Shown: positions 1-64,000 of the stretch, piece after piece
How positions within the stretch are numbered: position 1 is the first letter of the stretch
Layout of the letters: every line of letters starts with the position of its first letter
Source: Chromatiales bacterium
GTDB taxonomy: Bacteria > Pseudomonadota > Gammaproteobacteria > JAGRGH01
Length of the DNA: 64,000 bases
Direction: 5' to 3'
Assembly: GCA_020445605.1 (NCBI GenBank)
Contig: JAGRGH010000049.1
Coordinates: 124,001-188,000, forward strand
Translations under genes and position numbers: made by a program
Notes under the pieces: generated by a model
Told to the model about the DNA's origin: nothing
The model's input: only the letters and a program-made list of their open reading frames with translations
Database searches by the model: none

Positions 1-490
1 CGGCAAACGGCCTGCGAACCTCCTGCGCCTGCCGGAGGTCGGCGCCGTCGGCATTGCGCGCCACCGGCGGGCTGCACTGCCCCTCTGCGTGGCGTGCGAC
101 GATCGGCAGGAGCAGCAGAAGTTCGTCCTCGACCAACTCGTGCACGGCCAGGTAGTCGTCGTCCAGCAGAACCGGCTCCAGATCCTGCGGAAGCTCGGCC
201 ACCGGGTCCGCCGAGCCCACCAGCACCGCCGAGACCTCGCCGGCCAGCGGCCAGTCGACGACCTCAAGGCAGCGCTCGCAACGAAGCTGTACCTGCGCGC
301 TCACCGCGCCGTGTACCTCGATCCGGCCGTCACGGCGCACGAGTTCAAGCTCCGCGCGCGCCTCACCGGTCATGCCTAGCGATGCGGCGCGCAGTCGCTC
401 GAGGGCCTCTCCCGGCACGACACCGGCCAAACGCACGGGGTCGGCCGCGAGTTTTCGCACGTTGACCCGTTGCGCAAGCTGCGCGGACAT
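1..490 (-). CDS. yceD: YceD / DUF177 family protein, 3' end outside the window
   Basis: The reading frame opens at an ATG (488-490 on the complement) and runs off the left edge without a stop, so the C-terminus is missing. The visible 163 residues begin MSAQLAQRVNVRKLAADPVR and contain RCERCLEVVDWPL and the acidic VEDELLLLLPIV, which match the YceD/DUF177 family linked to 23S rRNA accumulation; the two cysteines of CERC are seen. In relatives yceD precedes rpmF, plsX and fabH, which would lie beyond position 1. The start is fixed by family fit, but a good promoter sits only a few bases upstream, so the mRNA may have almost no leader. Family assignment is confident, biochemical role less so. 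Confidence 0.85.
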   Translation of the reverse strand, partial: MSAQLAQRVNVRKLAADPVRLAGVVPGEALERLRAASLGMTGEARAELELVRRDGRIEVHGAVSAQVQLRCERCLEVVDWPLAGEVSAVLVGSADPVAELPQDLEPVLLDDDYLAVHELVEDELLLLLPIVARHAEGQCSPPVARNADGADLRQAQEVRRPFA

Positions 491-499
491 AAGCCGGCT

Positions 500-529
500 A
501 TTGTAAATTTTTCAAGCGAGCCCAGTCAA
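500..529 (-). promoter_or_regulatory. sigma-70 promoter of yceD
   Basis: On the minus strand TTGACT (524-529) and TACAAT (500-505) are separated by 18 bp. The predicted transcription start falls near 493-495, only about 3-5 nt before the yceD ATG. Confidence 0.65.
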
Positions 530-576
530 AAGACTGTAACGGTGCGGCGCGGCGCCCGGACGTGAGTCCGTCGCGG

Positions 577-3087
577 TCACCGCGGTACGGCACCCGCGGC
601 GTCCAGCGGCCGGCCGGCCTGGCCCTCGCCAGTGGCGACGGGCATTTGGGGGGGCGGAGCCGCCCCATGGGCACGCAGCCGCAGCGAATTGCCGACCACG
701 ATCAGCGAACTTGCCGACATTCCAAGCGCGGCGCCCCAGGGCGGCACCCAACCGGCGATCGCCAGCGGGATGGCGACCAGATTGTAGGCAATCGCCCAGG
801 CCAGATTGCCGCGGATGGTTCGGGCCGTTGCGACCGCCAGCGCACGCGCGCGCGCGAGCCCGGCCAGGGAATCGCCAAGCAGCACGAAATGGCTGTGCGA
901 GCGGGCCAGTTCGGTGGCCTCCTGAAACGAAACTGCGACATCGGCTGCCGCGAGCGTGGGCGCATCGTTGATGCCGTCGCCAACCATCCAGACGCGTCGC
1001 CCGGCCGCCTGAAGCTGTCGAACCCGGCGCAACTTGTCGTCGGGCGTCTGTTCGGCGCGCCACTCGATGATGCCGGCGTTTGCCGCCACCCGTTCCACGG
1101 CGGATGCGCGGTCGCCGCTGAGCAGTTCGATGTGCGTGATCCCCTGTGCGCGCAATGCCGCAAGGGTTGCAACGGTGTCGTCACGCAACGGGTCGTTGAG
1201 CGCATACAGTGCGACGGGATCAGAGCCACGACGCAGCACGACCACGCTGTGGCCCAGCCGTTCCCAGCCGCCGACCCGCTCGGTTGCGGCAGAGCTGAAG
1301 TCACGTTCAGCGGCGTCCAGCCGCCCGATTGACCAGCGTTGACCGGCAATATCCGCCTCGACCCCTTGCCCCGGTATGACGCGCTGGTTCACCGCGGCCA
1401 GCCGCGAGGCACCGGCGGCTGCGGCGAAGGCACGCGCGAACGGGTGTGCGGCGCCGGCCTCGAGTGCCGCGGCGACGCTCAGCGCCCGGTCCCGGTCACC
1501 GTCCAGAGCGAGTTCGTCGACGATGCGCGGTACCCCGCGGGTCAGTGTGCCGGTCTTGTCGATCAGGAGCGTGTCGGCTTTGGCCAGCGCCTCGGTTCGA
1601 TCGACATCGAGCGGCAGCAGGCCGGCTTCGGCGGCGCGACCGATACCCATCGCCAGCGCCAGTGGGGTGGCAAGGGCCAGTGCGCATGGGCAGGTCACGA
1701 TCAGAACGGCAATCGTGTTTGGCACGGCCTGCACCGGGTCTGTCGCGCCCCAGAACGCGGCGGTTGCGAGGGCGATGGCGATGATCGCGAGCACGAAAAA
1801 CCCGGCGACCCGGTCCGCAAGCTGTGCGGCGCGCGGTCTCCAGCGATTCGCCGAATCAATCAGCAACTGCATGCGCGCGGTGGCTGAATCCCGTTCGGCA
1901 TGCACGACCTCTACCTCCAGCGGGGCCGCGGTGTTCAGGACGCCCGCCGCCACCACGCTGCCGGCTGCACGAAACACCGGATTGGCCTCCCCGGTCAGCG
2001 CGGCCTCATCGAGTTCCGCGTCGGCGAGCAGTCGCGCGTCGACCGGAACGGCCGAACCCTCGGCGATGCGGAGCCGGTCGCCCGGGGCCAGCGCGGCGGT
2101 CGAAACGGTTTCCCAACCCTCGCCTGTGCTCCGCTCCGCGGTCTGTGGAATCACCCGTGCCAGCCGGTCCAGGCCGGCTGCGGCCATGCGCCGCCCGGCG
2201 AGTTCGCGCCGTCGTGCCAGCAGCACCAGAAACACGAACATCGCGATCGAATCGAAATAGGTCTCGCCTGTACCCGCCCAGGTCGACCAGGTGCTCGCGA
2301 TCCAGGCCAGCGAGAGCCCGAGCACGATCGGGACGTCCATGCCAGCCCGTCGGTTGCCGAGGTCGCGCAGCGCGCCCGCAAAGAATTCGCGACCGGGCCA
2401 GGCCAGCAGCGCCGTTGTGACGATCAGGCTTGACCAGCGCCCGATCCGCACCCACAGCGGCAGCGTGCCGGATTCATCCGCGTGGCCGAACAGGTACACG
2501 GCGATCGAGAAATGCATCACGGCCATGCCGAGCACGCCGGCAAAGATCAGCCGGTCCAGCGAGCGGCTGTGCTCGGCACGTTCGAGCGCATCGCGGTGGG
2601 CGGGATCAAACGGGGTCGCCCGGTAACCGAGCGCGGCCAGCGAGTCGAGGATCGAGCTGAACGCGATCTGCTCCGGGTCCCAGCGGACGCGGGCGCGATG
2701 GGTCGCGTAGTCGACCTCGACGTCGACAATTCCCGCGGTGGCGCGCAACTGGCGCTCATTCAGCCAGACGCACGCGGCGCAGCGGATGTCCTCCAGCACC
2801 AGCGTTGCCTCGCACAGGCCGTCGTGGGGTCTGACGAACCGCGCCTGCAGCGCGGCGTCGTCGTAGAGTTCGGTGCTGCGAAGGAATGCCGGTAGCGATT
2901 CGATGCTGGCCGGGTCGGCCTTGCGCTCGCGATAGCGATAGTAGTCGCCGTGACCCGCGGCGACGATGGCCCGGGCGACCGCCGCGCAGCCGACGCAGCA
3001 CATCGTCCGCGGCTGAGCGTCGATCATGACGGTGTCCGGCGGCGGCTGCGGACATGGCAGGCCGCAGTGAAAGCAGTCTTCAGTCAC
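577..3087 (-). CDS. ccoI: Heavy-metal P1B-type ATPase, CcoI/FixI-like copper transporter
   Basis: This 836-residue protein exports copper across the inner membrane, in CcoI/FixI relatives for haem-copper oxidase assembly. From the N-terminus it shows a cysteine-rich metal-binding region (CFHCGLPC, then CCVGCAA, residues 5-35), an HMA domain with DIRCAACVW, membrane helices, the transport motif TCPCALA, the phosphorylation motif DKTGTLT and the hinge GDGINDAP. The start is GTG. It lies 210 bp downstream of the ba3 oxidase genes on the same strand, so copper supply to that enzyme is likely (inference). No cbb3 genes (ccoNOP, ccoG, ccoS) are visible, although this ATPase subtype usually accompanies them. 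It could also serve a cbb3 oxidase encoded elsewhere. Confidence 0.88.
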   Translation of the reverse strand: MTEDCFHCGLPCPQPPPDTVMIDAQPRTMCCVGCAAVARAIVAAGHGDYYRYRERKADPASIESLPAFLRSTELYDDAALQARFVRPHDGLCEATLVLEDIRCAACVWLNERQLRATAGIVDVEVDYATHRARVRWDPEQIAFSSILDSLAALGYRATPFDPAHRDALERAEHSRSLDRLIFAGVLGMAVMHFSIAVYLFGHADESGTLPLWVRIGRWSSLIVTTALLAWPGREFFAGALRDLGNRRAGMDVPIVLGLSLAWIASTWSTWAGTGETYFDSIAMFVFLVLLARRRELAGRRMAAAGLDRLARVIPQTAERSTGEGWETVSTAALAPGDRLRIAEGSAVPVDARLLADAELDEAALTGEANPVFRAAGSVVAAGVLNTAAPLEVEVVHAERDSATARMQLLIDSANRWRPRAAQLADRVAGFFVLAIIAIALATAAFWGATDPVQAVPNTIAVLIVTCPCALALATPLALAMGIGRAAEAGLLPLDVDRTEALAKADTLLIDKTGTLTRGVPRIVDELALDGDRDRALSVAAALEAGAAHPFARAFAAAAGASRLAAVNQRVIPGQGVEADIAGQRWSIGRLDAAERDFSSAATERVGGWERLGHSVVVLRRGSDPVALYALNDPLRDDTVATLAALRAQGITHIELLSGDRASAVERVAANAGIIEWRAEQTPDDKLRRVRQLQAAGRRVWMVGDGINDAPTLAAADVAVSFQEATELARSHSHFVLLGDSLAGLARARALAVATARTIRGNLAWAIAYNLVAIPLAIAGWVPPWGAALGMSASSLIVVGNSLRLRAHGAAPPPQMPVATGEGQAGRPLDAAGAVPR

Positions 3088-3297
3088 GGCTGGGGTGGGT
3101 TTGAATCGTGCCAGCCGCGATGATTTCAGAGTGGTCTCAGGTCCATCAAGCAGGCGAGCGGATCAGCTTGGGTAAGGCCGGAATCGCCCCGGACGACAGT
3201 CCAGTTCCCCTTCCCCGCCGGAAAAAGGCCTGGCACGTCCCTGTGCCGTCAATATCAGGAGATGAGGAGGAGGACCCTCGACCGCGCACGTCCCGTG

Positions 3298-3930
3298 CTA
3301 CTGGGCGTAATAGTTCGAAACTGCTTCGATTTCCTGGGGAGTCATGGCCTTCGCAATTGAACGCATGACGCCATAGACGTCATTGCCTCGAACACCGCTG
3401 GCATAGTTGCGAAGCGTTGCAGCGAGGTAGCCCTTGGACTGACCGGCGAGTGCCGCGGCATTGACGTCCTTGCCTGCACCTGCACGGCCGTGACAGGTGG
3501 CGCAGGCCGGAATCAGCCGCTTGCCGTCACCGCGCGTGACCAGGGTCGGCGCATCCCCGCTCGCCCCGGCCGGCAACGGCTTGGATGCGTAGAACGCGGC
3601 AAGATCAGCCATGGCCTGATCGGTCAACGGCGCCGTCAGGCCCCGCATGATCGGGTTGTCGGCGCGCGTGCCGTCCTTGTAATCGCGAAGCTGCTTGAAG
3701 GTATACCCGGGCAGCTGTCCCGCCACATGCGGAAATACCGCCGTCGGTGACATGCCGTCCGCGCCGTGACAGCTTGCGCACTGCGCGGCGAGCTGCTGAC
3801 CCCGGCCGGCGTCCCCGCCGGCGATCAGCGTCCGCGTTGCGCCATCCCAGGCCACGTTCGACGATGGCCCGGCGACGGCCGAACCGCAAACGAGACTCAG
3901 CGCGGCGAGGAGTTTGCTTGTGTGCTTCAT
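3298..3930 (-). CDS. Dihaem cytochrome c (c4-like) of the oxidase operon
   Basis: This 210-residue periplasmic protein has a signal peptide (MKHTSKLLAALSLVCGSAVA) and two haem c motifs, CASCH in the N-terminal half and CATCH in the C-terminal half, each followed by distal Met candidates. This duplicated layout is that of cytochrome c4, and the likely role is electron donor to the neighbouring ba3 oxidase. The ATG at 3930 is preferred because a run of six G sits 7 nt upstream; an ATG at 3936 overlaps the cbaA stop (ATGA) and is the alternative. Translational coupling with cbaA is likely. Confidence 0.85.
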   Translation of the reverse strand: MKHTSKLLAALSLVCGSAVAGPSSNVAWDGATRTLIAGGDAGRGQQLAAQCASCHGADGMSPTAVFPHVAGQLPGYTFKQLRDYKDGTRADNPIMRGLTAPLTDQAMADLAAFYASKPLPAGASGDAPTLVTRGDGKRLIPACATCHGRAGAGKDVNAAALAGQSKGYLAATLRNYASGVRGNDVYGVMRSIAKAMTPQEIEAVSNYYAQ

Positions 3931-3932
3931 TG

Positions 3933-5555
3933 TCATACCCCCCAGGCGAATGCGCCGTGCGTCGGCATCAGGAAGAACTGCGCGATCGGATAGCCGTAAC
4001 TGGCCACCATGTAGAACAGCAGGATGATGTTCCACAGTTTGAATCCGTTCAGTGACGACGGCAGTGCAAGCACCGGGTGGATGGGTTCGGCGTAGCCGAA
4101 ACTGACATCGGTGGCGGACTTCGTGCCATGGGAGCGCACCAGGACCAGTACGAGCATCAGCGCGGAAACCAGCAGAATCAGCCCGCCGACGATCATGATC
4201 GCCTCGCTCGCGGCCCACGTCTCCACCAGCGGAGTGTCATACGGCGTTGATGAAACGCGCCGCGGCTGGCCCTGCATGCCGATCAGATGCCAGGGCATCG
4301 TCAGCACGAACATGCCGATGGTCCACAGCCACAGCTGGGCACGCGCCATGCCCGGCGAGGCCAGGGCCTTGCCGGTCATGCGTGGCCACTCGTAGTAGGC
4401 GATGCCCATGTACATGATCACGACCGTGCCACCGAAGATCAGGTGGAAATGTCCGGTGATCCACTGCGTGTTGTGGACCATCGCGTTCATCGAGTAGCTC
4501 GCGTTGATCATGCCGCCGAAGCCGCCGAAGATCAGCATCACGAGTGCCAGTCCGCAGGCCAGCACGATCGGTTCCTTCCACGGCAGCGCGCCGATCCAGC
4601 CAAACAGCCCCTTGCCGCCGTGCAGGCGCCCTGTGACCTCCAGCGACGCGATGACAGTGAAGCCCGTGAACAGCGTCGGCAGCATCACGAGGAACGTGCC
4701 GAACATGTGCAGGAACTTCCAGCCCTCGGCCTGGAACGGGTCCATGTACAGGTGGTGGAAGCCGATCGGCACGGAGATGACCGTCAGCATGATGAACGCG
4801 ATGCGCCCCATCTCGTCGCTGAACAGCCGGCCACCGGCCGCCTTCGGAACCAGCGTGTACATTGCGATGTAGGCCGGGAACAGCCAGAAGTACACGATTG
4901 CGTGCAGTGTCCACGAAAACAGCGTGCGCGCCAGACCGATATCGATGGTGTCGATGATGCCGAGCGACCACGGAATGAGCTGGAACAGCACCTCCGAGGC
5001 GACGCCGACACTGGTCCACAGCCACATCACCGCATTGGCGACCACGCCGAACATGACCAGCGGTACGGGTTTGCCCGGGTTCTCGCGCTTCCATGCCATC
5101 ATCGACATGATCATCTGCACACACCAGATCCAGGAGCCGACCACGAGCAGGGTCGCGCCCAGATAAAACAGCGGGTGTGCCGCGAGCGGCGGATAGAACG
5201 TGAACAGCACCGAGGCCTGGCCGGTGAGCAGCGTGAACGCCGCGATGGCCACGCCGATCAGCGCGACCCAGAACGCCAGCCAGCCGAGACCGCTGCCGCC
5301 CCAGACCGGGCGTTTCAGGCTTGAGACGCCCCACTGGTAGCCGGTACCCATGACGACGAAGGTCGTCAGGACAAAGGCCATCAGCACGCCGTGCGTGGTG
5401 ACCGAGCCGAAATACAGCTCGTGCGATTCAATCGCCGGGAACATGCCACTGCGTTCGGCGACCTGATAGACGCCGAGTACAGAGGCGCCGAGGAATGAAA
5501 TCAGCGCCACCCACCAGTTTGCGAGTGCGAGCGACGCGGTTTTTTGTTCGTGCAT
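3933..5555 (-). CDS. cbaA: ba3-type (B-family) cytochrome c oxidase subunit I
   Basis: This 540-residue membrane protein with about 13 helices is the catalytic subunit that reduces O2 at a haem-CuB site. Visible ligands are the His of TTHGVLMAF (low-spin haem), the HAIVY pair (CuB His and the crosslinked Tyr), the HH of GFHHLYMDP (CuB) and the two His of WITGHFHL (both haems). The sequence lacks typical A-family proton-channel motifs and resembles CbaA of ba3 oxidases, which have high O2 affinity. The ATG at 5555 has GGAGG 9 nt upstream; longer readings extend into cbaB. It lies 17 bp after cbaB. Confidence 0.92.
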   Translation of the reverse strand: MHEQKTASLALANWWVALISFLGASVLGVYQVAERSGMFPAIESHELYFGSVTTHGVLMAFVLTTFVVMGTGYQWGVSSLKRPVWGGSGLGWLAFWVALIGVAIAAFTLLTGQASVLFTFYPPLAAHPLFYLGATLLVVGSWIWCVQMIMSMMAWKRENPGKPVPLVMFGVVANAVMWLWTSVGVASEVLFQLIPWSLGIIDTIDIGLARTLFSWTLHAIVYFWLFPAYIAMYTLVPKAAGGRLFSDEMGRIAFIMLTVISVPIGFHHLYMDPFQAEGWKFLHMFGTFLVMLPTLFTGFTVIASLEVTGRLHGGKGLFGWIGALPWKEPIVLACGLALVMLIFGGFGGMINASYSMNAMVHNTQWITGHFHLIFGGTVVIMYMGIAYYEWPRMTGKALASPGMARAQLWLWTIGMFVLTMPWHLIGMQGQPRRVSSTPYDTPLVETWAASEAIMIVGGLILLVSALMLVLVLVRSHGTKSATDVSFGYAEPIHPVLALPSSLNGFKLWNIILLFYMVASYGYPIAQFFLMPTHGAFAWGV

Positions 5556-5572
5556 TGTTGTGACCTCCGCGT

Positions 5573-6055
5573 TCAGGAGCCGCTGGGCGTGACGATCAGC
5601 CGCGACCACATGTAGTCATGACCGAAGCCGCAGTATTCGTTGCACAGCAAGGGATACTCGCCGGCACGCGGAAACTGCGTGTTGACCTCGGATACATAGC
5701 CCGGCACGACCATCGTGCTCATGTTCGTGTACGGCGCGTGAACACCGTGGAGAACATCGGCGCTGGCGATGCGGAAGCGCACCGGCGTGTTGGCCGGCAC
5801 TTCGATCCGCTGCGGAAAAAATCCGTAACGGGCGGCAACCATCGTCACGGTGATTCCGTTGCCATCGCGCTTTACGCCCAACTGGTCCTCGGCAAACTCG
5901 CTGGTGAGGTGCAGCCGTGTGGAATCGATGGTCTCCACGTTGCTTGGAGGATGAATGTTCGAGCCAACCGCATAGGCGGTCATGACCCCGACGAGTACAG
6001 CGGCCATCAGGATGGCCACATAGACCCATTTCTTTTCGAGTGCATCGACATGCAT
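5573..6055 (-). CDS. cbaB: ba3-type cytochrome c oxidase subunit II (CuA)
   Basis: This 160-residue protein has one N-terminal membrane anchor (YVAILMAAVLVGVMTAYAV) and a periplasmic cupredoxin domain. The CuA site is complete: a His in LHGVHAPY and the CNEYCGFGHDYM segment with both Cys, His and Met. It accepts electrons from cytochrome c and passes them to subunit I. The single anchor is typical of B-family oxidases. AGGAG lies 9 nt before the ATG. Confidence 0.92.
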   Translation of the reverse strand: MHVDALEKKWVYVAILMAAVLVGVMTAYAVGSNIHPPSNVETIDSTRLHLTSEFAEDQLGVKRDGNGITVTMVAARYGFFPQRIEVPANTPVRFRIASADVLHGVHAPYTNMSTMVVPGYVSEVNTQFPRAGEYPLLCNEYCGFGHDYMWSRLIVTPSGS

Positions 6056-6068
6056 GGCGCGTGCTCCT

Positions 6069-6221
6069 TCAGTTCACCGGGCCGTGGCCGAGGAATCGGA
6101 CCAGAAACATGAACAGCCACGCCGCGGTAAACCCGAGCGCGACCAGCAGCATCAGCGTCCAAGTGCCTTTGGGAGCGGATTCCAGAATGGCGCGCTCCTG
6201 ATCGGGCGAAAGTGAGGCCAT
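6069..6221 (-). CDS. Small single-helix subunit of ba3 oxidase (CbaD/subunit IIa-like)
   Basis: A 50-residue protein with one hydrophobic helix (TWTLMLLVALGFTAAWLFMFLV) between a charged N-terminus and a short basic tail. It is the first gene of the oxidase operon, ends 13 bp before cbaB, and has a strong AGGAGG site 6 nt before its ATG, so translation is very likely. ba3 oxidases have a one-helix subunit IIa that stabilises the complex; position and topology support that role, but sequence identity cannot be judged at this length. Confidence 0.75.
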   Translation of the reverse strand: MASLSPDQERAILESAPKGTWTLMLLVALGFTAAWLFMFLVRFLGHGPVN

Positions 6222-6406
6222 GTAATCCTCCTGTATTGACTGGGTTGTGGTTGTCGTTTTTGATGGGTCGGGACCCAGACCAGCCTGCCGTGGTGCATCG
6301 GTGCTGGCCTTGTTGTTATTCGAGCGAGCCTAGCGCCGCGCCGGAATCGGGTGCTATAACCTGTATCAATCCCCGATGGCTGCCGGCCGTATATCACGGC
6401 AACAGA

Positions 6407-7174
6407 ATGACAACAAAAACCCCAGGCTCCCATGAAAAGCTGGCACAGACCGTTGCCTGCACCGCGTGTCCGGTGCGGCAGATGGCGCTGTTCCGACCCG
6501 TTTCGGACGCGCAGCTCGACTGGACCCAGCGCAATCGCAGCGGTCAGTTGCGGCTTGCATCACATACCCGCGTGTTCGATCAGGGTGCGCGGGTCGAGCA
6601 CTGCTACACGCTGTTCAGCGGCTGGGCGATTCTGCACCGCACCAACGACAATGGTCAGCGTCAGATCCTGCACGTGGCCCTGCCCGGTGATTTCCTGGGA
6701 TTCCAGTCCGACATCGACGGGCCGATGAACCATGGGGTCACGACCGTGACCGAGGCCATCCTGTGCGCGTTCCCGCGTGCGCGCGTGCGCGAGCTGATCA
6801 ACGAGAATTCCGCACTCGCGCAGCAGATGACTTGGATGATCGCGCGCGATCTCGACATCGGTCGCTACCACATCGAGGCCCTGGGCCGTCGCTCCGCCAT
6901 CGAGCGGATCGCCTACCTGCTGCTGGAACTGTTTTATCGCTGTCATGATCGCTGTGCGATCAATGGCGACCTGCTGGAAATGCCGCTGACCCAGGACGAG
7001 ATCGGCGACACCCTCGGCCTGACCAACGTGCACGTGAGTCGCACGCTCGCCGAAATCCACCGGCGCGGACTGATTGATCGGCATGGGCACCAGATCCACT
7101 TTCGCGACCTCGCGACCCTTGGTCACCTGGCGAGCTTCGAACCGCACATGGTCGAGCCAAAGCCGTTGTTTTAG
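6407..7174 (+). CDS. Crp/Fnr-family transcription regulator, FNR-like with incomplete cysteine set
   Basis: This 255-residue regulator has a cyclic-nucleotide-binding fold (about 30-150), a dimer helix and a C-terminal winged helix-turn-helix (LTQDEIGDTLGLTNVHVSRTL). Cysteines are at 18, 21, 66 and 120. Cys18, Cys21 and Cys120 align with E. coli FNR Cys20, Cys23 and Cys122, but the residue matching Cys29 is Ala27. It could hold an Fe-S cluster with a substitute ligand or have lost O2 sensing. The recognition helix keeps the SR pair of FNR-type proteins. The ATG at 6407 is preferred over an upstream in-frame start at 6212, which would overlap the oxidase leader. It is divergent from the oxidase operon and is a candidate for acting on the FNR-type sites at 13422 and 22299. 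Confidence 0.85.
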   Translation: MTTKTPGSHEKLAQTVACTACPVRQMALFRPVSDAQLDWTQRNRSGQLRLASHTRVFDQGARVEHCYTLFSGWAILHRTNDNGQRQILHVALPGDFLGFQSDIDGPMNHGVTTVTEAILCAFPRARVRELINENSALAQQMTWMIARDLDIGRYHIEALGRRSAIERIAYLLLELFYRCHDRCAINGDLLEMPLTQDEIGDTLGLTNVHVSRTLAEIHRRGLIDRHGHQIHFRDLATLGHLASFEPHMVEPKPLF

Positions 7175-7298
7175 CAGGCTGTTGAAATTCTCATTTCAAC
7201 AGCCTGATCACGCGAGACAGGGAGGTCTCGCCCGAAAACCACGCTTTTCGGTTGCGAGGTTGAAAAGGCCATGGATGGGCCTTTTTCAACAACCTTTT
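7172..7298. repeat. Intergenic foldback sequence with two hairpins and imperfect terminal inverted repeats
   Basis: Directly after the regulator's stop lies a near-perfect 14-bp stem with a TCTC loop (7175-7206). A second stem occupies 7258-7294 (GTTGAAAAGGCC against GGCCTTTTTCAAC). The outer ends match as inverted repeats of the form TA-N2-AGG-Y-TGTTGAAA, and TTTTAG occurs at both borders. It may be a small non-autonomous mobile element, or simply two terminators; no reading frame is present. Confidence 0.5.
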
Positions 7299-7344
7299 AG
7301 GGCGACTGCGATCAAGTCATCGTGGCTTGATCGGCGTCTCCTCA

Positions 7345-7497
7345 GGGAAGCTCTGATCAATCCGTCCCGGATTGCCAGAGCTTTGAGCCCGAAAAAGTGT
7401 CATTTTTCGTTTTCTTTCATTTTCAACGTCTTACATCCGTTGAAAATGGCGGCACTTCCCTGTGCCGCGGGAAACTCTGAATTGTTCAGAGTTTCCC
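7345..7497 (-). repeat. Structured dispersed repeat, copy 1 (153 bp)
   Basis: Its ends are imperfect terminal inverted repeats (GGGAAGCTCTGATCAATCC against GGGAAACTCTGAACAATTC), flanked by TCA on both sides. Read on the minus strand it forms three hairpins shared with the copy at 51139-51221, plus an extra segment of about 70 bp with its own 10-bp hairpin (ATTTTCAACG/CGTTGAAAAT). It begins immediately after the hypE stop codon, which is itself part of the TCA duplication. Together with 7172-7298 it fills the 323-bp gap between the regulator and hypE. Confidence 0.7.
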
Positions 7498-8553
7498 TCA
7501 GCAGATGCGCGGCAGCGGATCGTCCTCAAGTTCCTCCAGGTAGCGTTCGCCACCCAGCTCACTTTCGGCGATCACCCGCGGCGTGCCGGGCGCCGGCTCG
7601 ATCTCACCGATGACGCAGGCATCGGCGCCGGCCCGCGTTGCGCGCCAGCGCGCAAGCAGCTCGTCTGCGCAGTGTTCGGCGCAGACGACGACCACCCGCC
7701 CCTCACAGGCCAGATACAGCGGGTCGTAGCCAAGGATCTCGCAGACCGCGCGCACCGGATCGCGTATCGGAATGGCCCGTTCCCGCACCCGTACCTGCAG
7801 ACCCGTCTGCAGCGCGATCTCGTGCAGAACCGTCGCCAACCCGCCGCGCGTCGGATCACGCATGAAGCGAATCCCTGGCATGTCCCATGCAGTTCGGGTC
7901 AACGGCAGCACGCTCGCACAGTCCGAGCGCAGATTGCCGTGCAGACCGAAGGCCTCACGGGCCAGCATCACGGCGATGCCGTGATCGCCGACCGGCCCGC
8001 TCACGATCACCGTATCGCCGGGGCGGATGTTAGTGGCCGACCAGCGCGCATGGCTCGCGCGCACGCCGACGCCGGTGGTCGCCAGATACAGGCCGCCGCC
8101 CTCGCCCCGATTGAGAACCTTCGTGTCACCCGCAACCACAACAACACCCGCGGCCGCCGCCGCATTGGCGAGGCTCGCGACGATCCGCTCCAGCGTCGCG
8201 ATTTCGAAGCCCTCTTCAATGAAGGCGTTCAGGGTCAGATACAGGGGCCGCCCCCCGGCCACGGCCAGATCGTTGACTGTGCCGTGTACGGCCAGAGAAC
8301 CGATGTCGCCGCCCGGGAACTCCAGCGGCTGCACCGTGAAACCGTCGGTCGTCACCAGCGGTTCACCGTCGAGCACTGGAAGCGAGGCGGCGTCCGCACT
8401 GGGGTCCAGCAACGGGTTGGCGAGTGCGCGGGCGAAGACCTCGTCGATCAGTTCGCGCATGAAACGCCCGCCGTTGCCATGCGCGAGTCCGATGTGGGTG
8501 TCGGTCAGTTCCGCACGCTTCGAACGCCGGTTGCCGGCCATCGAGGTTCCCAT
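7498..8553 (-). CDS. hypE: [NiFe]-hydrogenase maturation factor HypE
   Basis: HypE dehydrates the carboxamide that HypF places on its C-terminal cysteine, giving the thiocyanate used as the cyanide ligand source for the active-site iron. The 351-residue protein ends in PRIC, the required C-terminal Cys. It has the PurM/AIR-synthase fold, with VTTDGFTVQPLEFPGGDIGSLAVHG (split here between ATP-binding residues) and the loop MRDPTRGG. The ATG at 8553 lies 4 bp after the hypF stop; longer frames enter hypF. It is the last gene of hypCABDFE, followed at once by a repeat element. Confidence 0.95.
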   Translation of the reverse strand: MGTSMAGNRRSKRAELTDTHIGLAHGNGGRFMRELIDEVFARALANPLLDPSADAASLPVLDGEPLVTTDGFTVQPLEFPGGDIGSLAVHGTVNDLAVAGGRPLYLTLNAFIEEGFEIATLERIVASLANAAAAAGVVVVAGDTKVLNRGEGGGLYLATTGVGVRASHARWSATNIRPGDTVIVSGPVGDHGIAVMLAREAFGLHGNLRSDCASVLPLTRTAWDMPGIRFMRDPTRGGLATVLHEIALQTGLQVRVRERAIPIRDPVRAVCEILGYDPLYLACEGRVVVVCAEHCADELLARWRATRAGADACVIGEIEPAPGTPRVIAESELGGERYLEELEDDPLPRIC

Positions 8554-8557
8554 CGGA

Positions 8558-10807
8558 TCAGCCGTCCAGCGCCACGGTTTCGACGAGCTGACCAAAGCTC
8601 AGGCCCGCATCGTTCGCGGGCACGGCCGCGGACAGTTCCACCGCGAATCCGGCCGCGGCGAGCGCGGTTTGTGCCAGCTCCACCAGTAGTCGGTTCTGGA
8701 ACACACCGCCCGAGAGCCCCACGCGGGTTACGCCATGCGCCTCGCGGGCGAGCGTCGCGACATCGACGATGGCGCCGGCAAGGCTTGCGTGAAAGCACCC
8801 GGCACGTTCGCTTGCGGGGCGTGACCGATCACGCAGCATGCCGATCAGCGGACCCCAATCGATGCGCAGGCATTCGTCGACGGCGTTGACGGGCAGTTTC
8901 AGCGGCGCCGCGTCGCGACTTGCGATGGCCGCCAATTGCATCGGCGCCTGGCCCTCGAAACTGGTCGCCTCGATTCCGAGCACCAGCGCTGCGGCGGCGT
9001 CGAACAGCCGGCCGGCGGCCGAACTGGTCGCCGTGTTCAAACCCCGCTCCCAGGCTTGGTGCGCAAGCGCGGAATCGAACTGTGCGGCGTCGAACGTGGC
9101 GCCCGTCGCCCAGCAGACGGCCGCCGCCGAGCGCCAAGGTTCGCGCCCGGCGCGCTCGGCGCCCGGAATACGAACCGGCCGCAGACTGGCGTAGCGCTGC
9201 CAGCGCCCGGCTGCGCCGACCAGCGCCTCCCCGCCCCACAGGGTTCCATCGCAGCCCAGACCGACGCCGTCGAAGGCAAAGACCAGCCGGTCGCCCGTTT
9301 GCGGATGTTCACCGGCGAGCGCCGAGGCGTGCGCGTGATGGTGCTGCACGCGAACGAGGGGCAGCCCGCTGGCGACGCCCCAGCGACTGCTTGCATAGTC
9401 CGGGTGCAGGTCGCAGATCACGCGTTCCGGCGCGACCCGGTACAGACGCGCAAAGGCGTCGATGGTCGATTCGAACGTGGCCGCGCTGCGTGGTGAGCCG
9501 AGGTCGCCGATGTGCGGCGATATCACCACCCGGCGCCCGAAACCGAGCGCGACCGAGCTTTTCAGATGCCCGCCGACCGCCAGCGTCGGACAAGCGAGCG
9601 GCGCGGGCAACTCCAACTCAAGGGGCGCGTTGCCGCGGCCGAGGCGGATTGCGCGAACGCGGCCGGCGACCGGCCGAACGACCGGGTCGTCCGCGGGTCG
9701 CACGATCCGGCGGTCGTGGTGCAGGAATCCGTCGGCAACCCGGCCGAGGCGCCGCTCGACCTCGTCGGGCTCGGTCAGTATCGGCTCGCCGCTGAAATTG
9801 GCCGAAGTGGCGATCAACGGGCCACCGTATCGCGAGACCAGAAGGTGCTGGAGCGGATTCGACGGCAGCATGACGCCGATTTCGCTCAGGCCGGGTGCGA
9901 CGGCCGGCGCGAGTCGCGAACCGGCCCGCGCCGGCACCAGCACGATCGGGCGGGCACGACTGTGCAGGGCCGCCAGCGCACAGGCGTCCAAGTCGACACT
10001 GCGGGCAAGTTCAGGATCATCCTCCGCGAATACCACCGCGAATGGCTTGTGCGGTCGCCCCTTGCGCACCCGCAGACGAGCGACGACCGAGGCGTCGCGC
10101 GCATCGCACAGCAGGTGGTAGCCACCGACCCCGCGCACGGCCACGATCCGGCCGCGCCGCAGGGCGTCAACCGCGGCGGCGAGCGCCGCCGCCGAACCTG
10201 TGATCGCATGGCCGGGCGATTTGTATTCGAGCTGCGGACCACAATCGGGACACGCCAGCGGTTCCGCGTGAAAGCGGCGGTTGGAGGGGGCCGAATATTC
10301 CGCCGCACAGCGCGGGCACATCGCGAACGCCGCCATGCTGGTGGCCTGGCGGTCATACGGCAGGGATTCGATGATCGTGTAGCGCGGTCCGCATTGCGTG
10401 CAGTTGATGAACGGATGGCCGAAACGCCGGTTGCCCGGATCGTTCAGCTCCGCACGGCAGTCCGGACAAACATCGAGATCGTGCGGCAGATGCACCTCGG
10501 CCGGCCCCTGCGCAACGCTGCGGCCGATCGAAAAGGCTTCGATGCCCGCGGGCGGGATGCGCTCGCGCGAGGCCAGCGTGGGTCGGGCCAGCGAGGGCGC
10601 GTCGTCGATCAGGCGCACACAGAAGCCGTCGATGGCCGTCGTTTCGCCCTCGATGTCGATCACGACCTGCCCGGCGCGGTTACGCACCTCGCCGACAAGC
10701 CCCAGTTGAGTGGCCAGCGCATGCACGAACGGCCGAAAGCCGACCGCCTGCACGCAACCGGCGACCGTCACCCGCTCGGCGTGGCGTTCAGGCGGCTGCG
10801 CGTTCAC
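8558..10807 (-). CDS. hypF: Carbamoyltransferase HypF
   Basis: HypF uses carbamoyl phosphate and ATP to carbamoylate HypE's C-terminal cysteine. Domain order in the 749 residues: acylphosphatase-like (AGCVQAVGFRPFVH, about 10-95), two zinc-finger units (CPDCRAEL...CTQCGPRYT and CPRCAAEY...CPDCGP), a YrdC-like domain (about 200-370, KGRPHKPFA), and a Kae1-like domain with VQHHHAHASA and DGVGLGCDGTLWGGE. The GTG at 10807 gives the normal family length and overlaps hypD by 20 bp; the much longer frame upstream is out of keeping with the family. Confidence 0.95.
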   Translation of the reverse strand: MNAQPPERHAERVTVAGCVQAVGFRPFVHALATQLGLVGEVRNRAGQVVIDIEGETTAIDGFCVRLIDDAPSLARPTLASRERIPPAGIEAFSIGRSVAQGPAEVHLPHDLDVCPDCRAELNDPGNRRFGHPFINCTQCGPRYTIIESLPYDRQATSMAAFAMCPRCAAEYSAPSNRRFHAEPLACPDCGPQLEYKSPGHAITGSAAALAAAVDALRRGRIVAVRGVGGYHLLCDARDASVVARLRVRKGRPHKPFAVVFAEDDPELARSVDLDACALAALHSRARPIVLVPARAGSRLAPAVAPGLSEIGVMLPSNPLQHLLVSRYGGPLIATSANFSGEPILTEPDEVERRLGRVADGFLHHDRRIVRPADDPVVRPVAGRVRAIRLGRGNAPLELELPAPLACPTLAVGGHLKSSVALGFGRRVVISPHIGDLGSPRSAATFESTIDAFARLYRVAPERVICDLHPDYASSRWGVASGLPLVRVQHHHAHASALAGEHPQTGDRLVFAFDGVGLGCDGTLWGGEALVGAAGRWQRYASLRPVRIPGAERAGREPWRSAAAVCWATGATFDAAQFDSALAHQAWERGLNTATSSAAGRLFDAAAALVLGIEATSFEGQAPMQLAAIASRDAAPLKLPVNAVDECLRIDWGPLIGMLRDRSRPASERAGCFHASLAGAIVDVATLAREAHGVTRVGLSGGVFQNRLLVELAQTALAAAGFAVELSAAVPANDAGLSFGQLVETVALDG

Positions 10808-11888
10808 GGATCCCGCTCGCCCACCAGATCCGGCAGGCGCCCTCGTCGGAAACCATGCAGGGGCCGATCGGCGTCCTCGGCGTACAGGCCGCACCATACA
10901 GGCGGCACTGGTTGGGATAGATGCGGCCGAGCACGACCCGCGCGCAATCGCAGCCGGGCGGCATCTGGCCCGCGCGCTTGCGGGCATCGTCGCGATAGCG
11001 CGGATGGCGCAGGCGCGCGTCCTGCGCTGCGAACCGCTCGCGAATGTCGAATCCCGAAGCCGGAATGCTGCCGATGCCGCGCCAGGTGGCCGCGCCGACG
11101 CTCATGGTCAGGGCGAGCTGCTGCTGCGCGGTGGCGTTGCCGGTATCGCTGACCACCTCCGGGTAGCAGTTGTCGAGAAACGCGCGACCCTCGATGCGCT
11201 GGCGCAGTACCGAGTAGAACGCCGCCAGCAGCGATTCCGGCGTGAAACCGGCGACGGCCGAGGGAATGCCGAAGTCATCGGGCACGAATCGCCACTCCGC
11301 CGCGCCCATCACCGTTGAGACATGGCCAGGCGCGATCAGCGCGTCGAAGCCGGGCGTGTCGGAATCCAACAGCATGCGCACGGCCGGCCAGGTCAGTCGT
11401 CCGGAGAGCAGCACCGAGAGGTTGGCCGGCACGCCTTCGGCCAGCATGGCCGCGACCGGTGCAGTGGTGGTCTCGAATCCGGTCGCGAAGAAGACCACCT
11501 CGCGACCGGGATTTTCAGCGGCGACACGCACGGCCTCGCGCGGCGAGGCGATCGGACGGATGTCGGCGCCCCCGGCACGGGCCTGCTGCAGCGACCGCGG
11601 TTCGGCCTTCGGCCGATTGACCGGCACCCGCAGCATGTCGCCGAACGCGAGCAGAATCACCGGCTCGTTGCGGGCGAGTTCGATCGCCTCGTAGACGTCT
11701 TCCTCGGGACAGACGCAGACGGGGCATCCGGGCCCCGGAATCAGCTCGATTCCCGCGGGCAGGACCCCGCGCAGCCCGGCCATGCTGATCGAGCGTTCAT
11801 GACCGCCGCAGACGTTGAGGATGCGCACCGGGCCCGGCAGGTCCAGCGCGCGAATGCGCTCGAGCCAGGTCCGGGCCTCGGCGCTCAC
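10788..11888 (-). CDS. hypD: Hydrogenase maturation factor HypD
   Basis: HypD is the Fe-S scaffold, with HypC, on which Fe(CN)2CO is assembled. The 366-residue protein has the family motifs NVCGGHE, PGPGCPVC and FFATGFETTTAP, plus the C-terminal cysteine cluster (CDCARVVLGRIYPNQC...). The GTG start at 11888 overlaps the hypB stop as GTGA, pointing to coupled translation. Confidence 0.95.
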   Translation of the reverse strand: MSAEARTWLERIRALDLPGPVRILNVCGGHERSISMAGLRGVLPAGIELIPGPGCPVCVCPEEDVYEAIELARNEPVILLAFGDMLRVPVNRPKAEPRSLQQARAGGADIRPIASPREAVRVAAENPGREVVFFATGFETTTAPVAAMLAEGVPANLSVLLSGRLTWPAVRMLLDSDTPGFDALIAPGHVSTVMGAAEWRFVPDDFGIPSAVAGFTPESLLAAFYSVLRQRIEGRAFLDNCYPEVVSDTGNATAQQQLALTMSVGAATWRGIGSIPASGFDIRERFAAQDARLRHPRYRDDARKRAGQMPPGCDCARVVLGRIYPNQCRLYGAACTPRTPIGPCMVSDEGACRIWWASGIRERAAA

Positions 11889-12688
11889 GGGTGACTGTGC
11901 CCGGGCTGGGCATGGCCGTGGTCTTGCGACCGGCGTGGCGCGGCCCGATGCGCGACCCGTTCGCGCTCCAGCCATTCGAGCCAGGCCGTCAGCTCCGGTG
12001 TGCGCCGCGTGGCCACGGGGACCACCGGTGCCCGGCTCGCCAGGTTGCGAACCGCCGTTTCAGCGCGTTTCGGATCGAAGTCGTCGAGCACGCCGAGCAG
12101 GTCGGCCTTGCTCAGCAGCACCAGATCGGCCGCGCGAAACATGACCGGATACTTCGCCGGCTTGTCGTCGCCTTCCGGCACGGACAGCAGAATGACGTTT
12201 CGATGCTGACCGAGATCGAAACTCGCCGGGCAGACAAGATTGCCGACGTTCTCGATGAACAGGATGTCGACCCCCTCCAGCGGGAGTTCGTGCAGGGCAT
12301 GGTGCACAAGATGCGCGTCGAGGTGGCAGGCGGTACCGGTCGTGATCTGTACCGCGGGGATGCCCTTTGCGCGCACACGCTCGGCATCGTTTTCGGTTTC
12401 GAGATCGCCCTCGACGACCGCCAGCCGCACCCGGCCGCGCAGGGCGTCGGCGGTCGCCTCGATCAGCGCGGTCTTGCCGGCACCGGGCGAAGACATCAGG
12501 TTGATGACCAGAACGCCCGCGGCATCGAAGTGCCCGCGGTTGTGTGCGGCCGCGTGATCATTGGCCGTCATCAGGCCGCGCAGCACCTCCACGCTTTCGG
12601 CGCCCGACGCCGTGTGCGCAAGCCGGCCCTCGCCTTCAAGCAGGTGGGAATTGCCGGTGGTGATGTTGCAGCCGCAGGTGTCGCACAT
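11885..12688 (-). CDS. hypB: Nickel-insertion GTPase HypB
   Basis: HypB delivers nickel to the hydrogenase large subunit together with HypA. The 267-residue protein opens with the high-affinity metal motif MCDTCGCN, then shows the P-loop MSSPGAGKTALIE, the switch segment VEGDLETENDAERV and the Cys/His metal site (TGTACHLDAHLVHHAL). The C-terminus is histidine-containing (DHGHAQPGHSHP), but there is no long N-terminal His stretch. The ATG is 10 bp after the hypA stop. Confidence 0.95.
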   Translation of the reverse strand: MCDTCGCNITTGNSHLLEGEGRLAHTASGAESVEVLRGLMTANDHAAAHNRGHFDAAGVLVINLMSSPGAGKTALIEATADALRGRVRLAVVEGDLETENDAERVRAKGIPAVQITTGTACHLDAHLVHHALHELPLEGVDILFIENVGNLVCPASFDLGQHRNVILLSVPEGDDKPAKYPVMFRAADLVLLSKADLLGVLDDFDPKRAETAVRNLASRAPVVPVATRRTPELTAWLEWLERERVAHRAAPRRSQDHGHAQPGHSHP

Positions 12689-12698
12689 CAGCGGGCCC

Positions 12699-13061
12699 TC
12701 AATGCAGTTGTCGTTGTGCGGCGCCGAGTTCGACCCTTTGCAGCACCAGTTCGTCGCCGCTGACGAGTTCGGTGCGCCAGTCACCACAGGCGCCGCAGAC
12801 CAGTCGGCCGCTGGCGGCATCGGTCTCGGCCGCGCAGGCCGTGCAACGCACGCGGATCGCAACCGGTTCGATCTCCAGTTCGGCAAGCGCCGCGACCGTT
12901 CCCGTCCGTGCGACGGTGTAGGCCTGTTTCAGCAGATCGGGTTCGGCACCGCTCAGCGGGCCAAGCCGAACCTGAACCCGCTCCACCTGCATGCCCGGAT
13001 GGTCGCGCGCGACCCGCTCGACCTCGTCGAGCAGGGCCTGACACAGCGCGAGTTCATGCAT
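12699..13061 (-). CDS. hypA: Nickel metallochaperone HypA
   Basis: A 120-residue protein that binds nickel through its N-terminal Met-His (MHELALCQAL) and zinc through two CxxC pairs (CTACAAE and CGACGDW). It hands nickel to the large subunit with HypB. Its ATG lies inside the end of hypC (8-bp overlap), so the two are probably translationally coupled. Confidence 0.93.
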   Translation of the reverse strand: MHELALCQALLDEVERVARDHPGMQVERVQVRLGPLSGAEPDLLKQAYTVARTGTVAALAELEIEPVAIRVRCTACAAETDAASGRLVCGACGDWRTELVSGDELVLQRVELGAAQRQLH

Positions 13062-13296
13062 CCGGGCCGGCGTCCTCGGCGGCGAGCATCTGGTCATACA
13101 GTTCCCAGGCGCTGCGGGCGTCGGCGGCCGAGACCTTCTGGATGGCGTAGCCGACATGGACCATGACGAAGTCGCCGGTTTCCACCTCGCCAGGCGGCAG
13201 CATGAACAGGCTGACCTCGCGTGTGACGCCCTTTGCCTCGCAACGGGCCGTGAACCCGTCGATTGCCTCCACCCGCATCGGAATGGCGAGACACAT
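13054..13296 (-). CDS. hypC: Hydrogenase assembly chaperone HypC
   Basis: An 80-residue chaperone that starts MCLAIPMRV, with the essential Cys2 that binds the iron precursor and the large subunit. It carries the partially formed Fe(CN)2CO unit from HypD to the hydrogenase. AGG lies 5 nt before the ATG. It heads the hypCABDFE operon, with a FNR-type site and a TTTAAT -10 element upstream. Confidence 0.95.
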   Translation of the reverse strand: MCLAIPMRVEAIDGFTARCEAKGVTREVSLFMLPPGEVETGDFVMVHVGYAIQKVSAADARSAWELYDQMLAAEDAGPDA

Positions 13297-13393
13297 GCGC
13301 CTACTCTGCGGCCGATGGCAGCGGGCGCGCCGCTGCGGGCATGACCCAGATCAGGAAAAGCGCCATCACGGAAGACTCGTCCGACATAGGCCG

Positions 13394-13463
13394 ATTAAAC
13401 GCCTGAAACGCAGGGTGATTGTTGACTCACGTCAACGGGATGCCCGGTGCTCGGTGCTAGCGT
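13394..13463. promoter_or_regulatory. Shared FNR-type operator and divergent promoters for hyp and hydrogenase operons
   Basis: TTGAC-N4-GTCAA (13422-13435) is a perfect palindrome close to the FNR consensus TTGAT-N4-ATCAA. On the minus strand TTTAAT (13394-13399) sits exactly where a class II promoter with the site at -41.5 would have its -10. On the plus strand the equivalent position is TAGCGT (13458-13463), preceded by TG as an extended -10. One activator dimer could therefore serve both operons. Confidence 0.65.
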
Positions 13464-13497
13464 GATCCGCAACTGGCTGTGGGGCGGATCCGTGGTA

Positions 13498-14013
13498 ATG
13501 AAGCAGGTCGCGGTGCTTGGAATCGGCAACACGTTGCTCACCGACGACGGCATCGGCGTCCACGCCGTTCGCTGGCTGGAAGAGCGTGGCTATGGCGAAC
13601 GCCACGGCATCCGCCTGATCGACGCCGGGACCCTGAGCTTTACGCTGGCCGTCGAGATCGAGAACGTCTCTCACCTGATCGTCATCGACGCGCTGCGCAA
13701 ACGCAGCCCGCCCGGCCGCGTGCATGTGCTGCGCGGGAGCGAAATCGACCATCACCTCGCGCACGCCGCCAGCAGCGTCCACGAGGTGGGGCTCGGCGAC
13801 CTGCTGCATATCGCCCGTCTGTCGGGGCGCATGCCGGCGGAGATTGCGCTGATCGGCATCGAACCGGCCGAGATCGGCTGGGGTGACTGCCCGGGTCCGG
13901 CGGCATTGGCGGCGTTGCCGGCGGTCGGTCGAAACGTCGAGGCACTGCTGGCCGACTGGGGCTTTGATTCGCGGCCAGCCCGCCCGAGCGATGCACGCCA
14001 TGCGTACGCCTGA
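13498..14013 (+). CDS. Hydrogenase maturation endopeptidase (HynD/HyaD type)
   Basis: A 171-residue nickel-dependent protease that removes the C-terminal extension of the large subunit after metal insertion. Family features are GIGNTLLTDDGIGVHAV near the N-terminus (metal-binding Asp), LIDAGTLSF and a later His (SSVHEVGLGDLL). The ATG at 13498 places GIGN at the expected distance. It overlaps the next gene by 23 bp. Its substrate is presumably the large subunit encoded at 17629, whose DPCIACAVH is followed by a 15-residue tail. Confidence 0.9.
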   Translation: MKQVAVLGIGNTLLTDDGIGVHAVRWLEERGYGERHGIRLIDAGTLSFTLAVEIENVSHLIVIDALRKRSPPGRVHVLRGSEIDHHLAHAASSVHEVGLGDLLHIARLSGRMPAEIALIGIEPAEIGWGDCPGPAALAALPAVGRNVEALLADWGFDSRPARPSDARHAYA

Positions 14014-14425
14014 CTTCGACGTCGTGACCGGGTGCGGCCCGGGTCCCGGCTCGGTACCCACCGGCAATGTCGAGCCGCTGCTGTTCGAGATCGCCCATGC
14101 GCTCGATCGACTGCTGGAGACCGGCGAAACCCATGTGATCGATCTGCGATCGATTCCGCTCGGGCCCGGCGAGGAGGATCGGATCGAAGCGGCCCTGGGG
14201 CGCGGCGAGATCCTTGCCCGTCTCGACGCGCTCGGTCCAAGCGAGATCCGCGAGTCACGTTTCCCGGGCGTGTGGCTCGTCACTCATCGCAACGGCCACG
14301 ACGAGATCGTGGCGCGAAGCATCGAGATCACCTTTAGCCCGACCTTGCTGGCCGCACCGCACGAAGATGTGCGGGCCGGCCGGGATCGTCTGCATTCCGA
14401 ACTGGAGGCCCGTGGCGATGACTGA
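13991..14425 (+). CDS. HupH/HyaF C-terminal-domain protein
   Basis: A 144-residue protein resembling only the C-terminal domain of HyaF/HupH (LRSIPLGPGEEDRIEAALGR and the later ITFSPTLLAAPHEDV). Full-length relatives are about twice as long, so this is a short form. HupH-type proteins assist small-subunit maturation, and the gene sits directly before the small-subunit gene, overlapping it by 8 bp. The start is uncertain: ATG 13991 or ATG 14000. Confidence 0.75.
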   Translation: MHAMRTPDFDVVTGCGPGPGSVPTGNVEPLLFEIAHALDRLLETGETHVIDLRSIPLGPGEEDRIEAALGRGEILARLDALGPSEIRESRFPGVWLVTHRNGHDEIVARSIEITFSPTLLAAPHEDVRAGRDRLHSELEARGDD

Positions 14426-15512
14426 ACGCGATACCCTCGGCGCACAGCTGCGTGCACAAGGCGTGAGCCGGCGCGGCTTTCTGAAGTTCTGCGCGGCCAC
14501 CGCCTCGATGATGGCCCTGCCACCCGCAATGGTGCCGCGCATCGCCGCGGCGCTCGAGGCCGCGCGACGTCCGTCCGTGATCTGGCTGTCGTTTCAGGAA
14601 TGCACGGGCTGCACCGAGTCGCTGACGCGCTCGCACACGCCCACCATCGAAAACCTGATCTTCGACAGCATCTCGCTCGACTATCACCACACGCTGCAGG
14701 CCGCGGCCGGCTATGGTGCGGAAGAAGCGCGCGAGGAGGCCATGCGCGAACACCATGGCAAGTATCTGCTGGTGGTCGACGGCTCCATTCCAACCAAGGA
14801 CGACGGCGTCTACTCGACGATTGCCGGCATGACCAACCTGGCCATGCTCGAAGAGGCCGCCGCCGGTGCGGCGGCGATCATCGCGGTCGGTACCTGCGCG
14901 GCCTTCGGCGGCCTGCCGCACGCGAAGCCGAACCCGACCGGCGCGAAGGCGGTGTCGGACATCATTCACGACAAGCCGATCATCAACGTGTCGGGCTGTC
15001 CGCCGATCCCGGTGGTGATCACCGGGGTGCTCGCTCACTTCCTGACCTTCGGCACGATCCCGGACCTCGATCATCTCGGCCGGCCGAAGGCCTTCTTCGG
15101 CCAGAACATCCACGACCGCTGTTACCGGCGGCCGTACTACGAGCGCGGGCTGTTCGCGAAGACCTTCGACGATCAGGGCGCGAAAAACGGCTGGTGTCTG
15201 TACCTGCTTGGCTGCAAGGGGCCGGTCACCTACAACGCCTGTGCGACGACGAAGTGGAATCAGGGCACGAGCTTCCCGATCGAGTCCGGGCACGGCTGCA
15301 TCGGCTGTTCGGAACCCAACTTCTGGGATATGGGCGGGCTGTACCGATCGCTGTCGCAGGGCAGCTGGGGGGCGGCCGAGGGCCTGGCCGCAGCCGCGGG
15401 CATCGGTGCCGCGGTGGGCATAGGCTCGTCGCTGCTGGCGCGTGCACGTCAGGGTGCGCCGAAGCGCGAGGTACAGGCCCGGCTTGACGCCGCCGCGGAG
15501 GAATCCAAGTGA
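14418..15512 (+). CDS. hynS: [NiFe] hydrogenase small subunit, Isp-type (group 1e)
   Basis: This 364-residue Fe-S electron-transfer subunit starts with a Tat signal (SRRGFLKF) that exports the folded dimer. The proximal cluster ligands are in ECTGCTESLT, GTCAAFGG and SGCPPIP; the others are in HDRCYRRPY, GWCLYLLGCKGP and GHGCIGCSE. The positions that hold extra cysteines in O2-tolerant enzymes are Gly here (ECTGC and AFGG), so a standard proximal cluster and ordinary O2 sensitivity are predicted. A C-terminal helix (LAAAAGIGAAVGIGSSLLA) anchors it in the membrane. The order small subunit, isp1, isp2, large subunit is that of Thiocapsa hyn. Confidence 0.93.
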   Translation: MTERDTLGAQLRAQGVSRRGFLKFCAATASMMALPPAMVPRIAAALEAARRPSVIWLSFQECTGCTESLTRSHTPTIENLIFDSISLDYHHTLQAAAGYGAEEAREEAMREHHGKYLLVVDGSIPTKDDGVYSTIAGMTNLAMLEEAAAGAAAIIAVGTCAAFGGLPHAKPNPTGAKAVSDIIHDKPIINVSGCPPIPVVITGVLAHFLTFGTIPDLDHLGRPKAFFGQNIHDRCYRRPYYERGLFAKTFDDQGAKNGWCLYLLGCKGPVTYNACATTKWNQGTSFPIESGHGCIGCSEPNFWDMGGLYRSLSQGSWGAAEGLAAAAGIGAAVGIGSSLLARARQGAPKREVQARLDAAAEESK

Positions 15513-16165
15513 GCCTGCTGGAGTTCGCGCGCGGACCGGGCATGCACTGGGCCGTCATCATCCTGATCGCGGGAATGGTGTGGCGGATCATGGGCGCCCT
15601 GCTGATGACCGGTAGCCGCGATCGATCGACCGCACGCCAGGGCGGCGCCGGCGCCGGCCTGCGCCTGGTGTTCCGGCGCTTCTGGCCGCATCGCGAGTTC
15701 ATCCGGCCGACCCTGTTTCATCTGGTGGCCGGCTATGTGCTGCACATCGGCCTGTTCGTGGTGATCTTCCTGTTCGCACCGCACATGCTGTGGTTCGCCG
15801 ACCTGAGCGGCCTGCCGCACTGGCCGGGCCTGCCGAACAACCTCGTCATGATCGCAGGTGCACTCACGGCGGCCTCACTGGTTGCGTTCGTGCTGCGACG
15901 GATGACCCATCCGGTGATGCGCAGGATTTCCGGCCTTGATGATTACGCGAGCAACCTCGTGACGCTGGCACCGGTGGTGACCGGCATGCTCGCGTTCGCG
16001 CATGTCCCGATCGCACGGTATGAAACCCTGCTTGCCGTTCATCTCCTGTGCGTGGAGTTGCTGTTCGTGTGGATGCCCTTCAGCAAGCTTGCGCATGTAC
16101 TGCTGTTCATTCCGTCGCGTTTTCAGCTTGGCGCGGCGCTCGGCCGGCGCGGGGTGAAGGCATGA
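15509..16165 (+). CDS. isp1: Isp1-type cytochrome b membrane subunit
   Basis: A 218-residue protein with about five membrane helices and several helix-embedded histidines (FHLVAGYVLHIGLF, AVHLLC) suited to haem b. It resembles the NarI-like cytochrome b unit that receives electrons from group 1e hydrogenase and passes them to Isp2 or the quinone pool. The GTG start overlaps the small-subunit stop (GTGA). Confidence 0.88.
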   Translation: MSLLEFARGPGMHWAVIILIAGMVWRIMGALLMTGSRDRSTARQGGAGAGLRLVFRRFWPHREFIRPTLFHLVAGYVLHIGLFVVIFLFAPHMLWFADLSGLPHWPGLPNNLVMIAGALTAASLVAFVLRRMTHPVMRRISGLDDYASNLVTLAPVVTGMLAFAHVPIARYETLLAVHLLCVELLFVWMPFSKLAHVLLFIPSRFQLGAALGRRGVKA

Positions 16166-16194
16166 ACGGCCTGCGGATTTTGGAGGGCTGAACG

Positions 16195-17532
16195 ATGGCC
16201 GTCGAATCACAACGCGTCGACCAGTTCTTCGATGGCGTGAAACAGCTGCCCGGCATGGCGCGGCCGACCGAGTGCCCACCCGGTGAGCGCCTGCAGCAGG
16301 TCAAGACCACGTTCCTGGCGAAACTGGACCGGCGCATGGCCGTGGACCTGGAAGCCTGCGTGCACTGCGGGCAGTGTGCGGAGGCCTGTCACTACTACAA
16401 CGCCACGCGCGATCCGAAGTACACACCGATTCGCAAGCTCGATCTGATCAAACGGGTGTACCGGCGCGAACTCTCGCCGATGCGCTGGCTACAGCGGCTG
16501 TGGACACCGGACATCACGATCGATGAGGTCAACGAGTGGATCGAACTCGTCTACGACTCCTGCACCGAATGCGGCCGCTGCTTCATGGTCTGCCCGATGG
16601 GGATCAACATTCCGGCGATGGTCAATGTTTCGCGCCAGGCCTTCGCGAACGCCGGGCTGATTCCGGTCGAACTGCGTGCGATGGAGCAGGAACAGTATTC
16701 CGGTTCGACACTGTTCGGGATTGGTCCGGCGGAGACCGAAGCCGCGATCCGCAAGATCGGCGCGGAAATTGGAGTCGAAGTGCCGCTCAACCGCGACAAG
16801 GCGGACGTGCTGCTGCTGACTTCAGTCGTTGAGGTCATGGTCTTCACCGACCAGATCGCCGCGGCGATCAAGGTGCTCAACCATCTGAAGCTCGACTGGA
16901 CCCTGCACATGGACGGTTTCGAGGCCGCGAACTTCGGCATGCTGTCCGGGTTCGAGCCATTGCAGCGTCGCGCGGGCGACCGCATCGTCAAGACTGCAAA
17001 GAGGATTGGCGCAAAGACCGTGCTCGTACCCGAATGCGGCCACGCCTACCCTTCCCTGCGCTGGGACCAGGCCAATATCGACGAGGCGGCGCTGCCGTTC
17101 GAGGTCCTGACCATGGCCGAACTGATGGCACGTGAACTGAAGTCCGGTCGACTGAAGATCAGGCCGATCGGCCGGGACAAGTCCGTCACCTTCCATGACC
17201 CCTGCAAGATCGGCCGGCATTCGGGTGTCTTCGATGAACCACGCGAAGTGCTCGATGCCCTCGGCGTGGACTTTCACGAGGCCGAATCCTCGCGCGCCGT
17301 GAACTGGTGCTGCGGCGGTGGTGCCGGTGTGTTCCTGCTCAACAGCGCGGCGAAACTGCGTGAGGGTGCCTGGAAGATCAAGCAGGCGCAGATCGACGCG
17401 ACCGGCGCCGATGGTGTGGTGTTGTCCTGTGCGTCATGTCGGCTGAACTTCGAGAAAGGCGCCCGCAACAACCACTGGGAAAAGCCGATCGAGTCACTGC
17501 TGTCGCTGGTGGCCGAGAATCTCGATGAATGA
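16195..17532 (+). CDS. isp2: Isp2, HdrD-like iron-sulfur protein
   Basis: A 445-residue soluble protein with two [4Fe-4S] motifs near residues 58-135 (CVHCGQCAEAC and CTECGRCFMVC) and two CCG domains (ECGHAYPSLRW, and NWCCGGGAGV followed by SCASCRLNF). This is the architecture of heterodisulfide reductase subunit D. With Isp1 it forms the membrane-associated electron module of Isp-type hydrogenase; the physiological acceptor is not settled. It lies between the small- and large-subunit genes, which is diagnostic for this hydrogenase group. Confidence 0.92.
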   Translation: MAVESQRVDQFFDGVKQLPGMARPTECPPGERLQQVKTTFLAKLDRRMAVDLEACVHCGQCAEACHYYNATRDPKYTPIRKLDLIKRVYRRELSPMRWLQRLWTPDITIDEVNEWIELVYDSCTECGRCFMVCPMGINIPAMVNVSRQAFANAGLIPVELRAMEQEQYSGSTLFGIGPAETEAAIRKIGAEIGVEVPLNRDKADVLLLTSVVEVMVFTDQIAAAIKVLNHLKLDWTLHMDGFEAANFGMLSGFEPLQRRAGDRIVKTAKRIGAKTVLVPECGHAYPSLRWDQANIDEAALPFEVLTMAELMARELKSGRLKIRPIGRDKSVTFHDPCKIGRHSGVFDEPREVLDALGVDFHEAESSRAVNWCCGGGAGVFLLNSAAKLREGAWKIKQAQIDATGADGVVLSCASCRLNFEKGARNNHWEKPIESLLSLVAENLDE

Positions 17533-17628
17533 CCGTCGTGACCGGCGTTCGACGCAGAAAATACTTCCGGGCGCGTTTTATTCCGCCGAGCCGCAGCGGC
17601 CGTCCGCTTTTAACCAAGGTACGAAACG

Positions 17629-19350
17629 ATGAGTGAACGAGTCGTCGTCGATCCGATTACGCGAATCGAGGGCCACCTGCGCATCGAGGCGCAGATGGAT
17701 GGCAGCAATATCGCCCAGGCCTACTCGTCCGGCACGATGGTGCGAGGCATCGAAACGATTCTGAAGGGGCGCGATCCGCGTGATGCATGGGCCTTCGCGC
17801 AGCGCATCTGTGGCGTGTGCACGCTGGTGCACGGTGTCGCCTCCATCCGCGCGGTCGAGGATGCACTCAAGTACAAGATTCCGCCGAATGCCGAGATCAT
17901 CCGCAACCTGATGATCGCCGCGCAGTACGTGCACGACCACGTCATGCACTTCTACCACCTGCACGCGCTCGACTGGGTCGACGTCGTCTCGGCGCTGTCG
18001 GCCGACCACAAGGCGACCTCCGAACTTGCCCAGTCGATCTCGAACTGGCCGAAAAGCTCGGCGGGTTACTTCCGCGACGTGCAGAAGCGACTGAAGGATT
18101 TCGTGGCCGCCGGCCAGCTCGGCATCTTCGCGAAGGCCTACTGGGGCCATCCGGCCTACAAGCTGCCGGCCGAGGCGAACCTGATGGCCGTTGCGCACTA
18201 TCTCGAAGCGCTGGAGTGGCAACGCGATGTCGTCAAACTGCATGCGATCTTCGGCGGCAAGAATCCGCACCCGATGTTCCTGGTCGGCGGGGTGCCGAGC
18301 CCGATCGATCTGAATTCCGATTCGGCGATCAACGCAAAGCGACTCGCCCAGGTGCAGGATGTAATCACCCACATGCGCACCTTTGTGGATCAGGTCTACA
18401 TCCCGGACACACTCGCCGTTGCCGGTTTCTACAAGGACTGGGGCGAACGTGGCGAGGGCGTGGGCAATTTCCTCTGCTACGGCGACTTTCCGGCCAAGGG
18501 CATGGGTGATCCGTCGAGCTTCCTGATCCCCCCCGGCGTGATTCTGGATCGCGACCTGTCGACCATTCATCCGATCGACATGGAAAGCCCGGACGAGATC
18601 AAGGAGTTTGTCAGCCACTCCTGGTACGACTACACCGGCGGCAAGGCGACCGGCCTGCACCCCTACGCCGGCGAAACGAATCTGAACTACACCGGCCCGA
18701 AGCCGCCATACAGGCAGCTCAACGTCGAGGAGTCCTATTCCTGGCTCAAGGCGCCGCGCTGGAAAGGCAAGGTCATGGAGGTCGGCCCGTTGGCGCGTGT
18801 GCTGACGTTGTATGCCAGCGGTCACGAGATGACGAAAGAGCTGGTTGGAATGACGCTCGCGAAACTCGACCTGCCCGCGCGAGCGCTGTTCTCCACACTC
18901 GGGCGGACCGCCGCGCGCACGCTCGAAACCAAGATCATCGTCGAGGCGATGCAGGGCTGGTACGACACGCTGGTCGCGAACATCAAGTCCGGCGACACCA
19001 AGACGTTCAACGAGACGCAGTGGTCGCCATCGACCTGGCCGCGCGAGGCCCGTGGCGTGGGTTATACCGAGGCGCCCCGCGGGGGGCTTGCACACTGGGT
19101 CGTGATCAAGGACGGCATCATCGACAACTACCAGGCCGTGGTGCCGTCAACCTGGAATGCCGGTCCGCGCGATGCCGAGAATCAGCCCGGACCCTACGAG
19201 GCCGCGTTGCAGGACAACCATCAGCTGCATGATCCGAAACAGCCGATCGAGATCCTGCGCACCATCCACAGCTTCGATCCCTGCATCGCCTGCGCGGTGC
19301 ATGTCACGGATCCGGATGGCGAGGAGCTCGTTCAGGTCCGTGTGCTTTAA
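17629..19350 (+). CDS. hynL: [NiFe] hydrogenase large subunit
   Basis: A 573-residue catalytic subunit that binds the Ni-Fe(CN)2CO centre. The L1 motif RICGVCTLVHG (about residue 60) and L2 motif DPCIACAVH (near 555) provide the four Cys ligands. The tail VTDPDGEELVQVRVL after the His is what the endopeptidase removes. ITRIEGHLRIE near the N-terminus is a family signature. AAGG lies upstream of the ATG. A 96-bp gap separates it from isp2. Confidence 0.97.
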   Translation: MSERVVVDPITRIEGHLRIEAQMDGSNIAQAYSSGTMVRGIETILKGRDPRDAWAFAQRICGVCTLVHGVASIRAVEDALKYKIPPNAEIIRNLMIAAQYVHDHVMHFYHLHALDWVDVVSALSADHKATSELAQSISNWPKSSAGYFRDVQKRLKDFVAAGQLGIFAKAYWGHPAYKLPAEANLMAVAHYLEALEWQRDVVKLHAIFGGKNPHPMFLVGGVPSPIDLNSDSAINAKRLAQVQDVITHMRTFVDQVYIPDTLAVAGFYKDWGERGEGVGNFLCYGDFPAKGMGDPSSFLIPPGVILDRDLSTIHPIDMESPDEIKEFVSHSWYDYTGGKATGLHPYAGETNLNYTGPKPPYRQLNVEESYSWLKAPRWKGKVMEVGPLARVLTLYASGHEMTKELVGMTLAKLDLPARALFSTLGRTAARTLETKIIVEAMQGWYDTLVANIKSGDTKTFNETQWSPSTWPREARGVGYTEAPRGGLAHWVVIKDGIIDNYQAVVPSTWNAGPRDAENQPGPYEAALQDNHQLHDPKQPIEILRTIHSFDPCIACAVHVTDPDGEELVQVRVL

Positions 19351-19363
19351 TGGAGCGTTGACA

Positions 19364-19930
19364 ATGCGATTTCTGATTCGACTTTTCGCCGTCCTCCTGT
19401 CCGCGCTGGCAATGACCTGCGCGCACGCGCATCCGCCGGATGCACTGGCGCTCGGCGCCGGGCTGGCCCATCCGCTGACCGGAACGGACCATCTGCTCGT
19501 GGTGACAGGACTCGGGCTCTGGGCGGCGATCTCCCGGCCGCAACGCTACTGGAGCATCGCCAGCGCCCTGTTTTTTGGCGTTGCGGCCGGTTACGGGCTG
19601 GCGGTGATGGCGCCCGCGGGCGCTGGTCTGCACGTGGCGCTGCCGGCCTCGGTCGCGATTGTCGGGCTGGTGGTCGCGGCTGCCCTGCGGTTTCCTGAAT
19701 GGATCGCCTGGCTGCTGGCCGCGGGTGCCGGCGCACTGCAGGCCGTCGTCCATGCCGCACCGACGGGACTCGCCGGACAGATCGACTTCGAGATCGGACT
19801 GCTGCTCTCGACACTCGTGCTGTACGCCGGCGGCCTCGGCGTCGGCCGGTGGCTGCATCCGGGTGGCGTTCGCCTGCTCGGTATCTTGATCGCGACCGCC
19901 GGAACGGGACTGGCCTGGGCGTTACACTAG
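19364..19930 (+). CDS. hupE: HupE/UreJ-family nickel permease
   Basis: A 188-residue protein with a cleavable signal (ending CAHA) and about six membrane helices. The family metal-binding motif HPLTGTDHLL follows the signal peptide. HupE proteins import Ni(II) for hydrogenase. It begins 13 bp after the large-subunit gene, so nickel supply is tied to enzyme production. Confidence 0.9.
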   Translation: MRFLIRLFAVLLSALAMTCAHAHPPDALALGAGLAHPLTGTDHLLVVTGLGLWAAISRPQRYWSIASALFFGVAAGYGLAVMAPAGAGLHVALPASVAIVGLVVAAALRFPEWIAWLLAAGAGALQAVVHAAPTGLAGQIDFEIGLLLSTLVLYAGGLGVGRWLHPGGVRLLGILIATAGTGLAWALH

Positions 19931-19950
19931 TGGGCCATTAGGCCCACCAG
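19927..19950 (+). terminator. GC-rich hairpin after hupE
   Basis: A 10-bp stem with one mismatch and an ATTA loop starts on the hupE stop codon (CTAGTGGGCC/GGCCCACCAG), followed by CCCTTTC rather than a clean T run. It may end or attenuate hydrogenase mRNA before the DUF1538 operon. Confidence 0.4.
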
Positions 19951-20040
19951 GCCCTTTCACACTGCGCTTGGCGCAGCGTCGCTGCCCCAGAACACTCGGG
20001 TGCCCGGCGCCAGGCGATTTTCCGTGGCGTTGATCCGAGC

Positions 20041-20763
20041 TTGAGCGGACTGTCCCGAAACCTGCTTGAAAGTGCCCGCGACCTGGCCCCGATCATCGGG
20101 GTCATCGCGTTTTTCCAGATCGTCGTCCTCGGTCAGCCCCTGCCTCGGTTCTGGGAGCTGCTGTACGGCACCGCACTGGTGCTGGTCGGCCTTGCCCTGT
20201 TCGTGCGTGGACTCCAGCTCGGCCTGTTTCCGATCGGCGAATCGCTGGCCTGGTCGTTTGCGCGCAAGGGCAGCCTGTTCTGGCTGCTGGCCTTTGCCTT
20301 CGCGCTAGGCTTCGGCACCACGGTCGCCGAGCCGGCGTTGATCGCCGTTGCCGACGAAGCGGCCGTGGTCGCGGCCGACGGCGGCATGATCGAATCCACC
20401 GCCGACGCCAGGGACCGCTACGCCACGGGCCTGCGTTACACCGTCGCGGTCTCAGTCGGTTTCGCGATCGTGCTCGGCGTGCTGCGCATCGCGCTCGGCT
20501 GGCCGCTGCCGGCGCTGATCATCGGTGGTTACATCGGCGTGGTGGTGATGACCTATTTCGCGCCACACGAAATCATCGGCATCGCCTACGACGCGGGCGG
20601 CGTGACGACCTCGACGATCACCGTGCCGCTGGTAACGGCACTGGGCGTCGGGCTCGCCTCCAGCATCCGCGGCCGCAACCCGCTGGTCGACGGCTTCGGG
20701 CTGATCGCGTTCGCCTCGCTGACGCCGATGATTTTCGTCATGGGCTACGGGATGGTCGTATGA
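20041..20763 (+). CDS. DUF1538 membrane protein, first copy
   Basis: A 240-residue protein with about seven hydrophobic segments. Two segments look functional: [15 protein letters not shown] and [17 protein letters not shown]. Both recur in the next gene, so the pair likely forms a heterodimeric membrane channel or transporter. The TTG start is chosen because it aligns the N-terminus ([11 protein letters not shown]) with that of the second copy ([15 protein letters not shown]); no ATG is available. It overlaps the next gene by ATGA. Function and substrate are unknown. Confidence 0.8.
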
Positions 20764-21521
20764 GCGAGCGCCTGCTGCACCTCCTGCACACGCTTGCGGG
20801 CACCGTGTGGGATGTCGCCCCGATTGCGCTGGTGATCGTGGTCTTCCAGGTCGCCGTCATTCGCAAGCCGATCGAGCATCCAAGGCGAATCGTGGCCGGT
20901 TTTGTCTACGTACTGCTCGGGCTGACGCTGTTTCTCGAGGGGCTCGAGGTCGCGCTGTTTCCGCTTGGCAAGCTCATGGCTGAACAGTTGACGGCCGGTT
21001 ATACGGGCGGCAGCCCGTTCGCGCCGGAATATCTGACCGTGTATGCCTTCGCGGCCGCGATCGGCTTTGCCACGACGCTCGCCGAGCCTTCGCTGATCGC
21101 CGTCGCGATCAAGGCCGGACAGGTCTCGGGCGGTGCCATCGGGGCGTGGCCGCTGCGCCTCGCCGTGGCCATCGGCGTGGCGATCGGCATCGCGCTCGGC
21201 GCATGGCGCATCGTGACCGGCACGCCGCTGTACTACTACATCATCACCGGCTATGTGCTGGTGCTGATCCAGACGGCGTTCGCACCGCGCATGATCATTG
21301 CGCTCGCCTACGACTCCGGCGGCGTGACGACCTCGACGGTGACCGTACCGCTGGTGGCCGCCCTGGGCCTGGGTCTCGCCTCGCATATCCCGGGGCGCAG
21401 CCCGCTGCTCGACGGCTTCGGACTGATCGCCTTCGCGAGCCTTTTCCCGATCATGACCGTGCTCGGTTACGCGCAGATTTCGCACTGGCGCGCGCGCGTG
21501 AGGCGCGCCGCCAAAGAATGA
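20760..21521 (+). CDS. DUF1538 membrane protein, second copy
   Basis: A 253-residue paralogue of the preceding protein with the same helix layout and the same two motifs ([32 protein letters not shown]) and a basic C-terminal tail ([10 protein letters not shown]) likely facing the cytoplasm. Many DUF1538 proteins elsewhere carry both halves in one chain, so this may be a split version. The following PII-like and CBS proteins suggest ligand-controlled transport. Confidence 0.82.
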
Positions 21522-21536
21522 CCCGGAGGATTCGAT

Positions 21537-21887
21537 ATGAGATTCAAGTTATTGATCGCACTGGTACAAGACGAGCGAACCGAGGCCGTCCTCCAGGCCG
21601 CGCGCGAGGCCGGCGCCACCGGCGCCACGGTCATCACGAGCGCCCGCGGCGAAGGCCTGGAGCCCACCCGCTCGTTTCTGGGTCTGTCACTGGAAACGCC
21701 GCGCGATGTGGTCATGCTGCTGGTCGAGGAACATCGCAGCCGCGCGATTCTGGAGCACATCGCGCAGGTGGCCCGGTTCGACGCCGATCCCGGCTCGGGC
21801 ATCGCGTTTCAGATCGCGGTCGAGGACGCGGTTGGAATTTCCCAGCAGATGAACGTACTGCTTCAAGAAGTGGAGGACGAACTATGA
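21537..21887 (+). CDS. PII-like signalling protein
   Basis: A 116-residue protein with a ferredoxin-like PII fold. It ends a core segment with GSGIAFQIAVEDAVGI, which parallels the GDGKIFVLPVEDA segment of GlnB. The T-loop lacks the uridylylated Tyr, so it is not a classical nitrogen sensor. PII-like proteins encoded beside transporters usually bind a nucleotide and gate the transporter; that role is inferred here for the DUF1538 pair. GGAGG precedes the ATG, and the stop overlaps the next start (ATGA). Confidence 0.8.
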   Translation: MRFKLLIALVQDERTEAVLQAAREAGATGATVITSARGEGLEPTRSFLGLSLETPRDVVMLLVEEHRSRAILEHIAQVARFDADPGSGIAFQIAVEDAVGISQQMNVLLQEVEDEL

Positions 21888-22291
21888 ACGACGAGACGAT
21901 CGTGCGCGTCGCCGAGGTCATGCACCGTGGTGTCGACGTGATCGACGGCCGCGCGACCATCGCCGAGGCGCTGCACGCGATGCAGTATCCGGACAACAAG
22001 CTCATGCTGGTGCGCAAACGCGATGTCAACGACGAGTTCGGCGCCCTGCTGCTGTCGGACATCGCCCGCCACGTCATCGCGCCGAACCGTGCGCCCGAGC
22101 GCGTGAACGTCTACGAAATCATGGCCAAGCCCGTGATCAGCGTGCCGTCGCGAATGGATATCCGCTACTGCGCGCGGCTGCTCGACCGCTTCAACCTGTC
22201 CCGCGCCCCGGTGATCGACGGCGACGAACCGGTCGGGGTGGTCAGCTTCACCGGCATCGTGCTGCGCGGCCTGCGCGACCGCATGCCCTGA
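21884..22291 (+). CDS. CBS-pair protein of the DUF1538 operon
   Basis: A 135-residue protein made almost only of two CBS motifs (VAEVMHRGVDVIDG... and YEIMAKPVISVPSRMDI...GVVSFTGIVLRG). CBS pairs bind adenine nucleotides and regulate partner proteins. Its coupling to the PII-like gene suggests the operon reads energy or nucleotide state by two sensors. It ends 8 bp before the FNR-type site of hemN. Confidence 0.85.
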   Translation: MNDETIVRVAEVMHRGVDVIDGRATIAEALHAMQYPDNKLMLVRKRDVNDEFGALLLSDIARHVIAPNRAPERVNVYEIMAKPVISVPSRMDIRYCARLLDRFNLSRAPVIDGDEPVGVVSFTGIVLRGLRDRMP

Positions 22292-22298
22292 TACGCCC

Positions 22299-22340
22299 TT
22301 GATGCAGGTCAAACGCATGACGGTCGGCATGGCTCAGAAT
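22299..22340 (+). promoter_or_regulatory. FNR-type site and -10 element of hemN
   Basis: TTGAT-GCAG-GTCAA (22299-22312) matches the FNR box in nine of ten half-site positions. CAGAAT (22335-22340) lies exactly where a class II promoter with the box at -41.5 would place its -10, giving a start near 22347, 19 nt before the hemN ATG. Confidence 0.75.
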
Positions 22341-22365
22341 CTGCCTGCCGACCTGATATGAATCC

Positions 22366-23757
22366 ATGGACAAGATCGTTTTCGACCCGGAACTGATTCG
22401 CCGCCACGACCGGCCGGGGCCGCGCTATACCTCGTATCCGACCGCGGTCGAGTTTTCGGACGATTTTTCCGAGGCCGATTACAAGCGGCACGCGCGCGAA
22501 ACCAATCACGACCCAATCCCCTCGCCGCTGTCGCTGTATTTCCACATCCCGTTCTGCGCGCACGTCTGCTTCTACTGCGGCTGCTCGAAGATTGTCACCC
22601 GCCAACGCGAACGTGCGTTGCCGTATCTCGAGCGCCTCAAGCGCGAGATCGAAATGCAGGCGGAACTGTTCGACCGCGACCGTGGCGTGGACCAACTGCA
22701 TTTCGGCGGCGGCACGCCGACCTTCCTGAGCATCGACCAACTGCGCGATCTCATTGCGCACATCGGCCGGCATTTCAGCCTGCGCAGCGACGACAGCGGC
22801 GACTACTCGATCGAGATCGACCCGCGCGAGGCCGATGGCCAGATGATCGCGGACCTGCGCGGTCTCGGCCTCAACCGGATCAGCATCGGCGTGCAGGATT
22901 TCGACCCGCGCGTGCAGGAGGCCGTACACCGCGAGCAGCCGATCGAACTCGTGCAGGCGATCATCGACGCCGCGCGCGAGGAAAAGTACCGCTCGGTGAA
23001 CTTCGATCTGATCTACGGCCTGCCGTTTCAGACCGTGCAGACCTTCCGCGAAACTCTGGACCGCGTGATCGAACTCGGCCCGGACCGCATCGCGGTGTTC
23101 AACTATGCGCACCTGCCCGAACGCTTCAAGCCGCAGCGCCGCATCCGCGCCGAGGACCTGCCATCACCCGCGGAAAAAATCGAGATCCTGCAATCCACGA
23201 TCGAACGTCTGACCGGCGCGGGCTATCGTTTCATCGGCATGGATCATTTCGCGCGCCCGCACGACGAACTCGCCCGCGCGCAGCGCCAGAACCGCCTGCA
23301 CCGCAACTTTCAGGGCTACACCGAGCGCCCGGAGTGCACGCTTGTAGGTATGGGCATGACGGCGATCGGTGATCTCGGCACGGCGTATGCGCAGAACGCG
23401 CGCACGCTGGACGCCTACGTCGCCGCAATCGACCAGGGCCGACTGCCGATCGAGCGTGGCGTTGCGCTGAATCGCGACGATCTCGTGCGCCGCCGCGTGA
23501 TCATGGACCTGATCTGCAACCTGCGCACCGATCTGACGGATGTCTGCGACTGTTTTGCCATCGAAAACGCCGATTATTTCACCGCGGCGCTGGAGCGTCT
23601 GGGCGAATTCGCCGCCGATGACATGGTGCGTATCGACGGCAAAGTCGTGCAGGTGCTCGATCGCGGCCGGCTGCTGGTACGCAACATCTGCGGGGCGTTC
23701 GACCGCTATCGCGGTGAATCCACACCCCAGCCCAACCGCTTCTCGCGTGTGATCTGA
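22366..23757 (+). CDS. hemN: Oxygen-independent coproporphyrinogen III dehydrogenase
   Basis: A radical SAM enzyme of 463 residues that decarboxylates coproporphyrinogen III to protoporphyrinogen IX without O2. The cluster motif is CAHVCFYCGC, the HemN form CxxxCxxC with the extra Cys; HFGGGTPTFL and the N-terminal PGPRYTSYPTAVEF also fit true HemN rather than HemW. A FNR-type site with class II spacing lies upstream, in line with anaerobic induction known for hemN in other gammaproteobacteria. Confidence 0.95.
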   Translation: MDKIVFDPELIRRHDRPGPRYTSYPTAVEFSDDFSEADYKRHARETNHDPIPSPLSLYFHIPFCAHVCFYCGCSKIVTRQRERALPYLERLKREIEMQAELFDRDRGVDQLHFGGGTPTFLSIDQLRDLIAHIGRHFSLRSDDSGDYSIEIDPREADGQMIADLRGLGLNRISIGVQDFDPRVQEAVHREQPIELVQAIIDAAREEKYRSVNFDLIYGLPFQTVQTFRETLDRVIELGPDRIAVFNYAHLPERFKPQRRIRAEDLPSPAEKIEILQSTIERLTGAGYRFIGMDHFARPHDELARAQRQNRLHRNFQGYTERPECTLVGMGMTAIGDLGTAYAQNARTLDAYVAAIDQGRLPIERGVALNRDDLVRRRVIMDLICNLRTDLTDVCDCFAIENADYFTAALERLGEFAADDMVRIDGKVVQVLDRGRLLVRNICGAFDRYRGESTPQPNRFSRVI

Positions 23758-23769
23758 ACGCCCTACGCG

Positions 23770-24040
23770 GTGCAGCCATGTAGGGTGCGCACAGCGCACC
23801 GGGTTCGGCTGATTTTGAACCGCAGCGCCGCGGAGCACGCAGAGAATTTTCCCGGTCTTGAGCTTCAACGGTGCGCGGTGCGCTCCCTACCCGGCCTGGC
23901 GGTTCAAACCGGCGCCTGATTCAATATCCCGGCGTGGCGGCGCAAGGGGCGCACGCTTCGCGGCAGGAAATTTTCTCTGCGTCCTCCGCGCCTCTGCCGT
24001 TCAAACGTGGTTCCATCGGCTTCAACGGTGCGCGGTGCGC
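23770..24040. repeat. Intergenic mosaic of inverted and direct repeats between hemN and glnS
   Basis: This 303-bp gap holds no gene. Arms at 23813-23852 and 23965-24005 form an imperfect inverted repeat of about 40 bp whose core reads GCGGAGNACGCAGAGAA. A 22-bp sequence starting GCTTCAACGGTG is repeated exactly at 23862-23883 and 24019-24040. GTAGGGTGCGCA near 23779 is mirrored by TGCGCTCCCTAC near 23879. Related sequence occurs at 56439-56470. hemN and glnS converge here. Confidence 0.7.
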
Positions 24041-24060
24041 ACCCGGCGACGCTGCGCGCC

Positions 24061-25749
24061 CTAACCGGCTTCGTTGTCCTGCGCGCCGCGGGTGTCGCGC
24101 AGGGGTACGACGCGGTTGAAGACCGGTTGCCCGTCCTCGGTGTTCGTCTTGTCGCGGCAGAAGTAGCCCTCGCGCTCGAACTGCCAGGGCTGTTCGGGTT
24201 CGGCGCTGGCCAGCAGCGGTTCGAGTTTCGCGTGCTGGCGCACGACCAGTGATTCAGGGTTGAGCTGATCGACGAAATCCGCGCCACCGGCCCCTGGACG
24301 CGCAACCGTGAACAGCCGGTCGTACAGCCGGACTTCCGCATGCACGGCCGTCGCGGCATTCACCCAGTGGATGACGCCGCGCACCTTGCGCCCGACCGGA
24401 TCGGCGCCGAGCGTTTCCGGGTCGTAGCTGCAATGCAGTTTGCGAATGCTGCCGTCCTCGTCGTGCTCGATCGAGTCACAGCGGATGACGAACGCATTGC
24501 GCAGCCGAACCTCGCCGCCCAGCACCAGACGCTTGAACTTCTTGTTCGCCTCGGGCCGGAAGTCCGCGCGGTCGATCCACAGTTCTCCGCCGAATTCGAT
24601 CGTGCGTTCGCCCATCGCGGCGTCTTTCGGATGGTTCGGCACGTGGAGCGTGACGGTTTCGCCGGCCGGCCAGTTGTCGATCACGAGTTTCAGCGGATCG
24701 AGCACGGCCATGCGCCGTGGTGCGTGGGTGTCCAGATCCTCGCGCACGGTGTTTTCCAGCAGCGACAGCTCGACCTGGTTCGCCGCCTTGGTAATCCCGA
24801 TGCGGTCACAGAACAGGCGAATGGCGCGCGGCGTATAACCGCGTCGGCGCAGACCGGCGATGGTCGGCATGCGCGGATCGTCCCAACCGGAAACGTGCTT
24901 TTCGTTCACAAGCCGGGTGAGGTGGCGTTTCGACAGCACGGTGTACTCGAGTTCCAGACGCGAGAACTCGATCTGTCGCGGCCGACATTCGGTCGCGCAG
25001 TTTTCGATCACCCAGTCGTACAGCGGCCGGTGATCCTCGAACTCCAGCGTGCACAGCGAATGCGTCACGCACTCGAACGCATCCGATAGCGGATGCGTGA
25101 AGTCGTAGCTCGGGTAGATCGACCAGGTCGCGCCGGTCTGGTGATGTACGGCTCCGTGCTTGATGCGGTAGAGCACGGGATCGCGCAGGTTGATGTTGCC
25201 CGATGCCATGTCGATGCGGGCGCGCAGCGTGCGCGAGCCGTCCGGGAAGGCGCCGGCGCGCATCTCGCCGAACAGCGCGAGGTTTTCTTCAACGGATCGT
25301 TCTCGATACGGACTGTCGCGACCGGGTTCGGTCAGCGTGCCACGGTATTCGCGCGTTTCGTCCGGGCTGAGATCACAGACGTAGGCCCTGCCCGCGCGGA
25401 TCAGCGCAACCGCGCAGTCGTGGATCCGCTCGAAGTAATCAGACGCAAAGTACAGCCGGTCGTCCCAGTCGAAGCCGAGCCAGCGCACGTCGTTCTGGAT
25501 GGAGTCGACGAATTCGACATCCTCTTTCGCCGGATTCGTGTCGTCGAAGCGCAGGTTGCAGATCGAATCCGGGTAATCCAGCGCCAGACCGAAATTCAGG
25601 CAGATCGACTTTGCATGGCCGATATGCAGATAACCGTTTGGCTCCGGCGGAAAGCGTGTGACGATGCGACGATGCCGGCCGGCGGCGAGATCATCCTCGA
25701 TGATCTGGCGGATGAAGTGCGCCGGGCGGTCCGCTTCGGTCGCGCTCAT
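24061..25749 (-). CDS. glnS: Glutaminyl-tRNA synthetase
   Basis: A 562-residue class I synthetase that charges tRNA-Gln. The HIGH-type motif is [14 protein letters not shown] and the KMSKS-type motif is VLSKRHL. The C-terminal anticodon-binding beta-barrels are present (about 340-550). Its ATG overlaps the gltX stop by 4 bp, so glutamate and glutamine charging enzymes share one transcript. Confidence 0.97.
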
Positions 25750-27155
25750 GCCACCGCTTCCCGTGCGCGCGTGAATTCGATTGCGCGATCCAGCCTTCGC
25801 AGCGTGGCGTCGCGGCCGATCAGCGCCAGTGTCACATCGATCGATGGTGATGCGGCGCGCCCGGTGACGGCGACGCGCAAAGGCTGCGCGACCTTGCCGA
25901 CCTTGAGCTGCATCGTTTCAGCGACCTGCTGGACGCGCGCCCAGGCCTCGGCGCCGTCCCATGCGTCAAGTTTCGCCAGTTCCGCGCGCACGGCCTCGAG
26001 CGCCGGCAGTGCGACCGGACGCAGATGGGCCTTGGCGGCATCGGCGTCAAAGTCATCGAAATCGCGAAAATACATGGCACTTTGCGTGGCCATCTCGACG
26101 AGTGTCGTCGCGCGCTCGCGCTGCGCGGTGACGACCTCCGCAACGGGCGGTCCGTCGTCCGGATCGATGCCGAGTGCGCCTAGATGCCGCCGTAGCAGCG
26201 TCGCGATGTGCCCGGTGTCCGCGCTTTTCAGATAGTGCTGGTTGAACCAGCTCAGCTTGTCGGTGTTGAACGAAGCGGCGGCCTTGTTCACCGCGCCGAG
26301 ATCGAAGTGGCCGATCATCTCGTCGAGCGTGAACAGCTCCTGATCGCCATGCGACCAGCCGAGCCGCACCAGATGATTGAGCAGCGCCTCCGGCAGAAAG
26401 CCATCGTCGCGGAACTGGATGACGCTGACCGCGCCGTGGCGCTTGGACAGGCGCTGGCCGTCATCGCCGAGAATCATCGGCACGTGGGCATAGCGCGGCA
26501 GCTCGGCGCCGATCGCTCGCAGCAGGTTGATCTGCCGCGGCGTGTTGTTCAGATGATCGTCGCCGCGGATCACATGCGTGATGCGCATGTCCAGATCGTC
26601 GGCCACGACGCTGAGATTGTAGGTCGGCGTACCGTCGCTGCGGCGGATCACCAGATCGTCCAGCTCGGCGTTGTCGAAGGCGACCGGTCCACGGATCAGG
26701 TCATCGACGACGACCGTGCCGGCATCCGGGTTACGAAACCGCACGACGTGTTCACTGGTGGCCGAAACATTGCGTGCGCGACAGCGACCGTCGTAACGCG
26801 GCTTGAGCCCGGCGGCGCGCTGCGATTCGCGCAGTTCGTCGAGCCGCTCACGCGAGCAGTCGCAGCGGTAGGCATGCCCTGCCCCCAACAACTCGTCGAT
26901 GATCGCGTTGTACCGGTCGAATCGTTCGGTCTGGTAGAACGGCCCCTCGTCGTATTCCAGCCCCAGCCAGGCCATGCCTTCGAGGATGGCGTTGACGGAT
27001 TCGGCCGTGGAGCGCTCGCGGTCGGTGTCCTCGATGCGCAGCACGAAAACCCCGCCATGGCGGCGTGCATACAGGTAGCTGAACAGCGCCGTGCGGGCGC
27101 CACCGACATGCAGATAGCCGGTCGGGCTCGGGGCAAAACGGGTGCGGACGGTCAT
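25746..27155 (-). CDS. gltX: Glutamyl-tRNA synthetase
   Basis: A 469-residue class I synthetase. [19 protein letters not shown] is the N-terminal signature, [12 protein letters not shown] is a possible zinc-site remnant, and RLSKRHGA is the KMSKS-type motif. The ATG at 27155 is the only start that begins just before the signature ([13 protein letters not shown]). It leads a gltX-glnS operon. Confidence 0.96.
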
Positions 27156-27182
27156 GCGAATCGACGGTGCGGAAAACGCGCG

Positions 27183-27191
27183 ATTGTAGCA
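27183..27191 (-). promoter_or_regulatory. Extended -10 promoter of gltX
   Basis: TGC-TACAAT on the minus strand, an extended -10, places the start about 20 nt before the gltX ATG. No good -35 is seen, as is common for extended -10 promoters. Confidence 0.55.
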
Positions 27192-27330
27192 GCCCGGGCC
27201 ACACGCGAAACCGGCACGTTGCGCGTCTGCGCGGTGCGCCCCGAACCACCACAAAACGTCACTTTCTGCCTCGAAACTGAGCTAAATCATCAAATCTGGC
27301 GATGGAACCCCCGATTCACCGGCTTGCCGG

Positions 27331-27347
27331 TCGGCACGATACTTGCG
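27331..27347 (+). promoter_or_regulatory. sigma-54 promoter of the surface appendage operon
   Basis: CGGCACG-N4-TTGCG matches the -24/-12 consensus TGGCACG-N4-TTGCW except for the first and last base, with the invariant GG and GC correctly spaced. The start would fall near 27358, leaving a leader of about 140 nt. The rest of the 345-bp gap between gltX and 27501 shows nothing else clear. Confidence 0.65.
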
Positions 27348-27500
27348 TTGCTTCCATATTGATACCAGAATCCTTCGTAGTTGCCGGTGGTGCGTCCAAA
27401 CCGGCCGGGAGTCGCGCGAAAATCCGGACGATGCATCCGTACCGCGAGACGCAAAACAAGATCCGACGCCATTTTCAGAGCCTTCAGGAGTGTGGAAACG

Positions 27501-28103
27501 ATGAAACCACGTCTTAATAAGAGCCCTGCCGTACTGGCCGCCGCAGTGGCCATGCTGGGCCACAACGCCGCCACCGCCCAGGTCAACGTCGATATCGACA
27601 TCACACTCGGCGGCATCACGATCCTGCACTACTTCAGCAACCTCGACGTGACGATCGACGCGACCGCGCTGACCCAGATGCTGGGTTACGGCGGGACCGA
27701 GGTCGACGAAGGCACCGCGGGTGCGATCACGGTCAGCGCCTTTCCGTTTTCCGGCGACGCGGCCATGACCGCGACGGCCCCCACCAACGATCCCTCAGAT
27801 GTTGATCTGACGATCCAGAACGCCTGGGCGGTACGTTCAATCACCGCGGCCGGCACCAACACCGTTGAGATTGTCGTCACCGACGACACGCTGACCGAGG
27901 GTGGTGGCGACACCATCACCATTACGGATGCCCAGGTGGACACCGCAGGCGGTACCCAGGGCGCGGGAACGGTCAACTTCGATTCACCGGGGCTGGTCAG
28001 CCCGCAATACGGCGACGTCATCCTGTCACTCGATCTGTCACTTGCGACCACAGCGGGCACGTACAACGACGGCGTGTTCACGCTGGAAGCCACGACGCCC
28101 TGA
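27501..28103 (+). CDS. Secreted protein, probable appendage (pilin-like) subunit
   Basis: A 200-residue protein with a signal peptide (MKPRLNKSPAVLAAAVAMLGHNAATA). The mature part has no cysteine and is rich in Thr, Asp and beta-type sequence (ITLGGITILHYFSNLDVTID; NTVEIVVTDDTL; YGDVILSLDLSLATTAG). It is first in an operon with a periplasmic chaperone and an outer-membrane usher, which makes it the likely major subunit. I do not recognise the family. AGGAG lies 10 nt before the ATG, and a sigma-54 promoter lies upstream. Confidence 0.7.
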   Translation: MKPRLNKSPAVLAAAVAMLGHNAATAQVNVDIDITLGGITILHYFSNLDVTIDATALTQMLGYGGTEVDEGTAGAITVSAFPFSGDAAMTATAPTNDPSDVDLTIQNAWAVRSITAAGTNTVEIVVTDDTLTEGGGDTITITDAQVDTAGGTQGAGTVNFDSPGLVSPQYGDVILSLDLSLATTAGTYNDGVFTLEATTP

Positions 28104-28114
28104 GATTTGCAACG

Positions 28115-28687
28115 ATGCCGCGCGCGGATGTCCCGCGCGCGGTGCTCTGCTCGGGGTTTCTTTCCTGCCTGACGGCGCTCGCTGACGCGGCGCCGTTCGA
28201 TCGACTGCATACCGTGGCGGAAGCCCCGCTGCCGACGCCGCGCGAGGTCGGTGAGTTGGTCGTGCATCCACGGCCGCTGCTCGAATCGCTGGGGGCCGCC
28301 GATCTCAGCCTGGTCTCGCCGCACGAACAGGTCGATCTCGGTCGTGCCGGCGACCGGTTTGCACCGGCGGGTGTTTCCCCGACATCGTTGATCGCCCGTC
28401 GTACCCTGCCGGTCCTGTGGCGTCTGCGCGTCCGGGATGCCGCCGAAGCCACCTCGCTGAGTGTGCGCTATCAGGCCGGCGTCGGTGCTGACGGCTGGCT
28501 CGAACACGACAGTGCGCCGCAATCCCGAATCGCGATTCAGGTGCAACCCCTGCCGCTGGACTGGTATTCGTCGGGTGACGACGGGGTGATTGTCGACGGT
28601 GGTGTTGAACTCGAATTTGACCTTGGCGAAGCGACTCGGGCCGGGCGCTATTCCGGTACATTGATCATCGAGTTCGGCCGGATCTAG
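28115..28687 (+). CDS. Secreted protein of the chaperone-usher operon, possible minor or tip subunit
   Basis: A 190-residue protein with a signal-like N-terminus (VLCSGFLSCLTALADA). The C-terminal segment FDLGEATRAGRYSGTLIIEF looks like the terminal beta-strands of fimbrial subunits or DUF4402-like proteins. It starts 11 bp after the first gene. Its TAG stop overlaps the left border of the inserted foldback element. Function is inferred from position. Confidence 0.6.
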   Translation: MPRADVPRAVLCSGFLSCLTALADAAPFDRLHTVAEAPLPTPREVGELVVHPRPLLESLGAADLSLVSPHEQVDLGRAGDRFAPAGVSPTSLIARRTLPVLWRLRVRDAAEATSLSVRYQAGVGADGWLEHDSAPQSRIAIQVQPLPLDWYSSGDDGVIVDGGVELEFDLGEATRAGRYSGTLIIEFGRI

Positions 28688-28948
28688 TGGGCCAAGTGGA
28701 AAGTTCTATGACACTCAGAGCCACAGTGCGAGTGCGAATCAAGGCGCGTTTCGCGGGCAATGGCCCCGCCCTTGGCAAGAAACGCAACACAGAGTCGCGC
28801 GCGCACAGCGGCTCCCGAAGGGCCGCGCCACAGGCATCGTGGGCGGTGTTGCAGTCCTTGGAAAGGGCCTGCCATTCCCTGCGGACTGCGCCTTGCCCAC
28901 AATGCCTGTGGCGTGGCTGAGTGTTACAGAACTTTCCACTTGGCCCAC
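28687..28948. mobile_element. 262-bp foldback (MITE-like) element inserted at CTAG
   Basis: The ends carry a perfect 21-bp terminal inverted repeat starting GTGGGCCAAGTGGAAAG, and homology between the arms continues imperfectly for about 100 bp each, so nearly the whole element folds back. It is flanked by TA on both sides (28685-28686, 28949-28950); removing it and one TA restores C-TA-G. Insertion at CTAG with TA duplication is the habit of IS630-type transposases, so it is probably a non-autonomous derivative. No transposase is encoded. It splits an operon between two genes that would otherwise be 6 bp apart. Confidence 0.8.
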
Positions 28949-28956
28949 TAGCCCCC

Positions 28957-29787
28957 ATGCGCGCCACCTACGCCCGAGTTTTTCCGCTGTTCGCATCAAT
29001 CTGTCTTGGTGTTGCAGTGGCCGCCGATCCACCGGCACCGCCCCCACAGGTCGCGATCAGCCCGCCGAACATCGAGCTTGCCCTGGATGCGGCTGGCGCC
29101 AGCGGTGCGGTGAAGGTGCATAACCTCGGCACCGAGCCGATCGAGGTGCAGGTTTCGACCGCGAACTGGCGGCTGGACGACGACAGCCAAGTGGAGATCA
29201 TCGCACCACAGGAGCAGTCGCTCGATTCCTGGATGATCATCAATCCCCTGCGCTTCACGGTGGCGCCAAAACGTTCGCAGACGGTGCGGTTCGCGGTTCG
29301 TCCGCGCGTCGAACCGGCGCCGGGCGAACATCGCGGAATGATCTATTTCGACCAGGTTCTGCCGCCCGCGCCCGCGAAAACCGGCATCCGTTTTCGTTTC
29401 CGCTACGGAGTGGCCGTCTACGGGCTCGTGGAACCGGTCCATCGCAACACGCGATTGCACCGGGTTGCGGTCGAGGATACGGCGCGTGGACGTGATCTCG
29501 TGCTCGACATCGAAAGCGTGGGCAACGCCAATGTACGCCCGAAAGGCGACTACCAGGTGTTTGCGGCCGGGCCCGGCGATGCCGCGACGGTGCTGGAGTC
29601 GGGCCCCCTGCCCACGCGACCCGTGCTCCCCGGCACACGTCGCATGCTGCGCCAAACCATTGGCAAATCGCTGCCCGCGGGGCAGTACCGCGTACGGCTG
29701 AGCGGCGCCATCGCGGACCAGACACTGGATCAGTCGCTCGCCTTCGAGGTGCGCCCACCAGAGCGCACGGGCGCGGGCGCGCGCTGA
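28957..29787 (+). CDS. PapD-like periplasmic chaperone
   Basis: A 276-residue protein with a signal peptide (ending VAVAA) and an N-terminal immunoglobulin-like PapD domain: ISPPNIELALDAAG, VQVSTANWRLDD, MIINPLRFTVAPKRSQTVRFAVRP. Such chaperones hold subunits in the periplasm and hand them to the usher. The ATG at 28957 gives a clean signal peptide; a GTG at 28921 lies in the inserted element and is less likely. No clear ribosome site precedes the ATG, perhaps because the element displaced it. Confidence 0.85.
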   Translation: MRATYARVFPLFASICLGVAVAADPPAPPPQVAISPPNIELALDAAGASGAVKVHNLGTEPIEVQVSTANWRLDDDSQVEIIAPQEQSLDSWMIINPLRFTVAPKRSQTVRFAVRPRVEPAPGEHRGMIYFDQVLPPAPAKTGIRFRFRYGVAVYGLVEPVHRNTRLHRVAVEDTARGRDLVLDIESVGNANVRPKGDYQVFAAGPGDAATVLESGPLPTRPVLPGTRRMLRQTIGKSLPAGQYRVRLSGAIADQTLDQSLAFEVRPPERTGAGAR

Positions 29788-29796
29788 CGCACGCCG

Positions 29797-32298
29797 GTGC
29801 GGTGTTCGGCGCACCGTGTGCGGGCGGCCCTCTTCGCGATCCTCGTCTGTGCCGGTCTGGCGCGGATGGGCCACGCGCAGTCGACCGATCCGGTCATTGA
29901 GCATCTGCTCGTTGCAATCGTGCTCGATGGCCGCGAGGTCGCGACGCTTGAAGTCCTGCGCGACCGGCATTTCTGGCTGCCGCTGGAACGCTTCTGCGAG
30001 CTGACCGGAATCGACTGGAGCCGCCGGACGGACGGCCGCCACCACCTGACGACCCCGCTCGGCGAAGCGGACGCCTCCGCGGCCGAGACGCTGGAGGTCG
30101 ATGGTCTGCACTACCTCTCCGAGACGTTCATCCGGCAGCGTCTCGCGATTGGATTCGACTTCAGGCCGTCCGCGTATGCGATCCGGCTGGACCTGCCGTG
30201 GTCGACCCGCCGGCGGCAACGGGCCGATCGCGAAACTCCCGTCGCGCCGGACTTCGAGCCGCAGTCGGCGAGCCTTTCGGTGCTCTCGGTCGAGACCCGC
30301 TGGGAGGACTCGAACCGCCGCGACGAGCGCCTGACCACGGATGCCCTGCTCGGTGGCGGCCTGTACGGCGGGCGCTGGCTGGTGCGCGGGCGCCACTCGG
30401 ATCGCACGGACTTTGACTTTTACGACTACGCCTGGCTCAGACGCGACGGCGATCGGCTCTGGCTCGTCGGGCATCAGTACCTGCACCTGGACCCGCTCCT
30501 GCCGGGCCTGGAACTCACCGGCGTGCAGGCCGCATGGACCGACCACCCGAATGCGATCTTCCAGCGTCGACTGCAGCCGGGCGAACTGCTGCCCCGTGCG
30601 CTGCGGCCGCTCGAACGCTTCGCCGGCCACGGTCCGCCGGGCGGTCGCGCACAACTGCGGGTCGACGGGCGCACGATCGCCGTACAGCCGATCCTGCTGA
30701 ACGGCGAGTACGACTTCGACGGCGTGAGCCTCGGCACCAGCGGCTACGGCCGGATCGAGGTCTACCTGTTCGAACACGGCTCGAACGGCATCCCCACGGG
30801 CATCGACGATCACTCGCAGGCGCTGTCGGCGAACCTGCTGCCGGCCGGCGTACGCCTGGTCCAGGGCGGTCTTGGCGTCTCAGGCAATCCGCTATCGGAC
30901 CGGGTCAGCCGCAGCGAATCCGACGGCGCAGCGGGATTCGCACAGGCGCGCTGGGGCTGGACGCGCGACCTGACCCTCGAGACCACGGTGCAGAGCGATT
31001 CCGAACGCGAGTTCGCCAGCGCGGGGCTGGTCTGGCGATTCGGCGCGCGCTGGCTGGCCTCGACCGCGGTCGCGGTCGGTGAGAGCGGCTTCGGCACGCG
31101 CGCGACGCTGGACGCGCGCTGGCCCGCCTGGCGCCTGCGAGCGTTCTCGATCTTCCGCGAGGCGGGTTTTCTGGACCCGGACGCGGAGCAGACCCACGAC
31201 CACTACGCGGAGCTGTCGCGGCGCTTCGATCGCAGGCTGGAACTGGCTCTGATCGGCCGGGCCCGGCGCAGTGACGACCGGCGCGTGACGTTTCTGCGAC
31301 CGGCGGCACAGTGGCGACCGAACGCGCGCCTGGCGCTCTCGATACGGCCGGACGAGGACGGCGACTATGTCGCGGACCTGAACTACACGCTGAGCGCGGA
31401 CACGCGCCTGTCCGTGCACCACCAGGACGCAGTCTGGGCGGAACTCGATCAGCGCATCTCGCCGTACTGGCGGCTGAGGGTGTTCGGCCGCGACGGTGGC
31501 GATGCACCCGCACGCTACGGGGCGCTCGCGCGCTGGCAGGCCAATGATCCAAGACGGCCGTTTGCCGAGTTCGGACCGCTCTATTCCGAAGGCAGCACCG
31601 GCTGGCAGGGGGCGCTGGGCATGGAACCGACGCCGGGTCTCACGCTGCGCCTCGACTGGCAGGATGACCCTGCCCCGTATGGCACGGACGGTACTGGCGA
31701 GCAGCGCATCTTCCTGACCATGCGCCTGGATTACGCGCTGGTCGGTGGTCGGCTCCAGCCTGCGCGCGCGACCCGCATCGACGAACGCTTCGGCATCCTC
31801 GCCGGGCGCATCGAGGCCCCGGCGACCTACCGCGGTCGCCTGGGCGACATCGCGGTGCTGGTCGACGGTCGCGTCGTTGCACGCACGTCCGCCGATGGCA
31901 GCTACTTCGCCGATCGGATCGCCGAGGGTGTCCGCGAGGTCGATCTCGATGCCGAACATCTGCCGATCGAGCTGGAACTCCAGCACCGTGGCCGACTGGC
32001 CCGTGTGGCACCGGCCGCGACGACCCGGGTGGATTTCGACACCCGGGTGTTCTACGGCGTCGCCGGACGGGTGCGCGATGCGGACGGCCAGTCCGTTCCG
32101 GAAGTGGTGGTCAAACTCACGACCGCCGACGGCCATGAGCTGCGCCGCGCGGTGACCGACCGGTTCGGACTGTACCGCCTCGACCGCGTCGCACCCGGCA
32201 ACTACCAGCTGCGCATCAACGGCCATGTGCGCCAGTCGCTGCACGTCGACGGGCATCGCTTCGGACAGGACCTCGTCGTGCCGCCGAGCGGTCCGTGA
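29797..32298 (+). CDS. Outer membrane usher-like protein
   Basis: An 833-residue protein with a signal peptide (ending GHAQS). The central part is rich in alternating beta-strands typical of an outer membrane barrel (about 170-690) and includes a plug-like region (GRIEVYLFEHGSNGIPTG, which fits usher proteins). The C-terminus (about 745-830: GVAGRVRDADGQSVPEV, FGLYRLDRVAPGNYQLRI) is a carboxypeptidase-regulatory-like beta-sandwich. It starts with GTG 9 bp after the chaperone gene. It probably exports the two upstream secreted proteins. It is divergent from the classical FimD type. Confidence 0.78.
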   Translation: MRCSAHRVRAALFAILVCAGLARMGHAQSTDPVIEHLLVAIVLDGREVATLEVLRDRHFWLPLERFCELTGIDWSRRTDGRHHLTTPLGEADASAAETLEVDGLHYLSETFIRQRLAIGFDFRPSAYAIRLDLPWSTRRRQRADRETPVAPDFEPQSASLSVLSVETRWEDSNRRDERLTTDALLGGGLYGGRWLVRGRHSDRTDFDFYDYAWLRRDGDRLWLVGHQYLHLDPLLPGLELTGVQAAWTDHPNAIFQRRLQPGELLPRALRPLERFAGHGPPGGRAQLRVDGRTIAVQPILLNGEYDFDGVSLGTSGYGRIEVYLFEHGSNGIPTGIDDHSQALSANLLPAGVRLVQGGLGVSGNPLSDRVSRSESDGAAGFAQARWGWTRDLTLETTVQSDSEREFASAGLVWRFGARWLASTAVAVGESGFGTRATLDARWPAWRLRAFSIFREAGFLDPDAEQTHDHYAELSRRFDRRLELALIGRARRSDDRRVTFLRPAAQWRPNARLALSIRPDEDGDYVADLNYTLSADTRLSVHHQDAVWAELDQRISPYWRLRVFGRDGGDAPARYGALARWQANDPRRPFAEFGPLYSEGSTGWQGALGMEPTPGLTLRLDWQDDPAPYGTDGTGEQRIFLTMRLDYALVGGRLQPARATRIDERFGILAGRIEAPATYRGRLGDIAVLVDGRVVARTSADGSYFADRIAEGVREVDLDAEHLPIELELQHRGRLARVAPAATTRVDFDTRVFYGVAGRVRDADGQSVPEVVVKLTTADGHELRRAVTDRFGLYRLDRVAPGNYQLRINGHVRQSLHVDGHRFGQDLVVPPSGP

Positions 32299-32313
32299 CT
32301 TTCGCCGTGCGCG

Positions 32314-32343
32314 TTGACCCGCCCCGGCGCGCATCCCTACAAT
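32314..32343 (+). promoter_or_regulatory. sigma-70 promoter of tRNA-Val
   Basis: TTGACC (32314-32319) and TACAAT (32338-32343) with 18-bp spacing. The discriminator after the -10 is GC-rich (CGCCGCG), a feature of stringently controlled stable-RNA promoters. Confidence 0.7.
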
Positions 32344-32365
32344 CGCCGCGACGATTCCCTCATCG

Positions 32366-32440
32366 GGGCGCGTAGCTCAGCGGGAGAGCACTGCCTTCAC
32401 ACGGCAGGGGTCGCTGGTTCGATCCCAGCCGCGCCCACCA
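32366..32440 (+). tRNA. tRNA-Val (anticodon CAC)
   Basis: A 75-nt cloverleaf: acceptor GGGCGCG pairs with CGCGCCC, the D arm is GCTC...GAGC, the anticodon stem CTGCC/GGCAG encloses loop TTCACAC with CAC at 32398-32400, the T arm is GCTGG-TTCGATC-CCAGC, and CCA is encoded. It reads the valine codon GUG. Confidence 0.97.
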
Positions 32441-32838
32441 ATCCATTCAAAGCCCGGCGAGTCGTTGAAGACGGCCCTTAAGTGGTCCTCGACGCCTCGA
32501 CCAACAATCGCGAGTTTGCGTAACGCGCGAGAATTTGCCACCGGCGTCGCCGCGCTTCGAACGGGATTGCCCCCCGTCTCGCGCAATTCGTTGGGTCGAA
32601 ACCGGCCGTTATCAGCCCGGGCGGGTTCGCTCGATCTGATTCCTGACGGCCACAAGCCGCCGAAAATGGCTGCCCCCTCTGCCCCGCGGGAAACGCTGAA
32701 TCCAACAGCGGGCACCTTGCAAGACCGTGGTTTGACTGACTGTGGATCGTCGCCGATATTGCCCGCTGCGGGGCCACGGCGCCGTTTCACGTTCCGCTAC
32801 GCGGTAAGTGACGATTTCCCATTGCCTGGTCGAACCGG
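32441..32838. other. 398-bp intergenic stretch after tRNA-Val
   Basis: No convincing gene, terminator or Pho-box-like repeat is seen between the tRNA and the phoX-like gene. Reading frames here are short and show no family features. No direct repeat of the tRNA 3' end was found, so there is no support for an attachment site. Confidence 0.6.
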
Positions 32839-34719
32839 ATGAATCGTGACGATGACGAAGACATGAGCAATCGATCCGGAAATCGGCCGTTTGCGGATGT
32901 ATTGCAGGTCTTTGTGTCACGCCGGAAGGCGTTGATCGGCGGCTTGGCCGCCGGTGCGGCAACGTTCTTCCCGGGACTTGCCGCCGCCGGTCACCGGCCC
33001 TGTGGGGCGAATCAACGGGCCGACTCGTTGCTGGGTTTCACACCCGTACCCATCGCCGAGGGCTCCGGCCCCTGGCCGGGCATCGCGTCCGAATACCAGT
33101 TCGATATTCTCATTCCCTGGGGCGACCCGATCGAGCCGGGTGGCCCCGGGTTCCGGTATCCGCCGAATGCCGCGGATCAGGCACTGCAGCTTGGCATCGG
33201 TCACGACGGCATGGCGTATTTCCCGATCCATCCGGAAGATGGAGGCTCTGGTGACGGTCGTGAACGCGTCGAAACTCGTGCTCGCTTCGGGCGCGGCAAC
33301 CGCCGTGGATTGTTGGCCATCAACCACGAATTCGGTACGAATAAGCATGTGCTCGGCAAGAACGCGCCGGATTCGCTGGAGGACGTACGCGTTTCGCAGC
33401 GCGCCCACGGGGTCTCGGTCGTCGAGATCGAAAAGCGCGACGGCCGCTGGCGGCCGGTCGCGAGCGATTACGCGCGCCGGATTCACGCCAACACGCCGAT
33501 GGCAATCAGCGGGCCGGCCGCCGGCTCGAAGGCGCTGCTGACACCGAACGGGAACGTTGCGCTCGGCACGCTCGCCAACTGTGCGAGTGGCACGACTCCC
33601 TGGGGCACTTATCTGACCTGCGAAGAGAATTTCCACGCCTACTTCGGCGCCAGCAGGCTTGCGGCGGACTGGCAGGCGACGGCCGAGCAGGCGCGCTACG
33701 GATTCGGCGCGAGTGGCTCCGGCTATGGCTGGCACCTGTTTGACCGGCGTTTTGATCTGTCCGATCCGGGTTACGTCAACGAGGAGAACCGCTTCGGCTG
33801 GGTGGTCGAGATCGATCCCTTCGACGCGACGCGATCACCCGTCAAGCGCACCGCCCTGGGACGTTTCAAGCACGAAAGTGCCGCAGTCGCCATCGGTCGT
33901 GGAGGTCGTGCGGTGGTCTACATGGGCGATGACGACCGCTTCGATTACATCTACAAGTTCGTCTCCTCCGGTCATTACCGGCGGATGCTCGACGACGGGA
34001 TCAGCCCGCTGGACGACGGCCGGTTGTATGTCGCGAGATTCAGCGACAACGGCACCGGCGACTGGCTCGAGCTGACCATCGACCATCCGTTGCTCGCCGC
34101 GCGCTTTTCGGATCAGGCCGAGGTGCTGACCTATGCGCGGATTTCGGCTGATCTGCTGGGCGCCACGCCGATGGATCGTCCGGAATGGACGACCGTCGCG
34201 CCCGATGGCCATGTCTATTGCGCCCTGACCCACAACAGTCGCCGCACGACGCCGAATGCGGCCAACCCGCTGGCACCGAATCCTGATGGGCACATCATCC
34301 GCTGGATGGATAGCGAGCAGTTCGTCGGTCTGGGCTTTACCTGGGAGGTCTTCCTGATCGCCAAGGACACCCACGGCGGCGAGAACGCCTTCGGTTCGCC
34401 GGATGGACTGTGGGCGGACCCGGACGGTCGCCTGTTCATCCAGACCGATGGCTCGCAGCCCGGCGGTCTGAACGATCAGATGCTGGTGGCCGACATTGCC
34501 ACCGGTGACCTTCGCCGTCTGTTCACCGGCGTCACCGGCTGCGAGGTGACCGGGATCGCCACCACCCCGGATCGACGCACGATGTTCGTCAATATCCAGC
34601 ACCCGGGAAATGGTGACCCGGCGTTGACCAACTTCCCGGCAGTCACCGACGGCATCACGGTCCCGCGCGACGCGACGATGGTCATCACCCGCAAGGACGG
34701 CGGTATAGTCGGGTCTTGA
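32839..34719 (+). CDS. phoX: PhoX-family (DUF839) alkaline phosphatase
   Basis: A 626-residue secreted phosphatase with a Tat signal (SRRKALIGGLAAGAATF, about 28-50). PhoX enzymes use Ca and Fe in a six-bladed propeller to release phosphate from esters. Supporting segments are LLAINHEFGTNKHVLG, TPWGTYLTCEENFHAYFG, GRFKHESAAVAI, AVVYMGDDDRFDYIYKFV and SPDGLWADPDGRLFIQTDG. The start may be ATG 32839 or ATG 32863; neither has a strong ribosome site. It converges on the antiporter gene 42 bp away. Confidence 0.88.
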   Translation: MNRDDDEDMSNRSGNRPFADVLQVFVSRRKALIGGLAAGAATFFPGLAAAGHRPCGANQRADSLLGFTPVPIAEGSGPWPGIASEYQFDILIPWGDPIEPGGPGFRYPPNAADQALQLGIGHDGMAYFPIHPEDGGSGDGRERVETRARFGRGNRRGLLAINHEFGTNKHVLGKNAPDSLEDVRVSQRAHGVSVVEIEKRDGRWRPVASDYARRIHANTPMAISGPAAGSKALLTPNGNVALGTLANCASGTTPWGTYLTCEENFHAYFGASRLAADWQATAEQARYGFGASGSGYGWHLFDRRFDLSDPGYVNEENRFGWVVEIDPFDATRSPVKRTALGRFKHESAAVAIGRGGRAVVYMGDDDRFDYIYKFVSSGHYRRMLDDGISPLDDGRLYVARFSDNGTGDWLELTIDHPLLAARFSDQAEVLTYARISADLLGATPMDRPEWTTVAPDGHVYCALTHNSRRTTPNAANPLAPNPDGHIIRWMDSEQFVGLGFTWEVFLIAKDTHGGENAFGSPDGLWADPDGRLFIQTDGSQPGGLNDQMLVADIATGDLRRLFTGVTGCEVTGIATTPDRRTMFVNIQHPGNGDPALTNFPAVTDGITVPRDATMVITRKDGGIVGS

Positions 34720-34761
34720 CGGGCCTGTGTTACAACCGCCGTCGGGGCTGAACCATCAGCC

Positions 34762-36402
34762 TCAGCCGGGACGGATCGTATCCCCGCCGGTGTCACCGTC
34801 AAACAGCGACCGCGCATGGGTCGCGAAGCCGCGCCCGGCCTCGGCGTAGATGTTGAACACGACGTCGACGCCATTGGCTTCCAGCGTTTCGACTTCGTCC
34901 GGAAATTTCGCGCTCGCGCCGATCTTGCCGCTGAACCCCCAGGCACGCGCCAGTCGCGCGGCGGTCAGATTGGCATGCAGCGTGGGCATGGCCAGCAGGA
35001 TCCATTCGAGCCGGAAGCCGTCACGGTCGATACGCGCCCAGAAGTCCGGATTGGTGATGTTGCCGAAACGGACATTGCGCCCCGCCGCGAGGTGGCGTGC
35101 GACCGTTTCCTCATTCAGATCCACGGCGACGACGGACGAACCGAAATCGCCGGCCAGCGCCTCGTAGGCGCCGCCGCCGACGCGGCCCATGCCGCAGACC
35201 AGCACACGGGCGTCGCCGAATACGACGGGTTCATCGCCGGCGAGCCGCTGGCCGGTCTCGAAGCGTCGAAGTCGCGCGCGCAGGGTCGCGTAGTTCTCGT
35301 CGGCGCGGGCGTTCAGCGCGGCCGCCACAACGAACGACACCGCCACACTCAGCGCAATGATCACGATCCAGTCCGGGGACAGCCAGCCATTGGCCGCGGC
35401 GATGGTGCAGACGATCAGTCCGAACTCGCTGTAGTTGCTGAGCACCTGCGCGGCAAGCGTCGCGGCACGGGCCCGCGCACGAAACCGCGTGAGCAGCCAG
35501 AAGTACAGGCCCGTCTTGATCGGTAGAAGGAGCGCCAGAATCGCCACCATCGGCAGCATCGACAGCTCGGGCACACCGGCCATGCCGATGCTGAGGAAAA
35601 AGCCGACCAGCAGTAGATCCTTCAGGTTCAGCAGCGCCTTGAACAGTTCGTTGGCTTTCGCGTGGCCCGCGAGCAGCGCCCCGAAGATCAGTGCCCCGAG
35701 GTCGCCCTTCATGTCGACCAGCTCGAACAGGCCGGCCCCGCCAAGGGCGAGGACGAGTCCGAACAGCACCAGCAGTTCGCCGTGACCGGCGCGTTCCAGC
35801 AGCCTAAGCAACAGCGGGCGGCCGGCAATGATGCCTACGATCACGATCGCGGCCAGCGGCGACGGCACCTTGGCCGTCGAGATGCCCAGAAAAATGACGG
35901 CGGCGATGTCCTGGATGATCAGGATGCCGACGGCGATCCGGCCATACCAGGCGGCCATGTCGTCCTTTTCTTCGAGCAGCTTGACTGCGAAGACGGTGCT
36001 CGAGAAGGACAGCGCGAAGCCCAGCAAGATGGCGACCGGCCAGTCGAGCGCTCCGGCCGCTCCCAGGCCGGCAAAGGCGAACAACATCAGCAGGGCCGCA
36101 AACAGGCCGGTGGTCACCAGCAGATGAACGCTGGCGACGCCCCAGACCTCGGCGCCCGCGAACTGGCGCAGCCGCAGTTTCAGGCCGATCGAGAACAGCA
36201 GCAGCGTCACGCCGAGATCCGCCATCTCGTTCAGGAATGCCCCGCCCTCGGCACCGAGCCCGTTGAGCGCGAACCCGGCCATCAGAAAGCCGACCATTGC
36301 CGGCAGACGCACGACCGACGCCAGATAGCCGAATGCGAACGCGACCGCGATCCAGACGGGATCGCGGTAGTCGATCGAGGCAAACAGCGATTCAGTCATC
36401 AT
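34762..36402 (-). CDS. CPA2-family cation/H+ antiporter with TrkA-N domain (Kef/YbaL-like)
   Basis: A 546-residue membrane protein with about 12 helices (to about 385) and a C-terminal Rossmann domain (VLVCGMGRVGGGAYEAL, then VVAVDLN) that binds NAD(H) or similar ligands. GFALSFSSTVFAVKLL and QDIAAVIFL are typical of the CPA2 exchanger core. It likely moves K+ or Na+ against H+. Two adjacent ATGs can serve as start. Confidence 0.88.
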   Translation of the reverse strand: MMTESLFASIDYRDPVWIAVAFAFGYLASVVRLPAMVGFLMAGFALNGLGAEGGAFLNEMADLGVTLLLFSIGLKLRLRQFAGAEVWGVASVHLLVTTGLFAALLMLFAFAGLGAAGALDWPVAILLGFALSFSSTVFAVKLLEEKDDMAAWYGRIAVGILIIQDIAAVIFLGISTAKVPSPLAAIVIVGIIAGRPLLLRLLERAGHGELLVLFGLVLALGGAGLFELVDMKGDLGALIFGALLAGHAKANELFKALLNLKDLLLVGFFLSIGMAGVPELSMLPMVAILALLLPIKTGLYFWLLTRFRARARAATLAAQVLSNYSEFGLIVCTIAAANGWLSPDWIVIIALSVAVSFVVAAALNARADENYATLRARLRRFETGQRLAGDEPVVFGDARVLVCGMGRVGGGAYEALAGDFGSSVVAVDLNEETVARHLAAGRNVRFGNITNPDFWARIDRDGFRLEWILLAMPTLHANLTAARLARAWGFSGKIGASAKFPDEVETLEANGVDVVFNIYAEAGRGFATHARSLFDGDTGGDTIRPG

Positions 36403-36547
36403 GACGCAACAATGGGAACAGGCCGCAATTCATGCGCGATGACATGTCGCGCGTGATTGTCTATCGTAGCCCTGACTGCGGCTTGAATGCTCAATTGCCG
36501 CAGTGTAGGTTTCCGTTTCCGATCCGTATACGTTGCGCGTGCAGCTC

Positions 36548-37120
36548 ATGAAACCCCGCCTTCGCGCCAGCGCCCTCACCGCATGTTGGTTGCTTGTTTG
36601 CACGGATGCGGTGTGCGCGCAGACGCAGCATGACGTCGATCCGACGACCGGGTCGGAAACCTGGAAGACCAGCGCGCACGGCGTTGCGCTGTCACTGACC
36701 CAGATCCTTCCGGACCAGGCGCGCGCGTTCTACGTCAATCGCGGATTCAGCGCCGAGGACGCCGAGCGGTTCGCTACCGCCTGTGTCTACATGACCGTGC
36801 TGCGCAACGACGCGGCCGGCGGCACCGTGGAGTTCGTATTACAGGACTGGAAGGTACGCAGCGCCGAGGGCGTACGTCCGCCGCTGGCCGTGGCCGACTG
36901 GATGCAGCGCTGGACCGACAAGGGCCTGGGCAAACCGCAGCTCGTTGCCTTCCGCTGGGCGCAGTTTCCGCCCAGTCAGGCCTACGAACCCGGCGACTGG
37001 AACCAGGGCATGCTGACGACCGGCTTGCCGGCCGCTACCGTGTTCGACCTGACCGCGCACTGGAAGGTCGGCGATCAGGCCTTCTCCGCCACACTCGAAG
37101 GGGTGCGCTGTGCGAACTGA
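36548..37120 (+). CDS. Secreted protein of unknown function paired with a TlpA-like thioredoxin
   Basis: A 190-residue protein with a signal peptide (ending AVCAQ). The mature part keeps only two cysteines, in ERFATACVYMTVL and at the end of EGVRCAN, which could form a disulfide. I do not recognise the family. Its end overlaps the TlpA-like gene by 11 bp, so the thioredoxin may act on it. The ATG at 36548 is preferred over TTG 36533. Confidence 0.7.
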   Translation: MKPRLRASALTACWLLVCTDAVCAQTQHDVDPTTGSETWKTSAHGVALSLTQILPDQARAFYVNRGFSAEDAERFATACVYMTVLRNDAAGGTVEFVLQDWKVRSAEGVRPPLAVADWMQRWTDKGLGKPQLVAFRWAQFPPSQAYEPGDWNQGMLTTGLPAATVFDLTAHWKVGDQAFSATLEGVRCAN

Positions 37121-37661
37121 TGGGTGGATTCAGGCAGTCGCGCTGACCCTGCTGCTCTCGGCGGGACGAGCTGCTGCGCAGGAGTTGCCGCCACTGACGG
37201 CGGAGCTGACGCCAAGCCCGACGATGCCACCGGCGCCGGCGCTGGTATTTCCGAACCTGGACGAACAGCCGGTCGATCTGGCCGCCTATCGGGGCGAGGT
37301 GGTGGTCGTCAATTTCTGGGCCACCTGGTGCCCGCCGTGCCGGCGCGAGATGCCGGCGCTCGAACGCCTGCATCTGAAAACCGCCGATGAGAAGATTCGC
37401 GTGATCGCCGTGAATGTCGGCGAGGATTTCGACACCGTGTTTTCGTTCACCGGTCAGCTGACCCCGGCGCCGACCTTTCCGATGCTGTTCGATGCCGAGG
37501 CAACAAGCATGGAGCCGTGGAAGATTCGCGGTCTGCCGACGACCTATGTCGTGGACCCGGTCGGGCGCATCGCCTATCGCGCAGTCGGCGGTCGCGAATT
37601 CGACCATCCGGATCTCATCGCAAAGCTTCGCGAGCTTGCCGCCGGCGGCGCGCCGCACTGA
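37110..37661 (+). CDS. TlpA/ResA-like periplasmic thioredoxin
   Basis: A 183-residue exported oxidoreductase with a signal peptide (ending GRAAA), a thioredoxin fold and the active site FWATWCPPCRREMPAL. The cis-Pro loop is GLPTTYV. Such proteins reduce disulfides in cytochrome c or copper-protein maturation, or in a dedicated partner. The GTG start overlaps the upstream gene. Confidence 0.88.
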   Translation: MRTDGWIQAVALTLLLSAGRAAAQELPPLTAELTPSPTMPPAPALVFPNLDEQPVDLAAYRGEVVVVNFWATWCPPCRREMPALERLHLKTADEKIRVIAVNVGEDFDTVFSFTGQLTPAPTFPMLFDAEATSMEPWKIRGLPTTYVVDPVGRIAYRAVGGREFDHPDLIAKLRELAAGGAPH

Positions 37662-37806
37662 TCGCGACACTGCGGTGAACGGGGTCGTTCGGCCCGTGCA
37701 GCCGCCCAAGCGTGACGGGATTCGCGCGGATTTTGGGGTGGGAATCAGGCCGGGCGCGTGCCAGAATCAGATCACACAAACACGATAACGATCAGAGGAG
37801 TTTGCA

Positions 37807-38172
37807 ATGCCCGACGTAAGCAAATATCTGCGCGATCCCGACGCAATGCAGGCCGATCCGGAAGGTCACCTGCTGGATCTGGAACCCTGGTCACCGGCCC
37901 ACGCCGCTGAGCTGGCTTCAGGTGAAGGGCTGGATCTCGGCGACGAACACCTGCAGGTACTGGCGTTTCTGCGAGAGCAGTTCGCCGAAGCCGGCCCCGC
38001 GAAACATGCGCGCGATCTGAGCGAGATGCTCAATGAAGCATTCGCCGATCAGGGCGGCTCGAAATACCTCTACCGGCTGTTTCCGAAGGGTCCGGTCGCA
38101 CAGGGCAGCCGGCTGGCGGGCCTCCCCGCGCCGGATGGCGCGAAGGACGGCTCGTTCGGAATTTCGTTCTGA
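37807..38172 (+). CDS. DsrC/TusE-family protein lacking all cysteines (RspA-like)
   Basis: A 121-residue protein with the DsrC/TusE fold: an N-terminal DPEGHLLDLEPWSPAHAAELA, EHLQVLAFLREQF, and the signature KYLYRLFPKGPVAQGSRLAGLPAP. The C-terminal arm ends DGAKDGSFGISF and contains neither conserved Cys; the whole protein has none. It cannot carry sulfur by the known route, so a regulatory role like that proposed for RspA proteins is likely. A strong AGAGGAG precedes the ATG. It stands alone between tlpA-like and ypfJ-like genes. Confidence 0.88.
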   Translation: MPDVSKYLRDPDAMQADPEGHLLDLEPWSPAHAAELASGEGLDLGDEHLQVLAFLREQFAEAGPAKHARDLSEMLNEAFADQGGSKYLYRLFPKGPVAQGSRLAGLPAPDGAKDGSFGISF

Positions 38173-38217
38173 CTTGCGGATAACAGCTGGGCGGTGATCA
38201 GCCGACCACGCGCGTCG

Positions 38218-39105
38218 TCAAAGCGAGGCGAACGTATCGCAGTCGGAGAGCTTGCCGCTTTTCAGCCCGCGCAGCAGCCATTCGCGCCGCTGCTGTGAGG
38301 TGCCGTGCGTGAACGACTCCGGGCGCACCGCGCGACCGGCCTGCTTGAGCAGGCGGTCATCCCCGACGGCCGCGGCGGCAGCCAGCCCCTCGTCCACATC
38401 CCCTTCCTCGAGCAGGTTCTGGGTTTTGTGTGCGTGGTTTGCCCAAACCCCCGCATAGCAATCCGCCTGTAGCTCCATCTTCACCGACAGGGCGTTTGAT
38501 TCGGACTCGCCCGCGCGCGCCTGCATCTTGCGCACCTTCTCGGCCGTGCCGACGACGTTCTGGACATGGTGTCCGACCTCGTGGCCGATCACGTAGGCCC
38601 GCGCGAAATCACCCGGCGCGCCCATGCCGCTCAGCTGCCGGAAGAACGCGAGGTCGATGTAGAGCTTCTGGTCCGCGGGACAGTAGAACGGCCCGGCCGC
38701 CGCCGAGCCCATGCCACAGGCCGAGCGGGTCAGACCCGAGTAGAGCACGAGGGTCGGCGCCGGGTACTGCTGATTGGCTGCCTTGAAGATCGCCGACCAG
38801 GTGTCTTCCGTCGAACCCAGAACCGCGGACGCGAACTGGGCCTGTTCGTCGTTTTCCGGCACGCCCTGGGTGCCCGTGGTCTGGGTTTCGTAGCCCGGTG
38901 ACAGCCCGCCGGACGACCCGTCGCCGAGAATGCCGATCAGGGTCTGCGGGTCCGCGCCGAGCAGAATCGCGCCCACGACGATGACCAGCAACAGGACGCC
39001 GCCACCTTTGCCGCCGCCGGGTAGCGGGAAGCCGCCGCCACCCATCCCGCCGCTGCCGCGGCGATCGTCAACGTTCTGTGATCGTCTCTGCTTGCGCCAG
39101 CGCAT
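38218..39105 (-). CDS. ypfJ: YpfJ-family neutral zinc metallopeptidase
   Basis: A 295-residue protein with a basic, Gly-rich N-terminus, one membrane helix (GVLLLVIVVGAILLGA) and a zinc peptidase domain with the HEVGHHVQ motif near residue 180 and QADCYAGVWA. Its substrate is unknown in any organism that I can name. The ATG at 39105 has AGAGGA at good distance; longer readings add an unrelated tail. Confidence 0.88.
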   Translation of the reverse strand: MRWRKQRRSQNVDDRRGSGGMGGGGFPLPGGGKGGGVLLLVIVVGAILLGADPQTLIGILGDGSSGGLSPGYETQTTGTQGVPENDEQAQFASAVLGSTEDTWSAIFKAANQQYPAPTLVLYSGLTRSACGMGSAAAGPFYCPADQKLYIDLAFFRQLSGMGAPGDFARAYVIGHEVGHHVQNVVGTAEKVRKMQARAGESESNALSVKMELQADCYAGVWANHAHKTQNLLEEGDVDEGLAAAAAVGDDRLLKQAGRAVRPESFTHGTSQQRREWLLRGLKSGKLSDCDTFASL

Positions 39106-39321
39106 CGCGCGGTTCCTCTGACGAATTGACCAGTGCGCGAGTGTATCGCGCCTGCCGCTGGGCCGGCCACGCACGACCCTGCCTAGCCTTGTCCAGCGCG
39201 TATGATCGCCGCACGGATCTCGCCACTTCTGCGGTTGATCGGGGACTGCCTCCAGCAGATCTCGCCGACACCTCGCAGCGGACGTATCACGATTTACCCA
39301 ACGGATGTCGCCTTCCACCCG

Positions 39322-40590
39322 ATGTTTAAGCTGATTTCACGACGCAAGATTCGGTCTGTCGACGACGTGACGCGGAGTCGGGCATTCTGCATGCTGCCCT
39401 GGGTTCACCTGTATGTGAACACCCAGGGCAAGGCCACGCCATGCTGCTTCTTTCCCTGGGATGAAAAGAGCCAGCTCGGTGATATCAACCAGCAACGCAT
39501 AGCGGAGATCTGGAACGACCGGCCGATGCGCCGCCTGCGTGCGTCAATGCTGAGGGATCAGCGCGTCGACGGCTGCTGGCAGTGTTATACGAACGAGAAA
39601 TTTGGTCTGCGAAGCAAGCGCCAGATTTCCAATGAACTGTTCAAACACAGGTTCGACTGGGTGCGCGCAACGGACGTATCGGGGAATTCGCCCGATTCAA
39701 AGCCCGTGTACTGGGACATCCGCATCTCGAACCTCTGCAACTTCAAATGCCGCATCTGCGGACACCACTCGAGCTCCAAGCTGTTCGATGAAGCAGTCGA
39801 ATTGGGGACCACCAGCTTTGCCGAGCGCGTGCATCAAAGCATCTCGGACATGCCGGATTTCTACCGGCAAATCATGCCGTTGGTCGATTCGGTCGAGGAG
39901 ATCTATTTTGCCGGTGGCGAGCCGCTGATCATGGATGAGCACTATCGAATTCTGGACCTGCTGCTGGAACGCGGTCGCACGGACGTACGGCTCAGCTACT
40001 CGACCAATCTCAGTGAACTGACATTCCGGGGTCGCGACGTCATGGATCTCTGGAGCGGCTTTTCGGACGTGACCGTCCACGCCAGCCTGGATGGTTGGGG
40101 TGCGCGCGGCGAGTACCAGCGCAAGGGTCAGCGCTGGAACGAGGTTCTGATGAATCGCCAGCGCCTGCGGGAGCGGTGCCCGGGAATCCGGTTCATCGTC
40201 ACGCCGACCATCACGGTGTTCAACGTTCAGCATCTCCCGGAGTTTCACCGCGCGTTGGTCGCCCACGGACTGATTCGTGTGGACGAGATGCTGCCACGCA
40301 TCCTCAAACACCCCGACATCTACAACATCAGGATCCTGCCCGAGTCGGTAAAACGGTCGGTTGAAGCTTCGTTTCGAGAGCATCTCGACTGGCTGGATAC
40401 GTTCGACGTGGTGGCGCACGGGAGACTCCCGGCCGTGCGCAACGAGTTCCGTCAGTGCCTGGAGTATCTGCGGTCCGCAGACCGGTCCGATCTGATCCCG
40501 AAGTTCAGGGCGAGCTGCGAACGTCTGGACCGGATGCGCAAGGAATCAACGCTGGAGATCTTCCCGGAGCTGGCGCCGCTTCTGCTCTGA
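39322..40590 (+). CDS. Radical SAM/SPASM (twitch-type) protein
   Basis: A 422-residue protein with an N-terminal cysteine-rich segment (FCMLPWVHLYVNTQGKATPCC and DGCWQCYTNEKFG) placed before the radical SAM core. The core has CNFKCRICG, then YFAGGEPLIMDEHY. This inverted layout matches radical SAM proteins of the twitch/SPASM type, which modify peptides, sugars or lipids. It faces a SAM methyltransferase gene, and the two may act on one product. ATG 39322 is preferred; an in-frame ATG at 39202 would add 40 residues. Substrate unknown. Confidence 0.8.
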   Translation: MFKLISRRKIRSVDDVTRSRAFCMLPWVHLYVNTQGKATPCCFFPWDEKSQLGDINQQRIAEIWNDRPMRRLRASMLRDQRVDGCWQCYTNEKFGLRSKRQISNELFKHRFDWVRATDVSGNSPDSKPVYWDIRISNLCNFKCRICGHHSSSKLFDEAVELGTTSFAERVHQSISDMPDFYRQIMPLVDSVEEIYFAGGEPLIMDEHYRILDLLLERGRTDVRLSYSTNLSELTFRGRDVMDLWSGFSDVTVHASLDGWGARGEYQRKGQRWNEVLMNRQRLRERCPGIRFIVTPTITVFNVQHLPEFHRALVAHGLIRVDEMLPRILKHPDIYNIRILPESVKRSVEASFREHLDWLDTFDVVAHGRLPAVRNEFRQCLEYLRSADRSDLIPKFRASCERLDRMRKESTLEIFPELAPLLL

Positions 40591-40621
40591 AACCATCTGG
40601 CCAACAGGCCTGGCCGTTTTG

Positions 40622-41398
40622 CTACGGCAACCCGAACAGCCGCTTCAGCCCGGTTACCAGCCAGCGCCGGCTGCATCCCGCGCAGAATCGCAACGACGGA
40701 TTGTCGATCATCTTGCGGTATCGGTGCAGCCGGCTCCGATAGTTCAACGGGTGAACCAGATCGACGATGGGGCGTTCCAGCGCACGGAGAGATTCCCGGT
40801 CGATGGTTGTCTCGTCCGGCCCGAGGAAAACGAAGCAGTTCTGCCTGTACCACCATTCGACGGCCGGATTGTTCCAGATCGCCGGTCGAATGCAATCGAA
40901 ACACTCGAAACCACGCGAGCGGAAACGTTCGATCCAGAACGACTGCCATTGCTCGTTGATGTGCCCCGGACCACCCTGGTGTGGCACCGCAGCGCCAAAA
41001 AGGATCACATCGGAGGTCGAGCACAGCAGATCGACAAAGCGCTCTGACTGATCCTCGGGCAGATGTTCGGCGACCTCCAGGGAGATACAAAGATCGTATC
41101 GTTTGTCGAGTTTCGGTAGCGAGTGCGCCAGATCGGCGGGCTCGAATTCGATCGACGGGTGGGTCAGATCCGCGCACTGAACCCAGTCACCGTCGATGCC
41201 CTTGAGCGTAGTGGCACCCAGTGCGGCGGCGGCCTTGAGCCAAACGCCCTGCCCGCAACCAATATCAACAACGGAACGCGGTTGGAACCGGGCGAAGATC
41301 AGGCTGAGCACGGCGTTGGCAGACTCGGACATGCCGCCGAGGTGTTTTGCAAAGAAGGCCTGATCGTAGGTTTTGCGATTATCTGGCGAGTTCCGCAT
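40622..41398 (-). CDS. Class I SAM-dependent methyltransferase
   Basis: A 258-residue protein with motif I VVDIGCGQGVWL, post-I GIDGDWVQ and motif YDLCISLEVAEHLPED. The C-terminal part is basic and aromatic. It converges with the radical SAM gene and overlaps tag by 20 bp. Its AT content is slightly higher than in neighbouring housekeeping genes. Similar methyltransferases act on surface sugars or small metabolites; the substrate is not evident. Confidence 0.82.
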   Translation of the reverse strand: MRNSPDNRKTYDQAFFAKHLGGMSESANAVLSLIFARFQPRSVVDIGCGQGVWLKAAAALGATTLKGIDGDWVQCADLTHPSIEFEPADLAHSLPKLDKRYDLCISLEVAEHLPEDQSERFVDLLCSTSDVILFGAAVPHQGGPGHINEQWQSFWIERFRSRGFECFDCIRPAIWNNPAVEWWYRQNCFVFLGPDETTIDRESLRALERPIVDLVHPLNYRSRLHRYRKMIDNPSLRFCAGCSRRWLVTGLKRLFGLP

Positions 41399-41942
41399 GG
41401 CGGGTACAGGTCGTCAGGTGATCGTTGACCATGCCCGTGGCCTGCATGAAGGCATAGCAGATCGTCGGGCCGACGAAACGAAAACCGAGTTGCTTCAGCG
41501 CCTTGCTCATCGAGCGCGATTGCGCGGTTTCGGCGGGCACTTCGGCCAGTGCGGGCCAGCGGTTCTGAACTGGCTTCCCGTCGACGAAGCTCCACATGAA
41601 GTCCACGGGGTCGTCTGACGCCGCCAGTCTGAGCCACGCCTTTGCGTTGGCGACGGTGGCGTCGATCTTCAGCCGGTTACGGATGATGCGGGCGTCTTCA
41701 CGCAGGCGCTCGCGCTTGCGGGCATCGAAGCGCGAGATGCGTTCGGGATCGAAACCGGCGAATGCGGCGCGATAGCCCTCGCGTCGATGCAGCACGGTGC
41801 GCCAGGAAAGCCCGGCCTGCGCGCCTTCCAGTATCAGCATCTCGAACAGGTGGCGGGCGTCGCGCGAGGGAACGCCCCACTCCTGGTCGTGATAGCGCGC
41901 GTAGAGTTCGTCGCCGGCCGTGACCCAGTCGCAGCGCGGCAC
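41379..41942 (-). CDS. tag: DNA-3-methyladenine glycosylase I
   Basis: A 187-residue base-excision enzyme that removes 3-methyladenine. It has the N-terminal CDWV...YHDQEWGVP, MLILEGAQAGLSW and the C-terminal GFRFVGPTICYAFMQATGMVNDH; zinc ligands are the N-terminal Cys and the C-terminal HLTTCTRH set. It lies 11 bp after eno on the same strand and may ride on its transcript. Confidence 0.93.
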   Translation of the reverse strand: MPRCDWVTAGDELYARYHDQEWGVPSRDARHLFEMLILEGAQAGLSWRTVLHRREGYRAAFAGFDPERISRFDARKRERLREDARIIRNRLKIDATVANAKAWLRLAASDDPVDFMWSFVDGKPVQNRWPALAEVPAETAQSRSMSKALKQLGFRFVGPTICYAFMQATGMVNDHLTTCTRHAELAR

Positions 41943-41953
41943 GACGAGCCGGT

Positions 41954-47293
<5,340 letters not shown>

Positions 47294-47295
47294 GC

Positions 47296-48255
47296 CTACT
47301 CGCCGGTAAACCGCCCGAAGCCCTGCAATCGTTTGTATCGACGCTCGACCAGGGCGTCCAGACCGAGGTTGTCGATTGCCTCGAGCTGTTCGAGCAGTGC
47401 GTGTTTGAGATTACGTGCGACGGTGGCCGGATCGCGGTGCGCGCCGCCGACCGGCTCGGCGACCACGGCGTCGATCAGGCCAAGTTCCAGCAGGCGCCCG
47501 GAGGTCAGACCCATTGCGTCAGCGGCCTGCGGGGCCTTCTCGGCACTCTTCCACAGGATCGAGGCACAACCCTCGGGCGAAATCACCGAATAGGTCGAGT
47601 ACTGCAACATCAGCACCCGGTCACCCACGCCGATGGCCAGCGCGCCGCCGGAACCGCCCTCGCCAATCACCGTGCAGACGATCGGCGTGCGCAGGCCCGA
47701 CATCACGAACAGGTTGCGGGCGATGGCCTCGCTCTGTCCGCGCTCCTCGGCACCGACGCCCGGATAGGCCCCCGGGGTGTCGATGAACGTCAGGATGGGC
47801 ATGCGGAACTTCTCGGCGAGTTGCATGGCACGCAGGGCCTTGCGATAGCCCTCGGGCTGCGGCATGCCGAAGTTGCGGCGCAGCTTTTCGTTGGTGTCGC
47901 GGCCCTTGTGGTGGCCGATGATGGTCACCGGGCGGCCGTCGAGCCTTGCGAGCGCGGTGACGATGGCCGGGTCGTCCGCGTAGGTGCGGTCGCCGTGCAG
48001 TTCGTCGAAGTCCTCGAAAATGTACTGGATGTAGTCCAGCAGATACGGGCGCAGCGGATGGCGCGAGAGCTGCGAGACCTGCCAGGCCGTCAACGACGAG
48101 AAGATCTGCTCGGTCAGCGCGCGGCTCTTGGCCTCCAGCCGCTCGATTTCCTCCTGAATGTTGATCGCATTGCCGTCACTGACCAGGCGCAGCTCGTTGA
48201 TCTTCGCCTCGAGTTCGGCGATCGGCTGCTCAAAATCCAGAAAATTCAGATTCAT
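47296..48255 (-). CDS. accA: Acetyl-CoA carboxylase carboxyltransferase subunit alpha
   Basis: A 319-residue subunit, the usual length, that transfers the carboxyl group from biotin to acetyl-CoA with AccD. Recognised segments: [59 protein letters not shown] and [17 protein letters not shown] -10-like element lies about 58 bp upstream (48313-48318). Confidence 0.97.
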
Positions 48256-48426
48256 ATCGCTGACTGGAACCGGCGGGTCCGGCTGCGTCGCTGCGGCTGC
48301 TTGGATCGGTCCAGTATACTTCCTGCCCCGAGCCTGCCGCACGGCGCCGCAGTCTGACCTCTCGCTTGAACGGTTTCCCAACACCCGGCCACGACCGCGT
48401 GGCGATCGCGCGGACCCCGCCCGCGC

Positions 48427-49698
48427 ATGACTGAACTCTCGCTCACCACGCTGGGCATCCTGCTCGGGGTGCTGCTGTTGCTGTCGGCGTTCTTTTCCGG
48501 TTCGGAAACTGCGCTGATGACACTGAACCGCTACCGCCTGCGGCACCTGGCGCAGGCCGGTCACCGCGGCGCGCGGTTCGCCCAGCGGCTGCTGGATCGG
48601 CCCGACCGGCTGATCGGCCTGATCCTGCTCGGCAACAACTTCGTCAACATCCTGGCGTCGTCCATCGCAACGCTCATGGCGCTGCGCATCGGCGGCGAGG
48701 AGGCCATCGCGCTGGCGACGGGTCTGCTGACCTTTGTCGTGCTGATCTACGCCGAGGTCACGCCGAAGACCGTTGCGGCGCTGCATCCCGAGCGCATCGC
48801 GTTTCCGGCGGCGATGATCTATGTGCCGCTGCTTGCGCTGATGTATCCGCTGGTGTGGGTCATCAATCTGTTCGCGAACACGCAGCTGCGACTGATCGGG
48901 GTGCACATGGATCACGCGGGCGCCGAAACGCTGAGCCGCGAGGAACTGCGCACCATCGTCAACGAGGCCGGCGCGATGATTCCGCGGCGCCACCAGAAGA
49001 TGTTGGTGAGCGTGCTCGACCTCGAAAAGCTCACCGTCAACGACATCATGGTGCCGCGCGGGGACATCGAGGCGATCGATCTGAGCGCGGAACCGACCGC
49101 GGTCATGGAGCAGCTGCGCAATCTGCCGTATTCACGCGTGCCGGTCTACGAGGGTTCGTTCGACCACGTGCTCGGTGTGCTCGTTGCGCGCAGCCTGGTT
49201 GGCGTAGCGTTCGATGGCAGCTTTGATGTCGCCAATGTACGCGCGCTCCTGCATGAACCGTATTTCATCCCGGACGGCACGCCGCTCTACCAGCAGATGC
49301 AGAACTTTCAGCGCGAAAAGCGCCGCAGCGCGCTGGTGGTGAACGAATACGGCGACGTCATCGGGCTGGTCACGATGCAGGACCTGCTCGCCGAGATCGT
49401 CGGCGAGTTTGCCAGCGATCCCTCCTCGCTGGAACAGGAGGTGCATCGCCAGAGCGATGGCAGCTTCATCGTGGATGCCTCGGCATTCGTGCGTGAGCTC
49501 AACCGACTCATGCACTGGGAACTGCCGACCGACGGGCCGAAGACGCTGAGCGGCCTGATCGTCGAGTACCTGGAACACATTCCGGAGGCCGGCACCAGCC
49601 TGCGGCTGGCCGGATACCCGATCGAAATCGTGCAGACCAAGGACAACATGATCAAGACCGTGCGAATCAGTCCGGAGCAGCGGAGGATCGAGGAGTGA
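48427..49698 (+). CDS. corB: CorB/CorC-type (CNNM) membrane protein with CBS pair
   Basis: A 423-residue protein with an N-terminal DUF21/CNNM membrane domain (four helices, [13 protein letters not shown]), a CBS pair ([28 protein letters not shown]) and a C-terminal CorC/HlyC domain. Relatives function in Mg2+ and Co2+ efflux. It diverges from accA and its stop overlaps galE (GTGA). Confidence 0.88.
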
Positions 49699-50684
49699 CA
49701 CTGCTCGTGACCGGTGGTGCCGGCTATATCGGCAGCCATGTCGTGCAGCAGCTGCTCGCGGCAAACGAAGAGGTCGTTGTGCTCGACGATCTGTCGACCG
49801 GCTTTCGCGAGGCGGTCGGCGATGCGTCGCTGGTGGTCGGCAATGTCGGCGATGCCGCCCTGCTCGACCGTCTGTTCGGTGAACATCGCATCGAGGCGGT
49901 GCTGCATTTCGCCGCCCGCACCATCGTGCCGGAGTCGGTTGCCGACCCGCTGCGCTACTACGGAAACAACACCTGCAACACCCGCACGCTGCTGGATGCC
50001 TGCGCGCGCGCGGGCGTGCAGCGCTTTGTGTTCTCGTCGACCGCGGCCGTCTATGGCGTGCCCGGCGATGGTCGGTGCCATGAAGACTCGCCGACCGAAC
50101 CGATCAATCCCTATGGCCGCTCGAAACTCATGAGCGAGTGGATGCTGCGCGATCTGGGCGCGAACGGCGCGCTGCGCTTTGTCACATTGCGCTACTTCAA
50201 TGTCGCGGGTTGCGATCCGCACGGGCGCATCGGCCAGTCCACCCCAAAGGCCACCCTGCTGGTCAAGGTGGCCTGTGAGGTTGCGACCGGTCGGCGCGGG
50301 CGTCTGCTGGTGTTTGGAACCGACTACCCCACCCGTGACGGCACCGGTGTGCGCGACTACATCCACGTCGTGGACCTCGCCCGCGCGCATCTGGATGCGC
50401 TGGCCTATCTGCGCTCCGGCGGCGCATCGACGACGCTGAACTGCGGGTATGGCCACGGCTTTTCCGTGCGCGAGGTCATCGCCGCCGTTGAATCCGCGCA
50501 CGGCGCGCCGATCGCGGTCGAGGAAGTCGGGCGACGTCCCGGCGATCCGCCAGAGCTGATCGCCGATGCCGAGCGCATCCGGCAGGAGATCGGCTGGGTG
50601 CCGCGGCACGACGATCTGGACCTCATCTGCCGCACCTCGCTGGCCTGGGAACGCCGGCTCGCCGCCGGTGGCGGCTATTGCTGA
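49695..50684 (+). CDS. galE: UDP-glucose 4-epimerase
   Basis: A 329-residue extended short-chain dehydrogenase: NAD loop VTGGAGYIGSH, the Ser-Thr region FSSTAAVYG, catalytic YGRSK, and the late DGTGVRDYIHVVDLA. It converts UDP-glucose and UDP-galactose for surface polysaccharide. The GTG start is coupled to corB. Confidence 0.93.
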   Translation: MTLLVTGGAGYIGSHVVQQLLAANEEVVVLDDLSTGFREAVGDASLVVGNVGDAALLDRLFGEHRIEAVLHFAARTIVPESVADPLRYYGNNTCNTRTLLDACARAGVQRFVFSSTAAVYGVPGDGRCHEDSPTEPINPYGRSKLMSEWMLRDLGANGALRFVTLRYFNVAGCDPHGRIGQSTPKATLLVKVACEVATGRRGRLLVFGTDYPTRDGTGVRDYIHVVDLARAHLDALAYLRSGGASTTLNCGYGHGFSVREVIAAVESAHGAPIAVEEVGRRPGDPPELIADAERIRQEIGWVPRHDDLDLICRTSLAWERRLAAGGGYC

Positions 50685-51118
50685 GGCCGAGCATCGCCAC
50701 GGCCGCGACGCGCGCCGCGGTCATCGCGCCGCTTCTCTACATGGCGTTGCTCCATGCGCTGTCGTCGATTCCGGGCGTGGCCCAGGGCGATGATCCTCTG
50801 GACGTGCGGGTCTTTGTCTGGCTCGCGCCGGAGTTGCAGAACCTTCTGCACATCCCGGCCTATGCGCTGCTCGCCTGGGTCTGGTGCTGGAGCCTACCGG
50901 CATGGGGGCCGTCGCGAGCCGTGATCATGATCGCGGCCGTGGTGCTTGCGGGCCTGTTCGGACTGGTCGACGAATGGCACCAGACCTTCGTGCCTGGCCG
51001 TTATGGTTCGGCGACGGATCTGGCGCTTGATCTGCTGGGTGCGATTCTGGGCGTTTGGCTCGCGAGCCGCGTGCTGCTGCCGTCCGGGCGGATGTCGGCG
51101 ACAACCCACCGCGTCTGA
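50678..51118 (+). CDS. VanZ-like membrane protein
   Basis: A 146-residue protein with four hydrophobic segments and the VanZ-type pattern HIPAYALLAWVW...DEWHQTFVPGRYGSATDLALDLLGA. The function of such proteins outside glycopeptide resistance clusters is unknown. The start is probably TTG 50678, overlapping galE; the first ATG (50741) would remove half of the first helix. Confidence 0.75.
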   Translation: MLRPSIATAATRAAVIAPLLYMALLHALSSIPGVAQGDDPLDVRVFVWLAPELQNLLHIPAYALLAWVWCWSLPAWGPSRAVIMIAAVVLAGLFGLVDEWHQTFVPGRYGSATDLALDLLGAILGVWLASRVLLPSGRMSATTHRV

Positions 51119-51138
51119 GTCGGGGTTCAGTTCGCCAA

Positions 51139-51221
51139 GGAAGCTCTGAACAATTCAGAGTTTGCCGCGGCACATGGAGGTGCCGCCCTGGCAATCCTGG
51201 AAGGATTGATCAGGGCTTCCC
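51139..51221 (+). repeat. Structured dispersed repeat, copy 2 (83 bp)
   Basis: Same family as 7345-7497 but without the extra segment. It folds into three consecutive hairpins: CTCTGAA-CAA-TTCAGAG, GCGGCAC-ATGGAG-GTGCCGC and CAATCCT-GGA-AGGATTG. In the third, the innermost T-A pair is G-C in copy 1, a compensatory change. Its last base forms part of the oadB stop codon. Confidence 0.75.
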
Positions 51222-52354
51222 TAACCCAGTACCGACAAGAGCACGCCGGCCGCGACGGCCGAGCCGATGACCCCCGCGACATTCGGCCCCATCGCGTGCA
51301 TGAGCAGAAAATTGTGCGGATCGGTCTCGTGTCCGACCTTGTTCGCAACGCGCGCGGCCATCGGCACCGCGGACACGCCGGCCGCGCCGATCAGCGGATT
51401 GACCTGCCCCTTGCTGATCCGGTACATGATCTTGCCCATCAGCACGCCGGTTGCGGTGCCGATCGTAAACGCCACGGCACCGAGCGCAAGGATGCCCAGG
51501 GTCTCCAGGCTCAGGAACTTTTCGGCCTGCAATTTCGAACCCACGGCCAGCCCGAGAAAGATCGTCACGATGTTGATGATCTCGTTCTGTGCGGCCTTGC
51601 TCAGACGCTCGACGACGCCGGATTCGCGCAACAGGTTGCCCAGCGTGAGCATGCCGATCAGCGGCGCGGCCGAGGGCAGGAGCATCGCGCACAGCAGCAG
51701 CACCATCAGCGGAAACAGGACACGTTCGGCGCGGCTCACGGGCCGCAACTGCTGCATGACCGTGGCGCGTTCCTTTTTCGTCGTCAGCAGCCGCATGATC
51801 GGTGGCTGAATCAGCGGCACCAGCGCCATATACGAATACGCAGCAACGGCGATGGCACCGAGCAGGTCGGGCGCGAGTTTTGACGCGAGAAAGATCGCGG
51901 TCGGGCCGTCCGCGCCGCCGATGATCGCAATGGCCGCGGCATCCTTCAGGGTGAAATCGAAGCCCGGCACCATGTTGAGCGCCAGCGCGCCGAGCAGCGT
52001 CGCGAAGATGCCGAACTGCGCGGCGGCGCCGAGAAACAGGGTCGATGGCCGCGCGATCAGCGGCCCGAAGTCCGTCAAAGCGCCGACGCCCATGAAAATC
52101 AGCAGCGGAAACACCCCGCTGCCGATACCGACGTCATAGAGATGCCCGAGGAGCCCACCCGGCTCCGCGATGCCGGCGAGCGGAATGTTGCTGAGCACAG
52201 CGCCGAATCCGATCGGCAACAGCAGCAGGGGTTCGAAACCGCGGGCAATCGCGAGCCACATCAGCAGACAGCCCACGCCGATCATCAGCGCGGCATCCCA
52301 GCCCAGGTTCGCAAGGCCGGTGGACTGCCACAGATGCAGGAGTCCGAGTTCCAT
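51221..52354 (-). CDS. oadB: Na+-translocating oxaloacetate decarboxylase subunit beta
   Basis: A 377-residue membrane subunit that decarboxylates carboxybiotin and exports Na+. Signatures include [24 protein letters not shown], the buried Asp in [12 protein letters not shown] and the late [15 protein letters not shown] region. The stop TAG uses TA from the gene and G from the adjoining repeat, so the original C-terminus may have been slightly different. Confidence 0.96.
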
Positions 52355-52366
52355 CGGGCAGTGTTC

Positions 52367-54175
52367 TCAGGCCAGGGTCAGCAGCGTATCGCCGACCTGC
52401 ACGGTCGCGCCTTCGCGTGCGGCAACGGAACGGACCACACCCACGCGCGGCGCGCGAATCTCGGCTTCCATTTTCATGGCCTCCAGAACGACGAGCACAT
52501 CGCCGCTGTCGACCTTCTGGCCCTCGCGCACATGAACCTTGAAGATGTTGCCGGCCAGCGGCGCGGTCACGGGTTCACCGGCTGCGGAGCCCGCTGGCGT
52601 GGCCGTTGGCGCGGCGGCTGCGGCCGGCTGGACGCCCGTCACCTGCCCGGCCGGGCTGACCGTGACGTGATAGACACGGCCGTCGACTTCCACGTCATAG
52701 CGTTCGGGACTGCCCGCTGGCGCGGTGACAGCCGCCGGTGCGGCTGCTGGCGCAGGAGCAGGCGCATTGTCCGGATGCGGCTCGAAGGCGTCCGGGTTGT
52801 CGCGGTTTTCCAGGAACTTGAGCCCGATCTGCGGGAACAGTGCGTAGGTCAGCACATCGTCGACCCGCGCCTTGGCGACACGGATTTCGCGCTCGTCGAC
52901 CTCGCGCTCGAAGTCGGCCGTGAGCTTTTCCAGCTCCGGCGCCAGCAGGTCGCCCGGTCGAACCGTGATCGGTGCCTTGCCCTCCAAGACGCGTGCCTGG
53001 ATTTCCTTGTTCACGGGCGCGCACGTCGCACCGTACTCGCCCTTCAGGACACCACTGGTTTCCTTGGTGATGTTCTTGTAGCGCTCGCCGGTCAACACGT
53101 TCAGCAACGCCTGGGTGCCGACGATCTGCGAAGTCGGTGTGACCAGCGGGATATAGCCGAGATCCTTGCGCACGCGCGGGATCTCCTCGAGCACTTCATC
53201 CAGCCGGTCGCTGGCGTTTTGTTCGCGCAGCTGATTCTCGAGATTCGTGAGCATGCCGCCTGGCACCTGCGCGACGAGGATGCGCGAATCCACACCGCGC
53301 AGAGCGCCTTCGAAGCGCGCGTATTTCTTGCGCACGTCGCGGAAGTACGCGGCGATTTCTTCGAGCAGATCCAGATTCAGGCCGGTGTCGCAGCCGGTGT
53401 CCTGGAAGATCGCCACCACGGATTCAGTCGGCGAGTGACCGTAGGTCATGCTCATCGACGAGATCGCGGTATCGACCATGTCGAGTCCTGCCTCGACGGC
53501 CTTCACGGTCGTTGCCGTGCTCAGGCCCGTGGTTGCATGGCTCTGCATCGCGATCGGGATGTTAACGGCCTCCTTGAGTCGCGACACCAGTTCGAATGCG
53601 GTATATGGGCGCAGCAGCCCGGCCATGTCCTTGATGCAGATCGAGTGGCAACCGAGGTCTTCCAGACGCTTCGCCATGTCGACCCACATCTGGATGTGGT
53701 GCACGGGGCTGACGGTGTAGGAAAGCGTGCCCTGCGCGTGCTTGTCGCAGTCGATCGTCGCTCGGATCGCGGTTTCCAGATTGCGCACATCGTTCATCGC
53801 ATCGAAGATACGGAATACGTCCACGCCATTGACCGCCGAACGTTCCACGAAACGCTCGACCACGTCGTCGGCGTAGTGGCGGTAGCCAAGCAGATTCTGG
53901 CCGCGCAGCAGCATCTGCTGGCGCGTGTGCGGCATGGCGGCCTTCAGCTTGCGCAGGCGTTCCCACGGGTCTTCGCCGAGGTAGCGGATGCAGGCGTCGA
54001 AGGTTGCCCCACCCCAGGACTCCAGCGACCAGTAGCCGACCTGATCGAGCTTTGCGGCAATCGGCAGCATGTCGTCGATGCGAAAGCGCGTGGCCAGCAG
54101 CGACTGGTGAGCATCGCGCAGGACCACGTCGGTGATCAGCAGACGCGGGCGATCCGTGGGCTTGTTCTCGGACAT
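52367..54175 (-). CDS. oadA: Oxaloacetate decarboxylase subunit alpha (biotin carrier)
   Basis: A 602-residue cytoplasmic subunit. The N-terminal carboxyltransferase domain begins [16 protein letters not shown] and holds CIKDMAGLL and MQSHATTGL; a Pro/Ala-rich linker (about 465-530) leads to the biotinyl domain with EAMKMEAEI, whose Lys carries biotin. It transfers the carboxyl group of oxaloacetate to biotin. Confidence 0.97.
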
Positions 54176-54197
54176 AGGCAGCTCGTTCGGAATCGGA

Positions 54198-54443
54198 TCA
54201 GGCCGCGCTGTGCTCGGCCCGGTAACGGGTGACGGCGGCGGAGATCACAGCGGTGAGTTCGGCATCGGCCGCCGGCACCGGAGCGGCAGTGGGGCTGGCG
54301 ACCGGTGCGGCGGGCGCGAAGCGCGCGGTCAGTTTGGAGAGCCCCATGACCAGCCAGACCAACAACAGCAGAAACGCGAAAACCGTGCCCATGCCGAGCG
54401 CAAGAAGTTCCAGCCCCGTTTGCATGAGGTCGGCGATCTGCAT
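54198..54443 (-). CDS. oadG: Oxaloacetate decarboxylase subunit gamma
   Basis: An 81-residue protein with one N-terminal helix ([21 protein letters not shown]), a Pro/Ala linker and a short conserved tail ([18 protein letters not shown]). OadG joins alpha and beta subunits. The ATG at 54443 has AGGG upstream. It leads oadGAB. Confidence 0.93.
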
Positions 54444-54701
54444 GCCGTTAACCCTGAGTGCTTGCGGAATGAATTGCCGGCGGACCGCGCTGGGCGGCGT
54501 GCGGCCGAACAATGAGGCGCCGGGGGCCAATCCGGCCGGCGGGGCATTCTACACAGCGGCCGCGCCGGGTGTCAGCGCAGGCCCCATCGCGCGGCGGGCG
54601 GCACGGCAGGCGGCGCGGTCGGTTTTGCACCGCGCCCGCTGGAAACGCAGAATGCCCGACATCATCGCCCAGCTGGCAGACCGCCACCAGCGTCGAAAAT
54701 C

Positions 54702-55292
54702 ATGCAAACGCGCCTCGTTCTGGCCTCGACCTCGCCGTATCGCCGCGCCCTGCTGGAGCGGCTGGGGCTGACGTTCGAGGTGGCTTCGCCCGATATTGAC
54801 GAACAGCGCCTGCCCGGCGAGGCACCGGTGGCGCTGGTTGCACGCCTCGCGCAGGCCAAGGCCCGCGCCTGTGCGCCGGCGTTTCCCGATGCGCTGATCA
54901 TCGGCTCTGACCAGGTCGCGGCCCTCGGCGACGCGGTGCTCGGCAAGCCCGGCGATCGGACGCGTGCCATCGCGCAGCTCGAAGCGGCGAGCGGGCGGAC
55001 GGTGGAATTCCACACCGGCCTGTGCCTGCTGAATGCCCGCACCGGTCGCGCGCGCATCGTGGTCGAACCGTTCAGCGTGCACTTCAGGTCGCTGACGCGT
55101 GCCCGGATCGAGAACTACGTGGACCGTGAGCAGCCGTTCAACTGCGCCGGCAGCTTCAAGAGCGAGGGGCTCGGGATTGCGCTGTTCGAATCACTGCAAG
55201 GCGATGACCCGAACGCCCTGATCGGCCTGCCGCTGATCCGGCTCATTGACCTGCTCGCCGCCGAGGGCGTGCACGTGCTTGCCGCTCAGTGA
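54702..55292 (+). CDS. yceF: Maf-family nucleotide pyrophosphatase YceF
   Basis: A 196-residue housecleaning enzyme; the YceF branch prefers 7-methyl-GTP. It begins LVLASTSPYRRALLERLGL and has SDQVAALGDAVLGKPG and the late NCAGSFKSEGLG. It diverges from oadG. In relatives yceF usually neighbours yceD; here yceD is at the other end of the window. Confidence 0.93.
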   Translation: MQTRLVLASTSPYRRALLERLGLTFEVASPDIDEQRLPGEAPVALVARLAQAKARACAPAFPDALIIGSDQVAALGDAVLGKPGDRTRAIAQLEAASGRTVEFHTGLCLLNARTGRARIVVEPFSVHFRSLTRARIENYVDREQPFNCAGSFKSEGLGIALFESLQGDDPNALIGLPLIRLIDLLAAEGVHVLAAQ

Positions 55293-55299
55293 GCGTTCG

Positions 55300-56121
55300 T
55301 CACAGTTGCGGGAAGTGCCGTGCCGTGACGGGTGTTCCCACCAGCCCGAGCACCGTCTGCCATTTGGTTTCGCGCAGGCGCGGCAGTCCATAAACCGGCG
55401 CGCGGCCCGCTTCGGCCTCCGAGTAGGTGCCGAACAGGCGGTCCCAGATGCTCAGCACCTCGCCGAAGTTCGTGTTGTTCTCGGCCGGCTCCGGCGAGTG
55501 GTGCATGCGGTGCAGGGCCGGCGTGATGATCACGATACGCAGCGCGCGGTCCAGCCAGTCCGGCCAGACGATGTTCGCGTGCTGCAACAGCGAGCAGGCG
55601 CCCATGACGATACCGCGCAGACCGACGATCCAAAACGGGATCCCCATCAGGCCGCAGACCAGCACCTTCCAGCTGATGTTGGCGATGACCTCGCCCGGGT
55701 GAAACCGCAGCGAGGTCGTGGCATCCAGATGCGGATCGCTGTGGTGAACGGCGTGCACCAGCCACAGCGGTCGAATACCGTGGCTCAACCGGTGAAAGAC
55801 GTACTCGCTTAGATCGACGATCAGCAGCCCGGCAGTCACCTCGAACCACCACGGCAGGTCCAGCCAGTGAAACGGCCCGAACCAGGTCTCGGTCAGGTGA
55901 TTCTGCAAGTCCAGAATGCCGATGCCGAAAGCCAGATCGCCGACCGTGAAGGTCACGAGCCACAGGCCGAAGTTGCGCGCGATATGCCGGATGCGTTCGG
56001 CCTCGCCCGCAAACGGCAGGGCCGGTCGCAGCGATTCGGCGATGATCAGGAAAAAGAAGCCGAGCCCGGCGACCCAGTAAAAAACCCGACCGACTTCGGC
56101 AAGCGCCTCGTTGGTGATCAC
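55300..56121 (-). CDS. Sterol desaturase / fatty acid hydroxylase family protein
   Basis: A 273-residue membrane protein with about six helices and the di-iron histidine boxes HRLSH, HAVHHS and HRMHHS. The superfamily hydroxylates or desaturates lipids using O2. The substrate in this organism is unknown. It converges with yceF with 7 bp between. Confidence 0.88.
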   Translation of the reverse strand: MITNEALAEVGRVFYWVAGLGFFFLIIAESLRPALPFAGEAERIRHIARNFGLWLVTFTVGDLAFGIGILDLQNHLTETWFGPFHWLDLPWWFEVTAGLLIVDLSEYVFHRLSHGIRPLWLVHAVHHSDPHLDATTSLRFHPGEVIANISWKVLVCGLMGIPFWIVGLRGIVMGACSLLQHANIVWPDWLDRALRIVIITPALHRMHHSPEPAENNTNFGEVLSIWDRLFGTYSEAEAGRAPVYGLPRLRETKWQTVLGLVGTPVTARHFPQL

Positions 56122-56164
56122 GGATCAGGGCACGCGGGCGCGTGCCGGCGAAAGTGCACCGGGG

Positions 56165-56344
56165 TTAGCGACGGTTCCGGAAACGGCGGATGGCCCACGC
56201 GCCGGCCAACCCGGCCGAGATGGACAACCCGAACAGGCCAACCTCGGTCAGTGCCGGGACGTTGTGGAAGTCAATCATGTCCAGATGGCCGGCAAACGCG
56301 GCCGAAGCGAACGGAAGGCTCAGCAGAGCGACAAGTCGTTTCAT
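56165..56344 (-). CDS. Tiny exported protein with VPxLxEVGL-helix-Arg tail
   Basis: A 59-residue protein: a signal peptide (MKRLVALLSLPFASAAFA), about 12 residues of mature sequence, then VPALTEVGLFGLSISAGLAGAWAI (written here as one helix region, residues 30-52) and a basic end RRFRNRR. The tail resembles IPTL/PEP-CTERM-type sorting signals (short motif, helix, Arg cluster). The start is the ATG at 56344. With so little between the two signals it may be a sorting-only peptide or a decayed gene. Confidence 0.6.
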   Translation of the reverse strand: MKRLVALLSLPFASAAFAGHLDMIDFHNVPALTEVGLFGLSISAGLAGAWAIRRFRNRR

Positions 56345-56438
56345 TTCAGTACAGTCCCCGGGGTTGCGCGGCATCGCAACAATAGTACACCCGGGTTGTT
56401 GGATCAATTCGGAGCCCCGGTCTGAAAGGACTAATCGC

Positions 56439-56470
56439 TTGGCGTCCTTAGACGTCTTGGCGGTTCAAAC
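56439..56470. repeat. Intergenic repeat related to the hemN-glnS gap
   Basis: The stretch resembles the arm at 23965-24005 (GGCGTCC, then GACGTCTTGGCGG and TTCAAAC) and, as there, is followed by GCGCGGTGCGCAC. The remainder of the 194-bp gap before sppA shows no gene. Confidence 0.5.
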
Positions 56471-56538
56471 GACTGTCTTGGCTTCGGTACGTTGGCGCGC
56501 GGTGCGCACCGTGCGCGACTGACGCTCGCTTCCTGCCA

Positions 56539-57543
56539 CTATCGCAATTCGGGCGCCACACTCTGCGCGGCAAAACCGGCAAAGCTGCGGGCTGCTGCGG
56601 CGCCGAGGCGGTCGGCGAGGCGTTCGAGCAGGTCGGTCTTCTTGGTGAACTTCACGATGTCTTCGGCGCCGATCACATCGCGCGCAACCTGGCCGGCCGA
56701 GCCAATCTCGTCGACCAGCCCCATGGCGACCGCCTTCTCGCCGCTCCAGATCAGACCGCTGAACAGATCCGGATCGTTTTTCAGACGCTTGCCCCGCCCT
56801 TCACGCACGGCGCTGATGAATTGTTCGTGCAATTCGTTGAGGAGCCCCTTCGTGTAGCTGACTTCGTCCTCGCGCAGTGGTGAGAACGGATCAAGAAAGC
56901 CCTTGTGGTCGCCAGCGGTCAGCAGGCGACGTTCGACGCCGAGTTTTTCCAGGGTGTCGACGAAACCGAAGCCGTTCATGAGTACGCCGATGGAACCGAC
57001 GAGGCTCGCCTTGTCCGCGTAGATTTTGTCGGCTGCCGCGGCGATGAAATAACCGCCGGATGCGCACAAGTCCGTGACGACGGCATACAGCGGAATGTCC
57101 TTGTGTTTTTCGCGCAGACGGCGAATCTCGCGGTAGACCATGCCGGCCTGCACCGGGCTGCCGCCGGGACTGTTGATGCGCAGAATCACGCCCTTGGTCG
57201 CCTTGTCCTCGAAGGCGTCGCGCAGGCTTTCAACCAGATGATCGGCGTCGGCCTTCTCCCCGGCCGCGATGACGCCGTCGAGTTCGACCAGGGCCGTGTG
57301 CTTGTCGCCGGTCATGGTCAGGCCGTCGCTCCAGAGATCCGGCTTCAGCAACAGCAGTGCGAACACGAGATACGCGAGTGTCAGCAGTTTGAACAGAATG
57401 CCCCAGCGACGAGCACGGCGCTGCTCGACCAGTGCGCCGGTCGCGAGCTTCGTGATCAGGTCGCGCTCCCAGCGGCTGGGCGCGTCGGCGCCGGCCGATG
57501 ATCCGGAGGCACTCTTGTCGATGGTCGGTTCGGTTCGGTCCAT
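56539..57543 (-). CDS. sppA: Signal peptide peptidase SppA, short form
   Basis: A 334-residue inner-membrane Ser-Lys protease with one N-terminal helix (ILFKLLTLAYLVFALLLL). The serine is in CASGGYF and the likely catalytic lysine in TAGDHKGFLDPF; INSPGGSPVQAG is also conserved. It degrades leftover signal peptides. This is the single-domain form, not the double-length E. coli enzyme. Confidence 0.93.
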   Translation of the reverse strand: MDRTEPTIDKSASGSSAGADAPSRWERDLITKLATGALVEQRRARRWGILFKLLTLAYLVFALLLLKPDLWSDGLTMTGDKHTALVELDGVIAAGEKADADHLVESLRDAFEDKATKGVILRINSPGGSPVQAGMVYREIRRLREKHKDIPLYAVVTDLCASGGYFIAAAADKIYADKASLVGSIGVLMNGFGFVDTLEKLGVERRLLTAGDHKGFLDPFSPLREDEVSYTKGLLNELHEQFISAVREGRGKRLKNDPDLFSGLIWSGEKAVAMGLVDEIGSAGQVARDVIGAEDIVKFTKKTDLLERLADRLGAAAARSFAGFAAQSVAPELR

Positions 57544-57578
57544 GGCCTGTTCGCTTGAAAATCGTGGGAAAAATGAAC

Positions 57579-58274
57579 CTATGTGCCGGAAGCACGCGTA
57601 CGCGCCAGTCCACCGGGTACTGCGGCATTGTCTGCAAACCAGCCCGGGAGTTCCGCGACGTGGTTCAGCAGGATGATCGGTTTCTGCGCCGCGAGCCGCT
57701 CACGCTCGTGCGCGCCGCTCAACACACCAATGGCGGCGGCACCCGCGGCATTCGCCATGGCGAGATCGAAGTCCGTGTCGCCGATCACGAGCGCACGTTC
57801 GGGCGCGATCGCAAGTTCGGTGCACAGTTCCAGCACCATGTCCGGCGCGGGCTTGGATCTGGTTTCGTCCGCGCAGCGCGTGGCGGCAAAGCGCGCATGC
57901 AGGCCGCTTTCGCCGAGCGCGCGATCCAGCCCGCGACGACTCTTGCCGGTCGCCACCGCAAGCACAAAGCCCTGCTCGGCACCCCAGTCCAGCGTTTCGC
58001 GGGCGCCGGGGAACAGCGTCTGCGGGGTCTGGTCGGCATTGAGCCAGGCGTGACGGTAGCCTTCGCCGATGCGCGCCAGGGTTTCGCTGTCGGCCTCGGG
58101 AAACAGCGCGGCAATGGCCTCGGTCAGGCCGAGGCCGATGATGGAACGGTAGTGTGCGTCAGGCAGACGCGGCACCCCGACCTGATCGCAGGCGGCGCGA
58201 AAACACGCCACGATCTTGCGCTCGGAATCCATCAGCGTGCCGTCCCAGTCGAATATCAACAGGTCAAATTCCAT
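57579..58274 (-). CDS. HAD-superfamily phosphatase (phosphoglycolate phosphatase-like)
   Basis: A 231-residue hydrolase with motif I FDWDGTLMDS, motif II VAVATGKS, a Lys in RSKPAPDMV and motif IV GDTDFDLAMANAAG. The alpha-helical cap between motifs I and II fits Gph-like enzymes; the true substrate is unknown. The ATG overlaps the end of rluC by 11 bp, as in the rluC-HAD-sppA order common in this class. Confidence 0.87.
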   Translation of the reverse strand: MEFDLLIFDWDGTLMDSERKIVACFRAACDQVGVPRLPDAHYRSIIGLGLTEAIAALFPEADSETLARIGEGYRHAWLNADQTPQTLFPGARETLDWGAEQGFVLAVATGKSRRGLDRALGESGLHARFAATRCADETRSKPAPDMVLELCTELAIAPERALVIGDTDFDLAMANAAGAAAIGVLSGAHERERLAAQKPIILLNHVAELPGWFADNAAVPGGLARTRASGT

Positions 58275-59220
58275 CGCGTCGCAGTCTGTCCAGGGTCTGT
58301 TGCAGTTCGTCGGGCAGGGGCGCCTCGATCTGGTGGCGCCGGCCGCGCAGTTCAAAGGCCAGCCGCTCGGCATGCAGGAACATGCGTTTGAGGCCGATCC
58401 TGCGCAGGCGTGCGTTGAAATCGCGATCGCCATATTTGGGATCACCGGCGAGCGGTCGGTCGATCGCTGCCGCGTGCACCCGGATCTGGTGCGTGCGGCC
58501 CGACATCAGGGTCGCCTCGACCAGCGTCGCCGCGCCAAAGCGTTCGCGCGGTGTGAAGCGCGTGCGCGCCGCGCGTCCGTCCGGGTCGGTGCGCACGATG
58601 CGTTCACCTCCCGCGAGCACATTCTTCGCGAGCGGTGCATCGACCTCGACTGCCCCGCCTTTCCAGCGCCCGCCGAGCAACGCGAGGTAATGCTTGTCGA
58701 TGCCGCCGTCGCGCATGCCGGCATGCAGTTCGCGCAGACTTGCGCGATCTTTCGCGATGAGCAGACAGCCGGAGGTTTCGCGATCGAGTCGGTGCACGAG
58801 TTCCAGCGTTTCGCAGTCCGTGCGCGCGGCGCGCAGCAGTTCGATCGCGCCGAACGACAGGCCGCTGCCGCCGTGCACGGCCATGCCCGCGGGCTTGTCG
58901 AGCACGATCAGGTGCCGGTCCTCATGAATGATCGCGGCACGGACGCGCTCGATCGCGGTCGGTGGCGGGCCGCTGCGGGAAGGCGATTCCTCGGGCCTGC
59001 GCAGCGGCGGCAGGCGGATTTCATCGCCGGCCGCGACCCGATAGTCGGCCTTGACCCGACCGCGGTTTACGCGCACCTCGCCACGCCGCAGCATGCTGTA
59101 GATGCGTGTGCGCGGCACGCCCTTGAGCAGGCGCAGCAGAAAGTTGTCGATGCGCTGACCAGCATGATCGGGGCCGACACGTTCGAAGCTTGGCGTCGGA
59201 GCGGCGGTTTCAGCGACCAC
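58264..59220 (-). CDS. rluC: Ribosomal large-subunit pseudouridine synthase C
   Basis: A 318-residue RNA-modifying enzyme with an S4 domain (GQRIDNFLLRLLKGVPRTRIY) and the catalytic segment HRLDRETSG, whose Asp is the nucleophile. It makes pseudouridines in 23S rRNA. The GTG at 59220 overlaps the smr stop by 11 bp and gives the normal length. Confidence 0.92.
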   Translation of the reverse strand: MVAETAAPTPSFERVGPDHAGQRIDNFLLRLLKGVPRTRIYSMLRRGEVRVNRGRVKADYRVAAGDEIRLPPLRRPEESPSRSGPPPTAIERVRAAIIHEDRHLIVLDKPAGMAVHGGSGLSFGAIELLRAARTDCETLELVHRLDRETSGCLLIAKDRASLRELHAGMRDGGIDKHYLALLGGRWKGGAVEVDAPLAKNVLAGGERIVRTDPDGRAARTRFTPRERFGAATLVEATLMSGRTHQIRVHAAAIDRPLAGDPKYGDRDFNARLRRIGLKRMFLHAERLAFELRGRRHQIEAPLPDELQQTLDRLRRDGI

Positions 59221-59758
59221 TCGAACTGCTCCGCAGCAACACATAGACCGCGCCGGAGCCGCCATCGCTGCGCGGCGCGGTGATAAAACCAAGCACGGAA
59301 TCGATGCGCCGCAGCCATTCGTCGACACGCGCCTTGAGCACCGCGCGCCCCTCGAACGAGCCGAGACCCTTGCCGTGAATGATCCGCACCGCGCGCCAGT
59401 GATAGCGGCTCGCATCGAGCAGAAACGCCGCGAGTCTCACGCGCGCCTGGGCCTGCGTGAGCCCGTGCAGATCGAGCTCGCCCTGCACGCGAAAACGTCC
59501 GCGGCGCAGATCCCTGAGCAGGCGCTCGTCGACGCCGGGTCGGCGGAAGTACAGCTCGTCGGGACTGTCGAAGCCGCTCGGGTCAGGACGGTCGCGGCGC
59601 GATTCGTCGAGCGCGCGCAGTTCGTCGGCGATCCGCTCGCGCGCCCGGGGTGCCGGTCGCGGACGCGCATGCCGCACCCGGTCATGCCCGAGCGGGCGCA
59701 CATCGCGCATGGCGTTCGCGAACAGCTCGCTGTCGTTCGGGTCTACGGGTTTGGACAT
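59210..59758 (-). CDS. Smr-domain endonuclease-like protein
   Basis: A 182-residue protein with a C-terminal Smr domain: [19 protein letters not shown] and [10 protein letters not shown]. Smr domains nick DNA or cleave RNA at stalled ribosomes; E. coli SmrA and SmrB are relatives. The N-terminal half is charged and Arg-rich. The ATG at 59758 is preferred to a start at 59809. Confidence 0.87.
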
Positions 59759-59957
59759 GGCGATTTCGATGCAACGGGCTTCGGCCATTACGAGCGGCAT
59801 ACATGGCATGGAGCGAAGCGCTGCCAGTATAGTGGCGCCGCGTCCGCGACCGCAGGCCTTGGGGGGCCGCGCGGGTTACGCGTCCGGCGGACGACCGGGT
59901 CAGGCGTTTCGACGCCGGGACCCGATTTGCGTTCCACCTGAAGAAGCGCTCGCCTCG

Positions 59958-60710
59958 ATGCACATCCTGATCAGCAACGACGACGGCTACCAGGCGCCGG
60001 GCCTGCGTGCGCTGGCCGATGCGCTCGGCGTGCTGGGTCGCGTGACCGTCGTGGCGCCCGAACGTGACCGCTCGGGCGCGTCGAACTCCCTGACCCTGGA
60101 TCTGCCGATCCGCGCCCAGACCATGCCCGACGGCTTCATCCGCGTGGACGGCACACCGACCGATTGCGTGCACGTCGCGATCACCGGCCTGCTGGAAACC
60201 GAGCCCGACATGGTGGTCTCCGGCATCAACAGCGGCGCGAATCTCGGCGATGACGTGCTGTATTCCGGCACGGTTGCCGCCGCGATGGAGGGTCGCTTTC
60301 TAGGCCTGCCGGCGATCGCGGTCTCACTGGCCTCGCATCAGCCGAAACATTACGAAACGGCCGGCGTGGTCGCACGACAGCTCGTCGAGCGGCTGCGTCA
60401 CGATCCGCTGCCGTCCGACACGCTGCTCAATGTGAACGTCCCGGATCGTCCGTTCGGCGAACTGGCGGGCTGGAAGGCGACCCGGCTCGGCAATCGGCAC
60501 AAATCCGAGCCGGTGGTGCAATCGCGCGATCCGCGCGGCCGGCCGATCTACTGGGTCGGACCGCCCGGTGCGGAACAGGACGCCGGTTTGGGCACGGATT
60601 TCCACGCCGTGCGCAGCGGGTTCGTGTCCGTGACACCGATCCAGGTCGATCTCACCCGGCATTCGAGCGTCGAACCGCTGGGCGCGTGGCTGCGCAAGTG
60701 GAGCGAATGA
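59958..60710 (+). CDS. surE: 5'/3'-nucleotidase SurE
   Basis: A 250-residue nucleotidase for stationary-phase survival. Metal ligands are in [13 protein letters not shown] and [18 protein letters not shown]. It opens the surE-pcm-yqaA-nlpD-rpoS series; its stop overlaps the pcm start (ATGA). Confidence 0.95.
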
Positions 60711-61369
60711 CGGCGACGCGCTGGCCCGGCGCGGGCATGACCTCCGAACGCGCGCGCGACCGCCTGCTGGAACGTCTGCGCGAGGAGGGCATCCGATCTG
60801 AAGTCGTGCTCGAACGCATCCGCACCCTGCCCCGACACCTGTTCGTCGACCAGGCGCTCGCGCATCGCGCATACGACAACACGGCCCTGCCGATCGGGCT
60901 TGGCCAGACGATTTCGCAGCCGTGGGTCGTCGCGCGCATGACCGAACTGCTGGTCGAATCCGGTCCGCTGCGTTGCGTGCTCGAGGTCGGCACCGGGTCC
61001 GCGTACCAGACGGCGATCCTTGCGCCGCTGTGCAACCGGTTGTACAGCGTGGAACGCATCGAGGCCCTGCATCTGCGTGCCCAGACCAGGCTGCGTGAAC
61101 TCGGTTTCAGACGCGTGCGGCTGTTTCATCGCGACGGTGGTGAAGGACTGCCCGAATATGGCCCGTACGACGCGATTCTGGCGACCGCCGCACCGCGCGA
61201 GGTGCCGGCAGGCTTGCTCGCACAGCTCGAGGTCGGCGGGCGTCTGGTGTTGCCAAGCGGTCCCGACGAAGGGCAGCGGTTGTTGCGCATCACGCGCGGC
61301 GCGCAGGGTTATCGCACGGAAACCTTCGACGCCGTCAGTTTCGTGCCACTGGTCGCCGGGCTGGTCTGA
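60707..61369 (+). CDS. pcm: Protein-L-isoaspartate O-methyltransferase
   Basis: A 220-residue repair enzyme that methylates isoaspartyl residues. The SAM motif is [15 protein letters not shown], and [17 protein letters not shown] is a family hallmark. The ATG at 60707 is coupled to surE; a second ATG at 60737 is possible. Confidence 0.95.
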
Positions 61370-61950
61370 TGCGCATCTTCTCGCCGCTGTACGAGCGCGC
61401 GCTGGTCTGGTCGCGACATCCGCACGCGCCACGCTATCTCGCCGGCCTGAGCTTCGCGGAATCGTCGTTCTTTCCGGTGCCACCGGACGTGATGCTCGCG
61501 CCAATGTCTCTGGCGCAGCCCGGCAGGGCTCTGCGGTTCGCGTTGCTGACGACGGTCGCATCGGTGCTCGGCGGCGTTGCCGGTTACTGGATCGGCGCGC
61601 TCGCGATCGGCAACATCGAGCCGCATCTTGCCGAATGGGGCTATCTGGACGCCTATCGCACCGCGCACGACTGGTTCGGGCGCTGGGGCTTCTGGGCGGT
61701 ATTTCTCGCGGGTTTCTCGCCGATCCCGTACAAGGTTTTCACGATCTCGGCTGGTGCCGCGCAGATGGCCTTCGCCCCGTTCGTGCTGGCGTCGCTGATC
61801 GGACGCGGCGCGCGGTTTTTCCTGGTCGCGGGGCTGATCGCCTGGGGCGGTGAACGCCTCGAGGCGGGTCTGCGCCGCTGGGTCGACTGGCTGGGCTGGG
61901 CGCTGGTCGTCGTGATCGTGCTGCTCGTCGTGTACCTGCGTTATATGTGA
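61369..61950 (+). CDS. yqaA: YqaA-family DedA-like membrane protein
   Basis: A 193-residue protein with about five helices and the VTT-type elements FAESSFFPVPPDVML and LAGFSPIPYKVFTISAGA. Members probably flip or transport lipids; the function is not settled. Its ATG shares one base with the pcm stop (TGATG), and its stop overlaps nlpD (GTGA). Confidence 0.88.
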   Translation: MRIFSPLYERALVWSRHPHAPRYLAGLSFAESSFFPVPPDVMLAPMSLAQPGRALRFALLTTVASVLGGVAGYWIGALAIGNIEPHLAEWGYLDAYRTAHDWFGRWGFWAVFLAGFSPIPYKVFTISAGAAQMAFAPFVLASLIGRGARFFLVAGLIAWGGERLEAGLRRWVDWLGWALVVVIVLLVVYLRYM

Positions 61951-62744
61951 ACGATCTGAAGCGGACCTGGCTACGGCTGTGCGCGGTGTGTCTGGTGAGC
62001 GCCGTGCTGGCGGGCTGCGGCTCCGCGCCGCGTCGAGATTCCATCCCGGCGACATCCGCCACGCAGACGACGCGCTATTCGACCCCGCCGACGCACTACG
62101 TCGTGCGCACCGGCGACACCCTCTACAACATCGCCTGGCGCTATGGGCTCGACTACAAGACCGTCGCTGCGCTCAATGCCATCGCTGCGCCCTACACGAT
62201 CTTTCCCGGACAGCGGCTGCGTCTGCTGCCAAATGCCGCGGAGAAGCCTCGCGGGCGCCGCGTTGCATCGGTGAAGCAGCCGCCACAGCCGACCCCGGCG
62301 CCGCGTCCAAAGATTCAGAAATCCGCACCGAGACCGCCCGCTCCGTTGCCAAAATCCGCCCCGATTTCCAGCCCGCTGCGTTGGCAGTGGCCGATCAGCG
62401 GAACGGTCATCGAAGGCTACGATCCGCGCGACGCCGAGCGAAAGGGCATGCGAATCCGCGGCAGCGAGAACCAGCAGGTTTTCGCGGCCGCGACCGGCAT
62501 GGTCGTCTACAGTGGCACCGGCCTGGTCGGTTACGGTCGGGTGGTGATCATCAAACATGACGAGACCTGGCTCAGCGCCTACGGATTCAACAAGCGTCTG
62601 CTGGTGCGCGAAGGCGACCGCGTGCAACAGGGCAAAGCGATCGCGGAACTCGGCGCGAGCGGCGATCGACCCGCGATGCTGCATTTCGAAATCCGGCGTA
62701 ACGGTCAGCCGGTCGACCCTCAGCAGTTGTTGCCCCGCCGCTGA
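61947..62744 (+). CDS. nlpD: Lipoprotein NlpD (LysM and degenerate M23 domains)
   Basis: A 265-residue lipoprotein with lipobox LAGC, a LysM domain (HYVVRTGDTLYNIAWRYGL), a Pro-rich linker and a LytM/M23 domain. The zinc ligands are degenerate (KGMRIRGSEN for HxGxD, and MLHFEIR for HxHFE), so it should activate amidases such as AmiC rather than cut peptidoglycan. The GTG start overlaps yqaA. Confidence 0.93.
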   Translation: MNDLKRTWLRLCAVCLVSAVLAGCGSAPRRDSIPATSATQTTRYSTPPTHYVVRTGDTLYNIAWRYGLDYKTVAALNAIAAPYTIFPGQRLRLLPNAAEKPRGRRVASVKQPPQPTPAPRPKIQKSAPRPPAPLPKSAPISSPLRWQWPISGTVIEGYDPRDAERKGMRIRGSENQQVFAAATGMVVYSGTGLVGYGRVVIIKHDETWLSAYGFNKRLLVREGDRVQQGKAIAELGASGDRPAMLHFEIRRNGQPVDPQQLLPRR

Positions 62745-62918
62745 TCCGCGGCATAGCAACGCGCGTATGGCTGACTTGCGCGCTGGTAAAAAAATCGAAT
62801 TCGACCGCCTTGACAACGCACGCGCATTGTCGCAACAAACGGCGTACACTGTGCTCGCATAAACACGCGGCGTCGACAGGCGACCACGAGCGAAAAGCCA
62901 CCGAACGGAGACCGTGCA

Positions 62919-63956
62919 ATGCGTGCGAGCGACCGCATCGTCGAAGACGATTCGCCCGATCACGAAGATTCCGACTTTCACGAAGAATTCGAGGCTGCCG
63001 ACGCGGCCGATGACGAAGACGCCGATTCCAAGGCCGACGCCCAGGAAGACAGCAGCAACGACGACGACGATGACGATGACGACGCGGAACCCGTCGTCTA
63101 TGAAGCCGGCACAATCCCCTCCTCCCAGCTCGATGCCACCCGCCTGTATCTCGCCGAGATCGGCCATTCCGAGCTTCTGACGCCCGAAGAAGAGCGCTAC
63201 TACGCACGCAAGGCGCAGCGCGGCGAAGAGGCCGCGCGCAAGCGCATGATCGAGTGCAATCTGCGGCTGGTCGTGAAGATCGCGCGGCGCTATGTCAATC
63301 GCGGGTTGCCGCTGCTGGACCTCATCGAGGAAGGCAACCTGGGTCTGATCCGCGCGGTCGAGAAATTCGATCCCGAACGCGGTTTTCGCTTTTCGACCTA
63401 CGCGACCTGGTGGATTCGTCAGACGATCGAGCGTGGACTGATGAACCAGACGCGTACGATCCGGCTGCCGATCCATATCGTCAAGGAGATCAACATCTAC
63501 CTGCGCGCGGTTCGTCAGCTGTCGCAGACCAGCGACCGCGAACCGACCAGCGAGGATGTCGCCATCCTGCTGGACAAGCCGATCGAGGACGTCAAGCGGA
63601 TGATCGGCCTGACCGAACCAATCGCCTCGGTCGACTCGCCGTACTCGAAGGATTCCGACAAGCCGCTGCTGGATTCAATCGCCGACACCTCGTCGGTCGA
63701 TCCGGAGGACGAGGTCCAGGACATGCACCTGCATGCCAACCTGGACCACTGGCTGGGGCAGTTGTCCGAAAAGCAGCGCGCCGTGGTTGAACGCCGATTT
63801 GGCCTGGGTGGGCATGACAACGCCACGCTCGAAAGCGTGGCCTCGGAACTCGGCGTGACCCGCGAGCGTGTACGCCAGATCCAGATGGACGCACTCAAGC
63901 GCCTGCGGCGCATCCTCGAACGCGAGGGGTACTCCGGCGACGCCCTGTTCCGTTGA
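62919..63956 (+). CDS. rpoS: Sigma factor RpoS (sigma-38)
   Basis: A 345-residue stationary-phase sigma factor. Region 1.2 starts [21 protein letters not shown], region 2 has [38 protein letters not shown] and [12 protein letters not shown] (given in parts), region 4 has [19 protein letters not shown]. The first 60 residues are unusually acidic, with a run of eight Asp (about 48-55), which is not typical of RpoS. AGG-type sequence precedes the ATG. It follows nlpD after 174 bp, where a promoter would be expected. Confidence 0.95.
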
Positions 63957-64000
63957 TCCGGCGTTCTACCGCCCGACAACACGAGACAGGCAATCCCTCC

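Follow-up and report, generated by a model that had tools for sequence, protein, structure and literature searches.

An IS5-type MITE with a covarying five-hairpin fold and putative CsrA-type loops on one RNA strand

The repeat under study, found within a window of 64,000 nucleotides (the whole stretch of DNA analyzed here), is almost certainly an IS5-type MITE. Judging from sequence, the best explanation of its structure, to which we give a little better than even weight, is an IS5-mobilized MITE whose transcript from one strand is a putative two-site CsrA/Rsm ligand. Taken by itself, a CsrA-binding role for one RNA strand seems moderately probable. Somewhat more tentatively, and with confidence just below even, the family may represent a widespread class of non-autonomous transposons that carry a putative CsrA/RsmA-binding RNA cargo and have swapped their ends to follow different transposases. 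MITEs are usually viewed as passive insertion-sequence debris. The present element, which reaches dozens of copies in a genome or more, retains two particular loops and a fold like that of an RNA across different taxonomic families and classes.

Copies, borders and distribution

A preliminary description had reported a dispersed repeat in two copies with shared terminal inverted repeats. Both copies are real, and both loci stand; the true extents are 7346–7496 and 51139–51220, a single flanking G at 7345 lying outside copy 1, and the terminal inverted repeats abut target duplications. The elements of the window and their borders are as follows.

7346–7496, plus strand (H1 to H5): copy 1, full-length element, 151 nt
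7341–7344, unstranded: left target duplication of copy 1, CTCA (CTCAG if 5 bp)
7497–7500, unstranded: right target duplication of copy 1, CTCA, overlapping the TGA stop of a minus-strand hypE-like gene
51139–51220, minus strand: copy 2, short form with H1, H4 and H5 only, 82 nt; its GGA strand is the window plus strand
51221–51224, unstranded: right target duplication of copy 2, CTAA, overlapping the TAG stop of an oadB-like gene
7175–7296, minus strand: third element, of related architecture with other ends (GGCTGTTGAAA...) and without H3; its GGA strand is the plus strand
7171–7174, second copy 7297–7300, unstranded: target duplication of the third element, TTAG, containing a TAG stop

The left border repeat of copy 2, CCAA (51135–51138), differs from the right one by one change, and the TAG within 7171–7174 terminates a Crp/Fnr-type regulator gene (6212–7174). 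Direct repeats border all three elements of the window, and at each element one of these repeats includes or overlaps a neighboring gene's stop codon. Copies 1 and 2 are mutually inverted, with 49-nt arms that are 92% and 38-nt arms that are 89% complementary. Copy 2 is a deletion form that has lost H2 and H3, and the same short form occurs in another genome (L068:2524–2604); the ~151-nt long form is the common one and looks ancestral. The third element, a distant relative, adjoins copy 1, matches the covariance model (E = 1.6e-6) and has the hairpin order of the other copies despite its different ends. Elsewhere in the window, a 232-nt direct repeat (20518–21471; 71% identical, spacing 722) is probably a tandemly duplicated coding sequence.

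The family occupies at least 50 places in the source genome, a 3.36-Mb draft. A covariance-model search of relatives, the check proposed in the preliminary description, recovered the element in 72 of 369 genomes sampled from the class, and a second model recovered it in 49 of 398 genomes sampled from the phylum, the majority of them lying beyond the class; full-length copies measure ~151 nt across families. The complete genome G124 has 164 candidate places, where 40 scored copies are 97–100% identical to the query and constitute a recent burst; the source-genome copies are older. A first, over-strict pattern scan of named genomes returned no matches, and a second returned 27 places in environmental Gammaproteobacteria MAGs, groundwater included. 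The element was not found in the plasmids and phages searched. The literature searched yielded no match to its sequence, no description of it and no paper tying MITEs to CsrA motifs.

Most copies adjoin the 3′ ends of genes, as had been predicted: flanking gene ends, with genes called by a simple codon-usage script, numbered 80 3′ versus 42 in two genomes (p = 0.0007) and 146 versus 102 overall (p = 0.006). Elements are also enriched between convergent genes. The 3′-end bias arises partly because the YTAR target often contains a stop codon. Together with the stability of the hairpins, this placement is what would be expected of an intergenic transcription terminator or mRNA-end stabilizer merely copied many times, a reading that we regard as highly improbable: the last hairpin is not followed by a T-run (none was seen by eye 3′ of H1), the target duplications indicate transposition, and neither the fixed GGA of the loops nor the short form would be explained. 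Relative to upstream genes, the GGA strand was sense in 35 cases and antisense in 29 (p = 0.53); there is no orientation bias, and read-through use of individual copies is therefore not under visible selection.

Transposition and IS5-family partners

Exact 4-bp border duplications with the consensus YTAR flank 27 of 30 copies in G124 and 14 of 36 in the source genome, against 1.8 expected from shuffling, and copies are inserted inside or beside one another and into other repeats. The element thus shows the hallmarks of a MITE, being multi-copy, short and without coding capacity, with terminal inverted repeats and target duplications. Autonomous elements of 1158–1220 bp sharing the same terminal inverted repeats and 4-bp duplications were identified in five genomes (G303, G080, G124, G261 and G090); their termini, for example GGAACCTCTGATTAATT or GGATGCTCTGAACAAGT, are flanked by YTAR-like duplications, and their transposases belong to the IS5 family (NF033581, E to 1e-105; PF01609 and PF05598). 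An IS5 derivation is further indicated by the combination of a DDE transposase, ends beginning GGAA and a 4-bp YTAR target. A PF01609 gene is present in 11 of 17 element-rich genomes; no PF01609/IS5 transposase was found in the source genome, and draft assemblies lose IS copies. When IS and MITE ends are matched within the same genome, the diagonal is only partial, since a single consensus is common to all ends; the clearest case is G261, with GCGCTGA or ACGCTGA in both. We infer that an IS5 transposase moves the element.

The palindromic, intergenic character of the element, its position at 3′ ends and the two Y1_Tnp genes of the source genome would also suit an element of the REP/BIME/REPIN type, mobilized by a RAYT (Y1) transposase. 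We consider this scarcely credible, as the duplications are 4 bp long and the ends match IS5-family elements. A RAYT/REP origin was rejected on the sole Y1 gene flank examined, which has a repeat of another kind and lacks the element's ends. A different REP-like repeat (GGGCTCTGACCCCTTTTTATAGGGCTCTGCCCCC) adjoins a RAYT-like Y1 transposase gene of the source genome (L045:1900–2060).

Several other observations concern ends. Subfamilies found at L183, L184, L186, L190, L194, L200, L206 and L208 have the five-hairpin order despite quite different ends, among them GGGTGTCGTAAAACGAC, GGCCGTTGAAAAAC, GGGCACCTCGAAAA and GGACACGCCGAAG. In another class of the phylum, L241–L244 terminate in sequences such as GGATACTCTGA, and their H4 stems include GGCC..GGCC; the CsrA-type loop is mostly retained, one of them having AGA in place of GGA. 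Within the window, a 35-nt inverted repeat (94%) surrounds 198 nt at 28684–28951, with CTAG at both extremes and ends TGGGCCAAGTGGAAAGTTCTATGACACTCAG; it resembles a further MITE, or the remains of an IS, flanked by a CTAG duplication.

Hairpins, covariation and conserved loops

The hairpins of copy 1, and the corresponding loops of copy 2, are located as follows.

7347–7384, plus strand: H1; loop TCC at 7365–7367, GGA on the minus strand
7390–7409, plus strand: H2, A/T-rich stem with a GYG loop; missing from copy 2
7418–7448, plus strand: H3; missing from copy 2
7449–7468, minus strand: H4; six-base loop at 7456–7461, AGGGAA on the minus strand
7469–7496, plus strand: H5, the opposite transposon end
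51167–51186, plus strand: H4 of copy 2; loop ATGGAG in ACATGGAGGT, which matches CANGGANG
51199–51201, plus strand: loop GGA in H1 of copy 2

Three hairpins had been described as common to both copies, and H1, H4 and H5 are indeed present in each; the added segment of copy 1, to which one hairpin had been ascribed, holds two (H2 and H3). The compensatory change that had been noted is real, T-A being replaced by C-G (G-C on the other strand) in the GCYCTG..CAGRGC hairpin. Folding exceeds chance by a wide margin: compared with shuffled sequence, it gave z-scores of −11.3 for copy 1 and −4.2 for copy 2, and −9.4 and −5.9, respectively, on the opposite strand. In an alignment of 32 copies, one per genome, with 91% paired cells, both sides had changed at 37 of 58 stem pairs; the covariation score was 0.308 versus 0.112 for shuffled alignments, none of 500 shuffles reached it, and slid controls scored 0.063–0.134. 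Covariation is strong in the stems and absent from the loops, and the five-hairpin order is retained across some 60 genomes. These figures support the earlier suggestion of selection on RNA or DNA structure, with the proviso that the element sequences are related and cannot be counted as independent trials.

Since mechanisms that repair imperfect palindromes could contribute, selection at the RNA level is not proved by the covariation on its own. An IS5-mobilized MITE might have hairpins of consequence solely at the DNA level, or ones that do no harm in RNA, its perfect stems being kept by transposition chemistry, cruciform or hairpin-templated mutation (quasi-palindrome correction) and its loops being conserved through some constraint, by a protein or otherwise, unconnected with CsrA. 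The stems are 94–96% Watson–Crick with few G-U pairs, as template-switch correction would give, and the missing orientation bias points the same way. We nevertheless hold this account to be rather unlikely, because the element's hairpins are missing from the partner IS ends and because of the loops themselves.

The preliminary description held that loops differ freely; to the contrary, the H1 and H4 loops are among the most conserved parts of the element. In the H5-to-H1 direction, the H4 loop reads CANGGANG, the CsrA/RsmE consensus. In copy 1, AGGGAA lies inside ACAGGGAAGU on the minus strand and conforms to the consensus ACANGGANGU; the RNA of this strand reads GGCACAGGGAAGUGCC, with AGGGAA as its six-base loop. 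The plus-strand loops of the third element are ACAGGGAGGT (H4) and CCATGGATGG (H1). The published CsrA/RsmE motif is A/UCANGGANGU/A, and SELEX yielded RUACARGGAUGU in six-base loops (PMC5864733, PMC7652899). Across the 32-genome set, the H4 motif letters were invariant except for one deletion, and the two N positions varied. A broader set of 63 elements, many of them unrelated in ends and stems, gave H4 letter counts of C57 A60 N G61 G61 A61 N G56. The full CANGGANG match in a hexaloop occurred in 50 of the 63; the full motif was found in H1 of 17, most H1 hairpins having no unpaired A. A loop GGA was present in H4 and in H1 of 59 elements each, and was rare in H2 (1/63), H3 (4/63) and H5 (3/63). 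Both loops are retained by relatives with wholly different ends, the third element of the window among them, and H4 and H1 survive in the short form, from which H2 and H3 are lost. Loop letters fixed in 56–61 of 63 elements while adjacent letters vary, and agreement with the CsrA consensus letter by letter, including the unpaired A and two free N, are hard to reconcile with structure-only conservation and argue for the CsrA-ligand explanation. Features that count against CsrA are the scarcity of the full motif in H1 and the H4 stem, which has 7 GC-rich pairs; most SELEX ligands have four or fewer.

The same conservation can be read on the other strand, as TCC in the H1 and H4 loops of the plus strand. 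The plus-strand RNA would then be the functional one, its UCC loops pairing with mRNA Shine–Dalgarno sequences, like the C-rich loops of some sRNAs. This is highly improbable in our estimation, since an anti-Shine–Dalgarno loop does not need the conserved H4 T after the free N (the A of CANGGANG) and non-Watson–Crick pairs lean to the opposite strand (83 G-U versus 60 A-C on the GGA strand, p = 0.065, weak and suggestive at most). Sub-threshold Rsm matches likewise fall on the opposite strand: an Rfam search of the window gave no match, and at a permissive cut RsmV, of the Csr/Rsm clan, matched the GGA strand in 3 of 5 loci at 14–15 bits against a gathering score of 100, which does not place the element in a curated Rfam Csr/Rsm family.

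The CsrA encoded by the source genome is close to that of E. coli and has L4 and R44. The gene csrA does not separate hosts from non-hosts (64 of 72 versus 249 of 297) and is uninformative as a discriminator because CsrA is too common in the class; the 8 hosts without a detected csrA are mostly incomplete assemblies.

Proposed mechanism and comparison with known systems

Under the CsrA-ligand explanation, the region between and including the ends would encode a five-hairpin RNA, and the strand read H5-H4-H3-H2-H1 would expose two GGA loops, in H4 (CANGGANG) and H1, that could bind CsrA/RsmA. Transcripts through the element would then act as small CsrA ligands (decoys), or the neighboring mRNA end would come under Csr influence. 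The stems, including those of the transposon ends, would be free to change while pairing holds; as they need only pair, subfamilies could have switched ends yet kept the two loops. As to what the element gains, it might supply a CsrA decoy RNA or stabilize read-through transcripts, or it might descend from a Csr-type sRNA that IS5 ends captured. If the loops bind CsrA, a transposon titrates or recruits a global regulator, and Csr regulons would vary between strains with element load. The broader, end-swapping class would, if real, be a bacterial counterpart of mobile elements derived from RNA genes, flooding genomes with CsrA decoys and rewiring the Csr network. The family offers a testable case of a selfish element retaining a putative host-protein-binding RNA.

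ERIC, BOX and Correia elements and REPINs are likewise dispersed and intergenic, with transcripts that fold into hairpins; the ends and loops of the present element are different, and we know of none among them with conserved CsrA-type loops. QMITE1 and QMITE2 of Coxiella burnetii are also MITEs and give rise to sRNAs, and QMITE2, at 150–190 bp and located in 3′ UTRs, also exists in a small form; as published, however, the description differs in the 7–11-nt direct repeats of QMITE2 and a GTAG REP, and mentions no CsrA motif (PMC5896051). With the CsrA/RsmA antagonists CsrB/CsrC and RsmX/Y/Z/V/W (PMC7652899), the element shares GGA in hairpin loops, the A/UCANGGANGU/A motif and the weak, sub-threshold RsmV match; the arrangement of several GGA hairpin loops on one RNA strand, typical of CsrB/RsmZ, is represented by two. 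Unlike those sRNAs, it is mobile and multi-copy, has only two GGA loops and no recognized terminator, and scores below the gathering score of every Rfam family. Bacterial IS5-type MITEs, reviewed without mention of a CsrA link (PMC10969869), are similarly short and without an ORF, with terminal inverted repeats, 4-bp duplications and autonomous relatives with identical ends in related genomes. What sets the element apart from them is a covarying five-hairpin form of ~151 nt maintained across families and classes, together with its conserved GGA loops.

Follow-up and report, generated by a model that had tools for sequence, protein, structure and literature searches.

A TA-inserted foldback element at a subunit-chaperone junction and its Correia-like hairpin units in Pseudomonadota

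Correia elements (CREE or NEMIS) are described in the accessible text of PMC2649163 as restricted to Neisseria, with the mobilising mechanism given there as undetermined. The same text reports that RNase III binds and cleaves Correia elements within mRNA, and a 2024 review (PMC10969869), in its accessible part, repeats these findings and also reports inversion of the elements. Among the TA-flanked bacterial repeats treated in the accessible sections of Delihas (PMC2229807), RUP is the one with a proposed IS630 partner, IS630-Spn1. MITEs structurally most similar to Correia elements, with no strong candidate parent IS, are mentioned in the available part of the Thiomargarita genome paper (PMC4853749), and the corresponding part of the P. 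fluorescens genome paper (PMC2718517) lists intergenic repeat families. A search of the open-access literature yielded no recognised description of the superfamily reported here or of Correia relatives outside Neisseria. The element described below lies between a subunit-like gene and a chaperone gene in a Chromatiales bacterium, and the first of its two hairpin units, unit A, resembles the Correia core.

The foldback element and its operon

The window (the whole stretch of 64,000 nucleotides that was analysed) contains at 28684-28951 a foldback with perfect 21-bp ends between two CTAG sites, with the TA duplicated (Table 1). These features were claimed in the initial annotation and are read directly in the sequence: the 21 bases that follow the left TA (GTGGGCCAAGTGGAAAGTTCT) have a perfect counterpart at the right end, and over a length of 35 nt the two ends show 94% pairing. 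Arm homology of about 100 bp, also claimed there, is borne out by a 68% match of all 268 bases to their own reverse complement. The element proper (28687-28948) comprises the 262 bp of hairpin-forming DNA first reported, or 264 bp added when the duplicated TA is counted, and the insert has a folding energy of -184.5, the mean of its shuffled versions being -121.0 (z -11.9; 0/100 shuffles as good). There is no transposase gene inside the element. CTAG occurs at 10 sites in the 64-kb window against 204 predicted from base composition, and two of the ten are the flanks of the foldback. No Rfam match at gathering score was obtained in window 28000-30000; at E up to 1, Rfam gave four matches, all below gathering scores and none on an element core. 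Elsewhere in the window, the unit model R2 (defined below) has a weak match at 41934-41979 (19.0 bits, E 0.004).

Table 1. Features of the element and its surroundings, in window positions. R1 and R2 are covariance models defined in the text.
Feature	Position	Strand	Remarks
Upstream subunit-like ORF, 190 aa	28115..28687	+	No family match; matches the equivalent G289 ORF, E 9e-5
Left CTAG, target site	28684..28687	.	Contains the TAG stop of the upstream ORF; left TA at 28685-28686
Left terminal inverted repeat, 34 nt from TA	28685..28718	+	TAGTG...CTCAG
Hairpin unit A	28734..28798	+	CAAGGCG - stem - AATGG..CCCTT..CAAG - stem - GCAACAC; R2, 78.7 bits (element in R2 training set)
Structured core	28735..28899	+	R1, 144.6 bits (element in R1 training set)
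Mini-hairpin between both arms	28814..28822	+	CCCGAAGGG
Hairpin unit B, inverted homologue of unit A	28838..28901	-	R2 on - strand, 73.6 bits
Right terminal inverted repeat, 34 nt with TA	28917..28950	+	
Right CTAG	28948..28951	.	Duplicated TA at 28949-28950
PapD-like chaperone gene	28957..29787	+	Frame open back to GTG 28921 within the element
Usher-sized gene, 833 aa	29797..32298	+	tblastn partner beside chaperone in L268 (G289), L269 (G366) and L270 (G189)
PhoX-type alkaline phosphatase gene, downstream of operon	32839-34719		Pfam E 1.9e-138

The insertion target is the TAG stop of the 190-aa ORF, which is preserved, and the chaperone ATG lies 5 bp past the right CTAG. With the insert removed in silico, the junction reads TAG CCCCC ATG. 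Between stop and ATG there are then 5 bp (CCCCC) rather than the 6 stated in the initial annotation. The chaperone start and signal peptide look to be at 28957, and a start at the upstream GTG would add 12 residues. The earlier remark that the chaperone gene has no obvious ribosome site agrees with our reading, in which no good one precedes the ATG; a consensus scan returned no promoter-like or terminator-like site.

The name appendage operon, used in the initial annotation, is fair but weakly backed: the PapD_N match of the chaperone (E 2e-4) falls just under the Pfam cut-off, and the four-gene order recurs in a relative (G289). CarboxypepD_reg is the sole match of the usher-sized gene over the Pfam cut-off. 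Searches of NCBIfam with four operon proteins and of PDB sequences with the chaperone and usher gave no match. A chaperone search had matches in 9/369 class genomes, the window's own included. G289 keeps the window order, with an ORF like that at 27501-28100 (E 5e-12), a counterpart of the 190-aa ORF, the chaperone (E 3e-56) and the usher. At its junction, a TAG stop is followed by 15 nt including AGCAGGGGG and then by ATG, with no foldback. Because this junction spans 15 nt without the element, the window element separates two genes that are close together in a relative; the initial annotation pointed to empty sites in relatives, and this homologous operon, distant at 37-41% protein identity, has no insert at the junction.

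Copies, insertion target and shared architecture

BLAST of the window's own genome (3.36 Mb, 63 contigs) located full copies on contigs C49 (the window), C24, C55, C38 and C3 at 88-100% identity, an internally deleted copy on C37 and a solo end on C63 close after a tRNA-Ala gene. The flanks of these copies are unrelated to one another. The copies and the insert-free homologous junction support the first reading, in which a mobile foldback went into CTAG and duplicated the TA. The C63 solo end was considered as an IS edge and rejected, its neighbour ORF being an unrelated 130-aa frame. When the genome contig collection was scanned for the exact end pattern, the MAG 'Chromatiaceae bacterium' Ww536 (G747) supplied the only two loci, each at 95% to the window copy and in different surroundings; a plasmid collection searched with the window element gave no match. 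By form the element is a MITE: it is short, has terminal inverted repeats and a target-site duplication, lacks a transposase gene and occurs in several dispersed copies.

CTAG/CTAG flanks are found at L001, L003 and the C37 copy, and exceptions to target duplication at L004, L005 and several G747 copies. Duplication of TA is seen directly between a Pseudoalteromonas chromid (L152), where a member of the superfamily lies between yegS and a TonB receptor gene, and the empty site in P. donghaensis (L150), although two of three such Pseudoalteromonas comparisons were not clean. The MAPEG and ispG sites were rejected as clean empty sites since their flanks are rearranged, and a P. aeruginosa plasmid pair (L140/L144) was rejected since its spacers are not alignable. 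At 13/24 elements from the own genome and Ww536, the flanking TAG is precisely where an open frame of 120 codons or more terminates, these being open frames rather than verified genes; the same test on the ten window CTAG sites gave 3/10, one of them the window element.

Three further observations concern orientation and flanks. At the yegS-TonB site of Pseudoalteromonas shioyasakiensis, two strains carry members in opposite orientation (L146 and L152), which recalls the reported Correia inversion. L122 and L123, 2.4 kb apart on G747:C24, read alike and have flanks CTAG/CTTG and CTAG/CAAG, as inversion between CTAG- and CAAG-flanked copies would leave. A separate family in G709 (L101, L156-L162) has ends GAGCCTGTT, and some of its copies have TNA flanks (TAA/TAA, TTA/TTA), unlike the TA found elsewhere.

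Related elements are widespread in the phylum, with members in Pseudomonas and Pseudoalteromonas. BLAST with one member from G020 matched 51/369 class genomes, and a covariance model built from the core of 21 of 24 aligned elements (R1) matched 84/398 sampled phylum genomes, the window's own included in both counts. At most 2 (BLAST) or 7 (R1) candidates were scored per genome, so that per-genome counts are lower bounds. In the window's own genome, R1 matched 28 distinct places (from 51 strand matches), 23 of them above 55 bits and 5 at 35 bits or less. No member was found in the E. coli genomes searched with a Pseudoalteromonas-type member. E-values of R1 and of the models R2 and R3 used below come from short calibration.

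The 24 aligned elements were drawn from 42 loci examined, of which 3 repeats of the same element and 15 loci with insertions or with unclear or no ends were left out. They have a common architecture of about 266 nt and nearly fixed length. The ends form an outer stem, within which follow arm A, closed by unit A, then a mini-hairpin of 9 nt, and arm B, closed by unit B, the inverted homologue of unit A. End and arm sequences differ between families. RNAalifold predicts 94 pairs, 80 of which show double-sided change in at least one sequence, and 93.3% of cells in the alignment are paired. The covariation score of 0.72, against 0.19 for shuffled data (0/500 as high) and 0.10-0.15 with the partner slid by 1-3 columns, can within an inverted repeat stem from copy-correction between arms as well as from selection on the fold. 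In a wider set of 94 core matches, ends pair at 19/26 or better in 87 and no good end pair accompanies the other 7; length is 264-272 bp in 67 of the 87 end-paired elements.

Similarity of the hairpin unit to Correia elements

A model of unit A alone (R2), with no Neisseria sequence in it, was run against 300 kb of N. gonorrhoeae plus 100 kb of E. coli K-12, a search space in which 15 Correia elements had been located by paired ends. R2 matches 14 of these 15 at E up to 5. Its nine best matches are all Correia elements, one of them with a broken left end, and two have E <0.001 (best about 5e-4) on a rough calibration; the first clear non-Correia match takes rank 10 with 17.4 bits. The 100 kb of E. 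coli K-12 gave no match at E up to 5, and in a smaller search its best match had E 3.1. With the two-unit model R1, too, the top two matches in 100 kb of N. gonorrhoeae were Correia elements (E 0.004 and 0.03), and no match in 100 kb of E. coli exceeded 5.5 bits. In the reverse direction, a model from eight Correia cores (R3), run on 48 superfamily loci, gave eight matches with E of 1 or less; six of the eight are on unit positions, and the best is weak (E 0.06).

These comparisons make the window element look like a double-unit relative of Correia elements, and we consider it likely that the match reflects relationship. Convergence on a GC-rich hairpin, without relationship, would be consistent with the modest individual E-values, the short calibration and the weakness of R3, but the match keeps its register along the entire unit, the Correia end likewise opens with TAGTG and reaches the core by way of TCAG, and the E. 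coli control is empty at E up to 5. We regard such convergence as rather doubtful.

Mobilisation, expression and comparison with known repeats

A different origin was proposed in the initial annotation, which pointed to an IS630-type parent with matching ends. In its simplest form, the element would be an ordinary IS630-type MITE, the deletion derivative of one IS, moved in trans and with an interior without significance. The TA within CTAG at both ends fits such an origin, RUP with IS630-Spn1 is described as a case of this kind in the accessible text of PMC2229807, and an IS630-family transposase gene is inserted in the CTAG bordering a superfamily member on an Azotobacter chroococcum plasmid (L142:2240-3430). 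The Azotobacter IS, however, reads with its own ends, different from those of the member, and the parent did not emerge from the window's own genome, a draft of 63 contigs with 0 matches to PF13358 (DDE_3). The outer 19 bp of the element occurs there at 13 sites with up to 3 mismatches, all at ends of the seven copies, and at 14 sites in the Ww536 genome, 13 at recognised elements and 1 a solo end; neither genome (G000, G747) has an IS-length pair with the element's ends.

Single-contig genomes provide stronger evidence on this point, because an IS may be absent from a draft or MAG assembly. In one of them (G541), opposed ends are 51-57 bp apart (nine pairs) or 260-283 bp apart (eight pairs), apart from a single loose pair at 3,959 bp, and no pair has an intermediate spacing; in another (G569), the longest end pair is 445 bp from end to end and encloses a further foldback nested within it. 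There is no IS-length same-end pair in either, a search of plasmids with a 41-nt end of the G569 family gave one irrelevant match, and none of the genomes checked yielded a mobilising enzyme. The interior shape, moreover, is conserved across families with different ends; because this fixed architecture and its compensatory changes span such families, the family is more than a deletion derivative, and the simple IS630 origin is unlikely. A resemblance of the families starting GAGCCTG or GGGTCTG to 'IS5-type ends' was set aside, no IS with those ends having been found in G541 or G569. We note that the nine 51-57 bp palindromes of G541 consist of two opposed ends only, alongside full 260-283 bp elements, and that the nested foldback of G569 (L246, G569:C1:1408705-1409149) belongs to another family, has ends CAGGCCGTTGAAAAA and again lies between CTAG sites.

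The way in which paired letters vary differs between parts of the element. G.T and A.C pairs were counted in 48 related representatives at <75% identity, 1/87 rows having been removed because it paired at under 60%. The counts leave out four near-constant G.T columns that were selected once the data had been seen, and those that include them are given in brackets. The ratio G.T:A.C is 57:62 in the ends, 55:2 (68:2) in the tip of unit A, 46:23 (62:23) in arm A, 11:25 (57:25) in the tip of unit B and 30:40 (63:40) in arm B. Near-equal numbers in the ends are as expected of a DNA-level inverted repeat. The unit-tip bias follows the orientation of each unit, which suggests, and no more, that the folded strand of each unit is read in that unit's direction; the reversal of the bias in the tip of unit B and its absence in the ends argue against one full-length RNA. 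A structured RNA gene, or an mRNA leader that regulates the operon and has CTAG flanks by chance, would suit the strong fold and the G.T excess in the tip of unit A, but with copies at unrelated sites in both orientations, no conserved position beside one gene family in the loci read, no Rfam match, and a wobble bias that reverses in unit B and vanishes in the ends, it is very improbable.

Overall, the element is probably best explained as a non-autonomous mobile element, a MITE by form, from a Pseudomonadota-wide superfamily. Its copies are dispersed, insertion is at CTAG/TA, the fold of two inverted units is conserved, no transposase gene lies inside and the unit is Correia-like. An enzyme supplied in trans would act on the ends, whose pattern of variation is that of a DNA-level inverted repeat, and the hairpin units may be kept as recognised folded strands or as serving the transcribed element. 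At the window locus, the element would have entered the subunit gene at its TAG stop without damage to that gene and placed a hairpin of about 260 nt in the message ahead of the chaperone start. By analogy with the action of RNase III on Correia elements in mRNA, the message would then likely be processed between these two genes, and the chaperone would be translated more weakly and in an uncoupled manner; an effect on chaperone-usher expression, which the initial annotation had raised, is plausible.

A wider scheme can be put forward tentatively, though we think it rather improbable: the superfamily could be one old lineage of structure-recognised mobile elements with Correia as its single-unit branch, in which the folded units are the identity of the element, the ends changed in each family to suit the transposase present, and each unit is read in its own orientation in folded, single-stranded form, unit A from one strand and unit B from the opposite one. 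If the Correia core is one unit of a Pseudomonadota-wide element, both its mobiliser and the purpose of its fold could be sought in easily grown Pseudomonas and Pseudoalteromonas. A fixed architecture under changing letters also offers a direct test of whether DNA or RNA structure, as against end sequence, defines a transposable element.

Several known repeats share parts of this design. REP/REPIN pairs, which are moved by RAYT, likewise consist of two inverted hairpin units but are much smaller, and the window element differs from them in its long ends with TA duplication. RUP of Streptococcus pneumoniae is short and TA-flanked like the element and is proposed to use an IS630 transposase; in the accessible text of PMC2229807 it has 107 bp and a candidate parent IS, whereas none was found for the window element. 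ERIC and other enterobacterial repeat units are also TA-flanked and strongly folding, but ERIC-type units are shorter and have 7-bp terminal repeats according to the table in the accessible part of PMC2229807, a distinction drawn by description rather than by model. Correia elements, like the window element, are inserted at TA, have a CAAGGCG...CAACGCC hairpin core and lack a transposase gene, and the core hairpin (CAAGGCG...CAACGCCG) is what R2 recovers in 14/15 CREE, with the weak reciprocal noted above. The 26-bp Correia end sequence (TATAGTGGATTAA...) is not shared, the ends differing beyond TAGTG and TCAG, and the length range of the superfamily lies outside that of Correia elements, which measure 104-108 or 153-157 bp and have one unit, against about 266 bp, two inverted units and a mini-hairpin in the window element. 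The superfamily appears to include Correia elements as a single-unit branch.
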